64,000 bases of DNA from an uncultured Acetobacteraceae bacterium (GTDB lineage Bacteria; Pseudomonadota; Alphaproteobacteria; Acetobacterales; Acetobacteraceae): positions 62,001 to 126,000 of the forward strand of contig CAITUP010000091.1 in the NCBI GenBank assembly GCA_903895595.1, read 5' to 3'. The position numbers and the translations under genes are program-made. Every line of letters starts with the position of its first letter. Position 1 is the first letter of the stretch. This document shows, piece after piece, positions 1 through 64,000 of the stretch. The notes under the pieces are model-generated. The model was not told where the DNA came from. It searched no databases and saw nothing but the letters and a program-made list of their open reading frames with translations.

Positions 1-1446
1 CACCAGCGCCGCCAGCGACAACAACCGTGTCAGGTCGCCGTGCGCCGCGGAAAACAGCCAAGCCTGCACCAGATACAGTGTTCCCGCCATCGCCAGCGAC
101 GACAGGACCATCCGCCCCACCCGCCGCCGCAGCGCCGCATCGGGACGCAGGTGCCCCTGCCGGTACAGCACGACGGCGAGCCCCCCGACATTGAACAAAG
201 CCGCGATACTGGTTGCCATCGCCGGACCGACATGGCGCAGCGGCACCATCAGCGCCACGTTCAGCGTCAGGTTCAGCGCCACCGCGATCATGCCGATCTT
301 CACCGGCGTCGCCGTATCGCCGCGTGCGAAGAAGCCGGGCGCCAGCACTTTCACCAACACGAACGCCGGCAGCCCCAGCCCATACGCGGCCAGCGCCTGA
401 GCCGACAGCCGCGCACTCTCGGCATCGAAGGCGCCGCGCCCGAACAGCGCCAACATGATCGGGAACGCCGACACAATCAGCGCCAGCGCCGCCGGCAAGG
501 TCAGCACCAGCGTATACTCAATTGCTCGGTTTTGCGTGTCGTTGGCCGCCTCGGCCTCCCCGGCGCGGACCTGCCGCGACAGCAACGGCAGCAGTGCGGT
601 CCCGACGGCGGTGCCGATGACGCCGAGCGGCAGTTGCTGGACCCGGTCGGCGTAATACAGCAGCGACACGGTGCCGGCGGGCAGCAGGCTGGCGATGATC
701 ACGTCAACCGCGAGGTTCAGCTGCGTCACCCCCGCGCCCACCAGCCCTGGCGCCATGCGCTTCAACAGCAGCCGCACCCGCGGCGTCAGCCTCGGGCGCG
801 GCACGCCCAGGCCCATCCCCGCTCGGTAGCCAGCCCACATGAGCAACCCGAGTTGCGCGACGCCGGAGATCGTGACGCCCCAGGACAAAGCATGGCCGGC
901 GGTGGGCGTGTACGGCGTCAGCCACAGCATGCAGATAATGCTGATGATGTTGAACAGCACATAGGACGCGGCGGCGGCGGTGTAGCGCTCCATCCCATTC
1001 AGGATGCCCGACACCAAAGCGGCGAGGCAGATCAGGATCAGATAGGGAAAGGTGATCCGGGTCAGGGAGACGGCGAGTGCGAATTTGTCGGGATCGGCGG
1101 CGAAGCCGGGGGCGAGAACCTGGATCACACCGGGCATGCAGATTTCGCCCAGAACGGTGACGAACAGCAGCCAGAACGTCATGACCCCAAAGGATTCGCG
1201 GGCAAACTGGCGGGCCGCGTCGGGGCCTTCGGTGGCGAGCAGGCCTGAGAATTCGGGCACGAAGGCGGCGTTGAAAGCACCCTCGCCGAACAGGCGGCGG
1301 AACAGGTTGGGCAGTTTCAGCGCAACGAAGAAGGCGTCGGCGACCGGGCCGGCGCCGAGGATCGCCGCGATCAGCATGTCGCGGGCGAAACCGAGGATAC
1401 GGCTGGCCATCGTCCAGCCGCCGACGGTGAGGATGCCTTTCAGCAT
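1..1446 (-). CDS. murJ: Lipid II flippase MurJ (MviN), C-terminus cut by window edge
   Basis: Polytopic inner-membrane protein of the MOP superfamily that flips lipid II to the periplasm for peptidoglycan synthesis. The frame opens at ATG 1446 and stays open to base 1, giving 482 codons; the family is usually a little over 500 residues, so only the last transmembrane helix or so is missing. The N-terminus shows the family signatures 'SRILGFARDML' and 'ADAFFVALKLPNLFRRLF' followed by 'GEGAFNAAFVPEF'. It is the last gene seen of the minus-strand run tsaD-rlmJ-gpsA-murJ, separated from gpsA by 166 bp holding a degenerate palindrome. Family call is secure; the true end lies outside the window. 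Confidence 0.93.
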   Translation of the reverse strand, partial: MLKGILTVGGWTMASRILGFARDMLIAAILGAGPVADAFFVALKLPNLFRRLFGEGAFNAAFVPEFSGLLATEGPDAARQFARESFGVMTFWLLFVTVLGEICMPGVIQVLAPGFAADPDKFALAVSLTRITFPYLILICLAALVSGILNGMERYTAAAASYVLFNIISIICMLWLTPYTPTAGHALSWGVTISGVAQLGLLMWAGYRAGMGLGVPRPRLTPRVRLLLKRMAPGLVGAGVTQLNLAVDVIIASLLPAGTVSLLYYADRVQQLPLGVIGTAVGTALLPLLSRQVRAGEAEAANDTQNRAIEYTLVLTLPAALALIVSAFPIMLALFGRGAFDAESARLSAQALAAYGLGLPAFVLVKVLAPGFFARGDTATPVKIGMIAVALNLTLNVALMVPLRHVGPAMATSIAALFNVGGLAVVLYRQGHLRPDAALRRRVGRMVLSSLAMAGTLYLVQAWLFSAAHGDLTRLLSLAALV

Positions 1447-1493
1447 GGGGACGCCCCCGCTGCCGCGAGGATAATGGGTGCCAACCCAATACC

Positions 1494-1590
1494 ACCCGTC
1501 ATCCTCATGCTTGGCACGAGGCCCCCCGCCTCGCTGTCGCGGCCGAAAGTAAGGTGTGGATCCTCGGCCTTCGCCAAGGATAACGGGGGG
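1494..1590. repeat. Degenerate inverted repeat between gpsA and murJ
   Basis: The left part (ACCCGTCATCCT..., from about 1494) and the inverse of the right part (ending ...AAGGATAACGGGGG near 1590) resemble each other, each carrying a CCCGT-ATCCT core and a CGAGG block. This looks like a decayed BIME/REP palindrome. It could form a hairpin in the gpsA-murJ mRNA. The match is imperfect, so the call is tentative. Confidence 0.35.
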
Positions 1591-1612
1591 AGGGGACGGG
1601 TTGGATTCATCG

Positions 1613-2575
1613 TCATTCGTCCCGCCGGGGGCGTGTCAGCAGGGCCGTGATCGCCTCGGTCAGCGTGACGCGGCCCCCCAGCAACGCGGCGACGGCGGCG
1701 CAGATCGGCAGTTCCACATCCCCGGCGCGCGCGACCAGCGCGGGGGCGGTGGCGACGCCTTCGGTCACGGTTTCCCGGCTCGCCAGAATATCCGCCAGCG
1801 CCTGCCCCCGCCCCAGCGCCAGACCGAGGCTGAAATTGCGGCTGGAGGAGCCGGTGCAGGTGAGCAGCAGATCGCCCAGACCCGACAAACCCATCACCGT
1901 CTCCGCCCGCCCGCCCAGCGCGATCGTCAGGCGGCTGAGTTCCGCGAGGCTGCGGGTGATCAGCGCGGCACGGGCATTCTCGCCGAGTCCGGCGCCGATG
2001 ACCGCTCCGGCGGCAATGGCGATGACGTTCTTCGCCGCGCCGCCGATCTGGGCGCCGACGGTGTCGTCGTTGCCGTAGAGGCGGAAAGACGGAGTCGCCA
2101 AAGCCTCGGCGACCGCATCCCGCACGGCGGCATCGGTGCTGGCCAAAGTCGCGGCGGCGGGCATGCCGGCGGCGACTTCATGCGCGAAATTGGGGCCGGT
2201 CAGGACGGCGGCCGGGCGGTCCGGCCAGATCTCCGCCAGAACTTCGAGCGGCAGGCGAAGTGTACCGGCCTCGACCCCTTTGGCGCAGACGACCAGCGGG
2301 GCGTCGGATGGTGGCAAACGGGACGCGACGCCCCGCAGATGCTGGAGCGGAACGGCCAGCAGAATCGCCTCGGCCTGCGCGGGCAGGTTCGCGGTAACCC
2401 GGATGGCGCCGGGCAGCCGATGGCCGGGGAGCCGCGGGTTCAGGCGCGTTTGCTCGATCGAGGCGGCGGTGGCGGCGTCGCGTGCCCACAGCACGACCTG
2501 CCGCCCGGCGTTCGCGGCGTGAATCGCCAGCGCGGTGCCCCAGGCGCCGGCGCCGATAACGGCGATGTCACTCAT
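1613..2575 (-). CDS. gpsA: Glycerol-3-phosphate dehydrogenase [NAD(P)+]
   Basis: Reduces dihydroxyacetone phosphate to sn-glycerol 3-phosphate, the backbone for phospholipid synthesis; cytosolic. The 320-residue protein has the normal length. The N-terminal Rossmann motif 'GAGAWGTALA' (residues 8-17) binds NAD(P)H, 'CAKGVE' and 'LTGPNFAHEVA' mark the substrate-binding region, and 'VIAIAAGAVIGAGLGENARAA' (21 residues in the family, centred near residue 200) marks the C-terminal helical domain with its catalytic lysine in 'AAKNVIA'. Its start overlaps the end of rlmJ by 8 bp, so the two are probably translationally coupled. The tsaD-gpsA neighbourhood is typical for alphaproteobacteria. Confidence 0.95.
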   Translation of the reverse strand: MSDIAVIGAGAWGTALAIHAANAGRQVVLWARDAATAASIEQTRLNPRLPGHRLPGAIRVTANLPAQAEAILLAVPLQHLRGVASRLPPSDAPLVVCAKGVEAGTLRLPLEVLAEIWPDRPAAVLTGPNFAHEVAAGMPAAATLASTDAAVRDAVAEALATPSFRLYGNDDTVGAQIGGAAKNVIAIAAGAVIGAGLGENARAALITRSLAELSRLTIALGGRAETVMGLSGLGDLLLTCTGSSSRNFSLGLALGRGQALADILASRETVTEGVATAPALVARAGDVELPICAAVAALLGGRVTLTEAITALLTRPRRDE

Positions 2576-3386
2576 CCGCCAGCCTCGTCACCGACACACA
2601 CTGGCCGGGTTCGCCGGTTCCGATTGCCGCCAACAGAGCGGTCAGAATATCGCGGGCATGATCTTCGAACTGGTAGGGTGGATTGACGACCAGCAGCCCG
2701 CAGCCGTTCAGCCGCGCGGGGTCCAGCGGCTCCCGGAGCAGAAATTCGGCCGTGACGACGTCCCGGATGCCGCTGTCGCGCATCTCGGTCAGGAACTGGC
2801 GGACTTGGGCGAGGCGCTTGATCGGGTACCACGCGGCGAACACCCCGGTGCGGAAGCGGCTGTGTCCCAGGGCCAGCCCTTTGGCCATGGACGAAAATTC
2901 GTCGGGGCGTTCGTAGGGGGGATCGATCAGGATCAGCCCACGCTTCTGTTTCGGGGGGAGCAGCCCACGCAAAGCCTCCCACCCATCGCGGCGGTGCACC
3001 GCGACCGCCGGGTTGCGGGCGAACAAATGCTTGAGTTCGGCGGAGTCCTCGGGGTGCAGCTCGCAACAGGCAAGGGTGTCGCCGGGGCGCAGCAGCGCCT
3101 CGGTCAGCGAGGGTGAGCCGGGATAGAGGCCGAGTCGGCGGACCAATGCCAGGTACGGCGCAAGCGGCTCCGGGTCGGCTGCGAGCAGGCGGAGGATGCC
3201 GGCTTGCGCCTCCTGCGTGCGGCTGGCGGGGACGGCGTCCAGATCGTAGTGGCCGGTGCCGGCATGGGTATCCAGCACGAAGAACGGCGCCGGTTTGCGG
3301 GCGAGCGATTCCAGCAGCCAGACCAGCAGCGCGTGCTTCATGCAATCGGCGAAATTGCCGGCATGGAAGGCGTGGCGGTAGTTCAT
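2568..3386 (-). CDS. rlmJ: 23S rRNA (adenine(2030)-N6)-methyltransferase RlmJ
   Basis: SAM-dependent N6 methylation of an adenine in 23S rRNA (A2030 in E. coli numbering). At 272 residues it has the usual length. It begins with the diagnostic 'MNYRHAFHAGNFADCMKH', has the SAM-binding stretch 'FVLDTHAGTGHYDL' near residue 36, and carries the N6-adenine methyltransferase catalytic motif as 'LILIDPPYE' (DPPY). ATG 3386 is the natural start; longer readings upstream would translate the palindrome at 3410-3490. It overlaps gpsA by 8 bp downstream. Confidence 0.93.
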   Translation of the reverse strand: MNYRHAFHAGNFADCMKHALLVWLLESLARKPAPFFVLDTHAGTGHYDLDAVPASRTQEAQAGILRLLAADPEPLAPYLALVRRLGLYPGSPSLTEALLRPGDTLACCELHPEDSAELKHLFARNPAVAVHRRDGWEALRGLLPPKQKRGLILIDPPYERPDEFSSMAKGLALGHSRFRTGVFAAWYPIKRLAQVRQFLTEMRDSGIRDVVTAEFLLREPLDPARLNGCGLLVVNPPYQFEDHARDILTALLAAIGTGEPGQCVSVTRLADE

Positions 3387-3409
3387 GGGGTGGGGCGGCC
3401 GGTCGTTTC

Positions 3410-3490
3410 GTCATGCCGACGCAGGTCGGCATCCACGACTTCAACACGCGCTCCAGAAAAGTCGTGGATGCCGACCTGCGTCGGCATGAC
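3410..3490. repeat. REP-type perfect palindrome, 32-bp arms
   Basis: Bases 3410-3441 (starting GTCATGCCGACGCAGGTCGG) are exactly inverted at 3459-3490 around a 17-base loop. It lies between tsaD and rlmJ, on the transcript of both, so it could act as an mRNA-stabilising or attenuating hairpin. Spurious peptides from this palindrome family ('MPTQVGIHDF', 'MPTCVGMT') are widespread in bacterial annotations, which marks it as a high-copy REP class. It differs from the second class found at 13393, 30775, 32733 and 62078. Confidence 0.9.
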
Positions 3491-3501
3491 GCTGTTGGCC
3501 A

Positions 3502-4578
3502 TCACGCCAAACCCCGCCGCATACCGTCCGCATCCAACGGCCACCGTGGCCTCGGCGCGAAGTCCAGCCCGTCGGTCCAGCCCAGTCGCAACCGCTCCAG
3601 CCCCGCCCAGGCGACCATCACGGCGTTGTCGGTGCACAGACGAACCGGTGGGGCGACCATGTGGAAACCGCGCGTATCGGCCTCCCGTGTCAGGGCCGTG
3701 CGAACGGCGCCGTTCGCGGCCACGCCGCCGGCCACGATCAGCAAACGGGCGGTGGGATAGCGGGCGCGCATCGTCGCCATGGCGTGACCGGTGCGATCCG
3801 CCAGCACCTCGGCCACCGCGCGCTGAAAACTGGCGGCGATATCGGCCGCGTCCGCTGCCGGCAGGGCGCCCGCCGGATACGTCCCGACCACCCGAGCCAC
3901 CGCCGTCTTCAAGCCCGAGAAACTGAAATCGCACCCCTCCCGTCGCAGCAGCGGACGCGGGAAATCGTGCCGCCGCGCGTCGCCGGTCGCGGCCAGACGC
4001 TCCAGCGCCGGACCGCCCGGCCAGCCGAGGCCCAGCAGTTTCGCCACTTTATCGAACGCCTCCCCGGCCGCGTCGTCGATCGTGCCGCCGAGGCGGACGT
4101 AACGGCCCACGCCCTCCACCGCCACGCATTGGCAGTGTCCGCCGGAGACCAGCAACAACAAATAGGGGAACGGCGCGCCGTCCTCGACCAGACCCGGCAG
4201 GCGGGCGGTCAGGGCATGCGCCTCCAGATGGTTCACCGCGACATAAGGCAGCCGGTGTGCCAGCGCGATGCCCTTGGCGACCTGGCTGCCGACGATCAGG
4301 CCGCCGATCAGGCCGGGCCCGCCGCTCGCGGCCACGCCGGCCAGATCGGCGAAACCGACCCCGGCGCGCGCCATGACATCGCGGACCTGCGCCGGCAGAA
4401 TGGCGAGGTGGGCGCGCGCGGCGATCTCCGGCACCACGCCGCCGAAGGGCGCATGATCCGAGAGCTGGCTGTGCACAGCCTCCGCCAACACCCGTCCGGT
4501 GCGGTCCAGCACGGCGGTGGCGGTCTCGTCGCAGGACGATTCTATGCCCAGTACTGGGCCGGTGAATGAAAATGCCAT
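3502..4578 (-). CDS. tsaD: tRNA N6-adenosine threonylcarbamoyltransferase TsaD
   Basis: Transfers threonylcarbamoyl from TC-AMP to A37 of ANN-decoding tRNAs, with TsaB and TsaE. 358 residues from ATG 4578, normal length. 'GPVLGIESSCDETATAVL' opens the ASKHA fold, 'VNHLEAHAL' supplies the two metal-binding histidines, and 'LLLLVSGGHCQ' and 'GGVAANGAVR' are conserved nucleotide-binding loops. The frame remains open for more than 300 codons upstream, but that part lies antisense to hemC and is not coding. The gene is divergent from hemC with only 33 bp between the start codons, so both promoters must be packed there or inside the 5' ends. Confidence 0.95.
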   Translation of the reverse strand: MAFSFTGPVLGIESSCDETATAVLDRTGRVLAEAVHSQLSDHAPFGGVVPEIAARAHLAILPAQVRDVMARAGVGFADLAGVAASGGPGLIGGLIVGSQVAKGIALAHRLPYVAVNHLEAHALTARLPGLVEDGAPFPYLLLLVSGGHCQCVAVEGVGRYVRLGGTIDDAAGEAFDKVAKLLGLGWPGGPALERLAATGDARRHDFPRPLLRREGCDFSFSGLKTAVARVVGTYPAGALPAADAADIAASFQRAVAEVLADRTGHAMATMRARYPTARLLIVAGGVAANGAVRTALTREADTRGFHMVAPPVRLCTDNAVMVAWAGLERLRLGWTDGLDFAPRPRWPLDADGMRRGLA

Positions 4579-4611
4579 CTTTCCCTCAAGCGGCGGCAGT
4601 AATAGGACGCA

Positions 4612-5607
4612 ATGATGAAAGCCGCCACGCCACAAAAACCCGCCGTCGCGCCGCACAGTCGCCCCCTGCCGATGAAGGTGGGGACGCGCGGTTCCCCCTT
4701 GGCACTGGTGCAGACGCGCTTCTTCCTGCACCTGCTGACCACGTTCTGCCCGGTTTTGCGGGGCATGGACGCGTTTCAGGAGCACGCGATCAACACCACC
4801 GGCGACGCGGTCCAGGACCGGCGGCTGGCGGAAATCGGCGGCAAAGGCCTGTTCGCCAAGGAAATTCATGAGGCATTGCTCGACCGTCGGGTCGATTTCG
4901 CGGTCCACAGCCTCAAGGACCTGGAAACCGAACTGCCGCCCGGGATCATGCTGGCCTGCACCTTGAAGCGGGAGGATGCGCGGGATGCGCTGATCCTCGG
5001 CCCCGATTGCCACGACGCCGACCCCAGCGATCCCTTCGCCTGTCTGCCGGCTGGCGCGGTCATCGGCACCTCCTCCGTCCGCCGCCAAGCCCAACTTCTT
5101 CACGCTCGACCCGACCTTTCGATCGTCCCGATTCGCGGCAATGTGCAGACGCGGCTGGGCAAGCTCGCGGCCGGCGAATGCGCGGCGTCGCTGCTGGCCT
5201 TGGCCGGGCTGCGGCGGCTGGGGATGGAGGATCGGGCGTCGGTGGTGCTCGACCCCGATGCGATGGTGCCGGCGGCATGCCAGGGGATCATCGGGATCAC
5301 CGTGCGGGAAGACGATCACGACCTGCGGGAAATGCTGCTGGCGATCGAAGACCCCGAGGCCAAGGCCGTCGCCACCGCCGAACGCGCGATGCTGGCGGAG
5401 CTGGACGGGTCCTGCCGCACCCCGATCGGCGGGCATGCCCGCCTGCTGCCGAACGGAGAACTGCATCTGACCGGTCTGGTCGCCCGCGCCGATGGCAGTT
5501 TTCTGCTCAAGCGCTCGGCCCACGGCGACGGTGCCGACGCGCACCGCATCGGGGCAGAACTCGGGGCGAGCCTGCGGGCGGATTGTCCGAGGGACGTATT
5601 TGCTTGA
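4612..5607 (+). CDS. hemC: Hydroxymethylbilane synthase (porphobilinogen deaminase)
   Basis: Polymerises four porphobilinogens into hydroxymethylbilane in tetrapyrrole synthesis. 331 residues from ATG 4612. The core starts at 'MKVGTRGSPLALVQT'; this inner ATG (4672) is an alternative start, since the 20 residues before it are low-complexity. 'NTTGDAVQDRRLAEIGGKGL' and 'DFAVHSLKDLE' are family signatures, and the dipyrromethane cofactor would attach to Cys in 'LDGSCRTPIGGHA'. It heads the hemC-hemD-mic60-hemY cluster, the usual alphaproteobacterial arrangement. Confidence 0.95.
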   Translation: MMKAATPQKPAVAPHSRPLPMKVGTRGSPLALVQTRFFLHLLTTFCPVLRGMDAFQEHAINTTGDAVQDRRLAEIGGKGLFAKEIHEALLDRRVDFAVHSLKDLETELPPGIMLACTLKREDARDALILGPDCHDADPSDPFACLPAGAVIGTSSVRRQAQLLHARPDLSIVPIRGNVQTRLGKLAAGECAASLLALAGLRRLGMEDRASVVLDPDAMVPAACQGIIGITVREDDHDLREMLLAIEDPEAKAVATAERAMLAELDGSCRTPIGGHARLLPNGELHLTGLVARADGSFLLKRSAHGDGADAHRIGAELGASLRADCPRDVFA

Positions 5608-5688
5608 GACCGAGGAGCCATGCCTGTCGGCATCGCTTCCTTTCCATCCGAACGGTGCCGTCCCTCGGCATGGGGCGAGGATGACGCG

Positions 5689-6396
5689 GTGGTAACCCGC
5701 ACCGCGATCCTGATCACCCGGCCCGAACCGGGGGCGTCGGCGACCGCGGCGCGGGTCGCGGCGTTGGGGTTCGATCCGGTCCTGACGCCTTTTCTGACCA
5801 TCGAGGCGCTCAACCCAGCGATGCCTGCACCGGCGGGGATCGCGGCGGTGTTGGTTACGTCGGGCAACGCCGTTGCGGCTTGTCTGGCGCTTTTTCGGGA
5901 CACGCCGTTGCTGACGGTCGGGGATGCGACGGCGGATAAAGCGCGGCGGTTGGGGTTCACGCAGGTGCTCAGCGCCGGGGGCGACGCAGCGGCGCTGGCG
6001 GATTTGGTTGGGCGGACGCGACGACCCGACGACGGCACATTACTGCTCGCGGCGGGCCGGGGCCATGCCGGGGCGCTGGCAGCCGTGCTACGGCAGGACG
6101 GGTTCCGGGTCGTGCGCCGGGTGACCTATCGGTCGCGGCCGGTGCGCGTGCTGATGCCGGAGGCGGAACAGGCCCTGCGAGCGGACCGCGTGCGTGCCGC
6201 GTTGTTTTTCTCGGCGGAGACGGCGCGCAGCTTCGTACGGGCCGTTCAGGCCGCCGATCTGGCGGACGCGGTGCGCGCAGCCGATGCCATGGCTATCGGT
6301 CCCGCGGCCGGCGTGGCATTACAGGCACTGCCCTGGCGCCGCGTCTCGGTCGCCGAACAGCCTACTCAGGACGCCTTATTGGCGCTGCTCGCATGA
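5689..6396 (+). CDS. hemD: Uroporphyrinogen-III synthase
   Basis: Cyclises and inverts ring D of hydroxymethylbilane. The conserved part begins 'TAILITRPEPGASATAARVA', so I choose GTG 5689 (235 residues); an in-frame ATG at 5620 would add 23 residues unlike the family. The two-lobed fold is poorly conserved in general, but 'VLVTSGNAVAA', 'LLLAAGRGHAGALA' and 'ALFFSAETARSFV' match the usual positions. It lies 81 bp after hemC and overlaps the next gene by 4 bp (ATGA), indicating coupled translation. Confidence 0.88.
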   Translation: MVTRTAILITRPEPGASATAARVAALGFDPVLTPFLTIEALNPAMPAPAGIAAVLVTSGNAVAACLALFRDTPLLTVGDATADKARRLGFTQVLSAGGDAAALADLVGRTRRPDDGTLLLAAGRGHAGALAAVLRQDGFRVVRRVTYRSRPVRVLMPEAEQALRADRVRAALFFSAETARSFVRAVQAADLADAVRAADAMAIGPAAGVALQALPWRRVSVAEQPTQDALLALLA

Positions 6397-7223
6397 CCGA
6401 ACCCACAGCCGAACCCGTAGCAGCGACACCCGTTCGGTGGGCGCGCTGGTTGTTGCCTGCCGCGGGCGCGGTTGGCTTCGTCGTGCTGGCGATGGCGATC
6501 GTGGCGCTCTGGCTTCGTCCGGTGCCGATCGCCGATCTGTCCGAAACGACCGCGCGTCTGGAGGCCATCGAGGCCCGTCTGGCGCGGCTGGAACAACGGC
6601 CCTCCGGCCCCGGTTTCCCCGATCCCGAGCCTCGGCTGCAAGCCTTGGAACACCGCATCGCCCCCGATCTGACCGGCGTCTATGCTCGTATAGGCGAACT
6701 GGAACGCCGCCCTTCCGGCGATGCCGAACAACTGGCCGCGCGGTTCGGGGTGCTGGAGCAAAACGTCAACCGCCGCGCCCACGCACAGACCGCCGTTCTG
6801 GCGCTGGCCGCCGGCCGGCCGCTGGGCGATATCCCGAACGCGCCGCCGATCCTGACGCGGTTCGCCAACAAGGCGCCGCCGACCGAGGCCGCTTTGCGTC
6901 TAGCGTTCCCCGCCGCCGAACGCGCCGTGCTGGAAGCGGGTATTCCGAACGACAATGAGGCCCCGCTGTGGAAGCGGATTTCGGTGCGTCTGGAAGACCT
7001 GTTTGTCCTGCGCCAGGGGGACCGCGTGCTGATCGGCGACCCCGCCGCCGGTATTCTGATCCGCGCCCGCGCCGCGCTGGAGGCCGGAGATCTCGCCGGC
7101 GCCGTAGCGGCGCTGTCGGCGTTGCAAGGTGCCGCGGCCGCGGCGATGGCGGGCTGGATGGCGGATGCGCAAGCGCTCGTCGCGGTGCGCGCGGCGTTGG
7201 CCGATATCGCGGCGGCGCGCTGA
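6393..7223 (+). CDS. Mitofilin/Mic60-like inner-membrane protein
   Basis: 276-residue protein with a single transmembrane helix near residues 18-42, then a coiled-coil segment with repeated 'LEAIEARLARLEQR' heptads (about 50-130) and a C-terminal helical region rich in Ala/Leu. Alphaproteobacterial relatives of mitochondrial Mic60 are known to be encoded beside hem genes, exactly as here between hemD and hemY; they shape intracytoplasmic membranes and tether the envelope. The C-terminal part here is short for Mic60, so assignment rests mainly on architecture and position. Overlaps hemD by 4 bp and hemY by 1 bp (TGATG). Confidence 0.75.
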   Translation: MTEPTAEPVAATPVRWARWLLPAAGAVGFVVLAMAIVALWLRPVPIADLSETTARLEAIEARLARLEQRPSGPGFPDPEPRLQALEHRIAPDLTGVYARIGELERRPSGDAEQLAARFGVLEQNVNRRAHAQTAVLALAAGRPLGDIPNAPPILTRFANKAPPTEAALRLAFPAAERAVLEAGIPNDNEAPLWKRISVRLEDLFVLRQGDRVLIGDPAAGILIRARAALEAGDLAGAVAALSALQGAAAAAMAGWMADAQALVAVRAALADIAAAR

Positions 7224-8458
7224 TGGGGCGGGCGATCAAGGCGGTCCTGCTGGCGGCGCTGATCGGCTTCGGGACTTGGTGGATCGCGGCGCTGCCCGGC
7301 CGGGTCGCCGCCGACTTCGCGGGATACAGTTTCGATACTTCGACGCCGGTCGCGCTGCTGGCGCTGGCGGTGCTGTTCGTCGTTCTTTACATTCTGCTGC
7401 GGCTGGTGGCGGCCATCCTGCGGCTGCCGTTCTTGGGCTCCCGCTGGCGGATGGAGCGCCGTCGCCATGCCGGCGACATCGCGGTCACACGAGCGTTGGT
7501 CGCCATCGCGGCCGGCGATGCCAATCCCGCGCGGCGAGAGGCGCATAAGGCCCGAAAACTGCTGGGCGATACGCCGCAAACCCTGCTTCTGGCCGCCGAG
7601 GCCGCGCGTCTCGCGAACCGCGACGACGAAGCCGAAACCGCGTTTCGCGCTTTGGTCGCCATGCCGGACGCGGCGTTGCTGGGCTACCGGGGGCTGTACC
7701 GCCTCGCGGTGGCGCGGGAGGCCTGGGGCGAGGCCGCGACTTTGGCCAGCGAGGCCGAACGGGCACATCCCGGCGCCAACTGGCTGCGGCCGGAGCGAAG
7801 CCGGCTGGCGATAAGGGCGGGCAATTGGGCGGCGGCGCTGGACCTGTCCGAACCCGGACCAGCGAAAGCGGCGCTGACGACGGCGGCGGCTTTGGCCGAA
7901 CCCGATCCGCGTCAGGCCGCGGTGCGCGCGAGGCAGGCGTGGCGGCTCGATCCGGCGCTGATGCCGGCGGTGCTGGTTTATGCCGGGTCGCAGCGCGCCC
8001 ATGGACATGAATCAGTGGCGCAATCGGCCGTGCGGCATGCGTGGTCGGTGGCGCCGCACCCGGACCTCGCGACGTTCGCCCTGGCGCCGGTCACGGATGT
8101 GCTGGCGCGTGCCAAGGCGGCGCAAAAGCTCGCGGGGGCCAATCCCGAACACGCGGAAAGCCGTTTGCTGCTCGCTCGGACGTCGCTCGACGCCGGATTG
8201 GTGGGGGAGGCGCGGCATCAGGCCGAAGCGGCGCTGGCGTCCGGCATCGACCAACGACGGTTCCATCTGCTGCTCGCGGACATCGCGGACGCCGAACAGC
8301 GGGACCCCGAGGCGGCTCGTGTGGCCTTGCGGCACGCGGCGGATGGCGGGCCCGATCCGGCTTGGCATTGCGACTCCTGCCATGCCGCCTATCCAGTGTG
8401 GCACGCGGCTTGCCCCGCCTGCGCGACGCCCGGCAGTTTGCGGTGGACGGCGGGTTGA
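7223..8458 (+). CDS. hemY: HemY N-terminal domain / TPR protein
   Basis: 411 residues from ATG 7223, which overlaps the preceding stop (TGATG). Two N-terminal transmembrane helices (about residues 5-22 and 36-62) precede a TPR-like helical domain ('ARREAHKARKLLGDTPQTLL', 'AAEAARLANRDDEAE'). This is the HemY family of haem-operon membrane proteins; it is not protoporphyrinogen oxidase, and its exact role (possibly scaffolding late haem enzymes) is unsettled. The last 30 residues hold a compact four-cysteine motif, 'CDSC' and 'CPAC', spaced like a zinc ribbon. It ends the cluster; a MITE-like element follows. Confidence 0.85.
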   Translation: MGRAIKAVLLAALIGFGTWWIAALPGRVAADFAGYSFDTSTPVALLALAVLFVVLYILLRLVAAILRLPFLGSRWRMERRRHAGDIAVTRALVAIAAGDANPARREAHKARKLLGDTPQTLLLAAEAARLANRDDEAETAFRALVAMPDAALLGYRGLYRLAVAREAWGEAATLASEAERAHPGANWLRPERSRLAIRAGNWAAALDLSEPGPAKAALTTAAALAEPDPRQAAVRARQAWRLDPALMPAVLVYAGSQRAHGHESVAQSAVRHAWSVAPHPDLATFALAPVTDVLARAKAAQKLAGANPEHAESRLLLARTSLDAGLVGEARHQAEAALASGIDQRRFHLLLADIADAEQRDPEAARVALRHAADGGPDPAWHCDSCHAAYPVWHAACPACATPGSLRWTAG

Positions 8459-8490
8459 ACCTGACCGATGACGATTGAGGCGTTCGTCCC

Positions 8491-8679
8491 CAGCAGTTCT
8501 CATTTTGCCATTTTGTTCCGCATACCCGTCATGGTCGGGCTTGACCCGACCGACGCAGGCCAATGGGGTACCGCTAAAAAAACCTCGTAATTTCAACGCA
8601 CCTCGAATCGCCAAAGTTGGTCGGGTCAAGCCCGACCATGCCGATGAAGAAGTGACGACCGCCATAATGAGAACTGCTG
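8491..8679. mobile_element. MITE-like element copy 1 (189 bp) with 9-bp target duplication
   Basis: The element begins CAGCAGTTCTCATT and ends with its exact inverse AATGAGAACTGCTG (14-bp terminal inverted repeats). It is flanked by a perfect 9-bp direct repeat GTTCGTCCC at 8482-8490 and 8680-8688, the hallmark of transposition. It encodes no protein and so would need a transposase in trans. Inside lies a full REP palindrome (about 8528-8640). A second copy is at 36401-36492 and lacks 97 internal bp (8546-8642 here). It fills most of the hemY-trpS interval; the rest of 8459-8752 shows nothing else recognisable. Confidence 0.8.
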
Positions 8680-8752
8680 GTTCGTCCCGCCGCCGCTTGC
8701 GCCAAGCCGGCGGATCGGTCATCAACCCGGCCCCAACCCCCGAGAACCGACC

Positions 8753-9751
8753 ATGCAGCGCATCTTCTCCGGCATTCAGCCGTCCGGCATTCCGACCCTT
8801 GGCAACTACCTCGGTGCGATCCGCAACTGGGTGAAGCTCCAGGACGATCACGAATGCCTGTGGTGCGTCGTCGACCTGCATGCCATCACCGTGTTCCAGA
8901 ACCCCGCCGAACTGACGCAGCAGAGCCGGGAAATGGCCGCCGTGCTGCTCGCCTGCGGCGTCGATCCGGTGAAGCACACGCTGTTCCTGCAATCCAACGT
9001 CCGCGCCCACGCGCAACTCGCCTGGATTTTCAACTGCGTCGCGCGCCTGGGTTGGCTCAATCGCATGACCCAGTTCAAGGACAAGGCCGGCAAGGACCGG
9101 GAAGCCGCGTCGGTCGGCCTTTACGCCTATCCCAACCTGATGGCCGCCGACATCCACGCCTACCATGCCACGCGCGTCCCGGTGGGCGACGACCAGCGCC
9201 AGCATCTGGAGCTGGCGAACGACATCGCCCAGAAATTCAACCACGATTACGGGGTGGAGTTCTTCAAGAACATCGAACCCGTCATCATGGGCCCCGCCGC
9301 GCGCGTCATGAGCCTGCGGGACGGCACGAAGAAGATGTCCAAGTCCGACCCGTCGGACCAAAGCCGCATCAACATGAACGACGACGCGGACGCTATCGCA
9401 CTGAAGATCCGTCGCGCGAAGACCGACCCGGAGCCGTTGCCCTCGGAGGCGGCGGGGCTGGCCGAACGGCCAGAAGCCCGCAATCTGGTGGGCATCTACG
9501 CGGCGCTGACCGACACCGACCACGCGGGCGTGCTGGCCGAACATGGCGGCAAGGGCTTCGGCCCGTTCAAGCAGGCTCTGGCCGATCTGGTGGTTGAGAA
9601 ATTGTCGCCCATCGCGGCGGAAACCCGCCGCCTGTTGGCCGATCCCGCCGGGGTGGATGCGATCCTGCGCGACGGCGCCCAGCGCGCGTCGGCCATCGCC
9701 GATCCGATCGTGGCGGAGGCGGAGCGGCTGGTGGGGTTCCTGAGGGCCTGA
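8753..9751 (+). CDS. trpS: Tryptophanyl-tRNA synthetase
   Basis: Class I aminoacyl-tRNA synthetase charging tRNA-Trp. 332 residues, normal length. N-terminal '[18 protein letters not shown]' holds the HIGH-equivalent 'TLGN'; '[15 protein letters not shown]' holds KMSKS; '[17 protein letters not shown]' is the typical tRNA-synthetase segment. It starts 73 bp after the MITE-like element, so that insertion lies in its promoter region. It converges with the LpoA-like gene, with 4 bp between the two stops. Confidence 0.97.
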
Positions 9752-9755
9752 GCCA

Positions 9756-11006
9756 TCAGCTCCCCGGCCCCGGCGCCGGTTCCACCATCGTCGCGCCCCC
9801 GCGCTCGATCCGGAACACCGACAACCCGCGCCGCACTTCGCCATCCGGCAACAGTGTGAACCAGCCATCCACGCCGGTGAACCCGCCTGGTCGCGTCAGT
9901 GCGCCGATGGAAAATCCCCCCTGTCCGGCCAGAAGCCGAGCAACCGAAGCCGCATCGAAGGCCAGATCGGCGATGGGGGAGGGGCGCCCGCCGAACTTCG
10001 CCGCGTAATCCTGCTCCAGCGCCGAGCGCCCGGCGGGATCCGGTGCGGCGTACCAGGCGCCTTGCATGTTGCCCGAACCGCTGCCGGGGTTGGCCCATTG
10101 CAACGGCCCGATCACCTGCACCGCACCGTGATCGACGTCGTAGTACGGCAGCACCGTGGCGATTTCGGCCAGCGCCTCCCCCCCGTCGGCCAGCAGCAGT
10201 GTATCGAACGGCGGCGGCGGGATTGGCGACCTCGCCAGTTCCTGCGCGCGTTTCCGCCCCTCCGGCGTGTTGGTGGCACGGGCGGCCTTGATCTGCGCAT
10301 CGATCGGCCCGCGGCGGGAGCCATAGCCGGACAGATCCCGCGCCGCGCTGTTGATGGCACCCATGCCGGCGGCGTGCAGGCGTATCTCGGGTGCCGGCAG
10401 GCCCAAGGTGGACGCCGCCAGCACCAGCGCGTCGCTCATGGCATGGCCGAGGTCGTTGTCGGGCAGCAGCGCCGCCGCGCGGCCCTTGCTCTGTGCCTGC
10501 GCCGCGAGCATCAGCCGCCGCACTTGTTGCCCCGGCGTGATGCCCAGCGGCCAGACTCCCGGCTGCGCCTGTGCGGATGCGTTGGTGAACGCCAACACCG
10601 CCACCCCGGCTTCCCGCGCCACGGGCGCGACGGCGGCGGTTTCGGCGGAGGTCAGAGGGCCGAGGATCAGCCCGGTGCCGGCCGCGATAGCCTCCCGCGC
10701 GGCGGCGGCGGCCCCTTCCGGGGTGCCGGCGGTGTCGCGGGCGTCCAGCGTCGGAGTCGCACCCTCGGGTAATGCCAGTTGCGCGGCGTGCAGCAGGGCT
10801 TGGCCGAGTTCCGCGTAGCCGCCGGTAAGCGGGACCAGGATGGTCACCTTGTTGGCCCCGCGAGCCGGTGGAACGTCGGCGGGACGGAACGGCTGGGGTG
10901 CTGCGACAGGTGGCTGGTAGCCGACGCGCGGCCCGTCGCTATAAGGTTCCCCACAGCCGGCCAAAGCCGCCGTGGCGAGCAGGAGCACGAATGCCCGACG
11001 AAGCAT
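9756..11006 (-). CDS. LpoA/LppC-like lipoprotein with periplasmic-binding fold
   Basis: 416 residues from ATG 11006. A signal peptide with lipobox 'LAGC' (cysteine near residue 17) indicates an outer- or inner-membrane lipoprotein. After a proline-rich linker comes a type I periplasmic-binding fold: 'VTILVPLTGGYAELGQALLH', 'GTGLILGPLTSAETAA', 'VLAFTNASA'. This matches the penicillin-binding protein activator (LpoA/YraM) family, which lies next to rsmI in many proteobacteria. Its 5' end overlaps the first codons of the divergent rsmI by 16 bp if rsmI starts at 10991. Whether it activates a PBP in this organism is inference. Confidence 0.8.
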   Translation of the reverse strand: MLRRAFVLLLATAALAGCGEPYSDGPRVGYQPPVAAPQPFRPADVPPARGANKVTILVPLTGGYAELGQALLHAAQLALPEGATPTLDARDTAGTPEGAAAAAREAIAAGTGLILGPLTSAETAAVAPVAREAGVAVLAFTNASAQAQPGVWPLGITPGQQVRRLMLAAQAQSKGRAAALLPDNDLGHAMSDALVLAASTLGLPAPEIRLHAAGMGAINSAARDLSGYGSRRGPIDAQIKAARATNTPEGRKRAQELARSPIPPPPFDTLLLADGGEALAEIATVLPYYDVDHGAVQVIGPLQWANPGSGSGNMQGAWYAAPDPAGRSALEQDYAAKFGGRPSPIADLAFDAASVARLLAGQGGFSIGALTRPGGFTGVDGWFTLLPDGEVRRGLSVFRIERGGATMVEPAPGPGS

Positions 11007-11893
11007 ATGCCGACCCTCCGGAAGACGGGCTGCCCGAACCGGGAGCGCCGCTGGCCGGTCTTGTGCTGGTTTCCACGCCCATCGGCAACCTCGGCGACAT
11101 ATCCCCGCGTGCCAGGCAGGCGCTGGCTGACGCAGATTTGATCCTCTGCGAGGACACACGCCACTCCGCTCGGCTGTTATCGGCCATCGGCGTGGGCGTG
11201 CGGACGGAGCCGCTGCACGAATATAACGAGGATGCGCGTATCGCCCCGGTGCTGGGCATGCTGCGGGCGGGCCGGCGAATCGCGCTGATTTCCGACGCCG
11301 GCACACCCTTGGTGTCCGACCCCGGCTACCGCTTGGTGCGCGCCGCCGTGGCCGAGGGCCTGAAGGTCACCGCCGTCCCCGGCCCCAACGCGGCGGTGAT
11401 GGCGCTGACTTTGTCCGGCCTGCCGCCGCAGCCGTTCCTGTTCCTGGGCTTTCCGCCGCCCCGCTCCGCCGCCCGCCGCGCCGCGTTCGGGACGTTGCGG
11501 GCGGCGGAACGCGCGGGGTTGAGCGCGACCCTGATCTGGCACGAAGCGCCGCACCGGCTGGCGGAGACGCTGGAAGACATGGCGTTCTCCTTCGGGCCGA
11601 GGGCGGCGGCGGTCGCGCGGGAACTGACCAAGCATTTCGAGGAAGTCCGGCGCGGGACGCTGACCGATCTGGCGGCGTTCTACGCCTCGTCCCAGGCGCG
11701 CGGGGAGATCACCGTGCTCGTCGGCCCGCCCGAGGAAGACGACCAGGAGGACCTGGACGGCGCGCTGACCCGCGCGCTGGCGACTCACAGCGTGAAGGAC
11801 GCGGCGGCGCTGGTGTCGGCCGCGACCGGGCTGCCGCGCAAAATTGTGTATGCGCGGGCCCTGGCGATGGGGCGGCCGGACGACTCCGCCTAG
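10991..11893 (+). CDS. rsmI: 16S rRNA (cytidine(1402)-2'-O)-methyltransferase RsmI
   Basis: Methylates the ribose of C1402 in 16S rRNA. The core begins 'LVLVSTPIGNLGDISPRA' and carries 'LCEDTRHSARLL', 'ALISDAGTPLVSDPG' and 'AVPGPNAAVMAL', all RsmI signatures. With ATG 10991 it has 300 residues; GTG 11063 would give a start closer to most homologues and would remove the 16-bp head-on overlap with the lipoprotein gene, so the start is unresolved. Its end overlaps the convergent amidase gene by 4 bp. Confidence 0.92.
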   Translation: MPDEAYADPPEDGLPEPGAPLAGLVLVSTPIGNLGDISPRARQALADADLILCEDTRHSARLLSAIGVGVRTEPLHEYNEDARIAPVLGMLRAGRRIALISDAGTPLVSDPGYRLVRAAVAEGLKVTAVPGPNAAVMALTLSGLPPQPFLFLGFPPPRSAARRAAFGTLRAAERAGLSATLIWHEAPHRLAETLEDMAFSFGPRAAAVARELTKHFEEVRRGTLTDLAAFYASSQARGEITVLVGPPEEDDQEDLDGALTRALATHSVKDAAALVSAATGLPRKIVYARALAMGRPDDSA

Positions 11894-13383
11894 TCGAACC
11901 CAAGGAAACCGGGCATCGCGCTGATCGGCCCCGCAGCCTGCAACGCGGCGATGTCCGGGATGGGGCGAGCGGTCGCGGAGCTGCCGGCCAGCATCGCCTC
12001 CAATTCCGCCGCGACCGACAGCACCAAAGCGTCGCCGCCGCGCGGACCGACGATTTGCAGGCCAAACGGCATCCCGTTGGCGTCGCGTCCGACCGGCAAC
12101 GAAATCGCGGGATGGCCGACGATCGTGACGGCGTAGGCCATGGCGAGCCAGTGGAAATACGTGCGCGTCGCCACACCGTCGATTTCCGCCGGATAAAGTT
12201 CCCGCCAAGAACGCGGGCTGATGGTGATCGACGGCGTGACGATCACATCGTAGCGTTGGAAGAACTGCTGCCAGCGACGATAGATCGTGGTCTGTTCCGT
12301 CATCGCCCGCGCCGCGTCCTCGGCGGTGTAGCGCAGGCCTTCCTCGACATTCGCCCGCACGTTGGGACCGACGTCGTTGGGGCGTTTGCGGGTTTTGTCC
12401 AGATGGGCGGACAGGAAGATCACCGCGCGCAGAACTTCGAATACCTCGTCTGTTCCGGAACAATCCGGGGTCGTGTCGTCGGCACGCAGAAACGCATTGC
12501 GGAACGTCGCGGTCTTTTCCGCGAAGGCCGAAGCAACGATGCGTTCGGTCGGCGCGAACCCGAAATCGGGGGTGAAGGCGGCGCGCAGACGCGACAGATC
12601 GACGCGGGCGGGCGGGTAGAAATCGCCGGGGCGTTGGACCGCGCGGCCGTGGATCGTGGTGGCCAAAGGATCGCGGCCGTCGTCGCTGGCGATGGAGCCA
12701 AGCAGCAGGGCCGTGTCGCCGACGGTGCGCGCCATCGGCCCCAGCACCGGCAGCGGCGTCCAGCCGATGCCGCGCTTGTCGGAGGGCACCAGCCCCGGCG
12801 TCGGCCGGAAGCCGACAATGCCGCAGAACGCCGCAGGGTTGCGGAGCGATCCCCCGGTGTCGGAGCCAGTGCACAGCGGCACCATCCCGGTCGCCAGCGC
12901 GACGGCGGACCCGCCGGAGGAACCTGCGCAGCTCAGCGACGGATCGAACGGATTACCGGTGGCGCCGTAGACGGCGTTGCGGGTGTTGGCGCCCGCGCCG
13001 AACTCCGGCGTGTTGGTCTTGCCCACGACGATGGCTCCGGCTTTGCGGGCGTCGGCGACGATGCGTTCGTCCTCGGCGGGGATGTAGTCGCGGAAGATCG
13101 GACTGCCGTGGGTGGTGACCAGGCCGCCGGTTTCCTCCAGGTCCTTGATCCCGATGGGCAGGCCGTGCAGCGGGCCGAGCGGATCGCCGCGCAGGACGGC
13201 CTGATCGGCGAGGCGGGCGGTGGCGCGGGCACGGTCGAAGTCCCGCGCGACCATCGCGTTGACGGCGTGGTCCACGGATTCGATGCGGCCGATGCAGCTT
13301 TCCAGCAGCTCCGACGGCGCGAGCTGCTTCGTGCCGATCAGGCGGCGAGCTTCGACGGCGGTCAGGTCGCAGGGTTCGGTCAT
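11890..13383 (-). CDS. Amidase (amidase-signature family)
   Basis: 497-residue hydrolase of the amidase-signature family, acting on an unknown amide. The Ser-cisSer-Lys triad is visible: Lys in 'GLPIGIKDLEE' (near residue 84), cis-Ser in 'CAGSSGGSAVALA' and nucleophilic Ser in 'GSDTGGSLRNPAAFCG'. Missing motifs for GatA context (no gatB/gatC nearby) argue against the Glu-tRNA amidotransferase subunit. It lies downstream of a gamma-glutamyltransferase gene on the same strand, with a REP palindrome between them, so a role in nitrogen scavenging is possible but unproven. Confidence 0.88.
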   Translation of the reverse strand: MTEPCDLTAVEARRLIGTKQLAPSELLESCIGRIESVDHAVNAMVARDFDRARATARLADQAVLRGDPLGPLHGLPIGIKDLEETGGLVTTHGSPIFRDYIPAEDERIVADARKAGAIVVGKTNTPEFGAGANTRNAVYGATGNPFDPSLSCAGSSGGSAVALATGMVPLCTGSDTGGSLRNPAAFCGIVGFRPTPGLVPSDKRGIGWTPLPVLGPMARTVGDTALLLGSIASDDGRDPLATTIHGRAVQRPGDFYPPARVDLSRLRAAFTPDFGFAPTERIVASAFAEKTATFRNAFLRADDTTPDCSGTDEVFEVLRAVIFLSAHLDKTRKRPNDVGPNVRANVEEGLRYTAEDAARAMTEQTTIYRRWQQFFQRYDVIVTPSITISPRSWRELYPAEIDGVATRTYFHWLAMAYAVTIVGHPAISLPVGRDANGMPFGLQIVGPRGGDALVLSVAAELEAMLAGSSATARPIPDIAALQAAGPISAMPGFLGFD

Positions 13384-13392
13384 TTTACACCC

Positions 13393-13468
13393 CCGTCATG
13401 GTCGGGCTTGATCCGACCATCTCAGGCCAATGGGAAGAAGGTGGTCGGGTCAGGCCCGACCATGACGG
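13393..13468. repeat. REP palindrome (second class) between ggt and amidase genes
   Basis: Arms 13393-13419 and 13442-13468 (27 bp each; left arm starts CCGTCATGGTCGGGCTTGAT) are inverse to each other with one or two mismatches around a 22-base loop. The same core recurs at 8528, 30775, 32733, 36437 and 62078. It sits on the transcript that would connect the gamma-glutamyltransferase and amidase genes. Confidence 0.85.
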
Positions 13469-13477
13469 CGATGGGCC

Positions 13478-15073
13478 TCAGTACCCCAGCGCCAGACCGT
13501 CCTTGCGCGGCTCCGACCCCGCCACCAGGCACCCACGGGCACGGTCGATGTAGATCGCCTGACCGCCGCCATGCGGGCGTTCGTTGATTTCCAGCGTGTG
13601 GCCCATCTTGGTCAGCCCCGCAACGACCTCGGGCGAGATGCCGCGTTCGATCTCGACCTTGCCGCCGTAGGGGAACAGGCGCGGCAGATCGATCGACTCT
13701 TGAATGTCCAACCCGTATTTCAGGAAATTGTTCAGCACCCAGGCATGGCCCATCGGCTGGTAGTGCCCGCCCATGACGCCGTAGGGCATCGCGGCTTGCC
13801 CGTCCTTCATCACCATGCCGGGGATAATGGTGTGCATCGGGCGCTTGCCGCCGGCGATGCAGTTCGGGTGGCCGCGCTCCACGCGGAAGCCGAAGCCGCG
13901 GTTTTGCAGCATCACGCCCGACCCCTCGGCCAGAATGCCGGAGCCGAAGCTCTGGAACAGCGAATTGATGAAGCTGCACGCGTTGCCGTCCTTGTCGACC
14001 ACGCACAAGTAAACCGTGTCGCGGTGCGGCGGCTGCAACGCCTCCCCAGCGGCGGGCAGGTCCTTGATTGCATGGGTATCGCTGATGGAATCGCGCAGCG
14101 AGGCCAGATACTCGCGGCTAAGCAGCTTCTTCACCGGCACGTCCTCGAACCCCGGATCGGCGAGGAACGCGTCGCGGTCGCGGTACGCCAAACGCGCAGC
14201 CTCGATGGCGCGATGGGCGCGCTTCAGGCCGGCGGGGCCGTCGTCGGCGGACATGCCCTCCAGAATGCCGAGGATCATCAACGTCAAAATGCCCTGGCCG
14301 TTGGGCGGGCATTGGAACACCTCATGACCGTTCCAGGCGAGCGAAATAGGATCGACGAATTCCGCACCTTTCAGGCCTTTGGCGAAGTCTTCTTCCGTGT
14401 GCAGACCGCCGCGGGCACGCAACGTGGCGACGATGTCGGCGGCGACGGGGCCTTCGTAGAAGGCTTTGGCACCGTGGCGGGCGATGGCGCGCAGCGTTTC
14501 CGCGAGTTCAGGCTGGCGGAAGATGTCGCCGGGTTTCGGCGTGGTGCCGTTCGGCAGGAAGCGGTGGGTGCCGTTCTTGCGCAACTTGCCTTCCACGCCG
14601 GCCCAGTCCCAGGATACCTTGGAATGGACGGGCCATCCGTCGGCGGCGTAGCGGATCGCGGGCTGTAGCAACTCATCCAGACCCTTGGTGCCAAAGCGGT
14701 TCAGCAGCGTCTCCCACGCCGACACGGCGCCGGGGACGGTGACGGCATGCGCCGAAGTATTCTCGATCCCCCGGATCTGGTGGCTTTCGAACCAGTCGAT
14801 GTTCGCAGCCGCCGGTGCTCGGCCGGACCCGTTCAGCGCGTAGACTTTGCCGGCGCCGGCGGGGGCATAGAGGCAGAAGCAGTCGCCGCCGATGCCGGTC
14901 GATTGCGGCTCGATCACGCACAGGACGGAGACAGCGGCGACGGCGGCGTCCAGCGCGTTGCCGCCGGCCCGCAGCACGTCCACGGCCGCGAGGGTCGCGG
15001 CGGGCATGGATGTGGCGGCCATGCCGTTCATGGCATAGACTGGGCTGCGGCCGGGCAGATGGAAGTCGCGCAT
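13478..15073 (-). CDS. Gamma-glutamyltransferase family protein
   Basis: 531-residue N-terminal-nucleophile hydrolase. Members are autoprocessed before a catalytic threonine; here the candidate is Thr in 'PPHRDTVYLCVVD' (about residue 355), with 'SFGSGILAEGSGVMLQNRG' downstream as in the small subunit. 'GGNALDAAVAAV' and 'STGIGGDCFCLY' are large-subunit signatures. No signal peptide is evident at ATG 15073, so it looks cytoplasmic, like the YwrD-type subgroup rather than the periplasmic glutathione hydrolase. Substrate unknown. Confidence 0.88.
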   Translation of the reverse strand: MRDFHLPGRSPVYAMNGMAATSMPAATLAAVDVLRAGGNALDAAVAAVSVLCVIEPQSTGIGGDCFCLYAPAGAGKVYALNGSGRAPAAANIDWFESHQIRGIENTSAHAVTVPGAVSAWETLLNRFGTKGLDELLQPAIRYAADGWPVHSKVSWDWAGVEGKLRKNGTHRFLPNGTTPKPGDIFRQPELAETLRAIARHGAKAFYEGPVAADIVATLRARGGLHTEEDFAKGLKGAEFVDPISLAWNGHEVFQCPPNGQGILTLMILGILEGMSADDGPAGLKRAHRAIEAARLAYRDRDAFLADPGFEDVPVKKLLSREYLASLRDSISDTHAIKDLPAAGEALQPPHRDTVYLCVVDKDGNACSFINSLFQSFGSGILAEGSGVMLQNRGFGFRVERGHPNCIAGGKRPMHTIIPGMVMKDGQAAMPYGVMGGHYQPMGHAWVLNNFLKYGLDIQESIDLPRLFPYGGKVEIERGISPEVVAGLTKMGHTLEINERPHGGGQAIYIDRARGCLVAGSEPRKDGLALGY

Positions 15074-15160
15074 GGATGGTCCCTAACTGGTTGGGCGTTG
15101 ATTCCGCCCACACTGGCGCGCGACAGGCCGGTTTGCAATCGGGCTTAACAGGAGGCAGCG

Positions 15161-15502
15161 ATGGCCGAGCAGATCGAGTATGCGGATTTCGAGCAGGTGG
15201 ATATCCGCGTGGGCACCGTGATCGACGCCGAGGCCTTCCCGCAGGCCCGCAAGCCGGCGATCAAGCTGACGATCGATTTCGGGGCGGAAATCGGGGTGAA
15301 GAAGTCCTCGGCCCAGCTGACGGTGCATTATCACCCCGACCAGCTGATCGGCCGGCAGGTCTGCGCCGTGGTGAATTTCCCGCCCCGACAGATTGGGCCG
15401 TTCATGAGCGAGGTACTGACGTTGGGCATGCCGGATGAGAACGGGGCGGTGGTGCTGATCAAGCCCGACCTGAAAGTGCCTGACGGAGGGAAGCTGTTTT
15501 AA
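15161..15502 (+). CDS. csaA: CsaA-like tRNA-binding domain protein
   Basis: 113-residue protein made of one tRNA-binding OB fold: 'FEQVDIRVGTVIDAEAFPQA' near the start, 'KKSSAQLTVHY', and 'VVNFPPRQIGPFMSEVL'. CsaA proteins bind tRNA and have been proposed as secretion chaperones. ATG 15161 follows a good ribosome site (AGGAGGCAGCG). It is followed after 2 bp by gpt, so the two form an operon. Confidence 0.88.
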   Translation: MAEQIEYADFEQVDIRVGTVIDAEAFPQARKPAIKLTIDFGAEIGVKKSSAQLTVHYHPDQLIGRQVCAVVNFPPRQIGPFMSEVLTLGMPDENGAVVLIKPDLKVPDGGKLF

Positions 15503-15504
15503 CG

Positions 15505-15978
15505 ATGCAACGTTATCTGACGATTGGGTGGGAGCGGCTGCATCTGGACGCGCGCGCTCTGGCGACGGCGCTGATGCCGCGGGGCCCGTTCAAAGGCATC
15601 GTCGCGGTCAGCCGCGGCGGCCTGATCCCGGCCGCCATCGTGGCGCGGGAGCTGGATATTCGGCTGGTGGAGAGCGTCTGCGTGGTGACCTACCAGGAGC
15701 AGGCGATGGGCGAACCGGTCGTGATCAAGGCGCCCGCGGTGGCCGGCGACGGCGAGGGATTCCTGGTCATCGACGATCTGACCGACACCGGCACGACCGC
15801 TCGTGTCGTGCGCGGGCTGCTGCCGAAGGCGCATTTCGCTTGCGTTTACGTGAAGCCGGCGGGGCAGGGGCTGGCGGACAGTTATGTCAGCGCGGTGGAG
15901 CAGGATACGTGGATTTTGTTTCCCTGGGACACGGCGCCGCAGTTTATGCCGCCACTGGTGCGGCAGGAGGGAAATTAG
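15505..15978 (+). CDS. gpt: Xanthine phosphoribosyltransferase
   Basis: Salvages xanthine/guanine to the nucleotide using PRPP. 157 residues, close to the E. coli enzyme. 'GIVAVSRGGLIPAAIVAREL' is the N-terminal purine PRTase signature and 'FLVIDDLTDTGTTAR' the PRPP-binding loop; 'TWILFPWD' is the base-recognition C-terminal segment. It starts 2 bp after csaA and its end overlaps the convergent MqsA-type antitoxin gene by 4 bp. Confidence 0.92.
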   Translation: MQRYLTIGWERLHLDARALATALMPRGPFKGIVAVSRGGLIPAAIVARELDIRLVESVCVVTYQEQAMGEPVVIKAPAVAGDGEGFLVIDDLTDTGTTARVVRGLLPKAHFACVYVKPAGQGLADSYVSAVEQDTWILFPWDTAPQFMPPLVRQEGN

Positions 15979-16559
15979 GCGGCTTTCATCCCAGCACCGT
16001 GACGAACAGCCCACACGATCTCCACCGCGCGGGCTGCCAGTCGTCCGGCATCGGGTGAGCCGGTTGCGATGTCCGCCTGGAGCACCTCCGTGGCCAGGCG
16101 GCGGGCATCTTCGTCGATATCGGCCAATATCGCGGCCGCCGCGGGGTTTTCGATCCCGGCCCCTTGCATCAAATCGCGTGCAACGTCCGGGTTGGTAGAC
16201 AATACCCGGATCAGCGTATCCGCTGCCTTGCTTTGAGGCACCTTCCCACGCTCCCACCGTGTCCAGGTCTTGGGACCGACCGACAACATCGCCTCCAGAT
16301 CGGTCTGCCGGAATGCGTATTTGATCCGGATGTTCCGCAATTCCTCGGGGCTGAGCAGTCCGTCCATCTCACGGATTTTGGCGGCGACCGCGCGTTCATG
16401 GCGGGAGGCCTGCTCGCCGACATAGCTGACGGTACCGCATGACCCGCACACCGTCTGGCTGTCCTGAATCGTCGCGGTTTTCTGGCCGTGGCGGAATTCG
16501 AACGGTGCGACCTGTTCGGTTTGCGTCGCATGACCGCATTCAACGCAGATATCAGACAT
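15975..16559 (-). CDS. MqsA-family antitoxin (zinc finger plus XRE-type HTH)
   Basis: 194 residues. The N-terminus carries two CxxC pairs (C5/C8 and C38/C41) expected to hold zinc; residues about 70-120 form a helix-turn-helix ('RQTDLEAMLSVGPKTWTRWE') of the type that binds operator DNA; the last 70 residues are an extra acidic helical tail absent from the 131-residue E. coli MqsA. It overlaps the toxin gene by 8 bp and follows it, the toxin-first order of mqsRA. It should neutralise the toxin and repress the promoter at 16880-16908. Confidence 0.85.
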   Translation of the reverse strand: MSDICVECGHATQTEQVAPFEFRHGQKTATIQDSQTVCGSCGTVSYVGEQASRHERAVAAKIREMDGLLSPEELRNIRIKYAFRQTDLEAMLSVGPKTWTRWERGKVPQSKAADTLIRVLSTNPDVARDLMQGAGIENPAAAAILADIDEDARRLATEVLQADIATGSPDAGRLAARAVEIVWAVRHGAGMKAA

Positions 16560-16872
16560 AGCGCTCGTCCTTTTTGAACGATGTGACGATCAGGCGTTCG
16601 CCGCTGATAAGCAGTTTGATGAACATCCGAGCCCCACAGACGTCGACCCAATAGGAGTAGTAGTCCGACGTGGTCGCCGGATAGTATTTTTCCGTCGGAC
16701 GGGAACGGAAGCAATGCGCCTCACCCAGCTCGTCGGCGATGATTTCCCGTAGATCATCGGTGTCCAATCCATGTTGCCGCAGTTCGAGGAGTACCGGCTG
16801 GAAAAACTCGCAGGCGCGTTCGTCCGCAGCCAAGCGGCGTACTCTCTCAAGCTCATTTGCGGGCTTAACCAC
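16552..16872 (-). CDS. MqsR-family mRNA interferase toxin
   Basis: 106 residues from GTG 16872. The C-terminal half matches the MqsR/RelE-like fold: 'YYPATTSDYYSYWVDVCG' followed by 'MFIKLLISGERLIVTSFKK', paralleling the E. coli pattern of a Y/D-rich strand, 'WQDVY' and a terminal 'VSFK'. MqsR toxins cut mRNA at GCU/GCA sites; cleavage by this protein is inferred. It overlaps its antitoxin gene by 8 bp. No ribosome site precedes the GTG, and the predicted promoter would start transcription within a base or two of it, so a leaderless message is likely. Confidence 0.78.
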   Translation of the reverse strand: MVKPANELERVRRLAADERACEFFQPVLLELRQHGLDTDDLREIIADELGEAHCFRSRPTEKYYPATTSDYYSYWVDVCGARMFIKLLISGERLIVTSFKKDERYV

Positions 16873-16879
16873 GGAGCAA

Positions 16880-16908
16880 AAGGTAGCATCGTGCTACCTG
16901 AACGTCAA
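16880..16908 (-). promoter_or_regulatory. mqsRA promoter with palindromic operator
   Basis: On the minus strand a -35 box TTGACG (complement of 16903-16908) and -10 box TACCTT (complement of 16880-16885) are separated by exactly 17 bp. Within and across the spacer lies the perfect palindrome AGGTAGCA-TCG-TGCTACCT (16881-16899), which overlaps the -10 box. This is the expected design for autorepression by the antitoxin's HTH domain. Computed by eye; not experimentally supported. Confidence 0.6.
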
Positions 16909-16968
16909 CTGGCATTTCCATGTCGGCCATCTTCTAAACTCCCCTTTAAGTTGTATACCGCATATTTC

Positions 16969-16998
16969 TTGCACGCGCCTGTGAAAATCTGGCACAAT
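16969..16998 (+). promoter_or_regulatory. Candidate promoter for the 161-residue unknown gene
   Basis: TTGCAC (16969-16974) and CACAAT (16993-16998) with an 18-bp spacer. The predicted start of transcription is at or next to ATG 17006, and no Shine-Dalgarno sequence precedes that ATG, so the message may be leaderless. Confidence 0.4.
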
Positions 16999-17005
16999 CC
17001 ATCCC

Positions 17006-17491
17006 ATGGTTGACCGCTTCGTCCTCGCCGCCACCGTCGATCGCCTGATTTACGGCGACGAGACCCATTTCGACCCCGAAGACGCGCGCATCCTCCTCGA
17101 GGCACTCCCGCGCAAGAAGACGCCTTGGATCCAGTTCGGGATCGTCGGGAAGATAACCGGCGGCTCGACCAAGGGCTTCGCCGCCGGCGTCGGCGACGTG
17201 AAGATACCAAACGACAAGGACCGCCAATTCGAATACGACACCACCAGCGGCATCCACACCCGCGCCGGCCAATGGAAGCTGGTGCGTCTCGGCAAATGGG
17301 GGCAGCAGCTCGTGGAGATCGAGCAGGTGATGGCCGACGTCACCGACGAAGGCCGGGGCGCCCTGGTTTGGTATGCGCCCGACGGCACGCCGGAGCGGAT
17401 GGATATCCGGTTCAACCGCTCGCTGCGGCTGTTCTGGTCGCCCGTGACGGTGATCGTGCCGGGTTGGAAACCCTGGAAAACCCCAGCCTGA
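17006..17491 (+). CDS. Hypothetical protein, 161 residues
   Basis: I do not recognise the family. The sequence is soluble, without signal peptide or membrane segment, and ends in a Trp/Pro-rich segment ('LRLFWSPVTVIVPGW'). Beta-strand-like stretches alternate with charged turns ('GKITGGSTKGFAAGVGDVKI'), suggesting a beta-rich fold. It is divergent from mqsRA and lies 63 bp before the rhodanese gene on the same strand, so co-transcription with rhodanese and TauE is possible. Codon use looks like that of the neighbours, which supports a real gene. Confidence 0.65.
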   Translation: MVDRFVLAATVDRLIYGDETHFDPEDARILLEALPRKKTPWIQFGIVGKITGGSTKGFAAGVGDVKIPNDKDRQFEYDTTSGIHTRAGQWKLVRLGKWGQQLVEIEQVMADVTDEGRGALVWYAPDGTPERMDIRFNRSLRLFWSPVTVIVPGWKPWKTPA

Positions 17492-17554
17492 TCCGGCGGT
17501 TGCCGTAACCCTCCGATCCCTGCGACACTGGCGGCATAAAAAAGGAACCGCCCC

Positions 17555-19111
17555 ATGTCCGTCCAAAAGATCGACGCCGCCACCCTCAAAGCCCGCCTGC
17601 ACGATGGCGCCGAAATCGCGCTGCTGGACGCGCGGGAGGAAGTGCCCTTCGACCTCCGTCACATCCTCATGGCCGCCTGCGTCCCGCTCGGGCGTGTGGA
17701 GACGATTGTCGGCGCCTCCGTCCCCCGCCAAGCCGCCCGCGTGGTCTGGTGCGACGATGGCGAGGGCCTGGCCCAACGCGCCGCCGAGCGCATGGCGGGG
17801 CTGGGCTACACCGATGTCTCTGTCCTGATCGGCGGCATCGCGGCGTGGGAGGCTGCCGGCTACCGCATCTACAGCGGTGTCCACGTCCCCAGCAAAGCCT
17901 TCGCCGAAGTCGTGGAGCACGAGGCGCACACGCCCTGGATCACCGCCGAAACCCTGAACGAGATGATCGAGAAAGGCGCCGACATGGCCCTGTTCGATAC
18001 GCGGAGCTTCGAGGAGTACCACAACAACTCCATCCCCACGGCGATCAGCGTGCCGGGGGCGGAGATCGTCTACCGCTTCGCCGACCTCGTGCCCTCACCG
18101 GAAACGCTGGTCGTGGTGAATTGCGGCGGGCGCACCCGCAGCATCATCGGGGCGCAATCGCTGATTAATGCCGGCGTGCCGAACAAGGTGGTGTCGTTAC
18201 AGAACGGCACGCAGGCCTGGCATCTCTCCGGCTTCCAGGTCCTGAAGGGCGCGACCGCGCGGCCACCCGCCGTGTCCGCCGCGGGCCACGCCGCCGCCCG
18301 CGCTCGGGCCGCCGGTGTCGCCCGCCGCTTCGGGATCGAGTCCATCGGACCCGAAATCCTCGCCGCGTGGCGGGCCGAGGCCGATACGCGCGCCTTGTAT
18401 GTGTTCGACGTCCGCACGCCCGAGGAATACGCGGCCGGCCACCTCCCCGGTGTCAAAAACGTCCCTGGCGGCCAGTTGGTGCAGGAAACCGAGCGCCACG
18501 CGGCGATCTGGGGCGGCCGGGTCGTGCTGATCGACGACGACGGCGTGCGCGCGATCATGACGGCGCACTGGATGAAGCAGATGGGCTGGGACGCGGTCGC
18601 GATGACGGTGAACCCGCTGGCGGGCGAAACCGGTCCCTCCCGCGTCCGAGCGCTGGGGGCGGAACACCTGACGGTGCCCGCGGTCGGACTGGACGGTCTG
18701 GCCGGTAAAACGGTGGTCGATCTGGATTGGAGCCGGTCCTACTTCGACGGCCATATTCCCGGCGCGTGGTTCGCGATCCGGTCCCGCCTGGACACGGACA
18801 TGGCGAAGCTGCCGGCGGGGCAACCGGTCGTGTTCACGTCCTCCGACGGCGTGTTGGCGCGCCTCGCGGCGGCGGAATGGCCGGGCACCGCGGCCCTGAC
18901 CGGCGGCACAACGGCCTGGGTCGCGGCGGGCCGGAAGTTGGAAACCGGCGCCACCCGGATGGCCTCCGCCGCCGAGGACATGCGCCTGCGTGCCCGCGAA
19001 ATGCCCGGCAGTGTCGAGGACGCGATGCGGGCCTATCTGTCCTGGGAGATCGAGCTGGTGAACCAGATGGCCACCGACGACGACCAGCGCTTCCGGGTGA
19101 TGGCGGGATAA
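17555..19111 (+). CDS. Four-domain rhodanese-like sulfurtransferase
   Basis: 518 residues forming four tandem rhodanese modules (about 5-105, 125-230, 262-350, 370-462). Active-site cysteines exist only in the first two: C66 in 'WCDDGEG' and C190 in 'NCGGRTRS', the latter a classic CxxxxR loop. Module 3 has Asp ('IDDDGVR') and module 4 Ser ('TSSDGVL') at that place, so they are presumably non-catalytic. Tandem rhodaneses move sulfane sulfur between acceptors. A TauE/SafE exporter follows after 66 bp, so the pair probably handles thiosulfate, sulfite or another sulfur species. The C-terminal helix (about 470-518) is unassigned. Confidence 0.85.
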   Translation: MSVQKIDAATLKARLHDGAEIALLDAREEVPFDLRHILMAACVPLGRVETIVGASVPRQAARVVWCDDGEGLAQRAAERMAGLGYTDVSVLIGGIAAWEAAGYRIYSGVHVPSKAFAEVVEHEAHTPWITAETLNEMIEKGADMALFDTRSFEEYHNNSIPTAISVPGAEIVYRFADLVPSPETLVVVNCGGRTRSIIGAQSLINAGVPNKVVSLQNGTQAWHLSGFQVLKGATARPPAVSAAGHAAARARAAGVARRFGIESIGPEILAAWRAEADTRALYVFDVRTPEEYAAGHLPGVKNVPGGQLVQETERHAAIWGGRVVLIDDDGVRAIMTAHWMKQMGWDAVAMTVNPLAGETGPSRVRALGAEHLTVPAVGLDGLAGKTVVDLDWSRSYFDGHIPGAWFAIRSRLDTDMAKLPAGQPVVFTSSDGVLARLAAAEWPGTAALTGGTTAWVAAGRKLETGATRMASAAEDMRLRAREMPGSVEDAMRAYLSWEIELVNQMATDDDQRFRVMAG

Positions 19112-19177
19112 AGATTTCCAGCCGCGACGACGCCATCCGCCGCTACTATGATGGCACTCTGAACGGAGCGGTCATGC

Positions 19178-19969
19178 ATGCACGGGTTTTCGGCGCATAG
19201 CCTGTTGTACTCATTGTCCGGGTTCGTCGTGGGACTGCTGGTCGGGCAAACCGGCGTCGGTGGAGGCGCGCTGATGACGCCGCTGCTGGTGCTGCTTTTC
19301 GGCATTCATCCGGCGGCGGCGGTCGGCACGGACTTGCTCTACGCTTGCGTCACCAAAACCGTGGGCACCGTCGTGCACGGCAAACTCGAAACGGTGGACT
19401 GGCGGATCGTGGGGCGGCTCGCGGCGGGCAGCGTGCCGGCGACGGTTCTGACGCTGGCCGGACTGTCCGGCTCCGACATGATGTCTGGCAGCGGGTCGGG
19501 GCACCGGATCGCGGCGATCCTGGGCGTGTTGCTGGTCCTGACCGCCGTGTCCCTGATTTTCCGCCAGCGGGTGCGAGGACTGGCCATCCGTCTGGCCGAA
19601 GGTCCCCTGCTGCGGCACACCGCCGCGCTGACCGTCGGGACGGGTGCGTTGTTGGGCTTCCTCGTCACCATCTCCTCCGTCGGTGCCGGAGCGCTCGGCG
19701 TCACCGCGCTGCTGCTGCTGTATCCGCGGCTGCCGACACCGACGATCGTCGGGTCCGACATCGCCCACGCCGTGCCGCTGACGCTGGTCGCGGGGTTGGG
19801 GCACTGGTGGCTGGGGTCTGTGGATGGCGTGTTGTTGGTGTCGCTGCTGCTGGGGTCGGTGCCGGGGGTGATCGTCGGCAGTTTCCTGTCCGTCCGGCTG
19901 CCCGATGTCGTGCTGCGGCTGACGCTGGCCGCGGTGTTGGCGGTGGTGGGGATACGACTGATTTTTTAA
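19178..19969 (+). CDS. TauE/SafE-family sulfite/organosulfur exporter
   Basis: 263-residue membrane protein with about seven to eight predicted transmembrane helices and the two TauE repeats: 'GQTGVGGGALMTPLLVLLFG' near residue 26 and its counterpart 'SSVGAGALGVTALLLLYP' near residue 168. The family exports sulfite, sulfoacetate and related anions. Position directly behind the rhodanese gene supports a sulfur role. The start ATG 19178 is one of two close ATG codons. The stop lies in the stem of a hairpin at 19968-20004. Confidence 0.88.
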   Translation: MHGFSAHSLLYSLSGFVVGLLVGQTGVGGGALMTPLLVLLFGIHPAAAVGTDLLYACVTKTVGTVVHGKLETVDWRIVGRLAAGSVPATVLTLAGLSGSDMMSGSGSGHRIAAILGVLLVLTAVSLIFRQRVRGLAIRLAEGPLLRHTAALTVGTGALLGFLVTISSVGAGALGVTALLLLYPRLPTPTIVGSDIAHAVPLTLVAGLGHWWLGSVDGVLLVSLLLGSVPGVIVGSFLSVRLPDVVLRLTLAAVLAVVGIRLIF

Positions 19970-20004
19970 TCGGGTCGGTGGCGGTTCGCCGTCGCTGCCC
20001 GATT
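19968..20004 (+). terminator. Hairpin between TauE gene and the acidic-partner gene
   Basis: AATCGGG (19968-19974) pairs with CCCGATT (19998-20004) around an internally structured GC-rich loop, spanning the TauE stop codon. No T-run follows on the plus strand, so it is not a canonical intrinsic terminator. It lies between two convergent genes and may limit read-through in either direction. Confidence 0.3.
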
Positions 20005-20039
20005 ATAGGGACAAACGCCGGGGGACGCCGACCCGGCTT

Positions 20040-20312
20040 TCACTCGGCGGCGACTGCTTCACGCCCCTCCAACACCGCGTTCGGTTCCAGGCACCAGGTT
20101 AATTGTTCGGTATCCAGCGCCATTCCGGTTAATGGCTCCATCCGGTGCACCATCTCATCCGTAAGCGGCCAGTCGTGGTAGAATGCCGCCATCTCCGGCG
20201 ACAGGGCCGCGATTTCCATTGCGGCGGCAACGACCGCATCTTCCAGCGCATGAAACCGGACCGCGTAATCGGTCTGCTTGTCGTAGCCAACGAGAGAGTA
20301 AGTCACTTTCAT
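20040..20312 (-). CDS. Acidic partner of the colicin E3-type toxin (candidate immunity/antitoxin)
   Basis: 90 residues with 16 acidic and only 5 Lys/Arg residues (net about -11), no membrane segment. It does not resemble the colicin E3 immunity protein in sequence, and I cannot name the family. Recognisable features are 'YSLVGYDKQTDYAVR' near the start and 'FYHDWPLTDEM' in the middle. Its ATG overlaps the stop of the upstream RNase gene by 4 bp (ATGA), so the two are translationally coupled. A strongly acidic small protein encoded directly after a basic ribonuclease is the standard pattern for an inhibitor. Function is inferred from position and charge. Confidence 0.7.
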   Translation of the reverse strand: MKVTYSLVGYDKQTDYAVRFHALEDAVVAAAMEIAALSPEMAAFYHDWPLTDEMVHRMEPLTGMALDTEQLTWCLEPNAVLEGREAVAAE

Positions 20313-20599
20313 GGTTCTACCCTGCGTCCGGGAACTGCCGCACCGATCTGCCGGCCGGTATCGGGGTCGTATTCGCCCACATGCCGGCCGCGTGCATCAT
20401 ACGCTTCCACTGTGCCGTGAAGATAGTTCCATTCCAGGATGCGACCATCTCGCAGCACCCATCGGCGGCGGATACCGGCGGGATACCGGGTCTTCGACCG
20501 TACCTTTTTGGCATCCGGCCAAGGCAGCAAAAACGAGGGGGGACTGTGGTGAATGGCACCGCTCCATCGGATCGAACACCCCCACGATACGCCCCACAA
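20309..20599 (-). CDS. Stand-alone colicin E3/cloacin-type ribonuclease domain
   Basis: 96 residues from TTG 20599 (no ATG or GTG in frame; start uncertain). Residues 44-95 follow the colicin E3 rRNase domain closely: 'RILEWNYLHGTVEAYD', 'GRHVGEYDPDTGRQI', ending 'GRRVEP'. That domain cuts 16S rRNA near the A site. Colicin E3 uses an Asp, a His and a Glu spaced D-x2-H-x3-E; here His61 and Glu65 are kept but the Asp is Asn58 (codon AAC, complement of 20426-20428), which could weaken or alter activity. There is no translocation or receptor domain, so this is an intracellular toxin or a remnant. Net charge is about +7, opposite to its overlapping partner. Confidence 0.75.
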   Translation of the reverse strand: MWGVSWGCSIRWSGAIHHSPPSFLLPWPDAKKVRSKTRYPAGIRRRWVLRDGRILEWNYLHGTVEAYDARGRHVGEYDPDTGRQIGAAVPGRRVEP

Positions 20600-20676
20600 G
20601 TTAAGGAACCGTTAACGCCCCAGCGAATCCGTCACCCCCGCTTGCATTCCGCGCTGCAACATCCAAACTCGCTCCC

Positions 20677-23193
20677 ATGATCGGTCCCGACTCCGGTTTT
20701 CCCGCGCGCGTCCGAGCCGTCCTCGGCCCCACGAACACGGGTAAGACGCACCTCGCCATCGAACGCATGCTCGCGCATGCGTCGGGGATCATCGGCTTTC
20801 CCCTCCGCCTTCTGGCGCGGGAGAATTACGACCGCATGGTCGCCCAGAAAGGCGTCAAAAACGTCGCGCTGATCACGGGCGAGGAGAAAATCGTTCCCCC
20901 TGACGCCAAATGGTTCTCCTGCACGGTGGAGGCCATGCCGCTCGACCGACGGACGGAGTTCGTGGCGGTGGACGAGATCCAGCTCTGCGCCGACCCCGAC
21001 CGCGGCCACGTCTTCACCGAACGCCTGCTGCACGCGCGCGGCATGGTGGAGACGATGTTCCTCGGCGCCGAGACCATTCGCCCGCTGCTGCAACGCCTGG
21101 TGCCGAACGCGACGGTGGAAACCCGACCGCGTTTGTCGCAGCTGACTTACGCCGGTCCGGCCAAGCTGGTGCGATTGCCGCCGCGCAGCGCCGTCGTCGC
21201 GTTCTCGGCGCAGGAGGTCTACGCCATCGCCGAACTGATCCGCCGCCGCAGGGGCGGCTGCGCGGTCGTGATGGGTCGCCTGTCTCCCCGCACCCGCAAC
21301 GCCCAGGTGGCGCTGTATCAGGACAAGGAGGTCGACTTCCTGGTCGCGACCGACGCGATCGGCATGGGCCTGAACATGAACGTCGACCACGTCGCGTTCG
21401 CCGGCCTCGGCAAATTCGACGGCCATCGCCCGCGCCGCCTGACATCGGCGGAAATGGGTCAGATCGCGGGTCGCGCCGGCCGCGGCATGCGGGACGGCAC
21501 CTTCGGCACGACGACGGAATGCAAGCCGATCCCCGAGGAAGCGGTCAGCGCCATCGAATCTCACACCTTCGACGCGCTGGAACAGCTCTGCTGGCGCAAC
21601 AACGCGCTGGACTTCACCCATATCGACGGGCTGCTTGCCTCGTTGCAGGAACCGGCGCCGAGGGCCGGGCTCGTGAAGGGCAATGACGCGTCGGACCTCG
21701 AAACGCTGATGGCGCTGGCCCGCGAACCGGAAATCCGCGACATGGCGCGCGGCAGAGGTCGCGTAAGGCTGCTGTGGGAAGCCTGCCAAATCCCCGATTT
21801 CCGCAAACTGACGGACGAGACCCACACCCGCCTCTGCGCCCGCATCTTCGGCCACATCGTCAAGGACAAGCGCCTGCCGACCGACTGGCTCGCCGGCCAG
21901 ATCGCCGCGCTCGACAGGGTGGAAGGCGATATCGACACCCTCATGCAGCGCCTGTCCGGCGTGCGCATCTGGTCCTACATCGCCGCCCGCGCCGACTGGG
22001 TCAAAGACGCCGAGCATTGGCAAGGCAAGGCGCGCGAAGTCGAGGACAAGCTGTCCGATGTTCTCCACGAACGCCTGACCACCCGATTCGTCGATCGCCG
22101 CTCCACCCATTTGATGCGCCGCCTGGATGCCACCGACGGGCAGGACCTGCTGTCCGCCGTCACCCGGCGCGGCGAAGTCGTCGTCGAAGGCCATCAGGTC
22201 GGCGTGCTGGAAGGTTTTTCGTTCGCGCCCGACCCCGCCGCCGAGGGGGACGAGAAGAAGCTGGTCCTGCGCGCCGCCCGCCGCGCCTTACGGGAAGAAA
22301 TGCCCCGCCGCGTGGCGGTGCTGGAGGCCGAACCGGACGCCGCGTTTAGCCTGACGCCCACCCACCGCATCCTCTGGGACAACGCCCCGGTCGCCCGCGT
22401 CGTCGGCGGCCCGACGGCGCTGTCTCCTCGGGTGCAGATTTTGGACAGCGAGTTCCTCGACGGCGCCCAGCGGGAACGGCTGCGGGTGCGGCTGCAACGC
22501 TTTCTGGATACGCTGATCCGCACCGACCTCGCGCCCTTGTTCGCGGCCGCCAATGCCGCCGAGAGCATTCCCGGCGCCCGCGGCCCGCTGCATCGCCTGC
22601 GGGAATCGCTGGGGCTCGTGCCCGGCGTGGATGAGGAAACCCTGGCCCCTGAACTGCGGGTCCGCCTGAAAGCCATCGGCGTGCGGTCCGGCCGTTTCGC
22701 GCTGTTCCTGCCGGCGGTGATGAAGCCTCGGGCAGCGGCGTTGCGGGCGCGGTTATGGGCGATCCGGCACGGGTTCGCGACGCCGGCCTTGCCGGATGTC
22801 AGCGCCGTATCGCTGCCCGTCGCGACCGACTGGCCGCCGGGTTTCGCCGCCGCGATGGGGTGGATCGAGGCCGGGCCGGTGCTGCTGCGCGTCGATATCG
22901 CCGAACGCGTGGCGGGCGAGCTTGGCTATGCCACCCGCAAAGGCCCGACTCTGGTGCCGCTGGGCTTGGCCTCCCGGTTCGCGGTGAAAGCCGACGCGGT
23001 ACCGGCGGTGCTGCGCGGCCTCGGGTTCCGCACGATCCCCGGCGGTGGGCTGGAGGCCGATGCTTTCGGACCGCCGGCCCCACCGATGCTGATGCCGCTT
23101 CGCCGCCGCCGCACGGTGCCTATCCCCGAACAGGCGCAACCCACCCCCGTGCCGTTCGGCCCCTTCGCGGCCCTTGCCGCACTGAAGCGCTAG
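20677..23193 (+). CDS. SUV3/MgpS-like ATP-dependent RNA/DNA helicase
   Basis: 838-residue superfamily 2 helicase. Walker A is 'LGPTNTGKTHLA' (residues 16-27), Walker B 'VDEIQLC' (DEIQ type), motif V 'ATDAIGMGLNM' and motif VI 'QIAGRAGRG'. The middle part resembles the SUV3 C-terminal domain, and the last 250 residues are an alphaproteobacterial extension. Mitochondrial SUV3 works in RNA turnover; a similar role here is inference. The promoter region (20600-20676) is shared with the divergent toxin gene. It lies 6 bp before the S4-domain gene. Confidence 0.9.
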   Translation: MIGPDSGFPARVRAVLGPTNTGKTHLAIERMLAHASGIIGFPLRLLARENYDRMVAQKGVKNVALITGEEKIVPPDAKWFSCTVEAMPLDRRTEFVAVDEIQLCADPDRGHVFTERLLHARGMVETMFLGAETIRPLLQRLVPNATVETRPRLSQLTYAGPAKLVRLPPRSAVVAFSAQEVYAIAELIRRRRGGCAVVMGRLSPRTRNAQVALYQDKEVDFLVATDAIGMGLNMNVDHVAFAGLGKFDGHRPRRLTSAEMGQIAGRAGRGMRDGTFGTTTECKPIPEEAVSAIESHTFDALEQLCWRNNALDFTHIDGLLASLQEPAPRAGLVKGNDASDLETLMALAREPEIRDMARGRGRVRLLWEACQIPDFRKLTDETHTRLCARIFGHIVKDKRLPTDWLAGQIAALDRVEGDIDTLMQRLSGVRIWSYIAARADWVKDAEHWQGKAREVEDKLSDVLHERLTTRFVDRRSTHLMRRLDATDGQDLLSAVTRRGEVVVEGHQVGVLEGFSFAPDPAAEGDEKKLVLRAARRALREEMPRRVAVLEAEPDAAFSLTPTHRILWDNAPVARVVGGPTALSPRVQILDSEFLDGAQRERLRVRLQRFLDTLIRTDLAPLFAAANAAESIPGARGPLHRLRESLGLVPGVDEETLAPELRVRLKAIGVRSGRFALFLPAVMKPRAAALRARLWAIRHGFATPALPDVSAVSLPVATDWPPGFAAAMGWIEAGPVLLRVDIAERVAGELGYATRKGPTLVPLGLASRFAVKADAVPAVLRGLGFRTIPGGGLEADAFGPPAPPMLMPLRRRRTVPIPEQAQPTPVPFGPFAALAALKR

Positions 23194-23199
23194 ACCGCG

Positions 23200-23481
23200 A
23201 TGGCCGGCCCCGAGTTGGAAGATCGCGATTGGCAGCGATTGGACAAATGGCTCTGGTGCGCCCGCTTCATGCGCCAACGCAGCGATTGCGCCGCCTTGGT
23301 CGCCGAGGGCGCCATCCGCATCAACCGTCAACCCACCGACAAAGCGCACGCGAAACTGCGCATCGGCGACGTGCTGACCGTCGCGATCCGGGAGGATGTG
23401 AAGGTCGTGCGAGTCCTGGCCCTGTCCGCTCGGCGCGGCCCCGCGGCGGAGGCGCGCGGCTTGTATGAGGAGATCGCATAG
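23200..23481 (+). CDS. S4-domain RNA-binding protein (HslR-like)
   Basis: 93 residues. An S4 RNA-binding domain covers about residues 9-70: 'QRLDKWLWCARFMRQRSDC' then 'EGAIRINRQPTDKAHAKLRIGD' (helix-loop-strand). This is the Hsp15/HslR family, which rescues stalled 50S subunits bearing nascent chains in E. coli. ATG 23200 lies 6 bp after the helicase stop, so the two form an operon; this helicase-S4-ferredoxin order is common in alphaproteobacteria. Confidence 0.88.
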   Translation: MAGPELEDRDWQRLDKWLWCARFMRQRSDCAALVAEGAIRINRQPTDKAHAKLRIGDVLTVAIREDVKVVRVLALSARRGPAAEARGLYEEIA

Positions 23482-23499
23482 AGCACGGCACAAACGGTC

Positions 23500-23536
23500 T
23501 TGCGTTGCATCGCAAAGGCCGGCATATCGCCGGCCT
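23500..23536 (+). terminator. Tandem hairpins before fdxA
   Basis: TTGCG (23500-23504) pairs with CGCAA (23511-23515), and AGGCCGGC (23516-23523) pairs perfectly with GCCGGCCT (23529-23536) around a 5-base loop. No T-run follows. The hairpins could end or attenuate the helicase-S4 transcript or sit in the fdxA leader. Confidence 0.35.
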
Positions 23537-23584
23537 CCGTAAATCGCCCAACCGCGCGATCGCGCCGTATTCCAGGGGTTGCCC

Positions 23585-23917
23585 ATGACCTATGTGGTCA
23601 CCGAAGCCTGCATTCGCTGCAAGTACATGGATTGCGTGGAAGTGTGTCCCGTGGACTGCTTCTATGTCGGCGAAAATATGCTGGTGATCCATCCCGACGA
23701 GTGCATCGACTGCGGCGTGTGCGAACCGGAATGCCCGGCCTCGGCCATCATCCCCGACAGCGACGACAAGGCAGCGCCGTGGGTGGAACAGAACCGCACC
23801 TACGCGCTGCTCTGGCCCAACATCACCCGCATGGGCACGCCGCCGGCCGACGCCGATACGTGGAAAGACGTGCCGGACAAGATGCAGTATTTCTCGCCGG
23901 AACCGGGAAAGGCGTGA
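23585..23917 (+). CDS. fdxA: Seven-iron ferredoxin FdxA
   Basis: 110 residues from ATG 23585. The cysteine pattern '[17 protein letters not shown]' plus '[13 protein letters not shown]' is that of the Azotobacter ferredoxin I family, carrying one [3Fe-4S] and one [4Fe-4S] cluster, followed by the characteristic long C-terminal tail ('[13 protein letters not shown]'). It is a low-potential electron carrier in the cytosol. carD follows on the same strand, the usual order in this group. Confidence 0.94.
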
Positions 23918-24032
23918 GATTTCCGCGCTTTTCCCTCTGGCGGAACAGCGCGGTCTTCCTATATGCGCGTGATGGAGACATGTGCCGCGCCGGACGCGGC
24001 CACTTGAGGTAAAGGGTACGGGGTTGTCGAGC

Positions 24033-24728
24033 ATGACGGATTCCGCCGTGGCTGCGGTCTCAGACGAAGGTGCGCCGCCGGTTGAGCCGATAACGGCGGA
24101 AGCCGCGACCGCGGCGAAATCGGTCCGCAAGCCCGCCCGTCCCGAAGGCGAACCCGAAGCGCCCGTGGCGCCTTCCCCCGAAGTCCGCCGCCCCGTGCCG
24201 CATGGCGGCCCGACCCAAATCCCACGCCCCATGGCGAAGGCGGAGGTGTTCGCGGAAGGCGACCACGTCGTCTATCCGACTCACGGCGTCGGCAAGGTCG
24301 AACGCATCGCCACCGAAGAGATCGCTGGCCACCGGCTGGAGCTGATCCACATCACCTTCGAAGAAAACCGCATGACCCTGCGGGTGCCGGTCGCCAAGGC
24401 CCGCACCGCCGGTCTGCGCAAGCTGACCAGCCGCAAGGGCTTCGACGATGCACTGGCCGTGCTGAAGGGCCGCGCGCGCATCAAGCGCACCATGTGGTCC
24501 CGCCGAGCACAGGAGTACGAAGCGAAGATCAACTCCGGCGATCCGATGGCGATCGCGGAGGTCGTGCGCGATCTGCACCGCAACGCAGGCCAGCCGGATC
24601 AAAGCTTCTCCGAACGCCAGATCTACGAAGCCGCGATGGACCGGCTGGCCGCCGAACTCGCCGCCCTCGACGGCACCGACAAACCCACCGCCGTCACCAA
24701 GCTCGGCGACTTCCTGAAGACGGTTTAA
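24033..24728 (+). CDS. carD: CarD-family transcription regulator
   Basis: 231 residues from ATG 24033 (a purine-rich GAGGTAAAGGG lies about 20 bp upstream). The first 70 residues are a Pro/Ala/Glu-rich disordered tail; the RNA-polymerase-interacting Tudor-like domain starts at 'FAEGDHVVYPTHGVGKVERI', and the C-terminal helical DNA-binding domain contains 'MWSRRAQEYEAKINSGD'. CarD/CdnL proteins bind the RNA polymerase beta subunit and stabilise open complexes, chiefly at rRNA promoters. Its end overlaps the convergent PEP-CTERM gene by 4 bp. Confidence 0.92.
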   Translation: MTDSAVAAVSDEGAPPVEPITAEAATAAKSVRKPARPEGEPEAPVAPSPEVRRPVPHGGPTQIPRPMAKAEVFAEGDHVVYPTHGVGKVERIATEEIAGHRLELIHITFEENRMTLRVPVAKARTAGLRKLTSRKGFDDALAVLKGRARIKRTMWSRRAQEYEAKINSGDPMAIAEVVRDLHRNAGQPDQSFSERQIYEAAMDRLAAELAALDGTDKPTAVTKLGDFLKTV

Positions 24729-26350
24729 GCGGGTCGCCGACGGGTTCGGGCGCGCCGGAACCCAATCGCGGCCAACACCCCCGGACCGAACAGGGCCAGC
24801 GTCGCCGGTTCGGGCAGCAACGCCCCATCGCCCACGGCGAACAATGTGCCGTTGTTGATCGCCAGCACCATGCCGTTGGGCCCGATCACGGTCGGCGTGT
24901 AGGCCTCGCCGATGCCGGGGGTCAGGACGACCGATTCCTTCAGCGTGTTGGTCGCCAAATCCCACCGGTACAACTTCCCGTCCTCGCTGTTCGCCAGCAC
25001 CGAGTCCGTGAACGGATCGACCACGGCGGTGTTGATGCACCATTCGCGCACCGCATTGAGGTAATTCGGATAAAAATTCAGGTCGGGCGTCGGTCCGGCG
25101 ATCGATTCGACGATGTTCATCACCGTCGCACCGGTACGCGGATCGGTCATCGTGTCGTTCGGGTCCAGAATGGCGAGCTTGTTGACGCCGTCGCCCCCGG
25201 TCTCCACGTAGTTGTTATATTTGGTCATCAGCAAATACGACGACGTGCCGTGATAGGACGGCACCATGCTGGCGGGCACGATGGACGCGGTATCGTCCCA
25301 GCCGAAGCCACCCGCCGGTTTGCCGCCGGTCGGGTTCAATTGCCCATCGAAGCTCAACAGCCACCCCTTGCTGGTGTGGAACGGGCTTTCGAGGACACCG
25401 AAATACACCCGCCCGTCCGGTCCGACAGTGGGTGAGGCCGTACCGTCGTCGGCGATCACGGAATTGGCGCCGGTCAACGGGTCGATCAAAGGCCGGACCG
25501 CCGCTGTCGTCAGGTTCGAGCTGTTCAGCGCCACCAGATCGCCGCGCCCGAAATTGCCGCTGCTGACGGCGACATAGACGGTTTTACCGTCCGCACTGAG
25601 CGCCGGGGCCGCATTCATCGCCACTTGCGTCAGTCCCGAATCCCCCGACGCGGCCGCGGCCGAGACCCAGGTTCCGGTGCCGTCGGCGGCGATCTTGGCA
25701 ACGCCGCTTTGCAGGCCGAGCGGGTTGGTGCCGGTGACTTTGTAGCCGAAATAGATGTTGCCGGCGGCGTCGCTGGTGATCGGCGTGCTGATGTAGACGG
25801 AGTTATTCAGCGCCGCCGCGTTCGCCGCGTAATTCGACTGACCGAAGAATGCCAATTGCCCGGAGGCGCCGGTCGCCGCGTCGGGGTTGTCGCGATAATA
25901 GATCGTGCCGCCGGCACCCGGCATGTAAAGCCGGCCCGAGGGTGTTAACGTCGGCGAAAAACTGGGTGTCCAGCGATGCGGCGGCAGGATGTAATCCGTC
26001 GTCTGGGTCCATTTCACGGTGCCGGTGGCGGCATTCAGCGCCTGCACCTGGAACCCGCCGTCGGCGGCGGTCTTGACCGGCACGATCACCGTATCGGCCT
26101 GGGTGACCAGCGGCGATCCGTAATGGATCAGCAGGTCGTTGCCGCTGTACTGCGGTGCCTGATCGACTTGTATCTGCCACAGGATTTGATCCAGCGGCAT
26201 CGATGCGACGGATGACAAAGCGGTATGCTGAGCATCGCCGGCATAGCCGCCCCAGATCGGATTGGCTCGGGCGGGCATGGAGCCGAGCGCCAGAGCCGAA
26301 CAGCCGAGCATGAATGTCGCGGCGAACCGCTGCCGTGCGGAAACCCTCAT
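24725..26350 (-). CDS. Exported PQQ-like beta-propeller protein with PEP-CTERM anchor
   Basis: 541 residues. A signal peptide ends near 'SMPARA' (residue 29). The body is a repetitive beta-propeller with PQQ-type blades ('ALNAATGTVKWTQTT', 'DGKLYRWDLATNTLKES'). The C-terminus is a PEP-CTERM sorting signal: 'LPEPATLALFGPG', a hydrophobic helix, then an Arg-rich tail. Exosortase should cleave at the PEP motif and release or anchor the protein in the extracellular matrix. The exosortase gene is not in the window. Substrate or ligand unknown. Confidence 0.85.
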   Translation of the reverse strand: MRVSARQRFAATFMLGCSALALGSMPARANPIWGGYAGDAQHTALSSVASMPLDQILWQIQVDQAPQYSGNDLLIHYGSPLVTQADTVIVPVKTAADGGFQVQALNAATGTVKWTQTTDYILPPHRWTPSFSPTLTPSGRLYMPGAGGTIYYRDNPDAATGASGQLAFFGQSNYAANAAALNNSVYISTPITSDAAGNIYFGYKVTGTNPLGLQSGVAKIAADGTGTWVSAAAASGDSGLTQVAMNAAPALSADGKTVYVAVSSGNFGRGDLVALNSSNLTTAAVRPLIDPLTGANSVIADDGTASPTVGPDGRVYFGVLESPFHTSKGWLLSFDGQLNPTGGKPAGGFGWDDTASIVPASMVPSYHGTSSYLLMTKYNNYVETGGDGVNKLAILDPNDTMTDPRTGATVMNIVESIAGPTPDLNFYPNYLNAVREWCINTAVVDPFTDSVLANSEDGKLYRWDLATNTLKESVVLTPGIGEAYTPTVIGPNGMVLAINNGTLFAVGDGALLPEPATLALFGPGVLAAIGFRRARTRRRPA

Positions 26351-26461
26351 GTGCCAACCCGTTCCGTTTTTTTGTCGCTGTTGCCGCGGTGCCAGAACGA
26401 TATGCCAATCGGGGGTGCGATACCAGTATCCGCGCCGGTTTCGTCGCCTGGCCAGCCCCTC

Positions 26462-26574
26462 CCCGTCATGGCCCGGACCAGCCGAACCATGACGAGGGGA
26501 GTGGCCAGTCCGCCTATCGAAGCCTCGTCCCGGCGAGGTGTGAATCCGGTAGGGTCAAGCCCAACCATCACGCG
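26462..26574. repeat. Degenerate REP palindromes upstream of the beta-propeller gene
   Basis: CGTCATGG (26464-26471) pairs with CCATGACG (26487-26494), and a half-arm resembling the REP right arm (GGGTCAAGCCCAACCATCACG) ends near 26573. These are decayed relatives of the palindromes at 13393 and 32733. The remainder of 26351-26618 holds nothing else I can identify. Confidence 0.45.
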
Positions 26575-26618
26575 GAGGGGTAATACCGACCGCGGGTCGA
26601 ACTATGGGGCAGTTGGCC

Positions 26619-27188
26619 TTACGCAAGCAGGATGTCCAGAATCACCCGCTCCATGTCGTCGTACGCCGCTCGGCGGAAGCTGCTGATCGAGGCTTGGTTC
26701 CATGCTCGGGGATCGATGGCGCCGAGATCGATGCGATGCCCTGCTTTATCGGCCATGCCGACGAGGAAGGCCCGCAAGGTCCGCCCATTGCCCTCCCGGA
26801 AGGGATGGATCGCATTCAGCTCGCATACATGTTCGGCCGAACGGTTGGCGAAATTCTGGCGGTTCAGGCCTTTGAGGCCGTTTTCCGCCCTGATGGCGGC
26901 GAAGCGCTGGTCCATCTGCGACGCGATATGCGGCACCAGACAGAACATATCGTTGCCTTTGGCGATGTTGACGGTGCGGTAGCGGCCGGCCCAGGGATAG
27001 AGGTCCTGGAACAAATAGCGGTGAATCTGGCGGTAACCGATAGCGGTCATGGCGAAGCGGCGCGGAAGGGTTTCCAGCCGGTTTGTGGTCAACAACCGCT
27101 CGTAATCCTCGAGTTCGTCGCGGTCGCGAATATCCAGGAGGTTCACGAGCGTGCCGGTGCCAGGGTAGACGGAACTGTCGTCCGTCAC
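26619..27188 (-). CDS. Fic-domain AMP-transferase toxin (VbhT/FicT type)
   Basis: 189 residues from GTG 27188. The Fic active-site loop is intact: 'HPFREGNGRTLR' (consensus HPFx[D/E]GNGRxxR), preceded by 'YPWAGRYRTVNIAKGNDMF', the flap region. FicT toxins AMPylate DNA gyrase and topoisomerase IV. The GTG start overlaps the antitoxin stop by 4 bp (GTGA); an upstream extension would run antisense-like through the antitoxin frame. Being antitoxin-first and coupled, it follows the FicA-FicT layout. Target here is inferred from the family. Confidence 0.9.
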   Translation of the reverse strand: MTDDSSVYPGTGTLVNLLDIRDRDELEDYERLLTTNRLETLPRRFAMTAIGYRQIHRYLFQDLYPWAGRYRTVNIAKGNDMFCLVPHIASQMDQRFAAIRAENGLKGLNRQNFANRSAEHVCELNAIHPFREGNGRTLRAFLVGMADKAGHRIDLGAIDPRAWNQASISSFRRAAYDDMERVILDILLA

Positions 27189-27412
27189 TCCGCGGCGAGC
27201 GCCTTTGCCGCCTTTCGGGCGTGAACATACGCGAGGATTCGATCCCGGCGCTGGTCCGCCGTCAGCCGTTCCCGGTCGAACTGCTCGAACAGCGCCTCTT
27301 CTTCGGCCGTCAGGACCATCCCCTCGCACGCCAAAGACGCCCGGACTCCCGGGCGCCGGCGGCGAATTTCGGCGATCTCATCGTCTGTCAGCCGGTCGGG
27401 GACCTGGGTCAT
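27185..27412 (-). CDS. VbhA/FicA-type antitoxin
   Basis: 75 residues from ATG 27412 (a longer frame reaches 27454 but has no better start). It carries the inhibitory helix motif [S/T]xxxE[G/N] as 'SLACEG', whose Glu blocks ATP positioning in the Fic active site, followed by the typical 'LTADQRRDRILAYVHARK' tail. It overlaps the Fic gene by 4 bp. Class I Fic regulation (separate antitoxin) is therefore predicted. Confidence 0.85.
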   Translation of the reverse strand: MTQVPDRLTDDEIAEIRRRRPGVRASLACEGMVLTAEEEALFEQFDRERLTADQRRDRILAYVHARKAAKALAAE

Positions 27413-27467
27413 TCGAAACTCCGTCGTCCCCAGGCCCGAAGGCCTGGGGAACATACCGAGGGCAGGA

Positions 27468-28238
27468 TCAGTTGTTGTTCCTGTTGCCCAGCAATTGCAG
27501 CAGCAGCATGAACAGGTTGATGAAGTTTAGATACAGGCTCAGCGCGTCGTAGACGCTGCGCTTGTTGGCGCCATCGGTTCCGACCGCGTAGGCGAACTGC
27601 ACGTAGTCGCCCTTGATCCGTTGCGTGTCGTAGGCCGTCAGGCCGGTGAACACGACCACGCCGATCAGGCTGAGGGCGAATTGCAGCGCGCTGCTCTGCA
27701 TGAAGATGTTCACCAAGCCGGCGATGATCATCCCGAACAGCCCCATCATCAGGAAGCTGCCCATACGGCTCAGATCGGACTTCGTGGTGTAGCCCCAGAT
27801 GCTCATGGCGCCGAAGGTAGCGGCGGTGATGAAGAACACCCGGACGACGGATTCCGACGTGTAGATCAGGAAGATGTTCGTCAGGCTGGCGCCCATCGTG
27901 GCGCAGAACGCCCAGAACAGGCCTTGCGCGGCGGTGGTGGACAGCTTGTTCACCCCCAGGCTGAGCACCAGCACGAAGCCGAGCGGTGCGAACATCGCGA
28001 TCATCGCCAGCGGTGTGGCCTGATGCATGACCCCGTACGGCGTCCGCACCAACGGGTAAAACGCGTTGATCAGGCCGGTGTTGGCGATCCCATAGGCAAC
28101 GATGCCGGTCAGCAGCAGACCGGACGACATCCAGTTGTAGACCCGCAGCATGTATGCCCGAAGGCCCGCATCGATGATCGCGGCGTTCGTGGCGGCGGAG
28201 GCTTGCGGGTAAGCCCCGTATTGCGGCGTGAAGGCCAT
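27468..28238 (-). CDS. Bax inhibitor-1/YccA family membrane protein
   Basis: 256 residues with seven predicted transmembrane helices, starting around residue 27 ('AYMLRVYNWMSSGLLLTG') and ending with the acidic/polar loop and last helix 'LSLYLNFINLFMLLLQLLG'. 'SVYDALSLYLNF' is the diagnostic BI-1 terminus. The family forms pH-dependent calcium leak channels and interacts with membrane proteases. It is monocistronic between ficA and the ybbP permease gene. Confidence 0.93.
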   Translation of the reverse strand: MAFTPQYGAYPQASAATNAAIIDAGLRAYMLRVYNWMSSGLLLTGIVAYGIANTGLINAFYPLVRTPYGVMHQATPLAMIAMFAPLGFVLVLSLGVNKLSTTAAQGLFWAFCATMGASLTNIFLIYTSESVVRVFFITAATFGAMSIWGYTTKSDLSRMGSFLMMGLFGMIIAGLVNIFMQSSALQFALSLIGVVVFTGLTAYDTQRIKGDYVQFAYAVGTDGANKRSVYDALSLYLNFINLFMLLLQLLGNRNNN

Positions 28239-28252
28239 GTTTACCCCTCATG

Positions 28253-30781
28253 TTACTCGTTGCGCAGCAGCGCGGCCGGTTTGGCGCGCAGCGCGGCAGA
28301 TGTGCCAGCGTAACCGAAGATCAGCATGATCGCGACCGCGCCAGCAAGCGTGCATATAAGCCGTCCGGGCAGAAAAGCCCAGCTACTATGCAAAATGTAA
28401 TGCGACAGGGCGAAACTGGCCCCCGTTCCCACCAATCCGGCGATGGAACCGGCCGCGATGCCCAGTACCCCGAACTCCGTCAGCCAAGCCGCGCGTATTT
28501 GTCCGCGCGTGGCGCCGAGGGTGCGAAAGATGACCGCTTCCCGGGTCCGGCGTCTCTGTCCGGCGGCCACGGCGCCCACCAAAACGGTCGCGCCGGCCAG
28601 CAAAGTCAGGCCGCCGGTCGCCGTCAACGCGGCGGCGATCTGGTCCAGCAGCGCGGCGATGGACGCCAGCACGTCGGCCACCCTGATACCCGTGACGTTG
28701 GGCAAGGCATCGGTGACGGCCCGCAGCACCGCGCCCTGATGCGCCTCGTCCACGTGCACGGTCGCGATATGGGTGTGCGGCGCGTGCGACAGCAGGCCGG
28801 GGCTGGCGACCATGAAGAAGTTGATCGACAGACTCTGCCACGCGATGTCGCGCAAGCTCGCCACCGTCAGGTCCAGATCGCGGCCGAGGACGTTGACGCG
28901 GATAACGTCGCCGACCCCGACGCCCCAGCCTTTCGCCAGACCGGCATCGAAGGATACCAGCGGCGGTCCGTCGTAATTGGCCGGCCACCAAGCCCCGGCC
29001 GATAGGCGCGTGCCGGGCGGCGGCGTCGCGGCGTAGGTCAGGCCGCGGTCGCCTTTCAGGGCGAAAGCGGTCTCCGGGGTCGTGCGGACCTGGTCCACGG
29101 GAACGCCTTTCACCGCCACGATGCGGGCCCGCATCGAGGGCACGTCCCGCAGGTCGCGCGTTCCCGGTTGGCCGTGGATCAGCGCGTTGAAGCGGTCGAG
29201 CTGATCGGCCTGGATGTCGATAAAGAAGAAGGTGGGGGCGTTGGCCGGCATCTGCTCCAGCACTTCCATACCGATATTGCCCTGGATCAGCGTTACGGTG
29301 CTCAGGGTCGACAACCCGAGGCCGACCGACACCAGCAGCAGCCCGGTGGTCGCACCGGGCCGATACAGGTTCGCGATCCCCAGCCGCGCCCAGGGCGGCA
29401 ACCGGCGTGTCGGCACCGCCCGCGCCACCCGCATCAGCACGGTCGCTCCCGCTCGGAACAACGCCAGAGTCGCCAGCGCGGCGAGGCAGAACCAATAGGC
29501 CATCCGCCGGTCGGGCGCGGTCGCGACGGTCACCGCGACCAGGGCGGCGATGGCGGTTAACGTCGCCAATACGATCGCCCACGCGGGCCGCCCCCCGGGT
29601 GCAACCTCCCGAAACAGTGCCGCCCCCGGTATCTGCGCGGCGCGCCCGAGCGGCCAGAGGGCGAAGGCGAAGGCGGTCAGCACGCCGTAGAGCGCGGCGA
29701 GGCCCAAAGCGCCGGGGTAAACGCCGGCGACGGGCGGCACCGGCAGCAGGTCGGCCAGCAGCCACGCGCCGGCCACCGGCAGCGCGGCTCCAGCGGCGAG
29801 GCCTAACGCGATGCCCAGCGCCGCCAGCGCCATCACCTGGATCAGGCAGACGGCGAAGACGGTGCCCGCCGGGGCGCCCAAACACCGGAGCGTGGCGATG
29901 GTGCGGGAACGGGCATCCAGCCAAGCGCGCACGCCATTCGCGACTCCGATGCCGCCGACCAGCAGGGACGTCAGGCCGACCAGCGTCAGGAACAGGCTGG
30001 TTTGATCGAGAAACCGGGTTACCCCGGGCGCCGCGTCATGGGTGTCGCGGATGCGAAGGCCCCGTGTGGGGTAGGCGGTTTGGAGGTCGGCGCGCAGCAA
30101 AGCGGCCTCGGCGGCGGTATGGACCGTCAGCCGCATCGCGTGCCGCAGCATCGCCCCTGGCAGCACCAACCCTGTTTCCGGCAAAGCCTCGGCCGAGATC
30201 AGCGCCCGAGCGCCGAACAGGGATGGGGTGACGACGCGGTCGGGTTCGAGCGTTAGAGCGCCCGCGACGCGGAGGCTGGCATTGCCGAGTTTGACGGTGT
30301 CGCCAGGGTGCAGCGCGAGGCGGGATATAATGACGGGGTCCAGCAGGATGCCGAAGCGGCCATCCTTGCGTGCAAGGGCTGCAGGCAGCGGTTGCGGCGG
30401 ATCGATCCCTGGCGCGCCGACCAGCGGCCACGCGGCATCCACGGCTTTCAGGTCGACCAGTTGCCGTTCGCCGGAGGCGGCAACGACGATCGAGCGCATT
30501 TGGGTCACGTCGGAGACGCTGGTCACGAACGGGCGCAACCGGTCGTCGATGTCGGCGGGCAGGGGATCGGAACCGCCATCGATCTCCAGATCGCCGCCGA
30601 GAATACGGCGGCCGTCGTTCTCCATCCCCGCATCCACGGCGGCGCGCAGGCTGCCGACCGCTGCGATGACCGCGACACCCAGCGCCAGGCAAAGTACGAC
30701 TCCGCGCAAACCGCTTATGCCGCCGCGAAGTTCGCGGCGGGCGAGGCGGAGGGGAAGGGGCAGCCGCCACAAACCCGTCAT
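28253..30781 (-). CDS. ybbP: YbbP-like ABC transporter permease (FtsX family)
   Basis: 842 residues from ATG 30781, a start codon that lies inside a REP palindrome. Two FtsX domains flank a large periplasmic region: membrane helices at about 25-45, 270-420 and 700-830 ('LTSLLVGGIGVANGVRAWLD', 'LLAGATVLVGAVAAGQRRRT'). It pairs with the ATPase gene just upstream, and the pair is divergent from tesA, the same synteny as ybbA-ybbP/tesA in E. coli. These mechanotransmission-type systems are thought to act on envelope lipids or lipoproteins; the substrate is unknown. A TTG four codons downstream is an alternative start outside the palindrome. Confidence 0.9.
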   Translation of the reverse strand: MTGLWRLPLPLRLARRELRGGISGLRGVVLCLALGVAVIAAVGSLRAAVDAGMENDGRRILGGDLEIDGGSDPLPADIDDRLRPFVTSVSDVTQMRSIVVAASGERQLVDLKAVDAAWPLVGAPGIDPPQPLPAALARKDGRFGILLDPVIISRLALHPGDTVKLGNASLRVAGALTLEPDRVVTPSLFGARALISAEALPETGLVLPGAMLRHAMRLTVHTAAEAALLRADLQTAYPTRGLRIRDTHDAAPGVTRFLDQTSLFLTLVGLTSLLVGGIGVANGVRAWLDARSRTIATLRCLGAPAGTVFAVCLIQVMALAALGIALGLAAGAALPVAGAWLLADLLPVPPVAGVYPGALGLAALYGVLTAFAFALWPLGRAAQIPGAALFREVAPGGRPAWAIVLATLTAIAALVAVTVATAPDRRMAYWFCLAALATLALFRAGATVLMRVARAVPTRRLPPWARLGIANLYRPGATTGLLLVSVGLGLSTLSTVTLIQGNIGMEVLEQMPANAPTFFFIDIQADQLDRFNALIHGQPGTRDLRDVPSMRARIVAVKGVPVDQVRTTPETAFALKGDRGLTYAATPPPGTRLSAGAWWPANYDGPPLVSFDAGLAKGWGVGVGDVIRVNVLGRDLDLTVASLRDIAWQSLSINFFMVASPGLLSHAPHTHIATVHVDEAHQGAVLRAVTDALPNVTGIRVADVLASIAALLDQIAAALTATGGLTLLAGATVLVGAVAAGQRRRTREAVIFRTLGATRGQIRAAWLTEFGVLGIAAGSIAGLVGTGASFALSHYILHSSWAFLPGRLICTLAGAVAIMLIFGYAGTSAALRAKPAALLRNE

Positions 30782-30851
30782 GGTCGGGCCTGACCCGATC
30801 ATCTCAGGCCACTTGTCCAGAGGTGGTCGGGTCAGGCTCGACCATGACGGG
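30775..30851. repeat. REP palindrome at the ybbA-ybbP junction
   Basis: The left arm starts CCGTCATGGTCGGGCCTGAC at about 30775 and the right arm ends CGACCATGACGG near 30850. The ybbA stop (30804) lies in its loop and the ybbP start codon (30779-30781) lies in the left arm, so the palindrome encodes the last residues of one protein and the first codon of the next. Confidence 0.85.
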
Positions 30852-31547
30852 GGGAGCCGCGCCGATCCGTCCATCTTCCATATGCGCCTGCCGGTCGCAG
30901 CGTTCGGCGAGCCTCGGGTCGTGGGTGATCAGCAGCAACGTCGTGCCGCTACGGGCGCGCAGCGCGAACAGCAGGTCCATCACCTGGGCGCCGGTGGCGT
31001 GGTCCAGGTTCCCCGTCGGCTCATCGGCCAACAGCAGCTTCGGCGCGGGCGCGAAGGCGCGGGCCAAAGCCACGCGCTGCTGTTCCCCGCCCGACAACTG
31101 GCCGGGGAGATGCGTCAGCCGGTGGCTCAGGCCGACCGACGCCAAAGCCTCCGTCGCGCGTGCCACCGCATCGGCGCGCCCCGCGAGTTCCAGGGGCACC
31201 GACACGTTCTCCAGCGCCGTCATCGTGGGGATCAGATGGAACGCCTGGAACACGATACCCACCGATTGCCGGCGCAACCGGGCGAGCGCGTCCTCGTTCA
31301 TCGATGTGACCGTCTGGCCGTCCAGTTGGATGCTGCCGGAGGTCGCCCGCTCCAGCCCCGCCAGCAGCATAAGCAGGCTTGTTTTCCCCGAACCGGAGGG
31401 GCCAACCAACGCCACGGCCTCCCCGGTCGGGATATCCAGGTCGACTCCGCGCAATATGTTGACCGGTCCGGCGGCGGAAGGCACCGTCAGTGTCAGCCCC
31501 CGGATTCGGACCAGTGGCGGGGCGGCGTGGTGCGGGATGGTATCCAT
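30804..31547 (-). CDS. ybbA: YbbA-like ABC transporter ATP-binding protein
   Basis: 247 residues of the LolD/MacB ATPase type. Walker A 'GPSGSGKTSL' (about residue 48), Q-loop 'VFQAFHLIPTM', signature 'LSGGEQQRVALARA', Walker B 'LLLADEPTGNLD' and H-loop 'LLITHDPRL' are all intact. The last 15 or so residues ('VMVEPDPTTSGQVA') are encoded by the REP palindrome and replace the usual short tail. Its ATG (complement of 31545-31547) shares bases with the tesA ATG on the other strand. Confidence 0.93.
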   Translation of the reverse strand: MDTIPHHAAPPLVRIRGLTLTVPSAAGPVNILRGVDLDIPTGEAVALVGPSGSGKTSLLMLLAGLERATSGSIQLDGQTVTSMNEDALARLRRQSVGIVFQAFHLIPTMTALENVSVPLELAGRADAVARATEALASVGLSHRLTHLPGQLSGGEQQRVALARAFAPAPKLLLADEPTGNLDHATGAQVMDLLFALRARSGTTLLLITHDPRLAERCDRQAHMEDGRIGAAPPVMVEPDPTTSGQVA

Positions 31548-32196
31548 GGCTAAAGCATATGGTGTTCGCGCGCGCCGGCGGAGTCCCGCTGTCGTGTTTT
31601 TCTTATGCCTGCTGGCGCTTTCCCCGGCGGAGGCCGCAGTGAAACTGCTTGTTCTCGGCGACTCCCTGACCGCCGGTTACGGCCTGCCGCACGAAGACGG
31701 GTTCCAGGTCCGGCTGCACGATGCCCTGGCGGCGCGGGGCAAACCGGTGACCATCGTGGACGGCGCCGTGTCCGGCGACACCACGGCCGGCGGGCGGGCG
31801 CGGCTGGACTGGGTGCTGGCGGACGGGGCCGACGCGGCGATCGTGGAACTCGGTGCCAACGATGCGCTGCGCGGGCTCGACCCGCGGCAGATGGAAATCA
31901 ATCTGAACGCCATCCTGGACGTGCTGGCCGCGCGCCATATTCCCGTGCTGTTGAGCGGCATGCGCGTGCTGCCCAACATGGGGGCGGAGTACGACGAGGA
32001 ATTTCGGACGACCTTTCAGCGCCTGTCGCACCGGCCCGGCATCCTATTCGATCCGTTCTTCCTGGAGGGCGTGGCCCGCGACCCCGCGCTGAACCTGCCC
32101 GATGGGCTGCACCCGACCGCCGAGGGTGTCCGCCGCATCGTCGCCCGTCTACTGCCGCTGGTCGAAACCCTGCTGTCGGAGGTGCCCCCGCGATGA
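31546..32196 (+). CDS. tesA: Arylesterase / thioesterase TesA-like (SGNH hydrolase)
   Basis: 216 residues with an N-terminal signal peptide (to about residue 30, 'LALSPAEA'), so periplasmic. SGNH blocks are clear: block I 'LVLGDSLTAGYGLP' (catalytic Ser), block III 'VELGANDALRG', block V 'DGLHPTAEG' (Asp and His). TesA hydrolyses acyl-CoA, esters and lysophospholipids. It is divergent from ybbA with overlapping start codons in CCATGG, and overlaps thpR by 4 bp (ATGA). Confidence 0.93.
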   Translation: MAKAYGVRARRRSPAVVFFLCLLALSPAEAAVKLLVLGDSLTAGYGLPHEDGFQVRLHDALAARGKPVTIVDGAVSGDTTAGGRARLDWVLADGADAAIVELGANDALRGLDPRQMEINLNAILDVLAARHIPVLLSGMRVLPNMGAEYDEEFRTTFQRLSHRPGILFDPFFLEGVARDPALNLPDGLHPTAEGVRRIVARLLPLVETLLSEVPPR

Positions 32197-32792
32197 GATT
32201 GTTTGTCGGCATCGACCTGCCGTGGGAGTTGCGGCACCGCATCGCCGCCCTGACCACCACCGGCATTCAAGGCGCCCGTTGGGTGCCGCCGGAGAATTAT
32301 CATCTGACCCTCCGCTTCATCGGCGAGGTGCCGCCGCATCGCGCCGAGGAGATCGATCTGGCTCTGTCGGCGCTGCGGGGGAAGGGGCTGGAACTGACCC
32401 TGTCCGGCGTCGGCACCTTTAGCAAAGGCGGCCGGGCGACGGCGCTGTGGGTCGGGGCGGAGAAGAACCAGCGTCTGGAGCATCTACAGAACAAGATCGA
32501 AACCGCGTTGCAGCGGGTCGGCCTGGAACCCGAACGCCGCCGTTTTCAGCCGCATGTCACGCTCGCTCGGTTGGACTACGCACCAGAGGCCAAGCTGGCG
32601 GCGTTCGTCCAGGCGCATAACCTGTTCCGGTCGGAGCCGTTCCCAGTGGAGCATTTCACGCTGTTCAGTTCCCAGTTGGGGAAGGAGCAGTCGGTTTATA
32701 CAGCGGAGGTGGAGTACGAATTGGCTCAGCTCCCGTCATGGTCGGGCCTGACCCGACCAACTCAGGCCGATGAGGCACCCTGGCGATGGTGA
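32193..32792 (+). CDS. thpR: RNA 2',3'-cyclic phosphodiesterase (2H family)
   Basis: 199 residues. The two catalytic HxT motifs of the 2H phosphoesterases are 'YHLTLRFIGE' and 'PHVTLARL', about 85 residues apart. The enzyme opens 2',3'-cyclic phosphates on RNA ends. ATG 32193 overlaps the tesA stop. The natural end of the fold is at 'VEYELA'; the final 18 or so residues ('PSWSGLTRPTQADEA') are translated from a REP palindrome that appears to have replaced the original stop codon region. Confidence 0.93.
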   Translation: MRLFVGIDLPWELRHRIAALTTTGIQGARWVPPENYHLTLRFIGEVPPHRAEEIDLALSALRGKGLELTLSGVGTFSKGGRATALWVGAEKNQRLEHLQNKIETALQRVGLEPERRRFQPHVTLARLDYAPEAKLAAFVQAHNLFRSEPFPVEHFTLFSSQLGKEQSVYTAEVEYELAQLPSWSGLTRPTQADEAPWRW

Positions 32793-32838
32793 ACGCCCCA
32801 GATCGCAGAAAATGGTTGGGTCAAGCCCGACCATGACG
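32733..32838. repeat. REP palindrome at the thpR 3' end
   Basis: Left arm 32733-32759 (CCGTCATGGTCGGGCCTGAC...) and right arm 32813-32838 (TGGTTGGGTCAAGCCCGACC...) are inverse with few mismatches. The thpR stop codon lies in the loop. The hairpin separates thpR from the convergent LLM oxidoreductase gene and may serve as a bidirectional transcript end. Confidence 0.8.
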
Positions 32839-32845
32839 CGAGGGG

Positions 32846-33877
32846 TTAGGCCAGCGCCGCCTTCACCCGCGGCACCACATCCCGAAACAGCTTCTCCAGG
32901 CTCGGGTTCATCTGCTCCGGCCGCAGACCCGGCGGCACCGCCCAGGTCACGATATCGGTAATCCCGTACTCCCGGATGAACCCGATCAGTTCCCGCACGC
33001 AATGGTCCACGTCGCCGATAATCCAGGCCTGCGGAATCCGAGTTACCTCGGTATTGCCCTTCACCCCGCCGGCCCCCGCGCCGCTGCCCAGGTCTTCCTG
33101 AAACTTCGCGTAGGTGCTCATGCGATAGCGTTCGGCATCGCGCACCGCCGGCCAATCGCGGTCCTTGTCGTCGGTCACGAGGCACGACCGAATAATGCCC
33201 ACCCGATAGCCCGACGGATCGCGCCCGGACGCCGTCAGCGCCGCCCGCCACGGGTCCAGAACCGTGGACCGAGGCCCTTGCGGCAGCAGATTCGCGTCGA
33301 ACCGAGCGCAACGCTGCGCCCCGGCTTCGGACATCGCGGCGACCCAAAGTGGCGGGCCACCCGCCTGCACGTAACCGGGCGTTATTTTGACGTCGCTGAA
33401 CTGGTAGCGCTTGCCGGTGAAGCTGAATTTTTCGCCGGTGAAGCAGTGCCGCAGCACCGCGATACCCTCATCGGTCAGCGACACACGGCGCGACACCGGC
33501 AGGCCGAAGCCGCGGAACTCGTGTGGAGCGTAGCCCATGCCGACGCCCAGCTCGACCCGTCCGCCGCTGATGTTGTCGAGAACCGCGAGGTCCTCGGCCA
33601 AACGCAAAGGATGATTGAACGGCAGCAGACAAACGTCGCAGGAAAAGCGGGCGTGTTTGGTCCGCGCCGCCAGGGCCGAGGCGACGGGGATCCAGGACGG
33701 CAGGTAGCCATCGTCCATGAAGTGGTGTTCGGTGAACCAGACGAGGTCCAGACCCAGCCCGTCCAGCCAGACGACCTGATCCATCACCGCGGCGTACATC
33801 GACGCGGTGTCCATCCCGGTCGCCGCGGTGTTACGGAAATCGTGAACGACTCCGAAGCGCGGGACCGGGTGGGCCAT
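32846..33877 (-). CDS. LLM-class flavin-dependent oxidoreductase
   Basis: 343 residues from ATG 33877. A luciferase-like TIM barrel: 'LVWFTEHHFMDDGY', 'RTKHARFSCDVCLLPFNHPL', 'DNISGGRVELGVGMGYAPHEF' are the standard F420/FMN-binding signatures. The upstream reading frame continues through the aminotransferase gene, but only as an antisense-like shadow, so the ATG is well supported. It starts 2 bp after the aminotransferase stop, so the two are one operon. Substrate unknown. Confidence 0.9.
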   Translation of the reverse strand: MAHPVPRFGVVHDFRNTAATGMDTASMYAAVMDQVVWLDGLGLDLVWFTEHHFMDDGYLPSWIPVASALAARTKHARFSCDVCLLPFNHPLRLAEDLAVLDNISGGRVELGVGMGYAPHEFRGFGLPVSRRVSLTDEGIAVLRHCFTGEKFSFTGKRYQFSDVKITPGYVQAGGPPLWVAAMSEAGAQRCARFDANLLPQGPRSTVLDPWRAALTASGRDPSGYRVGIIRSCLVTDDKDRDWPAVRDAERYRMSTYAKFQEDLGSGAGAGGVKGNTEVTRIPQAWIIGDVDHCVRELIGFIREYGITDIVTWAVPPGLRPEQMNPSLEKLFRDVVPRVKAALA

Positions 33878-33879
33878 GG

Positions 33880-35052
33880 TTAGGCGTTCCCGGACAGATA
33901 CTCGATGGCCGCCTGCACGCCGCCCGATTTGTGCGGAATGCCGGCGATACGCAGGCCCATCTCGACGCCGGTCAGGGTGCCGGTCAGCTGCAGCGGGCTG
34001 AGGTCGCCCATGTGGCCGATGCGGAACACCTTGCCCTCGATCGGGCCGAGGCCGTTGCCCAGCGCCATGTTGAACTTTGCCAGGATGATGTTGCGCAGAT
34101 TGTCGGCGTTGTGGCCGTCCGGCACCCGGATCGCGGTGACGCCGGGGTTGTAGGCCGAGGGATCCTCGCATTGCAGTTCCAGCCCCCAGGCGCGGACGGT
34201 GCGGCGGGTGGCTTCCGCGTAACGCTCGTGACGGGCGTAGACGTTCGACAGGCCTTCTTCCAGCAGCATGTTCAGCGCTTCGCGCAGCGCGAACAGCAGG
34301 TTCACCGCCGGGGTGTAGGGGAAGAAGCCGGTCTTGTTCGACGCCACCAGCGGCGCCCAATCCCAGTAGCTGCGCTGCGACTTGGAGGCCTCGGAAGCGG
34401 CCAGCGCCTTGTCGGAGATCGCGACGAACGACAGGCCCGGCGGCACCATCAGGCCCTTCTGGGACCCGGCAATCGTGACGTCCACGCCCCAGGCATCATG
34501 CTTGTAATCGGCGCAGGCGAGCGAAGAAATCGCATCCACCATCAGCAGCGCCGGATGGCCCGCCGCGTCGATGGCCGCGCGCACGGCGGCGACATCGGTC
34601 ATGCAGCTCGTGGAGGTTTCGCTGTGCACGACGCACACCGCCTTGATGCGATGCTCGCGGTCGTCCTTCAGCACCGCGCCGATGGCGGCGGGGTCGGAGC
34701 CGCGGCGCCAGTCGGTGTCCAGCGCCACCACGTCCATGCCCATCTTCTTCGCCATCTGTTCCCACAGATGCGCGAACTGGCCGGTGCGCCCGATCAGCAC
34801 TCGGTCGCCGGGGGACAGCGTGTTCACCAGCGCGGATTCCCAGGCGCCCGTGCCGGACGAGGGGAACATGCCGACAATGCCGGAAGTCTGGAACACCTGC
34901 CGCAGCTTGCCGATGATCTCCAGACCGAGGGCGCCGAATTCCGGACCTCGGTGGTTGATCGCATTGCGGTCCATGGCGCGCAGCACCCGTTCCGGGATGT
35001 TGGTGGGCCCGGGGGTCTGCAGGAAATGGCGGCCGGAGACATACTCGGTCAT
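33880..35052 (-). CDS. Serine-glyoxylate / alanine-glyoxylate aminotransferase
   Basis: 390-residue fold type I PLP enzyme. 'HFLQTPGPTNIPERVLRAM' opens the family, 'SSGTGAWESAL' binds phosphate, 'VDAISSLACADY' holds the PLP-pairing Asp, and 'IAGSQKGLMVPPG' holds the Schiff-base lysine. It transfers an amino group to glyoxylate from serine or alanine; the close fit to SgaA-type serine-glyoxylate enzymes suggests a link to C1 or photorespiratory glycine metabolism. It shares an operon with the LLM oxidoreductase. Confidence 0.9.
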   Translation of the reverse strand: MTEYVSGRHFLQTPGPTNIPERVLRAMDRNAINHRGPEFGALGLEIIGKLRQVFQTSGIVGMFPSSGTGAWESALVNTLSPGDRVLIGRTGQFAHLWEQMAKKMGMDVVALDTDWRRGSDPAAIGAVLKDDREHRIKAVCVVHSETSTSCMTDVAAVRAAIDAAGHPALLMVDAISSLACADYKHDAWGVDVTIAGSQKGLMVPPGLSFVAISDKALAASEASKSQRSYWDWAPLVASNKTGFFPYTPAVNLLFALREALNMLLEEGLSNVYARHERYAEATRRTVRAWGLELQCEDPSAYNPGVTAIRVPDGHNADNLRNIILAKFNMALGNGLGPIEGKVFRIGHMGDLSPLQLTGTLTGVEMGLRIAGIPHKSGGVQAAIEYLSGNA

Positions 35053-35159
35053 GATCTTCGTATCCTATAGAGGCGCGCGGTGAAGCACGGGACGGGTGCG
35101 TTTGGCAATGGCGACGCTTGTGTGACAGGGGATTGCTGGGTTGCGCGGGGGGCTTGGGT

Positions 35160-36371
35160 GTGCTTCGGAACCCCGTGCACCTGCCGTTTTGCCCCGTTTG
35201 CCGCCAATCCCGTCCGGTCGCCGCGCGCTTCCTGAGCGGCGGACGCCTGTATTTCAGCGACCATCGCGATCCATGCCCGCACCAGCAGCCGGGACTCGGC
35301 CCCGGCATCGTCTGGTGCCCGGTATTGTCGGAGCATTGCTGCCCCGACCCGCTGGAGGACGTGCGCCGCCGCTTCGCCCTGTTCCACAGCCTGGGCGACA
35401 ATTGCGAGTTCGGCATCGCGCAGAAGCTGGCCGGCGCCGAACCGCTGGACCTGCTGCGCTTCGCCGGCTTCCATATCCCGGTCGAGGATCGCCTGCGCGC
35501 GCTGATCCACGCGCTGGAACGGGATTTCGCGGGGCTGGGCGACCCTGGGACGGTTTCGTGCGAACTGCACGAGGACCCGGCGTCAGAATGGTATCCGGTG
35601 CGGGAGACACGCTGGAACCTGCTCACCTACGCCCAGCACGACGGACAGGACCGCGATCTGGCTCGCTTGGCGGCGCGTCAGGCCGTCGCTCTGGGCTTCC
35701 GGCGCCGCAAATTGCTGGAAGACCTGACCCAAGGCCACCGGGTCTTTCTATGGAAGTCGAACCTGGGCAACGACCCTGCCGAAATTCGCCGGTTGGCGGC
35801 GCTGTTGCGTGCCCGAGGCCCAAATCTGTTGCTGTGGGTCACGGAAGCGGCCCCCGATACGCCGGTCGGCACCGTCGAATACGCCGGAGACGGCCTTCTA
35901 ACCGGCACCGTCGCTCGGTTCGCCCGCTACCTCGACGCCTGCGCCCTGCATTTCCAGTCCTGGCTGTCGCTCTGCTTCGCTGCATCCGAGGCCGCGGCCT
36001 GTCTGCGCAGCGTCGGCGTCTGGTCCGAACGGGAGGCTTGGACCGGCGCGATCGTCGATGCCGCGACCGGCGCGATTATCGGTGCGGAGGACGCCCCGCT
36101 GAACCGTCTGCGCTTTCCGCCGGCCGACAAATGCGCGGTGGTGGCAATCGGGCCGAGGGCCGACGATCCCGATGTCTGGCGCCAGCGTTGGGTCCCCGCC
36201 CTTGCTCGGGCCATGGCCGGCGGCGATCGTCTGCTGGCAACCACCCCGCTGCGAGACTGGCAAATCGCGGCGCTGGACGCGGCCGGCTTGGGTTCGTCCC
36301 CTCGCATGGCGTTGGAGCCGGGGTGGTTCTACGGATTCACGCAAGCGGTGCGCTGCGAAGGCACTTTTTAA
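35160..36371 (+). CDS. Uncharacterised protein with 'SLGxNCEFG' motif
   Basis: 403 residues from GTG 35160; a TTG at 35118 would add 14 residues and the true start is uncertain. I recognise only 'FHSLGDNCEFGIAQKL' followed by 'GAEPLDLLRFAGFHI', a motif I associate with uncharacterised proteins near glycosyltransferase and surface-polysaccharide genes; it also has 'VFLWKSNLGND' and 'LNRLRFPPADKCAVVA'. The first 60 residues are Cys-rich (CPVC, then CC), possibly metal-binding. It stands alone, with no operon partner and no signal peptide. Function unknown. Confidence 0.7.
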   Translation: MLRNPVHLPFCPVCRQSRPVAARFLSGGRLYFSDHRDPCPHQQPGLGPGIVWCPVLSEHCCPDPLEDVRRRFALFHSLGDNCEFGIAQKLAGAEPLDLLRFAGFHIPVEDRLRALIHALERDFAGLGDPGTVSCELHEDPASEWYPVRETRWNLLTYAQHDGQDRDLARLAARQAVALGFRRRKLLEDLTQGHRVFLWKSNLGNDPAEIRRLAALLRARGPNLLLWVTEAAPDTPVGTVEYAGDGLLTGTVARFARYLDACALHFQSWLSLCFAASEAAACLRSVGVWSEREAWTGAIVDAATGAIIGAEDAPLNRLRFPPADKCAVVAIGPRADDPDVWRQRWVPALARAMAGGDRLLATTPLRDWQIAALDAAGLGSSPRMALEPGWFYGFTQAVRCEGTF

Positions 36372-36400
36372 AGGGCGTGGCAAAGCCCGCCATGTGCCAC

Positions 36401-36492
36401 CAGCAGTTCTCATTTTGCCATTTTGTTCCGCATACCCGTCATGGTCGGGCTTGACGATGAAGAGGTGACGACCGCCATAATGAGAACTGCTG
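36401..36492. mobile_element. MITE-like element copy 2 (92 bp) with imperfect 9-bp target duplication
   Basis: Same 14-bp terminal inverted repeats as the copy at 8491 (CAGCAGTTCTCATT ... AATGAGAACTGCTG) and nearly identical flanking internal sequence, but without the 97-bp central block. The flanks ATGTGCCAC (36392-36400) and ATGTGTCAC (36493-36501) form a 9-bp target duplication with one mismatch, suggesting an older insertion or a later point mutation. It lies between two convergent genes. Confidence 0.78.
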
Positions 36493-36543
36493 ATGTGTCA
36501 CGGGCGGCTCGATCCCGTTGGCACATGGGTCGCGGGACGTCGG

Positions 36544-37122
36544 TTATGCGGCTTGTTCAGCCTTGGGAGCCGATAGGTTTGTCCCCGTCCGATGGCGCCG
36601 CGAGCGCCGAGCCAGCGCGGCGAACGCCAAGCCGGTGCCAAGAATGGCAATCGAGGCCGGTTCGGGCGCCGATGTGGCGTTCACACTGATCGCGGTCGTG
36701 TCGAGCCGACAGCGAACGCCGCAAATCCAGGCCGCGGCCGCGAGCGTATCCGTTTGCGGGGCGCTGTTAAGGTCTACTGCGAAATTGAGATAAAGATTGG
36801 CCGGACCGGCCTGCGAGAAAAGGGTAGTGGGGCCGTTCGCGCCGTCATAAATCCCGGCGCCATTCCAGGTCCCGGTCTCATTGCCAGCTCCCGCGCCCGA
36901 TATTTTCGCGATCGTGACGTTCAAAGAGGCGACATGGCCGACCGTGTTGTAGATGACGAAGCCGTTGATGGAATCGTGATCCCCGTTCGTCCAATCCAGT
37001 GTTCCCGAAAGCGCGTAGGTAATCGGGGCCGCTTGCACGCCCGTGGCAAGGCCACCGAGCAATAGCATGGCAAGGCCCGCTGTCGCGACGATCGCGCGGC
37101 GGGGCAAAAGGGAAAGTTTCAA
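36544..37122 (-). CDS. Secreted PEP-CTERM protein
   Basis: 192 residues. Signal peptide to about residue 31 ('LATGVQA'), a beta-rich secreted body of about 130 residues with two cysteines ('ICGVRCRL'), then the sorting signal 'APEPASIAILGTGLAFAALA' and a basic tail 'RRSRRHR'. The tail continues about 15 residues beyond the usual end. The promoter at 37224-37239 is of the sigma-54 type, matching the known control of many PEP-CTERM genes by the PrsK/PrsR system. Presumed extracellular matrix component; function unknown. Confidence 0.85.
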   Translation of the reverse strand: MKLSLLPRRAIVATAGLAMLLLGGLATGVQAAPITYALSGTLDWTNGDHDSINGFVIYNTVGHVASLNVTIAKISGAGAGNETGTWNGAGIYDGANGPTTLFSQAGPANLYLNFAVDLNSAPQTDTLAAAAWICGVRCRLDTTAISVNATSAPEPASIAILGTGLAFAALARRSRRHRTGTNLSAPKAEQAA

Positions 37123-37223
37123 CTTGTCTCCTGTTGTATCGACGATTGTGTCGTTTCTGACGAGGGTGGGCCTGTTGCCGACGCCAGCCCACTTCGTCTG
37201 AAGGAGGGCATCGGTTGATATGA

Positions 37224-37239
37224 AGCAATTTTCAGGCCA
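37224..37239 (-). promoter_or_regulatory. Sigma-54 (RpoN) promoter of the PEP-CTERM gene
   Basis: On the minus strand the sequence TGGCCTGAAAATTGCT matches the -24/-12 consensus TGGCACGN4TTGCW, with exactly 10 bp between the invariant GG and GC. It lies about 100 bp upstream of ATG 37122. The rest of the 301-bp gap 37123-37423 is unusually AT-rich upstream of the promoter and carries the direct repeats annotated separately. Confidence 0.7.
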
Positions 37240-37264
37240 TCGGGTAATTTGTTGTTAAATAACA

Positions 37265-37309
37265 TGTAAAATTTACGAATTCACACACACATTTTTAAAG
37301 TGTAAAATT
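37265..37309 (-). promoter_or_regulatory. Direct repeats upstream of the sigma-54 promoter (candidate activator sites)
   Basis: TGTAAAATT occurs at 37265-37273 and again at 37301-37309, 36 bp apart, in an AT-rich stretch of otherwise GC-rich DNA. The first lies inside the near-palindrome GTAAAATTTAC. Placed 30-80 bp upstream of the -24 element, they are in the right position for an NtrC-type activator such as PrsR. This is inference from position. Confidence 0.45.
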
Positions 37310-37423
37310 ATCCGACAAAAACGACCTCCCTTTGGATCGGATTTACCGGTGTCTGGGAGCGTGTCGCGCGGTTACGCGGAAGGCCGCCGCGTGTCAGTCG
37401 ATTGGATATTTCCAACGCGCCGC

Positions 37424-37726
37424 CTAAATATCGCCGCTCTCCCGCAACTCCTTGCTGAGCTGCTGCACCGCCTTCGTCCCGAATGCGACATGCAGCCGCC
37501 GCCGGACGACCATCGCCAGCCAGTCAGGGCGCGTTTTCAATATGCCTTCGGCGACCAGCAGATCGGCTTCCTCGGCGATTTCCGCTTCGACACGCGCGAC
37601 GATGTCGTCGGTGATCGGTTTGCCGGCGAAAGCCTTCACGCGGGCATTCAGGCGCGCGGTGGCGAGGACTTCCTTGTCCGTGACGGTGGGCTTGGTTTCG
37701 AACAGCAGTTTGTGCAGATCGACCAC
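37424..37726 (-). CDS. Hypothetical 100-residue protein
   Basis: Unrecognised small, soluble, mostly helical protein ('ITDDIVARVEAEIAEEADLL', 'WLAMVVRRRLHVAFGTKAV'). It starts 17 bp after the acyl-CoA ligase stop on the same strand and so is probably the last gene of that operon, perhaps a small accessory protein. No motif tells its role. Confidence 0.6.
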   Translation of the reverse strand: MVDLHKLLFETKPTVTDKEVLATARLNARVKAFAGKPITDDIVARVEAEIAEEADLLVAEGILKTRPDWLAMVVRRRLHVAFGTKAVQQLSKELRESGDI

Positions 37727-37743
37727 GCCCGCCTCCTGTCCAA

Positions 37744-39801
37744 CTATCCTTGCTCTACCAGCACGGCATCGACCGCGACAGCCCCCTGGCCGTCCGGCCG
37801 GACGATCAGCGGGTTTACGTCGATCTCGGCATAGCGGTCGCCGTTGTCCGCGATGAACCGCGACAGCGCCGCCAACGCATGAGACGCGGCACCGATATCC
37901 GCCGGCGGCCGGCCGCGCGCGCCTTGCAGCACGGCGGCGGCTTTCAGGCGCAGGATCATGGACCGAGCCTCATCCGCGGTGACCGGGGCGGGGGCGAACA
38001 CCGTGTCGCGCATCACTTCCAGGAAGATGCCGCCAAGGGCCGCCATCACGCAGGGGCCGAACACCGGATCGGTGAAGGCGCCCAGCGCCAGTTCGGTGCC
38101 TTTGACGAACGGCTGCAGGATCAGCGGCGCCGTCGGGTCCTCGGTCGTCGCGCGTATCGCGGTCAGGCGGGCGACTTCGGCCTCGATTTCATGCGCTGCC
38201 AGCGGCGACGAGACCAACCCGAGTTCGGTCTTGTGCGCGATCCGCTCGCTTTCCACTTTCAGAATGACCTCGTCCACCCCCAGTTCGGCCATCGCCCGCA
38301 ACGCGCCAGCCGCGTCGGCGACCGTCACCGAGGCCACATGCGGCACCCCGGTCAACGCCGCTCGGGCAGCCGCGCCGCTGACGACTTTCCGATGGTCGGC
38401 GCCGTGTTTCGCCGGGGCAGGGGGCGGCGCCGGCGGGGCCTCGGGCGCGACGACGCTCAAAGCGCGCACCAGACGGGTCGGCTCGTCGAACCAAAGGACC
38501 CCGATCTCGCGCAATTTCGCCTGAATTTCCGGCGTGGACAGGCCGCAGCAGAACACCGGCTTGTCGGTGTGCTTCACCATTTCCGTCAATGCCGCCAGCA
38601 CGCGCGGTTGCGCCGCCGGCGTGTCCAGAATGGCCGCCTGCCACAACAGGATCGCGTCCACGTTCGGCTGCGACGCCATCCACAGCAACGACGTCTCCAA
38701 CCCGCGCGGGCCGGCAGAAATGGTCGAGGACATGTCGAACGGATTGCCGAACACGCCCAATTTCACCTCTGCCCGCTGTTCTGGGGTCGGGTCGATCGTC
38801 GGCGCCGGCATGGTCATGCCGTAGCGCTCCACCGCGTCCAGCGTCAGGATCGCGTACCCGCCGGACGGTGAGACAGCGCCCAGACGCCGCCCTTTCGGCA
38901 CTTTCCCGAACGCATGTAGCGTAACGGCATCGAGCAATTCGCCTTCGTCCTGTGCCACGACCGCACCTGCCGCGCGCATCGCCGCATCGAACATCGCCGC
39001 GCTGCCGACCAGGGCGCCGGTATGGGTCGCGACCTGATCCAGCGCGGCGGAGGAACGTCCGGTCTTCAAAAACACGACCGCCTTGCCGTTCGCGCGCGCC
39101 CGCCGCACCGCCGCCATCATGCGGCGGCCGTCGCGGGCGCCCTCGACGATGATGGAAATGACGGTGACGCCGGGCTCGTCCGCGACGTAATCCACCAGTT
39201 CCGAGATATCGACATCGAATTCATTGCCCGTATCGATCACGCAGTACGGCCCCAGGCCCCGCCTGCGCAACGACGTGACGCCGTACACGCCCGACAGCCC
39301 GCCGCTTTGCGCGATCGTTGCCACCGGCCCCGGCATCGGGCTGCTTTCCGCCGCCGACGAAAACGTCGGGTATGCCCGGCTATGACTGTTCCGAATCCCG
39401 ACCGTATTCGGCCCGATCACACGCAATCCGGACGCGGCCTTGGCATCGACAAGCGCCGCGTCGAACGCCGCCTTCAACACCGGATCGCGGAACCCGTCGG
39501 CGAACACCACCGCGCCCTTGACCCCGGCCGCCCCGCACTGGCGCATCACATCCGGCACCCGGTCCGCGGGGACGCACAGGACGGCCAGATCGACCTTGTC
39601 CGGGATCGCCCCAACAGAGGCGTGACACGTCAAGCCATTGATTTCGGTCTGCGTCGGATGCACCGGATAGATTTTCCCCGGATATCCCGCCGCCGCCAGA
39701 GCCGCCAACACGCGCCCACCCGCTCTTGTCGTTTCGGCGCTCGCACCGACCACCGCGATATTGGCCGGGTCGAAAAAAGCCCGCAGATTATCGTTGCGCA
39801 T
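37744..39801 (-). CDS. NDP-forming acetyl/acyl-CoA ligase family protein (fused subunits)
   Basis: 685 residues uniting the alpha-like CoA-binding and ligase domains (1-460) with a C-terminal ATP-grasp domain (about 480-685). 'IAVVGASAETTRAGGRVL' opens the CoA-binding domain; 'ATHTGALVGSAAMFDAAMRA' holds the phosphohistidine equivalent; 'VEVILKVESERIAHKTELG'-like sequence marks ATP-grasp. Such enzymes interconvert acyl-CoA with acyl acid plus ATP. The operon context (enoyl-CoA hydratase, dehydrogenase, binding protein) points to catabolism of an organic acid; the substrate is unknown. Confidence 0.88.
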   Translation of the reverse strand: MRNDNLRAFFDPANIAVVGASAETTRAGGRVLAALAAAGYPGKIYPVHPTQTEINGLTCHASVGAIPDKVDLAVLCVPADRVPDVMRQCGAAGVKGAVVFADGFRDPVLKAAFDAALVDAKAASGLRVIGPNTVGIRNSHSRAYPTFSSAAESSPMPGPVATIAQSGGLSGVYGVTSLRRRGLGPYCVIDTGNEFDVDISELVDYVADEPGVTVISIIVEGARDGRRMMAAVRRARANGKAVVFLKTGRSSAALDQVATHTGALVGSAAMFDAAMRAAGAVVAQDEGELLDAVTLHAFGKVPKGRRLGAVSPSGGYAILTLDAVERYGMTMPAPTIDPTPEQRAEVKLGVFGNPFDMSSTISAGPRGLETSLLWMASQPNVDAILLWQAAILDTPAAQPRVLAALTEMVKHTDKPVFCCGLSTPEIQAKLREIGVLWFDEPTRLVRALSVVAPEAPPAPPPAPAKHGADHRKVVSGAAARAALTGVPHVASVTVADAAGALRAMAELGVDEVILKVESERIAHKTELGLVSSPLAAHEIEAEVARLTAIRATTEDPTAPLILQPFVKGTELALGAFTDPVFGPCVMAALGGIFLEVMRDTVFAPAPVTADEARSMILRLKAAAVLQGARGRPPADIGAASHALAALSRFIADNGDRYAEIDVNPLIVRPDGQGAVAVDAVLVEQG

Positions 39802-39813
39802 GACGGCGCCCTC

Positions 39814-40827
39814 TCACTTGAACAGATCGTTGTATATTTTCAGCCATGCCTGGTAGTGCGCGCTGGCCAGTTCCGGGGTCAGCAGGAACGACTTGTAGCC
39901 GCCGTCTTGCGGTTTCGTGTCGGGATAGCCGGCGCGAATTTTCGGATTGGCCGGGATGTAGCCGGCTTTTTGGAACACGTTTTGCCCTTCCTCCGACAGC
40001 GCGTATTCCATGAACAGCCGAGCGGCGTTGGGATGCGGCGCGTGTTTCACCACGCCGATATAGTTGTGGTTGGCGATCACCGGCTCCATCTTCAGCCATG
40101 CCGCCGGTGCGCCCGCGGCGGCGCTGATCGAGGCATGGTAGCTCACGATTTGCAGCGCCAGCGGGTATTCGCCCGCGATCACCTGATCCAGCACGGCGCG
40201 CGGCGTGCCGCGGATATTGACGATTTTCTGCGCCGACAGCCGCTTGAGATAATCCATCCCGGCTTCCTGTCCCATCGTCGTAAGAACGGCGCCGATGAAG
40301 CCGGGCGGGCCGGCCATGCCGAGGGACGCAGTCCAGGCGATACGGCCTTTCCATTTCGGGTCGAGAAGGTCCTGGTAGGTGCGCGGGGCGTCCTCCGGCT
40401 TGATCAAATTGGTGTTGATACCGGCGGTGTGGATGATGACGTTGGTGGAATGCCAGATATTGTCCGGCGTGGAGAAATCCGGCGTATAGTCGCCGGCCGA
40501 GGCGGGCACGTAAGGCTCCATCTGGCTGACCGGAATCGTATCGGTGACGCCTGCGACGCTGCCCATGACGTCGACCTGCATGCGTCCGGCGCGCGTTTCC
40601 GCCGCGAACACCATCGCCAGTTCGTTTTCGTCATGGCGGTTATAGGTGCAATCGATGCCGTACTTGGCCTGGAACGCCTCGCACAGAGGGCGAACGATCT
40701 GGTTCACGATCAATCCGGTATACCAGACCACTTTTCCTTCCTTTTTCGCCGCCGCGATCAGGGCCGCGTCCTGCGCATAGGCGCCGGAGGACAGCAGCAA
40801 CAGGGCAAGAATAATGTGCTTCATCAT
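39814..40827 (-). CDS. Periplasmic solute-binding protein (iron/thiamine-type ABC family)
   Basis: 337 residues with a signal peptide (cleavage near 'SSGAYAQ'). The mature part is a type II periplasmic-binding fold: 'KKEGKVVWYTGLIVNQIVRP', 'VDVMGSVAGVTDTIP', 'TYQDLLDPKWKGRIAW', 'NAARLFMEYALSEEGQ', the pattern of the Fe3+/thiamine/polyamine group. No permease or ATPase gene lies nearby, so it either serves a distant transporter or senses ligand. It overlaps the dehydrogenase gene by 4 bp and lies 12 bp before the ligase gene. Confidence 0.88.
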   Translation of the reverse strand: MMKHIILALLLLSSGAYAQDAALIAAAKKEGKVVWYTGLIVNQIVRPLCEAFQAKYGIDCTYNRHDENELAMVFAAETRAGRMQVDVMGSVAGVTDTIPVSQMEPYVPASAGDYTPDFSTPDNIWHSTNVIIHTAGINTNLIKPEDAPRTYQDLLDPKWKGRIAWTASLGMAGPPGFIGAVLTTMGQEAGMDYLKRLSAQKIVNIRGTPRAVLDQVIAGEYPLALQIVSYHASISAAAGAPAAWLKMEPVIANHNYIGVVKHAPHPNAARLFMEYALSEEGQNVFQKAGYIPANPKIRAGYPDTKPQDGGYKSFLLTPELASAHYQAWLKIYNDLFK

Positions 40828-41834
40828 AGCGCGTTCAACGCATCGACGACGGCGCGGTCGAGGACGATGCCCTCGACACGTCGGCGTTCGCGTTCGCGGA
40901 AGGCGCGTTCCGAGGGGATGCGGATTTCCTCGACGCCCGGTTGTTTCGGGGTGGCTTTCACGCGTTCCACCAGTTCCGCCATTTGCGCCTCGAACTGGCC
41001 GGCGCCCAGCATCGCCGCCGGGTCCATGGCAATAAACAAAAAACCGTAATCGGTAACGTTGCCGCTGGTCAGCGCCGCGCCGGCCAGCAGCCCGAGTGCC
41101 TGGATCGCGAAGGACAGGCCGAAGCCTTTATGGCCGCCGAACGCGGATACGCCGCCCTCGGCTGCCTTCGCCGCGTCGCGGGTGGGGTTGCCGTCTTTAT
41201 CGAAGCCCGTGCCCTCCGGCAGTTCGTGACCGAGGCGCGCCATCAGCAGGACTTCGCCCCACATCACCGACGCCGTGCCGATGTCGTAAATCACCGGGCC
41301 GTTGGCGGACGGGAATCCGACGCAGAACGGGTTCGTGCCCAAGGCGGGCGCGGCGCCCCCCGGTGGCAGAACGTGCGGCTTGGCCGATGACGAATGGATC
41401 GCCACCAGTCCCTGCTTGACGATATGCTCGACGAAGAACGCGTTCCGGCCGCTGTAGAAACTGTTGTAGACGCCGACCATGGCGATGCCGGACGCCTTGG
41501 CCTTTTCCGCCGCGATTTCCGCGCCGCGGAACGCCGCGATGTAGCCGACCTGATTGCCGCCATCGACCAGAGCCGAGGACGGGGTTTCGCGGATCACCGT
41601 CACCGGCTTTCGTTCCGTGTACGTCCGCTGATCCGCCGCGATGGTCAAAATCCGCGGCAGACTGGCGAAGCGGTAGCCGCACAAGGCGTTGTCCACCAAC
41701 TGGTCGACGACGATCGTTGCGTCTTCCTGGCTGTAGCCAACGGCTTTCAGTGCCCGTTCGCCGATACGGCGCGCTTCCGCTTCCGTGACTCGGATCGTAT
41801 CGGGTGTGTCCTGGTCGAGCAGATCCTGTGCCAT
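40824..41834 (-). CDS. Ldh-family (malate/L-sulfolactate type) NAD(P)-dependent oxidoreductase
   Basis: 336 residues from ATG 41834. It belongs to the MDH/Ldh type-2 family, unrelated to classical Rossmann lactate dehydrogenases: 'VDQLVDNALCGYRFASLPR' (N-terminal), 'GIAMVGVYNSFYSGRNAFF', 'GTNPFCVGFPSANGPVIYDI' and 'FGGHKGFGLSFAIQALG' are its signatures. The usual catalytic His of 'SxHxG' in the N-terminal part reads 'CGYRFAS' here, so substrate may differ. It sits between the hydratase and the binding-protein genes in one operon. Confidence 0.85.
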   Translation of the reverse strand: MAQDLLDQDTPDTIRVTEAEARRIGERALKAVGYSQEDATIVVDQLVDNALCGYRFASLPRILTIAADQRTYTERKPVTVIRETPSSALVDGGNQVGYIAAFRGAEIAAEKAKASGIAMVGVYNSFYSGRNAFFVEHIVKQGLVAIHSSSAKPHVLPPGGAAPALGTNPFCVGFPSANGPVIYDIGTASVMWGEVLLMARLGHELPEGTGFDKDGNPTRDAAKAAEGGVSAFGGHKGFGLSFAIQALGLLAGAALTSGNVTDYGFLFIAMDPAAMLGAGQFEAQMAELVERVKATPKQPGVEEIRIPSERAFRERERRRVEGIVLDRAVVDALNAL

Positions 41835-41836
41835 GC

Positions 41837-42634
41837 TCAGCGCCCCTTGAACGGTGCGGGGGGGCGTTTTTCGACGAACGCGCGGGCGGATTCGCGGAAA
41901 TCCTCGGTGAGATGCAATTTCGCCATGCCGACCTGACGGATCGCCTCTTGTTGCACTTTCTTCAATTCCCAACGCCGTTGTTGCACCGCGTGGCGCACGC
42001 CCAGCGGCGGGTTTTTGGCGATTTGCTCGCCCAGCGCCTGGGCGGCGGCAACATGCTGGCCGGCCGGAACCACCTGATCGATCAGGTTCACGCGGTAGGC
42101 TTCTTCGGCCCCGAAGAACCGTCCCGTCAACGTCACCTGAGTCGCGAAGGATCCGCCGCCGCGGAAATTAAGCAGCGACCAATATTTCGCACCCGACAGG
42201 CCGCGCGGGGTTTCGGTGACCTGGAATTTTGTGGTTTCATCGGCAACGATCAGGTCGGATTCCAGGGCGATACCGATCGCCAAGCCGAGAACGTAACCGT
42301 GGACGGCGGAAATCACGGGCTTCCAGTTGACGGAATTGACCAGCAAATCCTGCGAATTCGCATCCCGCGCCTGCGGACCGCCCTGTTTCTCCATTTCCTC
42401 GCGCGGGCGGAGCTGGCGTTGCTGCACGTCGGCGCCGGAGGAGAAGCAGCGGCCGGCACCGGTCAGGATCGCGACGTCGGCCTCCGGGTCGAGGTCGAAC
42501 CGAGCCATCGCGGCCAGGGCTTGGCGGGTCAGGTCGTCGTTGAACGCGTTCAGGCGCGACGGGCGGTTGAAGGTGATCGTCGCGACGCGGTTCAGGACGG
42601 AATAGAGAACCAGGGGTTCCTGGGTGTCGGACAT
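41837..42634 (-). CDS. Enoyl-CoA hydratase/isomerase family protein
   Basis: 265 residues from ATG 42634. Crotonase fold: 'VATITFNRPSRLNAFNDDL' at the N-terminus, oxyanion-hole segment 'FSSGADVQQRQ', 'VISAVHGYVLGLAIGIALES' and 'TGRFFGAEEAYRVNLIDQVV'. One of the two usual catalytic Glu positions is not obvious. First gene of the operon that continues through the dehydrogenase (2-bp gap), binding protein, acyl-CoA ligase and small unknown gene. Confidence 0.9.
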   Translation of the reverse strand: MSDTQEPLVLYSVLNRVATITFNRPSRLNAFNDDLTRQALAAMARFDLDPEADVAILTGAGRCFSSGADVQQRQLRPREEMEKQGGPQARDANSQDLLVNSVNWKPVISAVHGYVLGLAIGIALESDLIVADETTKFQVTETPRGLSGAKYWSLLNFRGGGSFATQVTLTGRFFGAEEAYRVNLIDQVVPAGQHVAAAQALGEQIAKNPPLGVRHAVQQRRWELKKVQQEAIRQVGMAKLHLTEDFRESARAFVEKRPPAPFKGR

Positions 42635-42730
42635 AGAGGGGGTTCCTCGGCGGGTGGGGTTGAGGGGGATTGTGGACGGGGTTTCGGCTGTGGGCAAATT
42701 TTGGGCGGTTTGCCGGTTCCACGGCCGGCT

Positions 42731-42783
42731 GTTTCGCGCGGAGGGCGGTGAGGAAGGTAAAGCCGCGAAGGGTGGGGAGGGTT
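42731..42783. repeat. Left copy of the GxxExxY-flanking repeat
   Basis: GTTTCGCGCGGAGGGCGGTG... resembles the copies at 43281-43332 (direct) and 43355-43407 (inverted), with shared blocks GTTTCGCGCGGAG, AGGAAG-TAAAGCCGC and GGGGAGGGTT. It lies about 85 bp before the GxxExxY start codon. The rest of 42635-42866 (the interval to the hydratase gene) shows no other feature. Confidence 0.75.
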
Positions 42784-42866
42784 CCGTTTTCCTGGGGGCG
42801 TTAACGGAAAATTAACTTCTTCCTGGTAAATTCCGGTCTTGCCGCGTTTCGGGAAAGGCCTTGCGC

Positions 42867-43310
42867 ATGATCGACGACAAATTGAGTGGACGGGTTATTG
42901 GCTTGGCTATCCATGTCCATCGCCGGTTCGGACCGGGGTTACTCGAATCCGTTTACGAGACATTCCTGTGTGCGGAACTGGAGGGTACCGGAATTCCATT
43001 TGTCCGGCAGGCGCCGATTGCGGCCGAGCACAATGGTCGTCGCGTCGATTTGGCTTTTCGGGCCGATCTTATCGTTGCGAACGAGTTGATCGTCGAGATC
43101 AAGTCGGTCGAGGCGCTGGCGCCGGTGCACGAGGCGCAGTTGCTGACCTATCTGCGGTTGAGCGGGTGCCGGGTTGGGTTGTTGCTCAATTTCAATACGG
43201 TGGTGTTGACGCAGGGGTTGCGGCGGTTCGCGAATACCTTGGGGCGTACTGGACAGGTTCCGTCGGTTGTACGGCCTTTTGTTTCGCGCGGAGATCGCGG
43301 AGGAAGATAA
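42867..43310 (+). CDS. GxxExxY protein (PD-(D/E)XK nuclease-like)
   Basis: 147 residues from ATG 42867. The eponymous motif is 'GLLESVYE'; downstream 'RVDLAFRADLIV' and 'ELIVEIKSVEAL' supply the Asp and Glu-x-Lys of the PD-(D/E)XK nuclease fold. The family is widespread, usually solitary and of unknown function. The last residues ('VSRGDRGGR') and the stop codon are encoded by the right-hand palindromic repeat. Repeat copies bracket the gene, which is worth noting for its mode of spread. Confidence 0.85.
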   Translation: MIDDKLSGRVIGLAIHVHRRFGPGLLESVYETFLCAELEGTGIPFVRQAPIAAEHNGRRVDLAFRADLIVANELIVEIKSVEALAPVHEAQLLTYLRLSGCRVGLLLNFNTVVLTQGLRRFANTLGRTGQVPSVVRPFVSRGDRGGR

Positions 43311-43407
43311 AGCCGCAGAGGAGAGGGAGAGGCTCATAGCGATGCCGGTGCCACAACCCTCCCCGTCCTCCGCGGCTTTATCTTCCTCCGCGCCCTCCGC
43401 GCGAAAC
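43281..43407. repeat. Palindromic repeat at the 3' end of the GxxExxY gene
   Basis: The direct arm 43281-43332 and inverted arm 43355-43407 share GTTTCGCGCGGAG, GCGGAGGAAGATAAAGCCGC and GAGG blocks around a 22-base loop, so the transcript could fold into a long hairpin. The GxxExxY stop codon (TAA at 43308-43310) lies in the first arm. A third copy lies upstream of the gene at 42731. Confidence 0.8.
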
Positions 43408-43445
43408 CACAGCAGAACGAACCGGCACGAACCCCTGAACCAAGC

Positions 43446-44606
43446 CTACAAAAACTGAGCCGCGTTCTCGGTCCCAATAATATGCCGCCCCACCATCTCC
43501 AGATGTGCCGACATTCCCTGCAAATGCTGACTGGCGCTCATCGCATCCCGGAACCGCCGCTCGAACGGCGCCGACGCCAAAATCGCCGTCGTCCCCGCCG
43601 CTCGGTAGCAAGCAACCGAAACATCCGTCGCTTCGCCCATGGCATAGGTCGTCGCAAGCCGTAGGCGCATCCGCTGATCCAGCGTCACCGCCCCTGCAAC
43701 GGCCCCGTCGTAGGCCTCATTGATCGCCTCATGCAGAAAGGCGCGCGCGGCCGACAGTTTGGCCTCCAACTGCGCGATTTCCTTCTGGACGGCGTTGTTG
43801 CGCGCCATCGGGGTCGGCGAGGCGCGGCCCTGCTTGCCGCGGGCGAGTTCGGTCAGGGTTTCCAGCAGCCGCCGGGCGACCCCGAGCGTGACGCCGGTGA
43901 AGCCGGTTGCGTAAAGAAGATGGGAAGAAATGCTGTACAACGGCTGCGTCAGCACCCGTTCCTCCGGCGCGTCGCGGTTGGGGGCGTGCTCATCCGGAAC
44001 GAACAGGTCCTCGACGGTGTAGGTATCGCTGCCGGTGCCGCGCAGGCCCAGAACGTTCCAGTCGTCGATCACCTGAGCCTTCGATTTCAGGAACACGAAG
44101 CTGCGGTCGTCCGGCCTTCCGTGGCGGATATGCGGCGTGCCGTCGGGGTTTTGCACCGCGCTGTGGGCGCCGATCCAGGTTGTGTGGCGGCTGCCGCTGG
44201 CGAAACCCCAGGTGCCGGTCAGACGGTAGCCGCCCTCGACGCGGATGGCTTTGCTGGTGTTGTTCTTGCTGCCCCAGGCCAGACCGGTGCGCTTGCCGTT
44301 GAAGATCGCGGCGGCAGCGTCCGGCGGCATCGCGGCGGCCGAGGACGCGGCGGACACGTTGGACTGATTGACGAACCAGCCCGCGCTGGCATCGCCCCAG
44401 GCGACGGCTTCGGTGGTTTTGCAGAACTCGACCGGATGGATTTCCTGCCCGCCGAGCGATTTCGGCAGCAAAAGGCGGAGCATGTCGTTTTCGAACAGCG
44501 CGTCGGCGACCTCGGGCGTCAGTTGGTGCAGGCGGTCGATTTCCGGTCCGGCGACATCCAGAATGGGTTGCAAGGCGCGGGCGCGGGCGGAGGCGCTGGG
44601 AAGCAT
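43446..44606 (-). CDS. Acyl-CoA dehydrogenase-fold flavin monooxygenase/dehydrogenase
   Basis: 386 residues with the acyl-CoA dehydrogenase three-domain fold: N-terminal helices, beta domain ('GYRLTGTWGFASGSRHTTW', 'LGLRGTGSDTYTVEDLFVP') and a C-terminal helical domain of the type-2 subclass ('QLEAKLSAARAFLHEAI'). The type-2 C-terminal domain is typical of two-component FMN monooxygenases such as DszC, HsaA and HpaH relatives rather than true acyl-CoA dehydrogenases. No flavin reductase gene is adjacent. Substrate unknown. Confidence 0.82.
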   Translation of the reverse strand: MLPSASARARALQPILDVAGPEIDRLHQLTPEVADALFENDMLRLLLPKSLGGQEIHPVEFCKTTEAVAWGDASAGWFVNQSNVSAASSAAAMPPDAAAAIFNGKRTGLAWGSKNNTSKAIRVEGGYRLTGTWGFASGSRHTTWIGAHSAVQNPDGTPHIRHGRPDDRSFVFLKSKAQVIDDWNVLGLRGTGSDTYTVEDLFVPDEHAPNRDAPEERVLTQPLYSISSHLLYATGFTGVTLGVARRLLETLTELARGKQGRASPTPMARNNAVQKEIAQLEAKLSAARAFLHEAINEAYDGAVAGAVTLDQRMRLRLATTYAMGEATDVSVACYRAAGTTAILASAPFERRFRDAMSASQHLQGMSAHLEMVGRHIIGTENAAQFL

Positions 44607-44668
44607 CTTCTAGGTCCTTGGCGTTCGTGTCGGTTCGCCCATACAGCGCCGCTCGGCGTTGACGTCAA

Positions 44669-45487
44669 CTAAACCTCCGGCATCGCCTGCTTCAACCGCC
44701 CGCCCAGCCGCACCGGCTCGATCCGCCGCGCCAAACCGGTCGAGTCGACGGTATCCACGAAAACGCCGCAGATGGTCGCCGGCCCTTCCGCCGGCCCAAG
44801 CCGCTCGCCTTTCATTTTCCGCCAAAACCGCAGGGTGCCGCCGTCCTTCAGCATCCCGATGACGCTGTCGTAATCGCCGCACATCCCGGCATCGGACTGA
44901 AACGCCGTCCCGCCGGGCAGGATTTGCGCGTCGGCGGACGGGCAGTGCGTGTGCGTGCCCACCACCAGCGAGGACTGGCCGTCGAAGGAATGGGCGTAGG
45001 CCATTTTCTCGCTGGTGGCCTCCGCATGAATATCCAGCACGACGGCGTTGACGGTGGCGCCCATGCGGTGCCGGGCGAGGATTTCGCGAGTGCCGTGGAA
45101 AGGGCAGTCCAGCAGCGGCTCCATATTCCGTTGCCCCAGCGCCTGAGCAACCAGCGCCTTCCGACCGCCGGGCACGTCCACGACGACGGCTCCGGCGCCG
45201 GGCGTACCGGCGGGGAAGTTCAGCGGGCGCAGCAGGCGCGGATGATTTGCGATGTAGGGGACGATTTCCTTCCGGTCCCACGCGTGGTTGCCCAGCGTGA
45301 TGACGTCGGCGCCCGCCTTGAACAGGGCGTCGGCCATGTCGGGGCCGAGGCCGAAGCCATGGGAGGCGTTTTCCGCGTTCACGATCGCCAGATCCAACCC
45401 GAGCTTGGCGCGCAGACCGGGCAGTTCGGCGGCGACGGTTTCGCGGCCGGTGCGGCCGACGATATCGCCCAGGAACAGGATGCGCAT
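44669..45487 (-). CDS. YmdB-family metallophosphoesterase
   Basis: 272 residues of the TIGR00282/YmdB family. Dimetal ligands are visible: 'FLGDIVGRTGRE' (Asp), 'VNAENASHGFGL' (Asn/Glu), 'TLGNHAWDRKE' (Asn-His), 'VVGTHTHCPSAD' (His-x-His). Members hydrolyse cyclic nucleotides and influence RNA turnover and development in Bacillus. It directly abuts fau (stop 45488, start 45487), so the two are one operon. Confidence 0.92.
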   Translation of the reverse strand: MRILFLGDIVGRTGRETVAAELPGLRAKLGLDLAIVNAENASHGFGLGPDMADALFKAGADVITLGNHAWDRKEIVPYIANHPRLLRPLNFPAGTPGAGAVVVDVPGGRKALVAQALGQRNMEPLLDCPFHGTREILARHRMGATVNAVVLDIHAEATSEKMAYAHSFDGQSSLVVGTHTHCPSADAQILPGGTAFQSDAGMCGDYDSVIGMLKDGGTLRFWRKMKGERLGPAEGPATICGVFVDTVDSTGLARRIEPVRLGGRLKQAMPEV

Positions 45488-46063
45488 TCAGGCCTCGCAG
45501 GTGATCACGCCACGCTCCGTCGCGACGGCGTCCAGGCGCACGTCGTAGGGGCCGGCGGGCACTTCGTCCACTTGTTGTGCGGCGTAGGCGCAGCCGACGG
45601 CGACCCGGCCGGGCAGGAGGGGCAAAGTGCGGTCGTAGAAGCCGCCGCCGTAGCCCAGACGGCGGCCGGTGCGGTCGAACGCCAGCAGGGGGACCAGGAC
45701 GAAGCTGGGTGTGCGTTGGGGGCCGGTGGGGCGGAAGGTGCCAAAGCGTTCGGGGACCAGGGCGTCGCCGGGGCGCCAGAGGCCGAAGGTCAGCGGGTTG
45801 CCGCGCTTCGGGGTGATGGGCAACACGATCTCATGCCCCTTGGCGTGCAGCGCGATCAGCAGCGGGCGGACATCGATTTCGTCTCCGAGCGGCCAGAAGC
45901 CGGACACAACGGCGCCAGGGGGGGGCGCCAGATCGCGCAGAACATGTTCGGCCAATGCGGTCCCGCAGGCCGCCGCGTCATGCCCGGCACGCGCCTCAAG
46001 CGCCCGCTGACGCAGGTCGCGCTTGGCATCGTCGAGATCGGGGAAGGAGTGCGGAGCCACCAT
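45488..46063 (-). CDS. fau: 5-formyltetrahydrofolate cyclo-ligase
   Basis: 191 residues. Converts 5-formyl-THF to 5,10-methenyl-THF with ATP. 'RRLGYGGGFYDRTLP' is the substrate/ATP-loop signature, 'FWPLGDEIDVRPLL' and 'LVPLLAFDRTG' are conserved. It follows 6S RNA and zapA on the same strand, the widely conserved zapA-ssrS-fau order, in which the cyclo-ligase is transcribed with or just after 6S RNA. Confidence 0.94.
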   Translation of the reverse strand: MVAPHSFPDLDDAKRDLRQRALEARAGHDAAACGTALAEHVLRDLAPPPGAVVSGFWPLGDEIDVRPLLIALHAKGHEIVLPITPKRGNPLTFGLWRPGDALVPERFGTFRPTGPQRTPSFVLVPLLAFDRTGRRLGYGGGFYDRTLPLLPGRVAVGCAYAAQQVDEVPAGPYDVRLDAVATERGVITCEA

Positions 46064-46074
46064 GAGGCCGTTGG

Positions 46075-46215
46075 ATTGTCATCCTCCCAGAGCCTGCTTG
46101 TGCAGGTGGGAACCAGATACCGAGACCAAGATCCCGACAGCGCCAGCTCCCTAGGGAGATGCTTACTGGCCCTGGGGATGAGCTACCTGTCGAACCGAGC
46201 AGCCCCGCCGGATGA
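46075..46215 (-). ncRNA. ssrS: 6S RNA
   Basis: The 154-bp interval between zapA and fau matches the conserved location of 6S RNA. On the minus strand the 5' TTCATCC can pair with the 3' GGATGA to close the stem, and the middle can form an extended, interrupted hairpin with internal stems such as CTCCCTAGGGAG (46147-46158) and CCTGC/GCAGG. 6S RNA mimics an open promoter and sequesters sigma-70 polymerase in stationary phase. Ends are approximate; the call rests on synteny and foldability. Confidence 0.75.
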
Positions 46216-46217
46216 AC

Positions 46218-46520
46218 TTAGGGAAGCGCGAGGCCGTCCGCAATGTCTTCCGCGCGCTTTGCGATGCGATTCAGCCGGCGAGCGATTTTTGGGTCGGCTT
46301 TGGGTGTGCCGCCCGCCTGTTTCATGTCGTGCAGATCGTCGGCCAGCATCAGCGCCGCCATGACCAGCATGCGCGCCTCGCCGCTCTGGCCGGCCTGCGC
46401 CTTGATGGTTTCGATTCGCCGGTCCACCTCGGCCGCCATGGCGGAGAGGTGGGATTCCTCGCCGTCGTTGCAGCCGAGGACGTAGGAGAATCCGTTGATG
46501 CGAAGCGTGACTTGCGCCAT
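46218..46520 (-). CDS. zapA: Cell division protein ZapA
   Basis: 100 residues. 'MAQVTLRINGFSYVLGCND' and 'EESHLSAMAAEVDRRIETIK' form the N-terminal ZapA domain, 'RMLVMAALMLADDLHDM' the coiled-coil helix. ZapA bundles FtsZ filaments at the division site. It follows a 64-residue coiled-coil gene after 12 bp and precedes 6S RNA. Confidence 0.92.
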   Translation of the reverse strand: MAQVTLRINGFSYVLGCNDGEESHLSAMAAEVDRRIETIKAQAGQSGEARMLVMAALMLADDLHDMKQAGGTPKADPKIARRLNRIAKRAEDIADGLALP

Positions 46521-46532
46521 CGCGCAGGCTCC

Positions 46533-46727
46533 TTAATCGTTGTCGAGGGCGTCGCGCACACGCTCGATCAGGGTGTCGAGGCGTTCGGCGACGGCCGCGG
46601 TGTCACTCGGTTCCGGTGCGGGCGTGGGTTCGGGCGCGCGCGGTGCCGCCGCCGCTTGGGCTATGCGCTCCAGCGCCGCTTCCAGGCGGTCGGCCGCGAT
46701 GTCGGGGTTGTCGGTTTCGTCCGCCAT
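46533..46727 (-). CDS. Small coiled-coil protein upstream of zapA
   Basis: 64 residues from ATG 46727; longer readings upstream have no better start. An N-terminal helix ('ADRLEAALERIAQAAA') and C-terminal helix ('VAERLDTLIERVRDALD') are linked by a Pro/Glu-rich spacer. Short coiled-coil proteins at this place, just before zapA, are common in alphaproteobacteria (DUF4164-like), probably linked to division, though this one has no recognisable catalytic motif. Confidence 0.72.
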   Translation of the reverse strand: MADETDNPDIAADRLEAALERIAQAAAAPRAPEPTPAPEPSDTAAVAERLDTLIERVRDALDND

Positions 46728-46797
46728 GCCAGCGATTCCAGGTGTCCGATGGTGATGCCGCTTGCACTCAAGGCGGTCAAGCGGTTGAACGTCAAGC

Positions 46798-47181
46798 ATG
46801 ATTCTGCATCCGGCGGTTATCGTCCATGGGTTGGCGGACGTGCGGGCGGCTGTCGCGCCCGGGCGGCCGGTCACGCTGCTGTCGGCGCCGGGGGCCGGGC
46901 TGTATGCCGGGTGCCTGTGGTGGCGGTCTTTGGTGGCCGATGTCGAAGGGGATTCTGTGTTGGACTGCGCCGACGGTTCCGGCGCCGCGCTGGGGGCGCT
47001 GCGAGTCGGGGTCAACCGGCTGGTGCTGTGGCGAGAGGCGCCGGGATGGGACGCGGTGGCGGCGATCGCGGCCGGGCAGGGGGGGGTTGTTTTGGCGGCC
47101 GCGCCGGCGGCGTTGGATATGGCGGAGCGGGGGGCTTCTCGGCGGTTGGGTACGTGGCTGGCGGGTCGCGGCGGCGCATAA
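46798..47181 (+). CDS. Conserved hypothetical protein, 127 residues
   Basis: Unrecognised. The sequence reads as an alpha/beta domain of alternating hydrophobic strands and helices ('GRPVTLLSAPGAGLYAGCLW', 'GVNRLVLWREAPGWDAV', 'GGVVLAAAPAALDMAE'), without signal peptide. It is divergent from the coiled-coil gene and convergent with the hybrid kinase gene (17 bp between stops). Codon use is like the neighbours, so I take it as real. Confidence 0.62.
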   Translation: MILHPAVIVHGLADVRAAVAPGRPVTLLSAPGAGLYAGCLWWRSLVADVEGDSVLDCADGSGAALGALRVGVNRLVLWREAPGWDAVAAIAAGQGGVVLAAAPAALDMAERGASRRLGTWLAGRGGA

Positions 47182-47198
47182 TGTCTGGCGGCGATTGG

Positions 47199-49898
47199 CT
47201 ATGCGTTGCCCCCGAGCTCCGCCAGATACGCGGACAGCGCATCCATCCACCGCCATGACTCCAGGGCGTGGCCAGCGTCCGCCGCGTCTTCCACCGCCCC
47301 ACCCAAATCGGTAATGACCGGAAATCCGAACATGCCCCCGGCGCCGCGCATCCGGTGCCCCAAAAACGCCACCGCGACGAAATCCAGCCGTTCCAAATCG
47401 CCCCGCATCGTCACGATATTCTGCTGGCAATTCCGCAGAAACACCCGAGCGGGTTCGGACGACCGAAGGTTTGCGCCGGCCAGGATGTTCGGGTCTTCCG
47501 CGACGGCCAACGTCGAGTGTTCCTTGATGGCCTGCAATAAAACCTCTTGCTTGATCGGCTTGGTCAAATAGGCGGTGCATCCCGCGGCCATGCACTTCTC
47601 CCGGTCGCCTTTCAAAGCGGAGGCCGTCAGCGCGATAATCGGTGTCGGCGCCCTGCCGTTCGCCTGTTCCCATGTGCGGATCGTCCGTGTCGCGGTCAAT
47701 CCGTCCATCACCGGCATTTGCCGGTCCATCAGCACCAGATCGTAGTCCCCGGTTTCGAACATCCGGCAGGCGATGGCGCCGGTTTCGGCCGTTTCGACCC
47801 GATACGGCGTATTTTCCAGATAAGCGAGCGTGATCGTGCGGTTGTCGGGGGAATCCTCCGCCAAAAGTATGCGCAGCGGCCGCAGCGGCGGTTCCGGATG
47901 GGTACCGACCGGTGCCCCCGTGCCGCGCGTGACCCCGGCCCAAATCTCGAACGGTACCGCGAAGGAGAATATGCTGCCCTGGTCGACCACGCTTTCCACC
48001 CAGATGCGCCCGCCCATCAGCTCTACCAGGCGTTTCGAAATCGTCAGTCCCAGTCCCGACCCACCGAAGCGGCGGGTGGTGGAGGAATCCGCCTGGGTAA
48101 ATTGCTCGAACACCCGGCCGAGGGTTTCCTCGGAAATCCCAATGCCCGTGTCCACGATGGTGAAATGCAGCGATGTCGGAACGGCGGGATCGCTGCCGCG
48201 CGCCACGCGCAGCGATACCGCGCCGTCCTCGGTAAACTTGATCGCATTGCCAACCAGATTGAGCAGTATCTGCCGCAGCCTCGTCGGATCTCCGACCAAT
48301 CCGGTGGGCACGTCGGGGGCGATCTCGCACACCAAAATCAGCCCCTTCTCCCGCGCCCGTACCGCCACCATTTCGGTGACTTTTTCCAGCAGATCGGTCA
48401 ACGAAAACCCGGTCCGCTCCAATTCCAGCTGCGACGCCTCGACCTTGGACAAATCGAGAATATCGTTGATCAAATTCAGCAAATTATCCCCGGCTCGGCG
48501 GATAATCTGCACATATTTGTCCTGTTCCGGGGACAGTACGCTTTGCGCGAGCAGGTCCGCGACGCCCATGATCGCGTTCATCGGGGTGCGGATTTCATGG
48601 CTCATGCTGGCGAGGAAATCCGACTTGGTGCGGCTCGCGCTTTCCGCCGCCGCGCGAGCCTGTTTCAGCTCCGCTTCGACTTCCTTCCGTTCCGTGATAT
48701 CGCGCGCCGCCGCAAACACGCCTTGCAGCGTGCGGGTGCGATTGTAGAACGTCGTCGCGTTGTACGATACCACGGTTTTTTTGCCGTCGCGCGCGCAGGC
48801 CGTCAATTCGTAGTCGGTGATTTTCCTGTCGTTCAATACCAACCGAATCGCCGCTTCCGCTCGGTCTGGATCCGTAAAAAAATCCTTGAACGGCGCACCG
48901 ATCAGCTCGTCGCGGGTGCTGCCGGTCAGCGCCTCCATCTGCTTGTTCACATCGGTGATGATGCCGTGCGGATCGGTTGTCATCAGCGCGTCGATATTGG
49001 ATTCGATCAGAGATCGGGTATAAAACTGTTGATCCCGTAAGCGTTGATCGAGCTTTTTCTGCTCCGCTTCGACCAGCTTGCGCGCGGTATTGTCGGTGCC
49101 GATCAGCAAATACCCGATGATGATCGAGCCCGCATTGCGCAACGCCGTGACGGACACCACGGCAGGAAACCGCGTCCCATCCTTGCGGATATAGGTCAGT
49201 TCGTAGATATCTTCGATCCCGCGGGAGGCCTTGAACACCAGCGCTTCGAACCCCGGCGTGATCGTCGTTCCCAACTCGGCACTCAACGATTGCGCACGCG
49301 CGATGACTTCGCGTGGATCGGAGATATCGGCGGGCGTGATTTTGTTCATCACCTCGGCGGCGGTGTAACCCAGCATCCGTTCGGCGCCGACATTGAAGAT
49401 CTGAATGACGCCCTTGGCGTCGGTCGCGATGCTGGAGAAATTCGCGCTGTTGAAAATCGCGCTTTGCAGTGCGCCGGCCTTGATCTCGGTTCCAATCAGC
49501 AAATAGCCGATAATGGCATCCTGCGCGTCGCGCAACGCGGTGACGGACACCACCGCCGGGAACCGGCTGCCATCCTTGCGGATGTAGGTCAGCTCGTAAA
49601 TATCCTCGATCCCGCGCGATGCTTTGAAGACCAGAGCCTCGAACCCCGGTGTGATCGTGGTGCCGAGTTCGACGCTCAGCGCCGTGGCGCGGGCGATCAC
49701 TTCCTGGGGGTCGGAGATATCGGCGGGCGTGATTTTGTTCATCACCTCGGCGGCGGTGTAGCCCAACATTCGTTCGGCGCCGACGTTGAAGATCTGAATG
49801 ACGCCCTTGGCGTCGGTGGCGATGCTGGAGAAATTGGCACTGTTGAAAATCGCGCTCTGCAGGGCACCGTCCTGCACCACCGGGTTATGGCCGCTCAT
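47199..49898 (-). CDS. Hybrid sensor histidine kinase (PAS-PAS-PAS-HisKA-HATPase-REC-Hpt)
   Basis: 899 residues from ATG 49898. Two nearly identical PAS units (residues 11-141 and 142-272), then a third PAS (about 295-405), HisKA with phospho-His H434 in 'FLASMSHEIRTPMN', HATPase with 'DTGIGIS' and 'GGSGLGLTISKRL', a receiver with Asp in 'LVLMDRQMP', and a C-terminal Hpt with His in 'FLGHRMRGAGG'. No membrane helices, so cytosolic; PAS domains may bind flavin, haem or small ligands. Phosphate should pass through REC and Hpt to the response regulator encoded just upstream, with which it overlaps by 4 bp. Confidence 0.93.
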   Translation of the reverse strand: MSGHNPVVQDGALQSAIFNSANFSSIATDAKGVIQIFNVGAERMLGYTAAEVMNKITPADISDPQEVIARATALSVELGTTITPGFEALVFKASRGIEDIYELTYIRKDGSRFPAVVSVTALRDAQDAIIGYLLIGTEIKAGALQSAIFNSANFSSIATDAKGVIQIFNVGAERMLGYTAAEVMNKITPADISDPREVIARAQSLSAELGTTITPGFEALVFKASRGIEDIYELTYIRKDGTRFPAVVSVTALRNAGSIIIGYLLIGTDNTARKLVEAEQKKLDQRLRDQQFYTRSLIESNIDALMTTDPHGIITDVNKQMEALTGSTRDELIGAPFKDFFTDPDRAEAAIRLVLNDRKITDYELTACARDGKKTVVSYNATTFYNRTRTLQGVFAAARDITERKEVEAELKQARAAAESASRTKSDFLASMSHEIRTPMNAIMGVADLLAQSVLSPEQDKYVQIIRRAGDNLLNLINDILDLSKVEASQLELERTGFSLTDLLEKVTEMVAVRAREKGLILVCEIAPDVPTGLVGDPTRLRQILLNLVGNAIKFTEDGAVSLRVARGSDPAVPTSLHFTIVDTGIGISEETLGRVFEQFTQADSSTTRRFGGSGLGLTISKRLVELMGGRIWVESVVDQGSIFSFAVPFEIWAGVTRGTGAPVGTHPEPPLRPLRILLAEDSPDNRTITLAYLENTPYRVETAETGAIACRMFETGDYDLVLMDRQMPVMDGLTATRTIRTWEQANGRAPTPIIALTASALKGDREKCMAAGCTAYLTKPIKQEVLLQAIKEHSTLAVAEDPNILAGANLRSSEPARVFLRNCQQNIVTMRGDLERLDFVAVAFLGHRMRGAGGMFGFPVITDLGGAVEDAADAGHALESWRWMDALSAYLAELGGNA
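49083..49868 (-). repeat. Tandem 393-bp duplication encoding two PAS domains
   Basis: Bases 49476-49868 and 49083-49475 encode two consecutive 131-residue PAS units that differ at only about a dozen residues (for example 'DPQEVIARAT' against 'DPREVIARAQ'). Both begin at 'GALQSAIFNSANF'. The near-identity implies a recent in-frame duplication. Confidence 0.9.
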
Positions 49899-50266
49899 GG
49901 CCGGTGCATCGCCGCCACGTCCAGCGCGCATTGCATGGCGAGCAGCAGCGCGGGTTCGCGGAACGGCTTCTCCAGCACCACCGCGTGCTGCCGGAGGGCG
50001 CTGATACGGGCGACATTGCCGGTCATATAAAGGTGCGGCACGTACCAGTCGCGGAGGATTTCCTCCATGGCCGCCACGCCGCTGCCTTTGCCCAGACCCA
50101 CGTCAACGATCATCAGATCGGGCCGGTGTTCCGTGGCGGCCGCGATGGCTTCCGCCTCGGTGACCGCGATGGCACAGGTCTTGTGGCCAGCGTCTTCCAA
50201 CATGACGGATAGCAACATGCCAATCAGGGCGTCGTCCTCGACCAGGAGGACACGGAGCGCATTCAT
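49895..50266 (-). CDS. Single-domain response regulator
   Basis: 123 residues from ATG 50266, consisting of one receiver domain only: acidic pocket 'LLVEDDALIGM', phospho-Asp in 'LMIVDVGLGKGSG', conserved Lys in 'VVLEKPFREP'. With no output domain it probably relays phosphate or regulates by protein contact. It overlaps the hybrid kinase gene by 4 bp, and the pair is divergent from fbaB across 194 bp. Confidence 0.9.
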   Translation of the reverse strand: MNALRVLLVEDDALIGMLLSVMLEDAGHKTCAIAVTEAEAIAAATEHRPDLMIVDVGLGKGSGVAAMEEILRDWYVPHLYMTGNVARISALRQHAVVLEKPFREPALLLAMQCALDVAAMHRP

Positions 50267-50460
50267 GGTATCGGATTTCCCGTTATCGGTCGGACTCGCA
50301 CTGCGACGAGGCCGTCGCAACATGGACGTTGGCCAGCTACGGGGCCAGGGTAACAGGTTCGGAAACTACCTATGCCGTCCCGAGGCTTGCCGGTGGGTGG
50401 GCGATCCTCTAAAAGCGGCCCCCGATATCGCACAACAATACAATTCGGATTGGGCCAGCC

Positions 50461-51375
50461 ATGCGCGTCACTCAGAAGGTTAAGAAGATCCTCGATTGGT
50501 ATGAGGGCGATAACCCCGGCGTGAAGGCCAATCTGGCCCGTATCCTGTGCACAGGTAAGCTCGCCGGCACCGGCAAGGTCGTCATCCTGCCGGTCGACCA
50601 AGGGTTCGAACATGGGCCGGCTCGCAGCTTCGCGCCGAATCCGCCGGCTTACGATCCGCACTATCACTACCAGTTGGCCATCGACGCCGGGCTGAACGCC
50701 TACGCCGCGCCGTTGGGCATGCTCGCGCAGGGTGCCGACACCTTCGCCGGCCAGATTCCGACGATCCTGAAGGTCAACAGCTCCAACAGCCTGGCCACCA
50801 ACAAGGATCAGGCCGTGACCGCTGGCGTGAAGGACGCGCTGCGCCTGGGTTGCGCCGCCATCGGCTTCACCATCTACCCCGGCAGCGAATACGCCTTCGC
50901 GCAGATGGAAGAGCTGCGGGAACTGACGCTTGAGGCGAAAGACGCCGGCCTCGCCACCGTCGTGTGGTCGTATCCGCGCGGCCCGGCCTTGGATAAGGCG
51001 GCCGAAACCGCCGTCGATATCTGCGCCTATGCCGCGCAGATGGCCGCGCTGATGGGCGCCAACATCATCAAGGTGAAGCCGCCGACCGCCGTAATCGGCC
51101 TGGAAGCGGCGAAAAAGACCTACGAGAAGTTCGACGGCTCCACGATGGCCAAACGCGTGGCGCACGTGATGCAGGCGTCCTTCGCCGGCAAGCGCGTCGT
51201 CGTGTTCTCTGGCGGTGAGGCGAAGGACCTGGACGGCGTGTTCGAGGAAGTGCGCGGTCTGCGCGACGGCGGCGCCAACGGGTCGATCATCGGCCGCAAC
51301 ACCTTCCAGCGCCCGCGGGAAGCGGCGTTGGAGATGTTGAACAAGATCGTCGACATCTACCTGAACAAGGCCTGA
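50461..51375 (+). CDS. fbaB: Class I fructose-bisphosphate aldolase (DhnA type)
   Basis: 304 residues of the DhnA/FbaB family. '[16 protein letters not shown]' holds the N-terminal active-site Asp, '[17 protein letters not shown]' and '[13 protein letters not shown]' the Schiff-base lysine, '[12 protein letters not shown]' a phosphate-binding loop. It cleaves or forms fructose 1,6-bisphosphate. thiE follows after 4 bp. Confidence 0.93.
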
Positions 51376-51379
51376 TCCC

Positions 51380-52015
51380 ATGGCAGCCGATCGCTGCCGG
51401 GTCTACCTGATCACGCCCGAGAAGTTCGATTTGTTGCCGTTCGCCGACCAGTTGGCGGCGGCGCTGGATGCGGGCGACGTGGCGGCGGTGCAGCTGCGGA
51501 TCAAAGACGTGTCCGACAGCGTCTGGAAACGCAACATCGACGTGCTGCGGCCGGTCACGCAGGCGCGTGGCGTGGCCTTCCTGCTGAACGACCGCGCCGA
51601 TCTCGTGGTCGGGACCGGCTGCGACGGCGCCCATGTCGGCCAGGACGACATTCCGGCCCGTGAGGCTCGGCGGATCATGGGGCCGGACCTGATGCTGGGC
51701 GTGACCTGCAAGGGCAGCCGCGATCTGGCGATGACGGCCGGGGAGGATGGGGCCGACTACGTGGCGTTCGGGGCGTTCTATCCGTCCACCACGAAGACGG
51801 TGACCAATCAGGTCGATCCGGAAATTCTGCGCTGGTGGTCGGAACTTATGGAAATTCCCAGCTGCGCGATCGGGGGGATCACGCCGGAAAATTGCGCGCC
51901 ACTGGTGCAGGCGGGGACGGATTTCCTGGCGGTGGTCGGGTGCGTGTGGAACCACCCGGACGGGCCGGCAGCCGGGGTGAAGGCGCTGAACGCGGCGATT
52001 TTGGCGGCGGGGTAA
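51380..52015 (+). CDS. thiE: Thiamine-phosphate synthase
   Basis: 211 residues with the TIM-barrel signatures of ThiE: '[12 protein letters not shown]', '[11 protein letters not shown]', '[20 protein letters not shown]', '[13 protein letters not shown]' and '[18 protein letters not shown]'. It joins HMP-PP and thiazole phosphate. No TPP riboswitch lies upstream, since the gene starts 4 bp after fbaB; the odd pairing with an aldolase is common in Rhodospirillales. Confidence 0.93.
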
Positions 52016-52059
52016 GGCGCTTTTCCCTGCTTTGGTACGAGGCGTGTCATAGGCTCCGC

Positions 52060-52347
52060 GTGAATTGCGATCCCGGCGAGATCCTTCGTGAGGAATTCAT
52101 GATCCCGCTGGGTCTCAGCGCGAACGCCCTGGCTAGGGCGCTGGGCGTGCCACCGAACCGTATCTCCACGATTGTTGCCAAAGAAGACCCGCGCGCGGTC
52201 ACACCGGATACCGCGCTCCGCCTGTCGCGCTATTTCGGCACGACGGCGGAACTTTGGCTGAACCTGCAAAGCGCCTACGATCTGTCCGAAGCACTGGTGC
52301 ATCGCGGTCCGCACATCGAGAAGATCGTTCAGCCCCGGGCGGCGTGA
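52060..52347 (+). CDS. HigA-family antitoxin, no HigB partner
   Basis: 95 residues from GTG 52060. XRE-type HTH with the HigA hallmarks 'NCDPGEILREEFMIPLGLSA', 'NALARALGVPPNRIS', 'DTALRLSRYFGTTAELWLNL' and 'QSAYDLSEAL'. HigA normally follows a HigB toxin gene by a few bases, but only 44 bp separate this gene from thiE. It is therefore an orphan, perhaps acting as a transcription repressor or guarding against a distant toxin. Confidence 0.88.
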   Translation: MNCDPGEILREEFMIPLGLSANALARALGVPPNRISTIVAKEDPRAVTPDTALRLSRYFGTTAELWLNLQSAYDLSEALVHRGPHIEKIVQPRAA

Positions 52348-52389
52348 GGCCGAACGTCTTCTTCGTTGCCGATCCCGACGTTCCTAAAC

Positions 52390-53553
52390 CTACCGCGCCG
52401 GTCCGCGCATCGAAGCCGGTTGCCCCGGTAGTTTCATGGTGTCCACCAGTACCAACTTCCCGCCCTCGATATGGAACGTCTGCAAATCGCGGTCGGAGTA
52501 GTTGCCGATATACACATAATCGCCCTTCGGACTGAACGCCACGCCCTCCGGCACCGCGCCTAATTTTGCTCGGCCGGTCACGGTCAACATGCCGTTGGCA
52601 CCGACCGACATCAGCACGGCCTCTCCATTCTTTGTATAGTTGTAGGCAGTCGGAAGCGCGGTGGTACCGAGCAGCAGCGGCGCAACGGCGATTTTGCCGT
52701 TGGGGGAGATGGCGAAACCTTCCGGCCCAGTGCCGGGGGTCATGAGGCCGACGACATGCGGATGCGGCCCGGTTGCCTCGATAATGACCTCCGCGTCGCC
52801 GTTGAACCCGCCGGCCCCGACGTTCGACGCGATGGCGTATTTGCCGTCCGCGGTCATATCGATGTTGTAGGGGTTGAAGCCGGCCGGAATATCCAAGGTT
52901 TTATCGTACTGCACTTTGGTGCCATCGATCGACAGCACGCCGATCCTGTTCACCATGTTGATACAGATAAAGGCGCGTTTACCGTCGGGCGCGATGGCGA
53001 CGGCCGCGACTTCCTGGCCGATCTGCACCTCATCCACCACTTTCGCGACACCGCCGGCCAGCGAAACGACCGACACGCTTTTGCCGGCGCGGTTGGCGAT
53101 CAGGATCAGGTCGCCCTTGTGCGAAATCGCCAACCCGGATGGCTGGGTGCCGACCGTCAGCGTATCGGACAACTTCGGCGGATTGGCGGTCAGATCGATA
53201 ATGAACAGTTTGTTGTCCATCGCGATCTTCCATTTGTCCCCGTCCGGCACGGTGATCACGGAATTCGCCATGACACCGGTTTTACCGTCCGGCGCGATCT
53301 GCAGATTCGTCGGCGGCCCGAGCAGGGAGTTCATCAGGGGCAAGGTGGCGCGGATTTTGGGTTTGGCGGGGTTGGACACGTCCAACACCACCAGCGAGTC
53401 CTTGCCCGGCGGGCCGGGAACCTGACCGCTGGGGCCGATGACGACTTTCTCGTCCAAGCCAATCAAGATGTCATTGACGCCGGCCTGGGCAAGGCCAGGC
53501 AGCAGTGTGGCGGCGGCCAATGCCGTGGCCGCGAGTACGCCGCGCAGTGTCAT
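52390..53553 (-). CDS. Secreted YncE-like beta-propeller protein
   Basis: 387 residues from ATG 53553. Signal peptide ending near 'LPGLAQA', then seven-bladed YVTN-type propeller repeats ('PSGLAISHKGDLILIANRAG', 'AAVAIAPDGKRAFICINMVN', 'PEGVAFSPKGDYVYIGNYSD'). Periplasmic; the family often stands beside quinoprotein or surface systems, with unclear function. It follows the flavin oxidoreductase gene after 51 bp on the same strand. Confidence 0.88.
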   Translation of the reverse strand: MTLRGVLAATALAAATLLPGLAQAGVNDILIGLDEKVVIGPSGQVPGPPGKDSLVVLDVSNPAKPKIRATLPLMNSLLGPPTNLQIAPDGKTGVMANSVITVPDGDKWKIAMDNKLFIIDLTANPPKLSDTLTVGTQPSGLAISHKGDLILIANRAGKSVSVVSLAGGVAKVVDEVQIGQEVAAVAIAPDGKRAFICINMVNRIGVLSIDGTKVQYDKTLDIPAGFNPYNIDMTADGKYAIASNVGAGGFNGDAEVIIEATGPHPHVVGLMTPGTGPEGFAISPNGKIAVAPLLLGTTALPTAYNYTKNGEAVLMSVGANGMLTVTGRAKLGAVPEGVAFSPKGDYVYIGNYSDRDLQTFHIEGGKLVLVDTMKLPGQPASMRGPAR

Positions 53554-53604
53554 CGTTCGTTCCTCCATTTTGTTCCGGCCCTCGGACGAGGCCATGGAGG
53601 AAGC

Positions 53605-55032
53605 CTAGGCGCGAGAGCCTCGCGGCGGCAAGCCGCCCCGGTTTAACGCCGCCGCATACAATTCCGGTCCGAAATCCGGCGCCACGTCCGCCCGCATCCG
53701 TTCTGCGTGCCTGTCGATATCGGCCAGCATCAGGTCGCGGCTAATCCGAGCGGTGACGCCCGGAATATCCCGCTTCATCGACGGCACGTCGCCGATGGGC
53801 ACGCCGAAGCTCACAAAACCCGCGACATTGTGCACGTGGATGTTGCCCAGATACGGCGCCGTGCCGGGCGTTTTTTCCAGATATTCGTGCCCCTCGCCCA
53901 GATACGGATGCGCACCGAGGTAATCGTCCAACTGGTCCACCGGTGGATCGTAACGATCCCGCCACAGCATGATTTTATCCGCGAACCCAGCCAGCTCGGC
54001 GCGCGCGTTCGGATCGACGAAATAGCCAGTGCCGGCAATAGCGAAATCGCAACGGACTTCCGCGCCTCCCGCCTGGGCCACGATCTGCCCGCCTTCGATG
54101 CGGGCGGACTCCCACGGCGATGACAGATGCAAATGGAAATTCGGAAACGCCACCGCGCGGGTGATCGCATCCACGGTCGGGGTGGAGCCGTAACGACGGA
54201 AGCGCACCGCTTGCTCCCACCTGACCGCATCCGGCAGGGACCGGTAATTGTCGTAGGCGCCCGGAAATCCGCGGGAGCGGGAAATCGGCACCGAGGCGAT
54301 GGTGTCCCGGCGCGCATACAGATGCACAGTACCCGCACCCGCTTCCAAGGCAACGCCCGCCGCGTCGAAGGCCGAAGCCGCAGCCCCCACAACGGCCACG
54401 GTCTTCCCGCGCAACGCCGAAAAATCGATGACATCGGCGGTATGTGCACGGAACGCCGTCGGCAGCGCTTCCATCGCCGGCGGATAATACGGCCCGCCAG
54501 TGCCGCCGACGCCGTTCGCCAGCACGATTTTGCGGGTGGTTTCGATCCCGGTGTTCAGATGCAGGCGGAAATGATCGCCCGCCGGTTCGATCCGGTCCAG
54601 CCGGACGCCGTAACGGACCTCGATCCCCAGGAACTGCTTGTACCACGACAGGTACGCGGCCCAATCCACCCGGCGGATGCGGTCGATCGCGGCATAGGCC
54701 TCCCGTCCGTGACGAGCTTCGTACCAGGCCTGGAAACTCAGTGCCGGCAGGCTCAACTCCGGGCCCACCAACGATTTCGGCGTGCGCAGCAGGTTCATGC
54801 GGGCGGCGTGCAGCCATACGCCCGCATGCGCCTCATCCGGCGCGGCATCGATGACCGAGACCTTGCCGATCCCCGCCCGCCGCAGCGCCCAGGCGAAGGC
54901 GCAACCGGTCTGGCCGCCGCCCACCAACACGACGTTATGGTCGATCCCCGGACGTTCCAGCACCCAATTCCGAGGCGCCGGACCGATCAGCCGCAACGCC
55001 TGATGGGCGCCGGCGTCCGGGTCCTGGGTCAC
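53605..55032 (-). CDS. FAD/NAD(P)-dependent oxidoreductase (flavin monooxygenase-like)
   Basis: 475 residues from GTG 55032, which overlaps the hydrolase stop by 4 bp (GTGA). FAD site 'NVVLVGGGQTGCAFAWAL' (GxGxxG-type), second dinucleotide site 'TVAVVGAAASAFDAAGVAL', and 'AIAGTGYFVDPNAR' (ATG motif) define the group of class B-like monooxygenases and related oxidoreductases. The enzyme and the adjacent hydrolase are likely to act in sequence on an unknown substrate, possibly ester formation by Baeyer-Villiger chemistry then hydrolysis (inference). Confidence 0.85.
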   Translation of the reverse strand: MTQDPDAGAHQALRLIGPAPRNWVLERPGIDHNVVLVGGGQTGCAFAWALRRAGIGKVSVIDAAPDEAHAGVWLHAARMNLLRTPKSLVGPELSLPALSFQAWYEARHGREAYAAIDRIRRVDWAAYLSWYKQFLGIEVRYGVRLDRIEPAGDHFRLHLNTGIETTRKIVLANGVGGTGGPYYPPAMEALPTAFRAHTADVIDFSALRGKTVAVVGAAASAFDAAGVALEAGAGTVHLYARRDTIASVPISRSRGFPGAYDNYRSLPDAVRWEQAVRFRRYGSTPTVDAITRAVAFPNFHLHLSSPWESARIEGGQIVAQAGGAEVRCDFAIAGTGYFVDPNARAELAGFADKIMLWRDRYDPPVDQLDDYLGAHPYLGEGHEYLEKTPGTAPYLGNIHVHNVAGFVSFGVPIGDVPSMKRDIPGVTARISRDLMLADIDRHAERMRADVAPDFGPELYAAALNRGGLPPRGSRA

Positions 55033-55787
55033 AGGCCGGCCGCGACCCGATGGGCGCGCAGGAACGACCGCACTTGGCGCACGACGACCGGGATCATCTC
55101 CGGCGGCTCCTTCCACGGGTAGGTGCTGACTTCGGAGTTCGGCGCGAGGGCGACGACCTCCATCGCCACCGCCAACGGGTGCGGCGGCACGTCGTCGGGC
55201 AGCACCAGCACGGGCGTCTGGCAGTTGCGCACGAAGTTGCGGCTGACGGTGAACACGAAATCCGGGTTGGCGCGATACATCTTGGTCAGGAACGCATCGA
55301 TCTGCTCCATCGTGATGTCCGGCCGCCGACCGACAAGCTGCGGCCCCCAACCTTTCATGTTGTTGCTGTGGAACTGATCCGGCAGCTCCGGCCGGAAGCC
55401 GCTGGGCTGCGCCGCCACCGCCGCGACGACGCGATTGCCAGCGCGCTTCAGCAGGTTCCAGATGAATGGCCCGCCGATGCAGTAGCCGATGACCATGAAC
55501 TTATCGATGCCGAGGTGATCCATCAGGCCGATATGATCGTCGGTGTAGCTGTCCCAGGGGCGGTCGATTTCCAGCGGCCCGGTGGACTCGCCGCCCGTGG
55601 CGTTGCGAAGGTCCATCGAAATGACGCGGTATTCGTTCGACAGTTCCACCATCGGGTTGAACGGCGCGCTGCCGGTCAGAAACCCGAGCGTGGAGTTCAA
55701 GCCGCCGCCGGGGATGACGAGGATGGGGAAGCCGGTTCCCTTTTCCTCATAATGGATGCGGACGGCGCCTCTTTCGTAGAACGGCAT
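55029..55787 (-). CDS. Alpha/beta hydrolase with Cys nucleophile
   Basis: 252 residues, canonical alpha/beta fold: 'ILVIPGGGLNS' (oxyanion hole), nucleophile elbow 'VIGYCIGGPFI' where Cys replaces the usual Ser (as in dienelactone hydrolases), then 'VLVLPDDVPPHP' with acid and probable catalytic His. No signal peptide. It overlaps the oxidoreductase gene by 4 bp, so co-translation is expected. Confidence 0.85.
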   Translation of the reverse strand: MPFYERGAVRIHYEEKGTGFPILVIPGGGLNSTLGFLTGSAPFNPMVELSNEYRVISMDLRNATGGESTGPLEIDRPWDSYTDDHIGLMDHLGIDKFMVIGYCIGGPFIWNLLKRAGNRVVAAVAAQPSGFRPELPDQFHSNNMKGWGPQLVGRRPDITMEQIDAFLTKMYRANPDFVFTVSRNFVRNCQTPVLVLPDDVPPHPLAVAMEVVALAPNSEVSTYPWKEPPEMIPVVVRQVRSFLRAHRVAAGL

Positions 55788-55869
55788 GGTGGTTTCCCCC
55801 TCGGATTTTGTGTTGAAAGTCTAGCTGGGGGATGATGGCCGCTCAACCCCAGGGCATTGGAGCGTTCGG

Positions 55870-56940
55870 ATGCAGATTTGGACCACGGGAGTCGCCTCCC
55901 CGCGCGGAACGGCGGGTGTGGCGCGGCAGTTGGAGGAAGCGGGCTGGGACGGGCTGCTGGTGGTGGATTCCCAGAACCTGTCCGGCGATCCCTACGTTGC
56001 GCTGGCGATGGCCGCCACCGTGACCAAGCGGTTGGGGCTTGGGACGGGGGTGACGAACTCGGTGACGCGGCATGCGTCGGTGACGGCGAATTCGATTACC
56101 AGCGTGCATCGGATCTCCAACGGTCGCGCGGTGCTGGGGATCGGGCGCGGGGACTCGGCGTTGGCACATCTGGGACGCGCGCCCGCTCGGTTGCCGTCAT
56201 TCTCGCGGTATTTGAAGCAGTTGCGGGCGTATCTGCATGGGGAGGCGGTGGCCTTCGCCGACATCGACATCCCGCTGGACGTAGCGCCGCCGATGTCGGA
56301 GCTGGAACTGGCCGACGCGCCGCCGTTTAGCCGTATCGACTGGATCGGCGCGCGGGGCACGCCGGTGCCGATCGAGGTCGCGGCGAGCGGGCCGCGGGTG
56401 ATCGCGCTGGCGGCTTTGTATGCCGACCGGGTGATGTTCGCGCTGGGCGCGGATGTGGAACGGATCGCCTGGGGTATTTCTCTCGCCCGCGAGACGCGGC
56501 GCAAGGCGGGGCTGGACCCGGACGGGATCGCGTTCGGGGCTTACGTGAATTGCGGGTGCAGTTCAGATGCCGACAAGGCGCGCGATTTGGTCCGCGGCGG
56601 TCTGACCACCTTTGCGCGGTTTTCCGTGATGCACGGCAAGGCGAGCGGGCCGTTGTCGGGCGATGACCGAGCGGTGCTGCACGATCTGCGGGACAATTAC
56701 GACATGAAGGCGCACACGCGCGGGGATTCGCGGCAGGCGGGCGTGCTGACACCGGATTTCATCGATCGTTTCGCGATTGTCGGCACGCCGGAACGGTGCG
56801 TGGAACGACTGCGGGGGCTGACGGCGCTGGGGTTGGATAAGGTGGCGATGACCGGATCGTTGCGCGGCGTGTCGGAGGGCGATGCGGCGGAGTCGAAACG
56901 GTTGATCGAGACGGAGGTTCTGGCGGCGGCGCGGGCCTAA
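55870..56940 (+). CDS. LLM-class flavin-dependent oxidoreductase (F420-type)
   Basis: 356 residues of the luciferase-like family. 'QLEEAGWDGLLVVDSQNLSG', 'RLGLGTGVTNSVTRHASV' and 'ISNGRAVLGIGRGDSALAHL' match the F420-dependent methylenetetrahydromethanopterin-reductase-like subgroup; 'FAIVGTPERCVERLRGL' is typical of the C-terminus. It is divergent from the hydrolase gene, and its end overlaps the remnant vapC by 4 bp. Substrate unknown. Confidence 0.9.
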   Translation: MQIWTTGVASPRGTAGVARQLEEAGWDGLLVVDSQNLSGDPYVALAMAATVTKRLGLGTGVTNSVTRHASVTANSITSVHRISNGRAVLGIGRGDSALAHLGRAPARLPSFSRYLKQLRAYLHGEAVAFADIDIPLDVAPPMSELELADAPPFSRIDWIGARGTPVPIEVAASGPRVIALAALYADRVMFALGADVERIAWGISLARETRRKAGLDPDGIAFGAYVNCGCSSDADKARDLVRGGLTTFARFSVMHGKASGPLSGDDRAVLHDLRDNYDMKAHTRGDSRQAGVLTPDFIDRFAIVGTPERCVERLRGLTALGLDKVAMTGSLRGVSEGDAAESKRLIETEVLAAARA

Positions 56941-57312
56941 ACTAAGCTGGTTGCAATGCCTAACGGCGCCCCCGCGGCGGCAAGCCGTTTGTCGAGCGTG
57001 CAAAGCGTCGCCCCAGCACTGGCGGCGATCGCGAGATGCAGCCTCGTGAAAGCGGGAGGCGTCTATAGGCAGGATGGCGAAGCTGCGGGTCTTGAGCAGG
57101 TTGAAACCCGTAAGGGCCGCGACGCGGTCACCCGATGTCACTTGCCCCGTTCGCAGCTTGATCGACAACGCAGCAGAGAATTCCGCCTCGACCCAATCGC
57201 TGATCGCGAGATCGCCTGGCGTTTGAAGGGACAGCCAGGACTGGATGCGAGAAGAGGCGGCTTCGCTGGTCAGCGCGGCAACGACCAGCGACGTGTCCAA
57301 ATATAGCGTCAA
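56937..57312 (-). pseudogene. Frameshifted PIN-domain toxin (VapC family)
   Basis: The first 90 codons from ATG 57312 read as a PIN domain: 'LYLDTSLVVAALTSE' (first Asp), 'AISDWVEAEFSAAL' (Glu). At about 57040, after 'RFHEA', the frame is lost, but the missing half continues in another frame as 'LHLAIAASAGATLCTLD' (the third acidic residue) and 'KRLAAAGAPLGIATSLV' ending at TAG 56937-56939. Thus a 1- or 2-base indel has split an otherwise normal, about 127-residue VapC RNase. Sequencing error is the alternative. It overlaps its antitoxin gene by 4 bp. Confidence 0.82.
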
Positions 57313-57548
57313 TACCGGTCCCCGTCCCGCATACGCCGAACGAAGTCGCCCGCCGATTCATCCTGCGGGGTCATCTTGCTGGTGATCGCGCGCAACAGTG
57401 CCGCGTCGATCGGTTGGCGCCGGGCGACCGGCACCAGCCGCACCACCGCCTTCCCGTCCCGGCAGATATCGATCATCTCCCCCGCCTCGGCGCGGGAGAC
57501 CAGCTCGCTCAGATGTGCCTCGGCTTCCGCCAGCGTGACGCCGTCCAT
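57309..57548 (-). CDS. Phd/YefM-type antitoxin
   Basis: 79 residues from ATG 57548. 'VTLAEAEAHLSELVSRAEAGE' is the N-terminal DNA-binding Phd/YefM fold, 'IDICRDGKAVVRLVPVARRQ' the following strand pair, and the C-terminal tail ('AGDFVRRMRDGDRY') would wrap the toxin. It overlaps the PIN gene by 4 bp, antitoxin first. With the toxin frameshifted it may persist as a repressor only. Confidence 0.85.
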   Translation of the reverse strand: MDGVTLAEAEAHLSELVSRAEAGEMIDICRDGKAVVRLVPVARRQPIDAALLRAITSKMTPQDESAGDFVRRMRDGDRY

Positions 57549-57641
57549 GACATGGGTCCTGCTTGTTCGTCCAAGCCCCCAATAACACTTTTCCCCGCCC
57601 ACGCCCACCAAAACGAATGGGGGCGCGAGATCCAAGCTGTC

Positions 57642-58916
57642 CTACGTATTCATCGCTTCGAAAAAATCGTTGTTGGTCTTGCTGTATTTCAGCTTGTCCA
57701 ACAGGAATTCCATCGCATCCGTCGTGCCCATCGGATTGAGGATACGCCGCAGCACCCACATCTTCGACAGCGTCGAACGTTCCACCAGCAGCTCTTCCTT
57801 GCGGGTGCCGGACTTCGTGATGTCGATCGCCGGGAATGTCCGCTTGTCGGAAAGCTTCCGGTCCAGAATGATTTCGCTGTTGCCGGTGCCCTTGAACTCT
57901 TCGAAAATCACTTCGTCCATGCGGCTGCCGGTATCGATCAGCGCGGTGGCGATAATGGTCAGCGAACCGCCTTCCTCGATGTTACGGGCGGCACCGAAGA
58001 AGCGCTTGGGCTTCTGCAACGCGTTGGCGTCCACACCGCCGGTCAGCACCTTGCCGGACGACGGCACCACGGTGTTGTAGGCGCGTGCCAGACGCGTGAT
58101 GCTGTCCAGCAGGATCACCACGTCGCGCTTGTGTTCCACCAGCCGCTTGGCTTTCTCCAGCACCATTTCCGTCACCTGCACGTGCCGGGTGGCCGGCTCG
58201 TCGAAGGTCGATGCCACGACCTCTCCGCGCACGCTGCGGGCCATATCGGTGACTTCTTCCGGGCGTTCGTCGATCAGCAACACGATCAGGAACACTTCGG
58301 GGTGGTTGTGCGAAATGGCGGCGGCGATGTTTTGCAGCATCACCGTCTTGCCGGTGCGCGGCGGCGCCACGATCAGCGCGCGCTGTCCCATCCCGATGGG
58401 GGAGATCAGGTCGATCACCCGCGGCGTGTTGTCCTTTTGCGGGCCTTTGGCGACGGACTGGAAGTTCTCCATCTCCATCTTCAGGCGCCGGTCGGGATAC
58501 AGCGGCGTCAGGTTGTCGAAGTTGATGCGGTGCTTCACCGCATCCGGCGGCTCCATATTGACGGTATCGACCTTCAACAGAGCGAAATACCGCTCCCCAT
58601 CCCGCGGCGCCCGGATTTGCCCGGCGACGGAATCGCCGGTGCGCAAAGCGAAGCGGCGGACCTGGGTCGGACTGACATAGATATCGTCGGGACCCGGCAG
58701 ATAATTGGCCTGCGGGCTGCGGAGGTAGCCGAACCCGTCGGACAGGATTTCCAGCGTGCCGTCGCCGTAAATGGCTTGATCGCTGTCCGCCAGATTTTTC
58801 AGGATGGCGAACATCATGTCCTGTTTGCGCAAGGACGATGCGTTTTCGACGTTTAAGGATTCGGCGAAGCTGAGCAGGTCGGCGGGCGACTTGGCCTTGA
58901 GTTCGGCGAGATGCAT
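57642..58916 (-). CDS. rho: Transcription termination factor Rho
   Basis: 424 residues from ATG 58916. N-terminal RNA-binding domain ('[20 protein letters not shown]', cold-shock fold ending near residue 130 with '[18 protein letters not shown]'), Walker A '[11 protein letters not shown]', Q-loop '[13 protein letters not shown]' and arginine finger region 'SGTRKEELL'. Hexameric RNA helicase that ends Rho-dependent transcripts. Upstream, 58917-59100 is a GC-rich leader likely to hold rut-type autoregulation, with no clear hairpin that I can prove. Confidence 0.97.
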
Positions 58917-59100
58917 GGCGATGTCCCGGATTGAATCGCACGGAACCGGGGAGGAAGTCCCAGGACGCGCTGACGGATGAGATGAGTGGTTCGGCCGTGC
59001 GATGCCCGGGAAAGCCCCACAAATCGGGGGAAGGGCCACGCCGCCTGAGAGGAGGGATAGCCCTACTTAGGAACTCATCGCCGCTTGGTCAAGCGCACCC

Positions 59101-60369
59101 TTATAACTCCCGCCATGCGCCCCGCATACTCTCCCGCAACGGCGCCACCAGATAGTCGAACGCGGTGCGCGGCGCGACCGGCACCACGACCTCCACCGGC
59201 ATGCCGGGGCTGAGGCGGGAAAGCAGTGTCCCGTCCTGCCGGTCCGCCAGCAGCGCGATCTCGGCTTTGAAATAGCTCCGCCCGGTGCGGGGATCGGTGA
59301 CGCGATCGGCGGATACGACCCGGATTTCGCCGCGCAACGGTGCGTTCTCCCGCGCGTTGAAGCCGACCGCGATCACATCGGCGGCCTGACCGATGCGGAG
59401 GTGTTCGATATCCTCCGGCCGAATTTCTGCCTCCGCCACGATCGTCGGCGCGTTCGGCACGATGTCCAGCACCGGTTTGCCGGGTTCGATCACGCCGCCC
59501 TTGGTGAAGATTGCCAAATTGACCACCTCGCCGGCGAGAGGTGCGCGGATTTCCAGCCGCGACAGCGTGTCCTTATCCGCCACCAACCGAGGCAGCACGT
59601 CGTTGATCCGCAACTGCGCTTCCCGCAGTTCCCGCGTCGCCTCGGTCTGCGCGGTGTCGCGCAGGCGCAGCTTTTCGGCCGCCATTTCCGCCGTCTGCGC
59701 CCCGAACCGAGCGACATCGGACGTCAACTGCCCGACCTGCCCGCGCAGGCCCTCGGCGGCTCTGCTGACCTCCAGCAGACGATTTTTCGAGGCCAAACCG
59801 ACCCGTTCCAGCGACGCGATGGACCGCTGTTCGTCCTCGGCGAAGTGCAACTGATTGATCGCGGCATCCAACTGCATCCGGGCGCCTTCCTGCTGGTGCA
59901 GGACCTGGACGATGCGTTGATCGATCACCTCCATCTGCCGGCGCAGCAGGTCGCGGTGGTTGCGGAAGACGATGCGCTCCCGCAGCATCACGTTCGCGGC
60001 GATGGGGTCGTCGGGGGACAGTTCGGGCGGAAACGCGATGTCCTCGGCGTCCGACAGTTCCGCGAAATCCCGTGCGGACAAGGCGCGGTCGCCCAGCAAC
60101 TGCGATTGGTGGACGGTCAGCACGGCGCGCGCCTGGGTGTCGTCCAGCCGGACCAGAAGTTCGCCCTGTCCGACGATGCTGCCGTCGCGCACCAGCAGTT
60201 CCGCGACGATGCCGCCTTCGCGGTGCTGCACGGTCTTGCGGTTGCCATGCACCGCCAGCGTGCCGGAGCCGATCACCGCGCCATCCAGCGGCGCCAGATA
60301 CGCCCATCCTCCCAATCCCACGAAGAACAGCAGCACGGTCGCCACGCCGGTTCGGATCGCGCTTTTCAT
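59101..60369 (-). CDS. HlyD-family type I secretion periplasmic adaptor
   Basis: 422 residues. One N-terminal transmembrane helix ('TGVATVLLFFVGLGGWAYLA'), biotinyl-lipoyl halves 'GTLAVHGNRKTVQHREGGIV' and 'LEIRAPLAGEVVNLAIFTKG', a long coiled coil (about 90-270), and the HlyD C-terminal domain 'GMPVEVVVPVAPRTAFDYL'. This matches PrtE/LapC-type adaptors that link the ABC exporter to a TolC-like pore. No TolC gene is in the window. It follows the ABC gene after 12 bp. Confidence 0.93.
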   Translation of the reverse strand: MKSAIRTGVATVLLFFVGLGGWAYLAPLDGAVIGSGTLAVHGNRKTVQHREGGIVAELLVRDGSIVGQGELLVRLDDTQARAVLTVHQSQLLGDRALSARDFAELSDAEDIAFPPELSPDDPIAANVMLRERIVFRNHRDLLRRQMEVIDQRIVQVLHQQEGARMQLDAAINQLHFAEDEQRSIASLERVGLASKNRLLEVSRAAEGLRGQVGQLTSDVARFGAQTAEMAAEKLRLRDTAQTEATRELREAQLRINDVLPRLVADKDTLSRLEIRAPLAGEVVNLAIFTKGGVIEPGKPVLDIVPNAPTIVAEAEIRPEDIEHLRIGQAADVIAVGFNARENAPLRGEIRVVSADRVTDPRTGRSYFKAEIALLADRQDGTLLSRLSPGMPVEVVVPVAPRTAFDYLVAPLRESMRGAWREL

Positions 60370-60381
60370 CCTTATGTGCTC

Positions 60382-62058
60382 CTAAGCCGCCACGGCCGCG
60401 GGCATTTGCCGCGCCAGGAATTCCGCCGCTGTCTGCACGCCGGTCATCTGGCCCTCGTGCATCGTCGCCACGTGATCGGACGCCCGCACCAGACCGACTC
60501 GATGCGTGATCAGGATCGCCGTGCGTTTGCGTTCCTTCAGTTCCCGCACACACTCGGCCAGCGCTGCCTCTCCATCCGAGTCCAGATTGGCGTTCGGCTC
60601 ATCCAGGATCACCACCGCCGGATCGCCCAGCAGCGCCCGAGCCAGCGCGATCCGCTGCTTCTGCCCGCCCGACAGATTGGCTGCCGCGGGATCGAGCGGC
60701 GTCCGGTACCCCAACGGCAGCCGCACGATCATCTCATGCGCGCGGGCGGCCTTCGCGGCCGCCACCACCTGTTCATCCGAAGCGTCTCCGAACCGCGCGA
60801 TATTGTCGCGGATCGTGCCGGGGAACAGCGCCACGTCCTGGGGCAGATAGCCGACGGCGGTGCCGAGTTGCGTTTTGTCCCAGGTCGTCAGATCCGCGCC
60901 GTCCAGCCGCACCACGCCGCCATCCGGCAGCAACGCCCCCGCCAGCAGCCGAGCGACCGTCGATTTCCCCGCTGCGCTCGGCCCCACGATCGTCAGGACG
61001 GCGCCGGCCTGGATGCGCATCGACACGCCGCGTGCCGCCGGCCGCAGCGCATGTTCGGGAGTCCAGCTCACGTTCTCCATTTCCAGATCGCCGCGCGGTT
61101 CCGGCAGCCGCACCGGGTCCCCGCGCCGGTCGTCTCCATCCGTCAACACGCGGATGCGGCCCAGCGCGTCCTTCGCCGCCAAGGTGGGGCGCCAGCTCGC
61201 GATGATTGCCTCGACCGGCGCCAAGGTACGCCCAAGCAGGAGGGAGCCGGCGAAGATCGCGCCGCCGCTGAGTTCGTCGTGAATCGCCAGCCAGGCGCCC
61301 AGGCCCAGGATCGCGGACTGGAAGAACATCCGCGCGCATTTCCCGGCCGCGCCCAGCAGAACGGCGCGCCGGCTGGCCTCATTCTGCGCCATCAGCATTT
61401 CGCCGCGCAGATGGCGCCAGCGATCGGTCAGGGTCGCGCCCATGCCCATGGTGCGGGCGCAATCGGCATAGCGGCCGATCGCATCGCCGAACTGGTAGGC
61501 GCGCGCCGCGACGGCGCCGGCCTGCTGCATCGGGTGCCGGGCGGCGCGTTCGGCGATAACGCTCAGCGCGGCCAGCACGATGGCGGCGCTGACGGCGAAC
61601 AGGCCGAGCAGCGGGTGGAGCAAGGCAATGGTGGCGAGGTAGATCGGCGCCCAGGGGAGATCGACGAAGGCCAACGCCCCGGCCCCGGCCGCGAACTGGC
61701 GCACGGTGTCCAGATCGCGCGCCACATGGCTCGCCAGCGGCGGCGCCCCCCCACTTCTGTCCGCCACCGTCAGCCGCGCCAACAGCGCTCGGCCCAACCG
61801 GTCCTCGACGATGTCGCTGACTCCGGCGAGGACCCGGCCGCGCACGGCGTCCAACACGGCGTACACGACGAAGCAGAGGGTCACGACCAGGGTGAGATAC
61901 AGCAGCGTCGCTGTACCCCGGCTGTGCATGACCCGGTCGTAGACCTGCATCATGTAAAGCGGCGCGGCGAGGTAGGTGAGGTTCAGGAAGAAGGAGAACC
62001 CGGCGACCCAGGCCAAGGGTCCGGCGGCGGCAAGAAGCGTGCGGCGGATGGGGGTCAT
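60382..62058 (-). CDS. Type I secretion system ABC permease/ATPase (PrtD-like)
   Basis: 558 residues. Six membrane helices (about 10-310) precede the ATPase: Walker A 'GPSAAGKSTVARLLAG', signature 'NLSGGQKQRIALARALLG', Walker B 'VVILDEPNANLD', H-loop 'AILITHRVG'. No N-terminal peptidase domain, so it is the PrtD class that handles large repetitive or RTX substrates with C-terminal signals. Its gene starts 64 bp after the candidate substrate gene, with a REP hairpin between. Confidence 0.93.
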   Translation of the reverse strand: MTPIRRTLLAAAGPLAWVAGFSFFLNLTYLAAPLYMMQVYDRVMHSRGTATLLYLTLVVTLCFVVYAVLDAVRGRVLAGVSDIVEDRLGRALLARLTVADRSGGAPPLASHVARDLDTVRQFAAGAGALAFVDLPWAPIYLATIALLHPLLGLFAVSAAIVLAALSVIAERAARHPMQQAGAVAARAYQFGDAIGRYADCARTMGMGATLTDRWRHLRGEMLMAQNEASRRAVLLGAAGKCARMFFQSAILGLGAWLAIHDELSGGAIFAGSLLLGRTLAPVEAIIASWRPTLAAKDALGRIRVLTDGDDRRGDPVRLPEPRGDLEMENVSWTPEHALRPAARGVSMRIQAGAVLTIVGPSAAGKSTVARLLAGALLPDGGVVRLDGADLTTWDKTQLGTAVGYLPQDVALFPGTIRDNIARFGDASDEQVVAAAKAARAHEMIVRLPLGYRTPLDPAAANLSGGQKQRIALARALLGDPAVVILDEPNANLDSDGEAALAECVRELKERKRTAILITHRVGLVRASDHVATMHEGQMTGVQTAAEFLARQMPAAVAA

Positions 62059-62077
62059 GGGGAGAGCCCTTTTCAGC

Positions 62078-62111
62078 CCGTCATGGTCGGGTCAGGCCCG
62101 ACCATTACGGG
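62078..62111. repeat. Compact REP hairpin between secretion substrate and exporter
   Basis: CCGTCATGGTCGGG pairs with CCCGACCATTACGG (one mismatch) around the loop TCAGG. On the transcript it separates the giant protein gene from the exporter genes and could lower downstream expression or stabilise the upstream message. It is the shortest member of the second REP class in the window. Confidence 0.7.
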
Positions 62112-62122
62112 TGGTGCCTGCG

Positions 62123-64000
62123 TTAAGTGAAGTGCTTCACAACAATCTCCGACGGATCCAACGAAGCCGGATGCGTCGCCGACCCCAAAGTCACCAGCAC
62201 CAGCGGCGCGTGCCCGGTAATATCCAGCGACAGCGTGTGCGCCGTGGCGTCGTAGACCAGCACCGGATTGGCCGGTGCCACTGGAGCATTCGCTGTCGTG
62301 TAGAGGTTGACGTATTGCCCAACCCCCACCTGCACGGACCCCGACCCGGCGAAGGTCGCGCTGTCGGCGGTGGCGGCGTCGGTCAGCACCGTCTGCTCCA
62401 GCGCGATGATCGGCGCGGACTCGCTGGTGGCGGCCGAGGCCCCCACGGTTTCCGTCACCACCACGCCATTGCCGATCGAACCCTCCGCCGCGTCGGCGGT
62501 GAAGGCGGCACTGACGCCCGCGGTTTGCGACAGCGAAGCGCCGGACGAGGCGTAGACATTCAGTGTCGCCCCATCGACCCCGTTACCGGACACATGCACG
62601 GTCCCGCCGCCGGAGGTCACGCCGATCCCCGTCGCCAGGGCCGACAGCGCGTGCCCGTTCAGCACGATATTGTCGGACTGCACCGCCGCGTATTCGGTCG
62701 GCGTCAGGGACAAAGCATCTTGGGTTAGCGTGATCGTGTGCCCGTTCGCATCGAAGCCGGAGCCGAAATCCGCGAGCGCCGTCACCGCCGCCGCATTGGC
62801 GTAGTCGTTGGTCGCCAGATGCAGCGTCGCACTGCCCAGGGTAAAGTTCGGCACCGCCGCCAGCGCCACGGCGGTGGCGACCGACACGGTTTCGTCGCCC
62901 ACCAACGTCACGCTGGTCGCATCCACCTCCGCGGTGTGGTTGGCGGCATTGAGCAGGTAGTCGGAACTGTCCTGGATGCTCAGATCGCCGTTGTTGGTGA
63001 AGCCCGGCAGGGCGACCAAAGCGGCGGCGGTTTGCGCGTCCAGCGTTTCTGCCCCTGCCAGTTGCACATGCACATGCGATACGCCGGAGAAACCGGAGAT
63101 ATCGCCGCTGAGCACCCCGTCCAGCAGGTTGTCGGAACTGTCGGAAATCGTCAGCGTGTGGCCGTTGACGCTGAATTTCGCCGAAGTCAGCAGCGTTTCG
63201 GCATCCGCCGCCGCGACGGTGTCGTTGCCGGACAGGTTCCAGGCGGTGGCGATCGCCTCCCCGTCCGCGTTGGACGGATTGAGGATATTGGCGGCGGTGT
63301 CCTGGATGGTGACAGTGTGTCCGCCCAGGCTGAAGTGGATGCTGCTGGACAGGTTGACCAGGGATTCCGCGTTTGCGGCGGTGGTGGTCTGGTTGCTGGA
63401 AAGGGTCGTGCCGGCCAGCGCCTCCAGCGCGGCGGTATTGGCGGGGTCGATCAGGTGGGCGACGGTGTCGGCGGCGACCAGCGTGAAATCCGCGTGGACG
63501 GCGGCGTTGGACGTCCAGCCGGCCGAGCCGGTCATGGTCTGAATGTTCGCCAGGGTGTCGGTGATCGCCTCGGTATGCCCGCCGAAGGACACGTTGGCGA
63601 TCGGGATGCCGCCGTTGCCGCCGGCCAGCAGCAGCGCCAGGAAGGCATTGGCCTGCGCGACGGTCGGCGATGCGCTGTCGGTGATCGTCAGCGTGCCGGT
63701 CAGCAGGCCGGACGCGATCGTCAACGTGGCGATGTTGGCGAAGGTGTCGGTGATCGCCGTGACGACGATGGGTTTGGCCGCACCGCTTAGACCCGACACG
63801 GTGGCCACGGACCCGGCGACCCCCACCGTGTGCCCGCCCAGATGCAGCGTCGCGCCGAGACTGCCGAGCTGATTGGCCTGGGTGACGGTGGCGGTGCCGT
63901 TCGCGCCGATGGTCAGGGTGGATGCGCCGGGGCTGAACCCGGTCAGGCCGCCGAGGAAGGCTGCTCCCGCGATGGTCACCGTCGCGCTGCCGGACAGCGA
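62123..64000 (-). CDS. Giant repetitive secreted protein, C-terminal part (5' end beyond window)
   Basis: 626 codons are visible from the right edge to the stop. The protein is built from repeats of about 60-90 residues with 'ITDTFANIATLTI', 'TVTQANQLGSLGATLHLGGH', 'TITDSASPTVAQANAFLAL' and 'DSSDNLLDGVLSGD'-type segments, rich in Ala, Thr, Asp and Gly and almost free of Cys, the look of large adhesin or S-layer-like proteins exported by type I systems. The last 40 residues ('LDITGHAPLVLVTLG', ending 'VVKHFT') may carry the uncleaved secretion signal. The adjacent ABC/HlyD genes are the likely exporter. Confidence 0.85.
   Translation of the reverse strand, partial: SLSGSATVTIAGAAFLGGLTGFSPGASTLTIGANGTATVTQANQLGSLGATLHLGGHTVGVAGSVATVSGLSGAAKPIVVTAITDTFANIATLTIASGLLTGTLTITDSASPTVAQANAFLALLLAGGNGGIPIANVSFGGHTEAITDTLANIQTMTGSAGWTSNAAVHADFTLVAADTVAHLIDPANTAALEALAGTTLSSNQTTTAANAESLVNLSSSIHFSLGGHTVTIQDTAANILNPSNADGEAIATAWNLSGNDTVAAADAETLLTSAKFSVNGHTLTISDSSDNLLDGVLSGDISGFSGVSHVHVQLAGAETLDAQTAAALVALPGFTNNGDLSIQDSSDYLLNAANHTAEVDATSVTLVGDETVSVATAVALAAVPNFTLGSATLHLATNDYANAAAVTALADFGSGFDANGHTITLTQDALSLTPTEYAAVQSDNIVLNGHALSALATGIGVTSGGGTVHVSGNGVDGATLNVYASSGASLSQTAGVSAAFTADAAEGSIGNGVVVTETVGASAATSESAPIIALEQTVLTDAATADSATFAGSGSVQVGVGQYVNLYTTANAPVAPANPVLVYDATAHTLSLDITGHAPLVLVTLGSATHPASLDPSEIVVKHFT

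What the first reader, a model, noticed from the sequence alone, without database searches (positions are those of the whole stretch)
20040..20599. Stand-alone colicin E3-type rRNase coupled to a very acidic partner, with an Asp-to-Asn active-site change
Seen: a 96-residue basic protein whose second half follows the colicin E3 rRNase domain ('LEWNYLHGTVEAYD', 'GEYDPDTGRQ'), overlapping by ATGA a 90-residue protein of net charge about -11. Known: colicin E3 cuts 16S rRNA with an Asp-His-Glu set spaced D-x2-H-x3-E and is held by a small acidic immunity protein. Here His61 and Glu65 remain, Asp is Asn58, and there are no import domains. Inference: a chromosomal toxin-antitoxin or defence module derived from a bacteriocin nuclease, with a partner unlike the E3 immunity protein; or a disarmed relic.
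Basis: partly seen in the sequence, partly recalled or inferred. Interest (0 to 1): 0.8.

Follow-up and report, generated by a model that had tools for sequence, protein, structure and literature searches.

The report
Stand-alone colicin-E3-type toxin with antidote
A bacterial chromosome carries a small toxin domain of the ribosome-cutting colicin E3 type and its likely antidote as a self-contained gene pair, without the parts a bacteriocin needs to enter other cells, and the toxin has an unusual, apparently old change at a key active-site position.

Summary
The 96-codon minus-strand ORF (20599-20309) is a stand-alone E3-type rRNase domain (PF09000, E 2.3e-20), overlapped by ATGA with a 90-residue acidic protein. 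The partner is not foreign to the E3 system: it is of the DUF7683 type found behind E3 domains in several phyla, whose profile is remotely related to the colicin E3 immunity protein. The cassette also ends long bacteriocin-like frames in Pseudomonas and enterics and stands alone in cyanobacteria and Acetobacteraceae. Asn at the catalytic Asp is not general: 102 of 105 scored sequences have Asp; Asn occurs only here and in a sister copy in the same genome. The two Asn copies differ by saturated synonymous but few amino-acid changes, so the Asn form was probably kept under selection. In 19 genus loci, toxin damaged with partner open occurs 9 times, the reverse 0, as expected for poison and antidote. 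Best reading: a toxin-antidote (TA-like) module, a new variant of a known kind. Whether the Asn toxin cuts rRNA is undecided.

The parts
20309..20599 (-). stand-alone E3-type rRNase-like toxin, 96 codons from TTG (start uncertain)
   Evidence: PF09000 E 2.3e-20; colicin E3 phmmer E 1.3e-8; keeps 21 of 24 columns that are at least 90% conserved in A3
20040..20312 (-). acidic partner (net -11), DUF7683-type, predicted antidote/immunity protein
   Evidence: DUF7683 16.7 bits, below cut-off 27; partners of two related pairs 40.9 and 42.1 bits; profile relation to colicin E3 immunity
20309..20312 (-). ATGA overlap of toxin stop and partner start
   Evidence: sequence; same overlap in many relatives
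20426..20428 (-). codon AAC = Asn58, at the position of catalytic Asp (colicin E3 D510 / D55)
   Evidence: alignments; tally
20417..20419 (-). His61 codon (colicin E3 H513 / H58 position), conserved
20405..20407 (-). Glu65 codon (colicin E3 E517 / E62 position), conserved
20600..20676 (.). 77-bp gap to the divergent SUV3-type helicase gene; DNA similarity to the helicase region of 28 other genus genomes ends here (at 20629-20641 in 27, at 20591 in one)

Best explanation
A chromosomal, two-gene toxin-antidote module. The toxin is the bare C-terminal rRNase domain known from colicin E3 and pyocin S6, made inside the cell without translocation or receptor domains. The partner is a DUF7683-type protein, remote kin of the E3 immunity protein, that binds and blocks it. 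[quoted passage not shown] Shown here: homology, pairing, recurrence, stand-alone status, rarity and probable age of the Asn, and biased loss of the toxin. Inferred: expression, binding, rRNA cleavage, and intracellular rather than secreted action. The Asn at the Asp position is an old, lineage-specific change retained under constraint; most likely the toxin keeps an altered or slower activity, but this is the least certain step.
For: E3 domain. Partner type and relation to E3 immunity. Pair recurs across phyla, at the end of long bacteriocin-like frames and alone in open frames of 80-140 codons. Size labels cluster on the tree: 17 label changes against a shuffled mean of 37.7, 0 of 200 as low (near-copies help this). 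All 5 DUF7683 matches found in 396 Pseudomonadota genomes begin within 35 bases of a PF09000 match (the window's own partner is too weak to be among the 5). In 19 hand-listed genus loci: partner open with toxin broken, absent or Asp replaced by Ala 9, reverse 0 (sign test 0.0039). Three related cyanobacterial stand-alone toxins compare at pN/pS 0.16-0.27. Own genome has no VipB (T6SS) match. The pyocin S6 immunity gene, with the same ATGA layout and borderline similarity to Im3, was shown to protect (PMC4905994, passages).
Against: The catalytic Asp is essential where tested: D533A in pyocin S6 lost activity and D510 is listed as essential in colicin E3 (PMC4905994 passages), so the window toxin may be dead. 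The window partner itself is below the DUF7683 cut-off and neither protein matches NCBIfam. No promoter-like match was found, the start is TTG without an obvious ribosome-binding site, and no DNA-binding family matches the partner, unlike many type II antitoxins. E3 domains also pair with other partner types (cloacin-type, DUF6980-type, and an unnamed type). Two of the four intact Asp-bearing pairs in the genus (G027, G007) are in genomes that do have T6SS sheath genes, so export is not excluded. Nothing was tested in cells, and no structure could be predicted.
Confidence: 0.7

Rival explanations
1. Disarmed pair: the Asn toxin is catalytically dead and only the antidote matters, kept as an orphan immunity gene against incoming E3-type toxins or as an anti-addiction leftover.
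For: Asp-to-Ala at this position kills pyocin S6 (passages); in the 19 genus loci 13 toxins are broken or absent and 14 partners open; a toxin remnant beside an intact, protective immunity gene is documented in P. aeruginosa PAO1 (PMC4905994 passages); weak TTG start; the sister Asn copy C169 is itself truncated.
Against: The two Asn copies are sisters with the Asn column left out (99/95 with both proteins, 98/95 partner alone, but only 85/77 toxin alone) and their toxins differ by pS 0.71 but pN 0.13 (Fisher 8e-10); the window toxin keeps 21 of 24 near-invariant columns.
Confidence: 0.3
2. Non-catalytic function: the Asn toxin no longer cuts but is kept for binding the partner (decoy or regulator of other antidotes in the same genome).
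For: Constraint on the toxin despite loss of the Asp; the own genome has seven E3-type matches.
Against: No direct evidence; the intact partner of the other whole pair in this genome (C72) is only 29% identical to the window partner, so cross-binding is doubtful.
Confidence: 0.15
3. Delivered effector or orphan bacteriocin tail (T6SS, Rhs, CDI cargo or a recombination cassette) rather than an intracellular toxin-antitoxin.
For: The same domain is the C-terminus of bacteriocin-like and other long proteins; stand-alone cassettes near polymorphic toxins are a known theme (PMC3482391 passages); T6SS sheath genes exist in 3 of 5 genus genomes searched, two of them with intact pairs.
Against: No VipB match in the window's genome or in G032, which has an intact pair; the only RHS matches in the own genome are two in one frame on another contig; the pair lies between a TauE-type exporter gene and a helicase gene with no toxin gene upstream. 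CDI genes were not searched for.
Confidence: 0.12

Closest known systems
Pyocin S6 rRNase domain and its immunity gene (PMC4905994, passages)
   Same: PF09000 domain; ATGA overlap; small immunity protein with only borderline similarity to the colicin E3 one; toxin remnants with intact immunity genes
   Different: Pyocin S6 is a 571-aa bacteriocin with import domains and Asp533; here the bare domain with Asn. The S6 immunity sequence itself was not fetched, so its DUF7683 membership is inferred from the 74-77-residue partners of the Pseudomonas loci L051-L075
Colicin E3 / Im3 (1e44, 1jch, 4udm)
   Same: Same rRNase domain family; partner remotely related to Im3
   Different: No T or R domains; Asn for Asp; partner only remotely similar
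Tox-ColE3 of polymorphic toxin systems (PMC3482391, passages)
   Same: Same toxin domain; stand-alone cassettes are described there as a general theme
   Different: That table lists Imm-Cloacin and Imm45 as partners and, unlike Tox-RES and Ntox24, does not mark Tox-ColE3 as found in toxin-antitoxin systems

Membership tests
PF09000 Cytotoxic (E3 rRNase) | profile match above the curated cut-off | tested here: met
   73.2 bits against 22
PF09000 Cytotoxic (E3 rRNase) | catalytic Asp-x2-His-x3-Glu | tested here: not met
   Asn58, His61, Glu65: Asp replaced. It is a family member by sequence; that it is an active E3 rRNase is not claimed
PF09000 Cytotoxic (E3 rRNase) | second conserved His (E3 H72, PMC3482391) | tested here: met
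   His73
[quoted passage not shown]
   needs expression and rRNA end mapping
Nuclease bacteriocin (colicin/S-type pyocin) | translocation and receptor domains N-terminal to the nuclease | tested here: not met
   open frame 100 codons, in-frame TAA upstream
DUF7683 (PF24731) | profile match above the curated cut-off | tested here: inconclusive
   window copy 16.7 bits against 27; four related partners 24.4, 24.1, 40.9 and 42.1 bits
Cloacin_immun (PF03513) | profile match above the cut-off | tested here: not met
   no match of the window partner at E<=1; 1 of 34 partners weakly, E 0.01; remote relation only at profile level
Type II toxin-antitoxin | small adjacent toxin and antitoxin genes in one operon | tested here: met
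   ATGA overlap, 96 and 90 codons; co-transcription itself not tested
Type II toxin-antitoxin | antitoxin neutralises the toxin in the same cell | not testable with these tools
   indirect support only: 9 to 0 bias in gene loss
Type II toxin-antitoxin | DNA-binding antitoxin that represses the operon (common, not universal; recalled) | tested here: not met
   no DNA-binding family match in the window partner at E<=1

The most novel reading that the evidence does not exclude
A lineage of stand-alone E3-fold toxins that kept working, under selection, after replacing the supposedly essential catalytic Asp by Asn, showing that the E3 active site can be rewired or retuned when the toxin acts inside its own cell with a dedicated antidote.
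Probability: 0.35. Interest if true: 0.6.

Novelty: new variant of a known kind. Interest (0 to 1): 0.48.

Why it matters
It shows that the colicin E3 toxin-immunity cassette also lives as a self-contained chromosomal module in Acetobacteraceae and cyanobacteria, a form that the nuclease-bacteriocin survey read here would have discarded (it dropped ORFs under 350 residues; PMC5536347 passages). It gives the unnamed family DUF7683 a likely role as E3-toxin antidote. It also offers natural Asp and Asn copies in one genome for testing how the E3 active site works.

Tried and rejected
Asn as a general family feature: rejected (102 Asp, 2 Asn, 1 Ala of 105 scored; 6 further rows gapped). Partner as an unrelated acidic protein: rejected. 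Known anti-phage defence pair: no PADLOC match for either protein at E<=0.01. Conserved place in the genus: rejected. The helicase is in 29 of 33 genomes, but neither pair nor TauE was found upstream in the 28 others; in five of those less than 1 kb upstream was available (L096, L102, L116, L117, L121) and about 1.5 kb in the rest, so absence is limited to that. T6SS delivery in this genome: no VipB match. Structure prediction and fold search could not be used.

Limits: the 19-locus genus list was put together and scored by hand; weak hits (G028:C46, G026:C85, G027:C98, G011:C158, G011:C424, G029:C189:5547-5684) were not examined. Three of the nine discordant loci (G023:C80, G026:C775, G024:C134) came in through the partner search; without them it is 6 to 0, p 0.031. 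Draft genomes may carry false stops. Rows dropped: A3 holds the window and 35 of the 44 loci (nine near-copies left out: L052, L060, L063, L078, L080, L082, L083, L087, L089); A4 holds the window and 33 (those nine, and L092 and L093, whose partners looked to be of other types, left out; L058 and L069 partners cut to the domain). The Asn constraint rests on 44 codons with saturated synonymous sites; toxin alone supports the sister pair only at 85/77. In the tree there are few columns, near-copies, and short rows labelled stand-alone that may be truncated pieces.

Full report
What is there. The window comes from a draft genome of 5.46 Mb in 170 contigs. On the minus strand a 96-codon ORF (20599-20309, TTG start) overlaps by ATGA a 90-codon ORF (20312-20040). 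Upstream, divergently, begins a SUV3-type helicase gene at 20677; downstream, convergently, lies a TauE-type exporter gene. No promoter-like or terminator-like match was found at 19900-20800.

The toxin. It matches PF09000 with 73.2 bits (cut-off 22) over residues 20-95 and profile positions 3-80 of 80, and colicin E3 chains at E 1.3e-8. There is no import domain: an in-frame TAA precedes the ORF. It keeps 21 of the 24 columns that are at least 90% conserved among the 35 other sequences of A3; it departs at residues 26, 41 and 58. His61, Glu65 and the second His (73) are kept.

The partner. The window copy scores 16.7 bits to DUF7683, below the cut-off of 27. Four related partners score 24.4, 24.1, 40.9 and 42.1 bits, and 33 of the 34 partners in A4 match DUF7683 at E<=0.1. 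The A4 profile finds the colicin E3 immunity protein first in the PDB (1e44_A E 0.003, 1jch_B E 0.0035, over nearly the full length; next hit 0.049). Profile-profile comparison with five cloacin-type immunity proteins (four annotated as such; the fifth is the L092 partner) gives 92.3%, E 5.5e-7. So the partner type is remote kin of the E3 immunity protein, not an unrelated acidic protein. No paper in the held library names DUF7683.

Recurrence. A scan of genome contigs gave 44 loci, all read. In Pseudomonas and enterics the domain mostly ends open frames of 234-541 codons, usually with a DUF7683-type gene behind by ATGA. In cyanobacteria (L066, L068, L069, L071, L072, L084, L085), Acetobacteraceae and one alphaproteobacterium (L079) it stands alone in open frames of 80-140 codons, leaving out the broken copies L081 and L091. 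In the cyanobacteria, judged by eye from translations, the neighbours are ordinary genes. Three related cyanobacterial toxins compare at pN/pS 0.16-0.27. Of 34 viral-contig loci twelve were looked at; in four (L152, L153, L155, L156) the partner looks DUF7683-like, and L152 and L153 are short (125-codon frame). Other E3 domains pair with other partners: cloacin-type, DUF6980-type, and an unnamed type. Stand-alone and long forms cluster on a tree of 101 sequences (17 changes; shuffled mean 37.7; 0 of 200 as low), with few columns and 50 of 98 inner branches open. In Pseudomonadota the families are rare: PF09000 in 6 of 398 genomes, DUF7683 in 3 of 396, own genome included. In the window's family 7 of 299 genomes matched A1 at E<=1e-6.

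The Asn. Among 111 distinct E3-domain sequences in the window and loci held, the Asp position reads Asp 102, Asn 2, Ala 1, gap 6. The two Asn are the window copy and G000:C169 in the same genome. C169 has lost the N-terminal half of the toxin, and its partner has a deletion and a changed end. With the Asn/Asp column left out, the two are sisters: 99/95 with toxin plus partner, 98/95 with partner alone, 85/77 with toxin alone (98/96, which held one faulty row). Their 44 shared toxin codons differ at pS 0.71 and pN 0.13, their partners (55 codons) at pS 0.67 and pN 0.30 (Fisher for the toxin 8e-10). Helicase pS between this genome and eight relatives is 0.41-0.56. So the Asn most likely predates an old split and the domain stayed constrained afterwards; two separate changes to Asn are less likely but not excluded. 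This speaks against fresh damage. It does not show activity: Asp-to-Ala in pyocin S6 abolished killing, and colicin E3 D510, H513 and E517 are listed as essential (PMC4905994, passages). No test of Asn was seen; Walker et al. 2004 was not held.

Gene loss. Nineteen loci of this type in the genus (33 genomes) were listed by hand and scored. The toxin domain is open over its length in 6 (four with Asp, the window with Asn, one with Ala); the partner is open in 14. Toxin broken, absent or Ala with partner open: 9. Reverse: 0. Both broken: 5. Both open: 5, window included. Sign test 0.0039; leaving out three loci that came in through the partner search, 0.031. Losing the poison first is what an antidote relation predicts; the same picture, toxin remnant plus working immunity gene, is described for PAO1 (PMC4905994, passages).

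Mechanism. I commit to an intracellular toxin-antidote module working like a toxin-antitoxin pair, toxin cutting 16S rRNA and partner blocking it. Cleavage, binding and expression are inferred from the families. Delivery by T6SS is unlikely in this genome (no VipB match in G000 or G032), though G027 and G007, which have intact pairs, do have sheath genes.

Known or new. The toxin family, its immunity principle and stand-alone cassettes in general are known (PMC3482391 passages; PMC9990079 passages). The paper searches listed none that I recognised, from titles and abstract starts, as describing stand-alone E3 toxin-antitoxin pairs; passages of six papers were read (searches cover seven, PMC13284704 and PMC5264503 and PMC2615495 among them). 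The nuclease-bacteriocin survey dropped ORFs under 350 residues (PMC5536347, passages). I file it as a new variant of a known kind.

Noticed in passing
G000:C86:254-1081, G000:C136:33288-33449, G024:C16:20644-26591, G005:C110:93074-94960, G009:C112:16929-17789, L093: A second family of stand-alone E3-type domains (about 80-95 aa, 'TWDSLHGEIE' type) with a partner of about 110-120 aa ('WHE..FLG.T..EY') that has no Pfam match in the two members tested (one typed with a one-letter slip) and no PDB match for an eight-row profile; often several copies near each other, also in Mycolicibacterium (L093).
   Followed up: partly
window 15975-16872 (-): An MqsA-like antitoxin gene (PF15731, 43.6 bits) overlapping an MqsR-like toxin gene (PF15723, 18.0 bits, below its cut-off of 26.2) about 3.2 kb from the pair: a second candidate toxin-antitoxin pair.
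   Followed up: partly
window 26619-27329 (-): A Fic/DOC protein (PF02661) that also matches the PADLOC candidate family PDC-S04, E 2.8e-63.
   Followed up: no
L014, L019, L030: E3-type domains at the end of long frames in other class members with a cysteine-bearing partner; the L019 partner matches DUF6980, 42.4 bits, a further candidate immunity family for E3 domains.
   Followed up: no
window 20552-20565 (-): Codon 16 of the toxin frame is ATT with GGAG seven bases upstream; a start there would give an 81-residue protein of the size of the cyanobacterial stand-alone toxins. Speculative.
   Followed up: no
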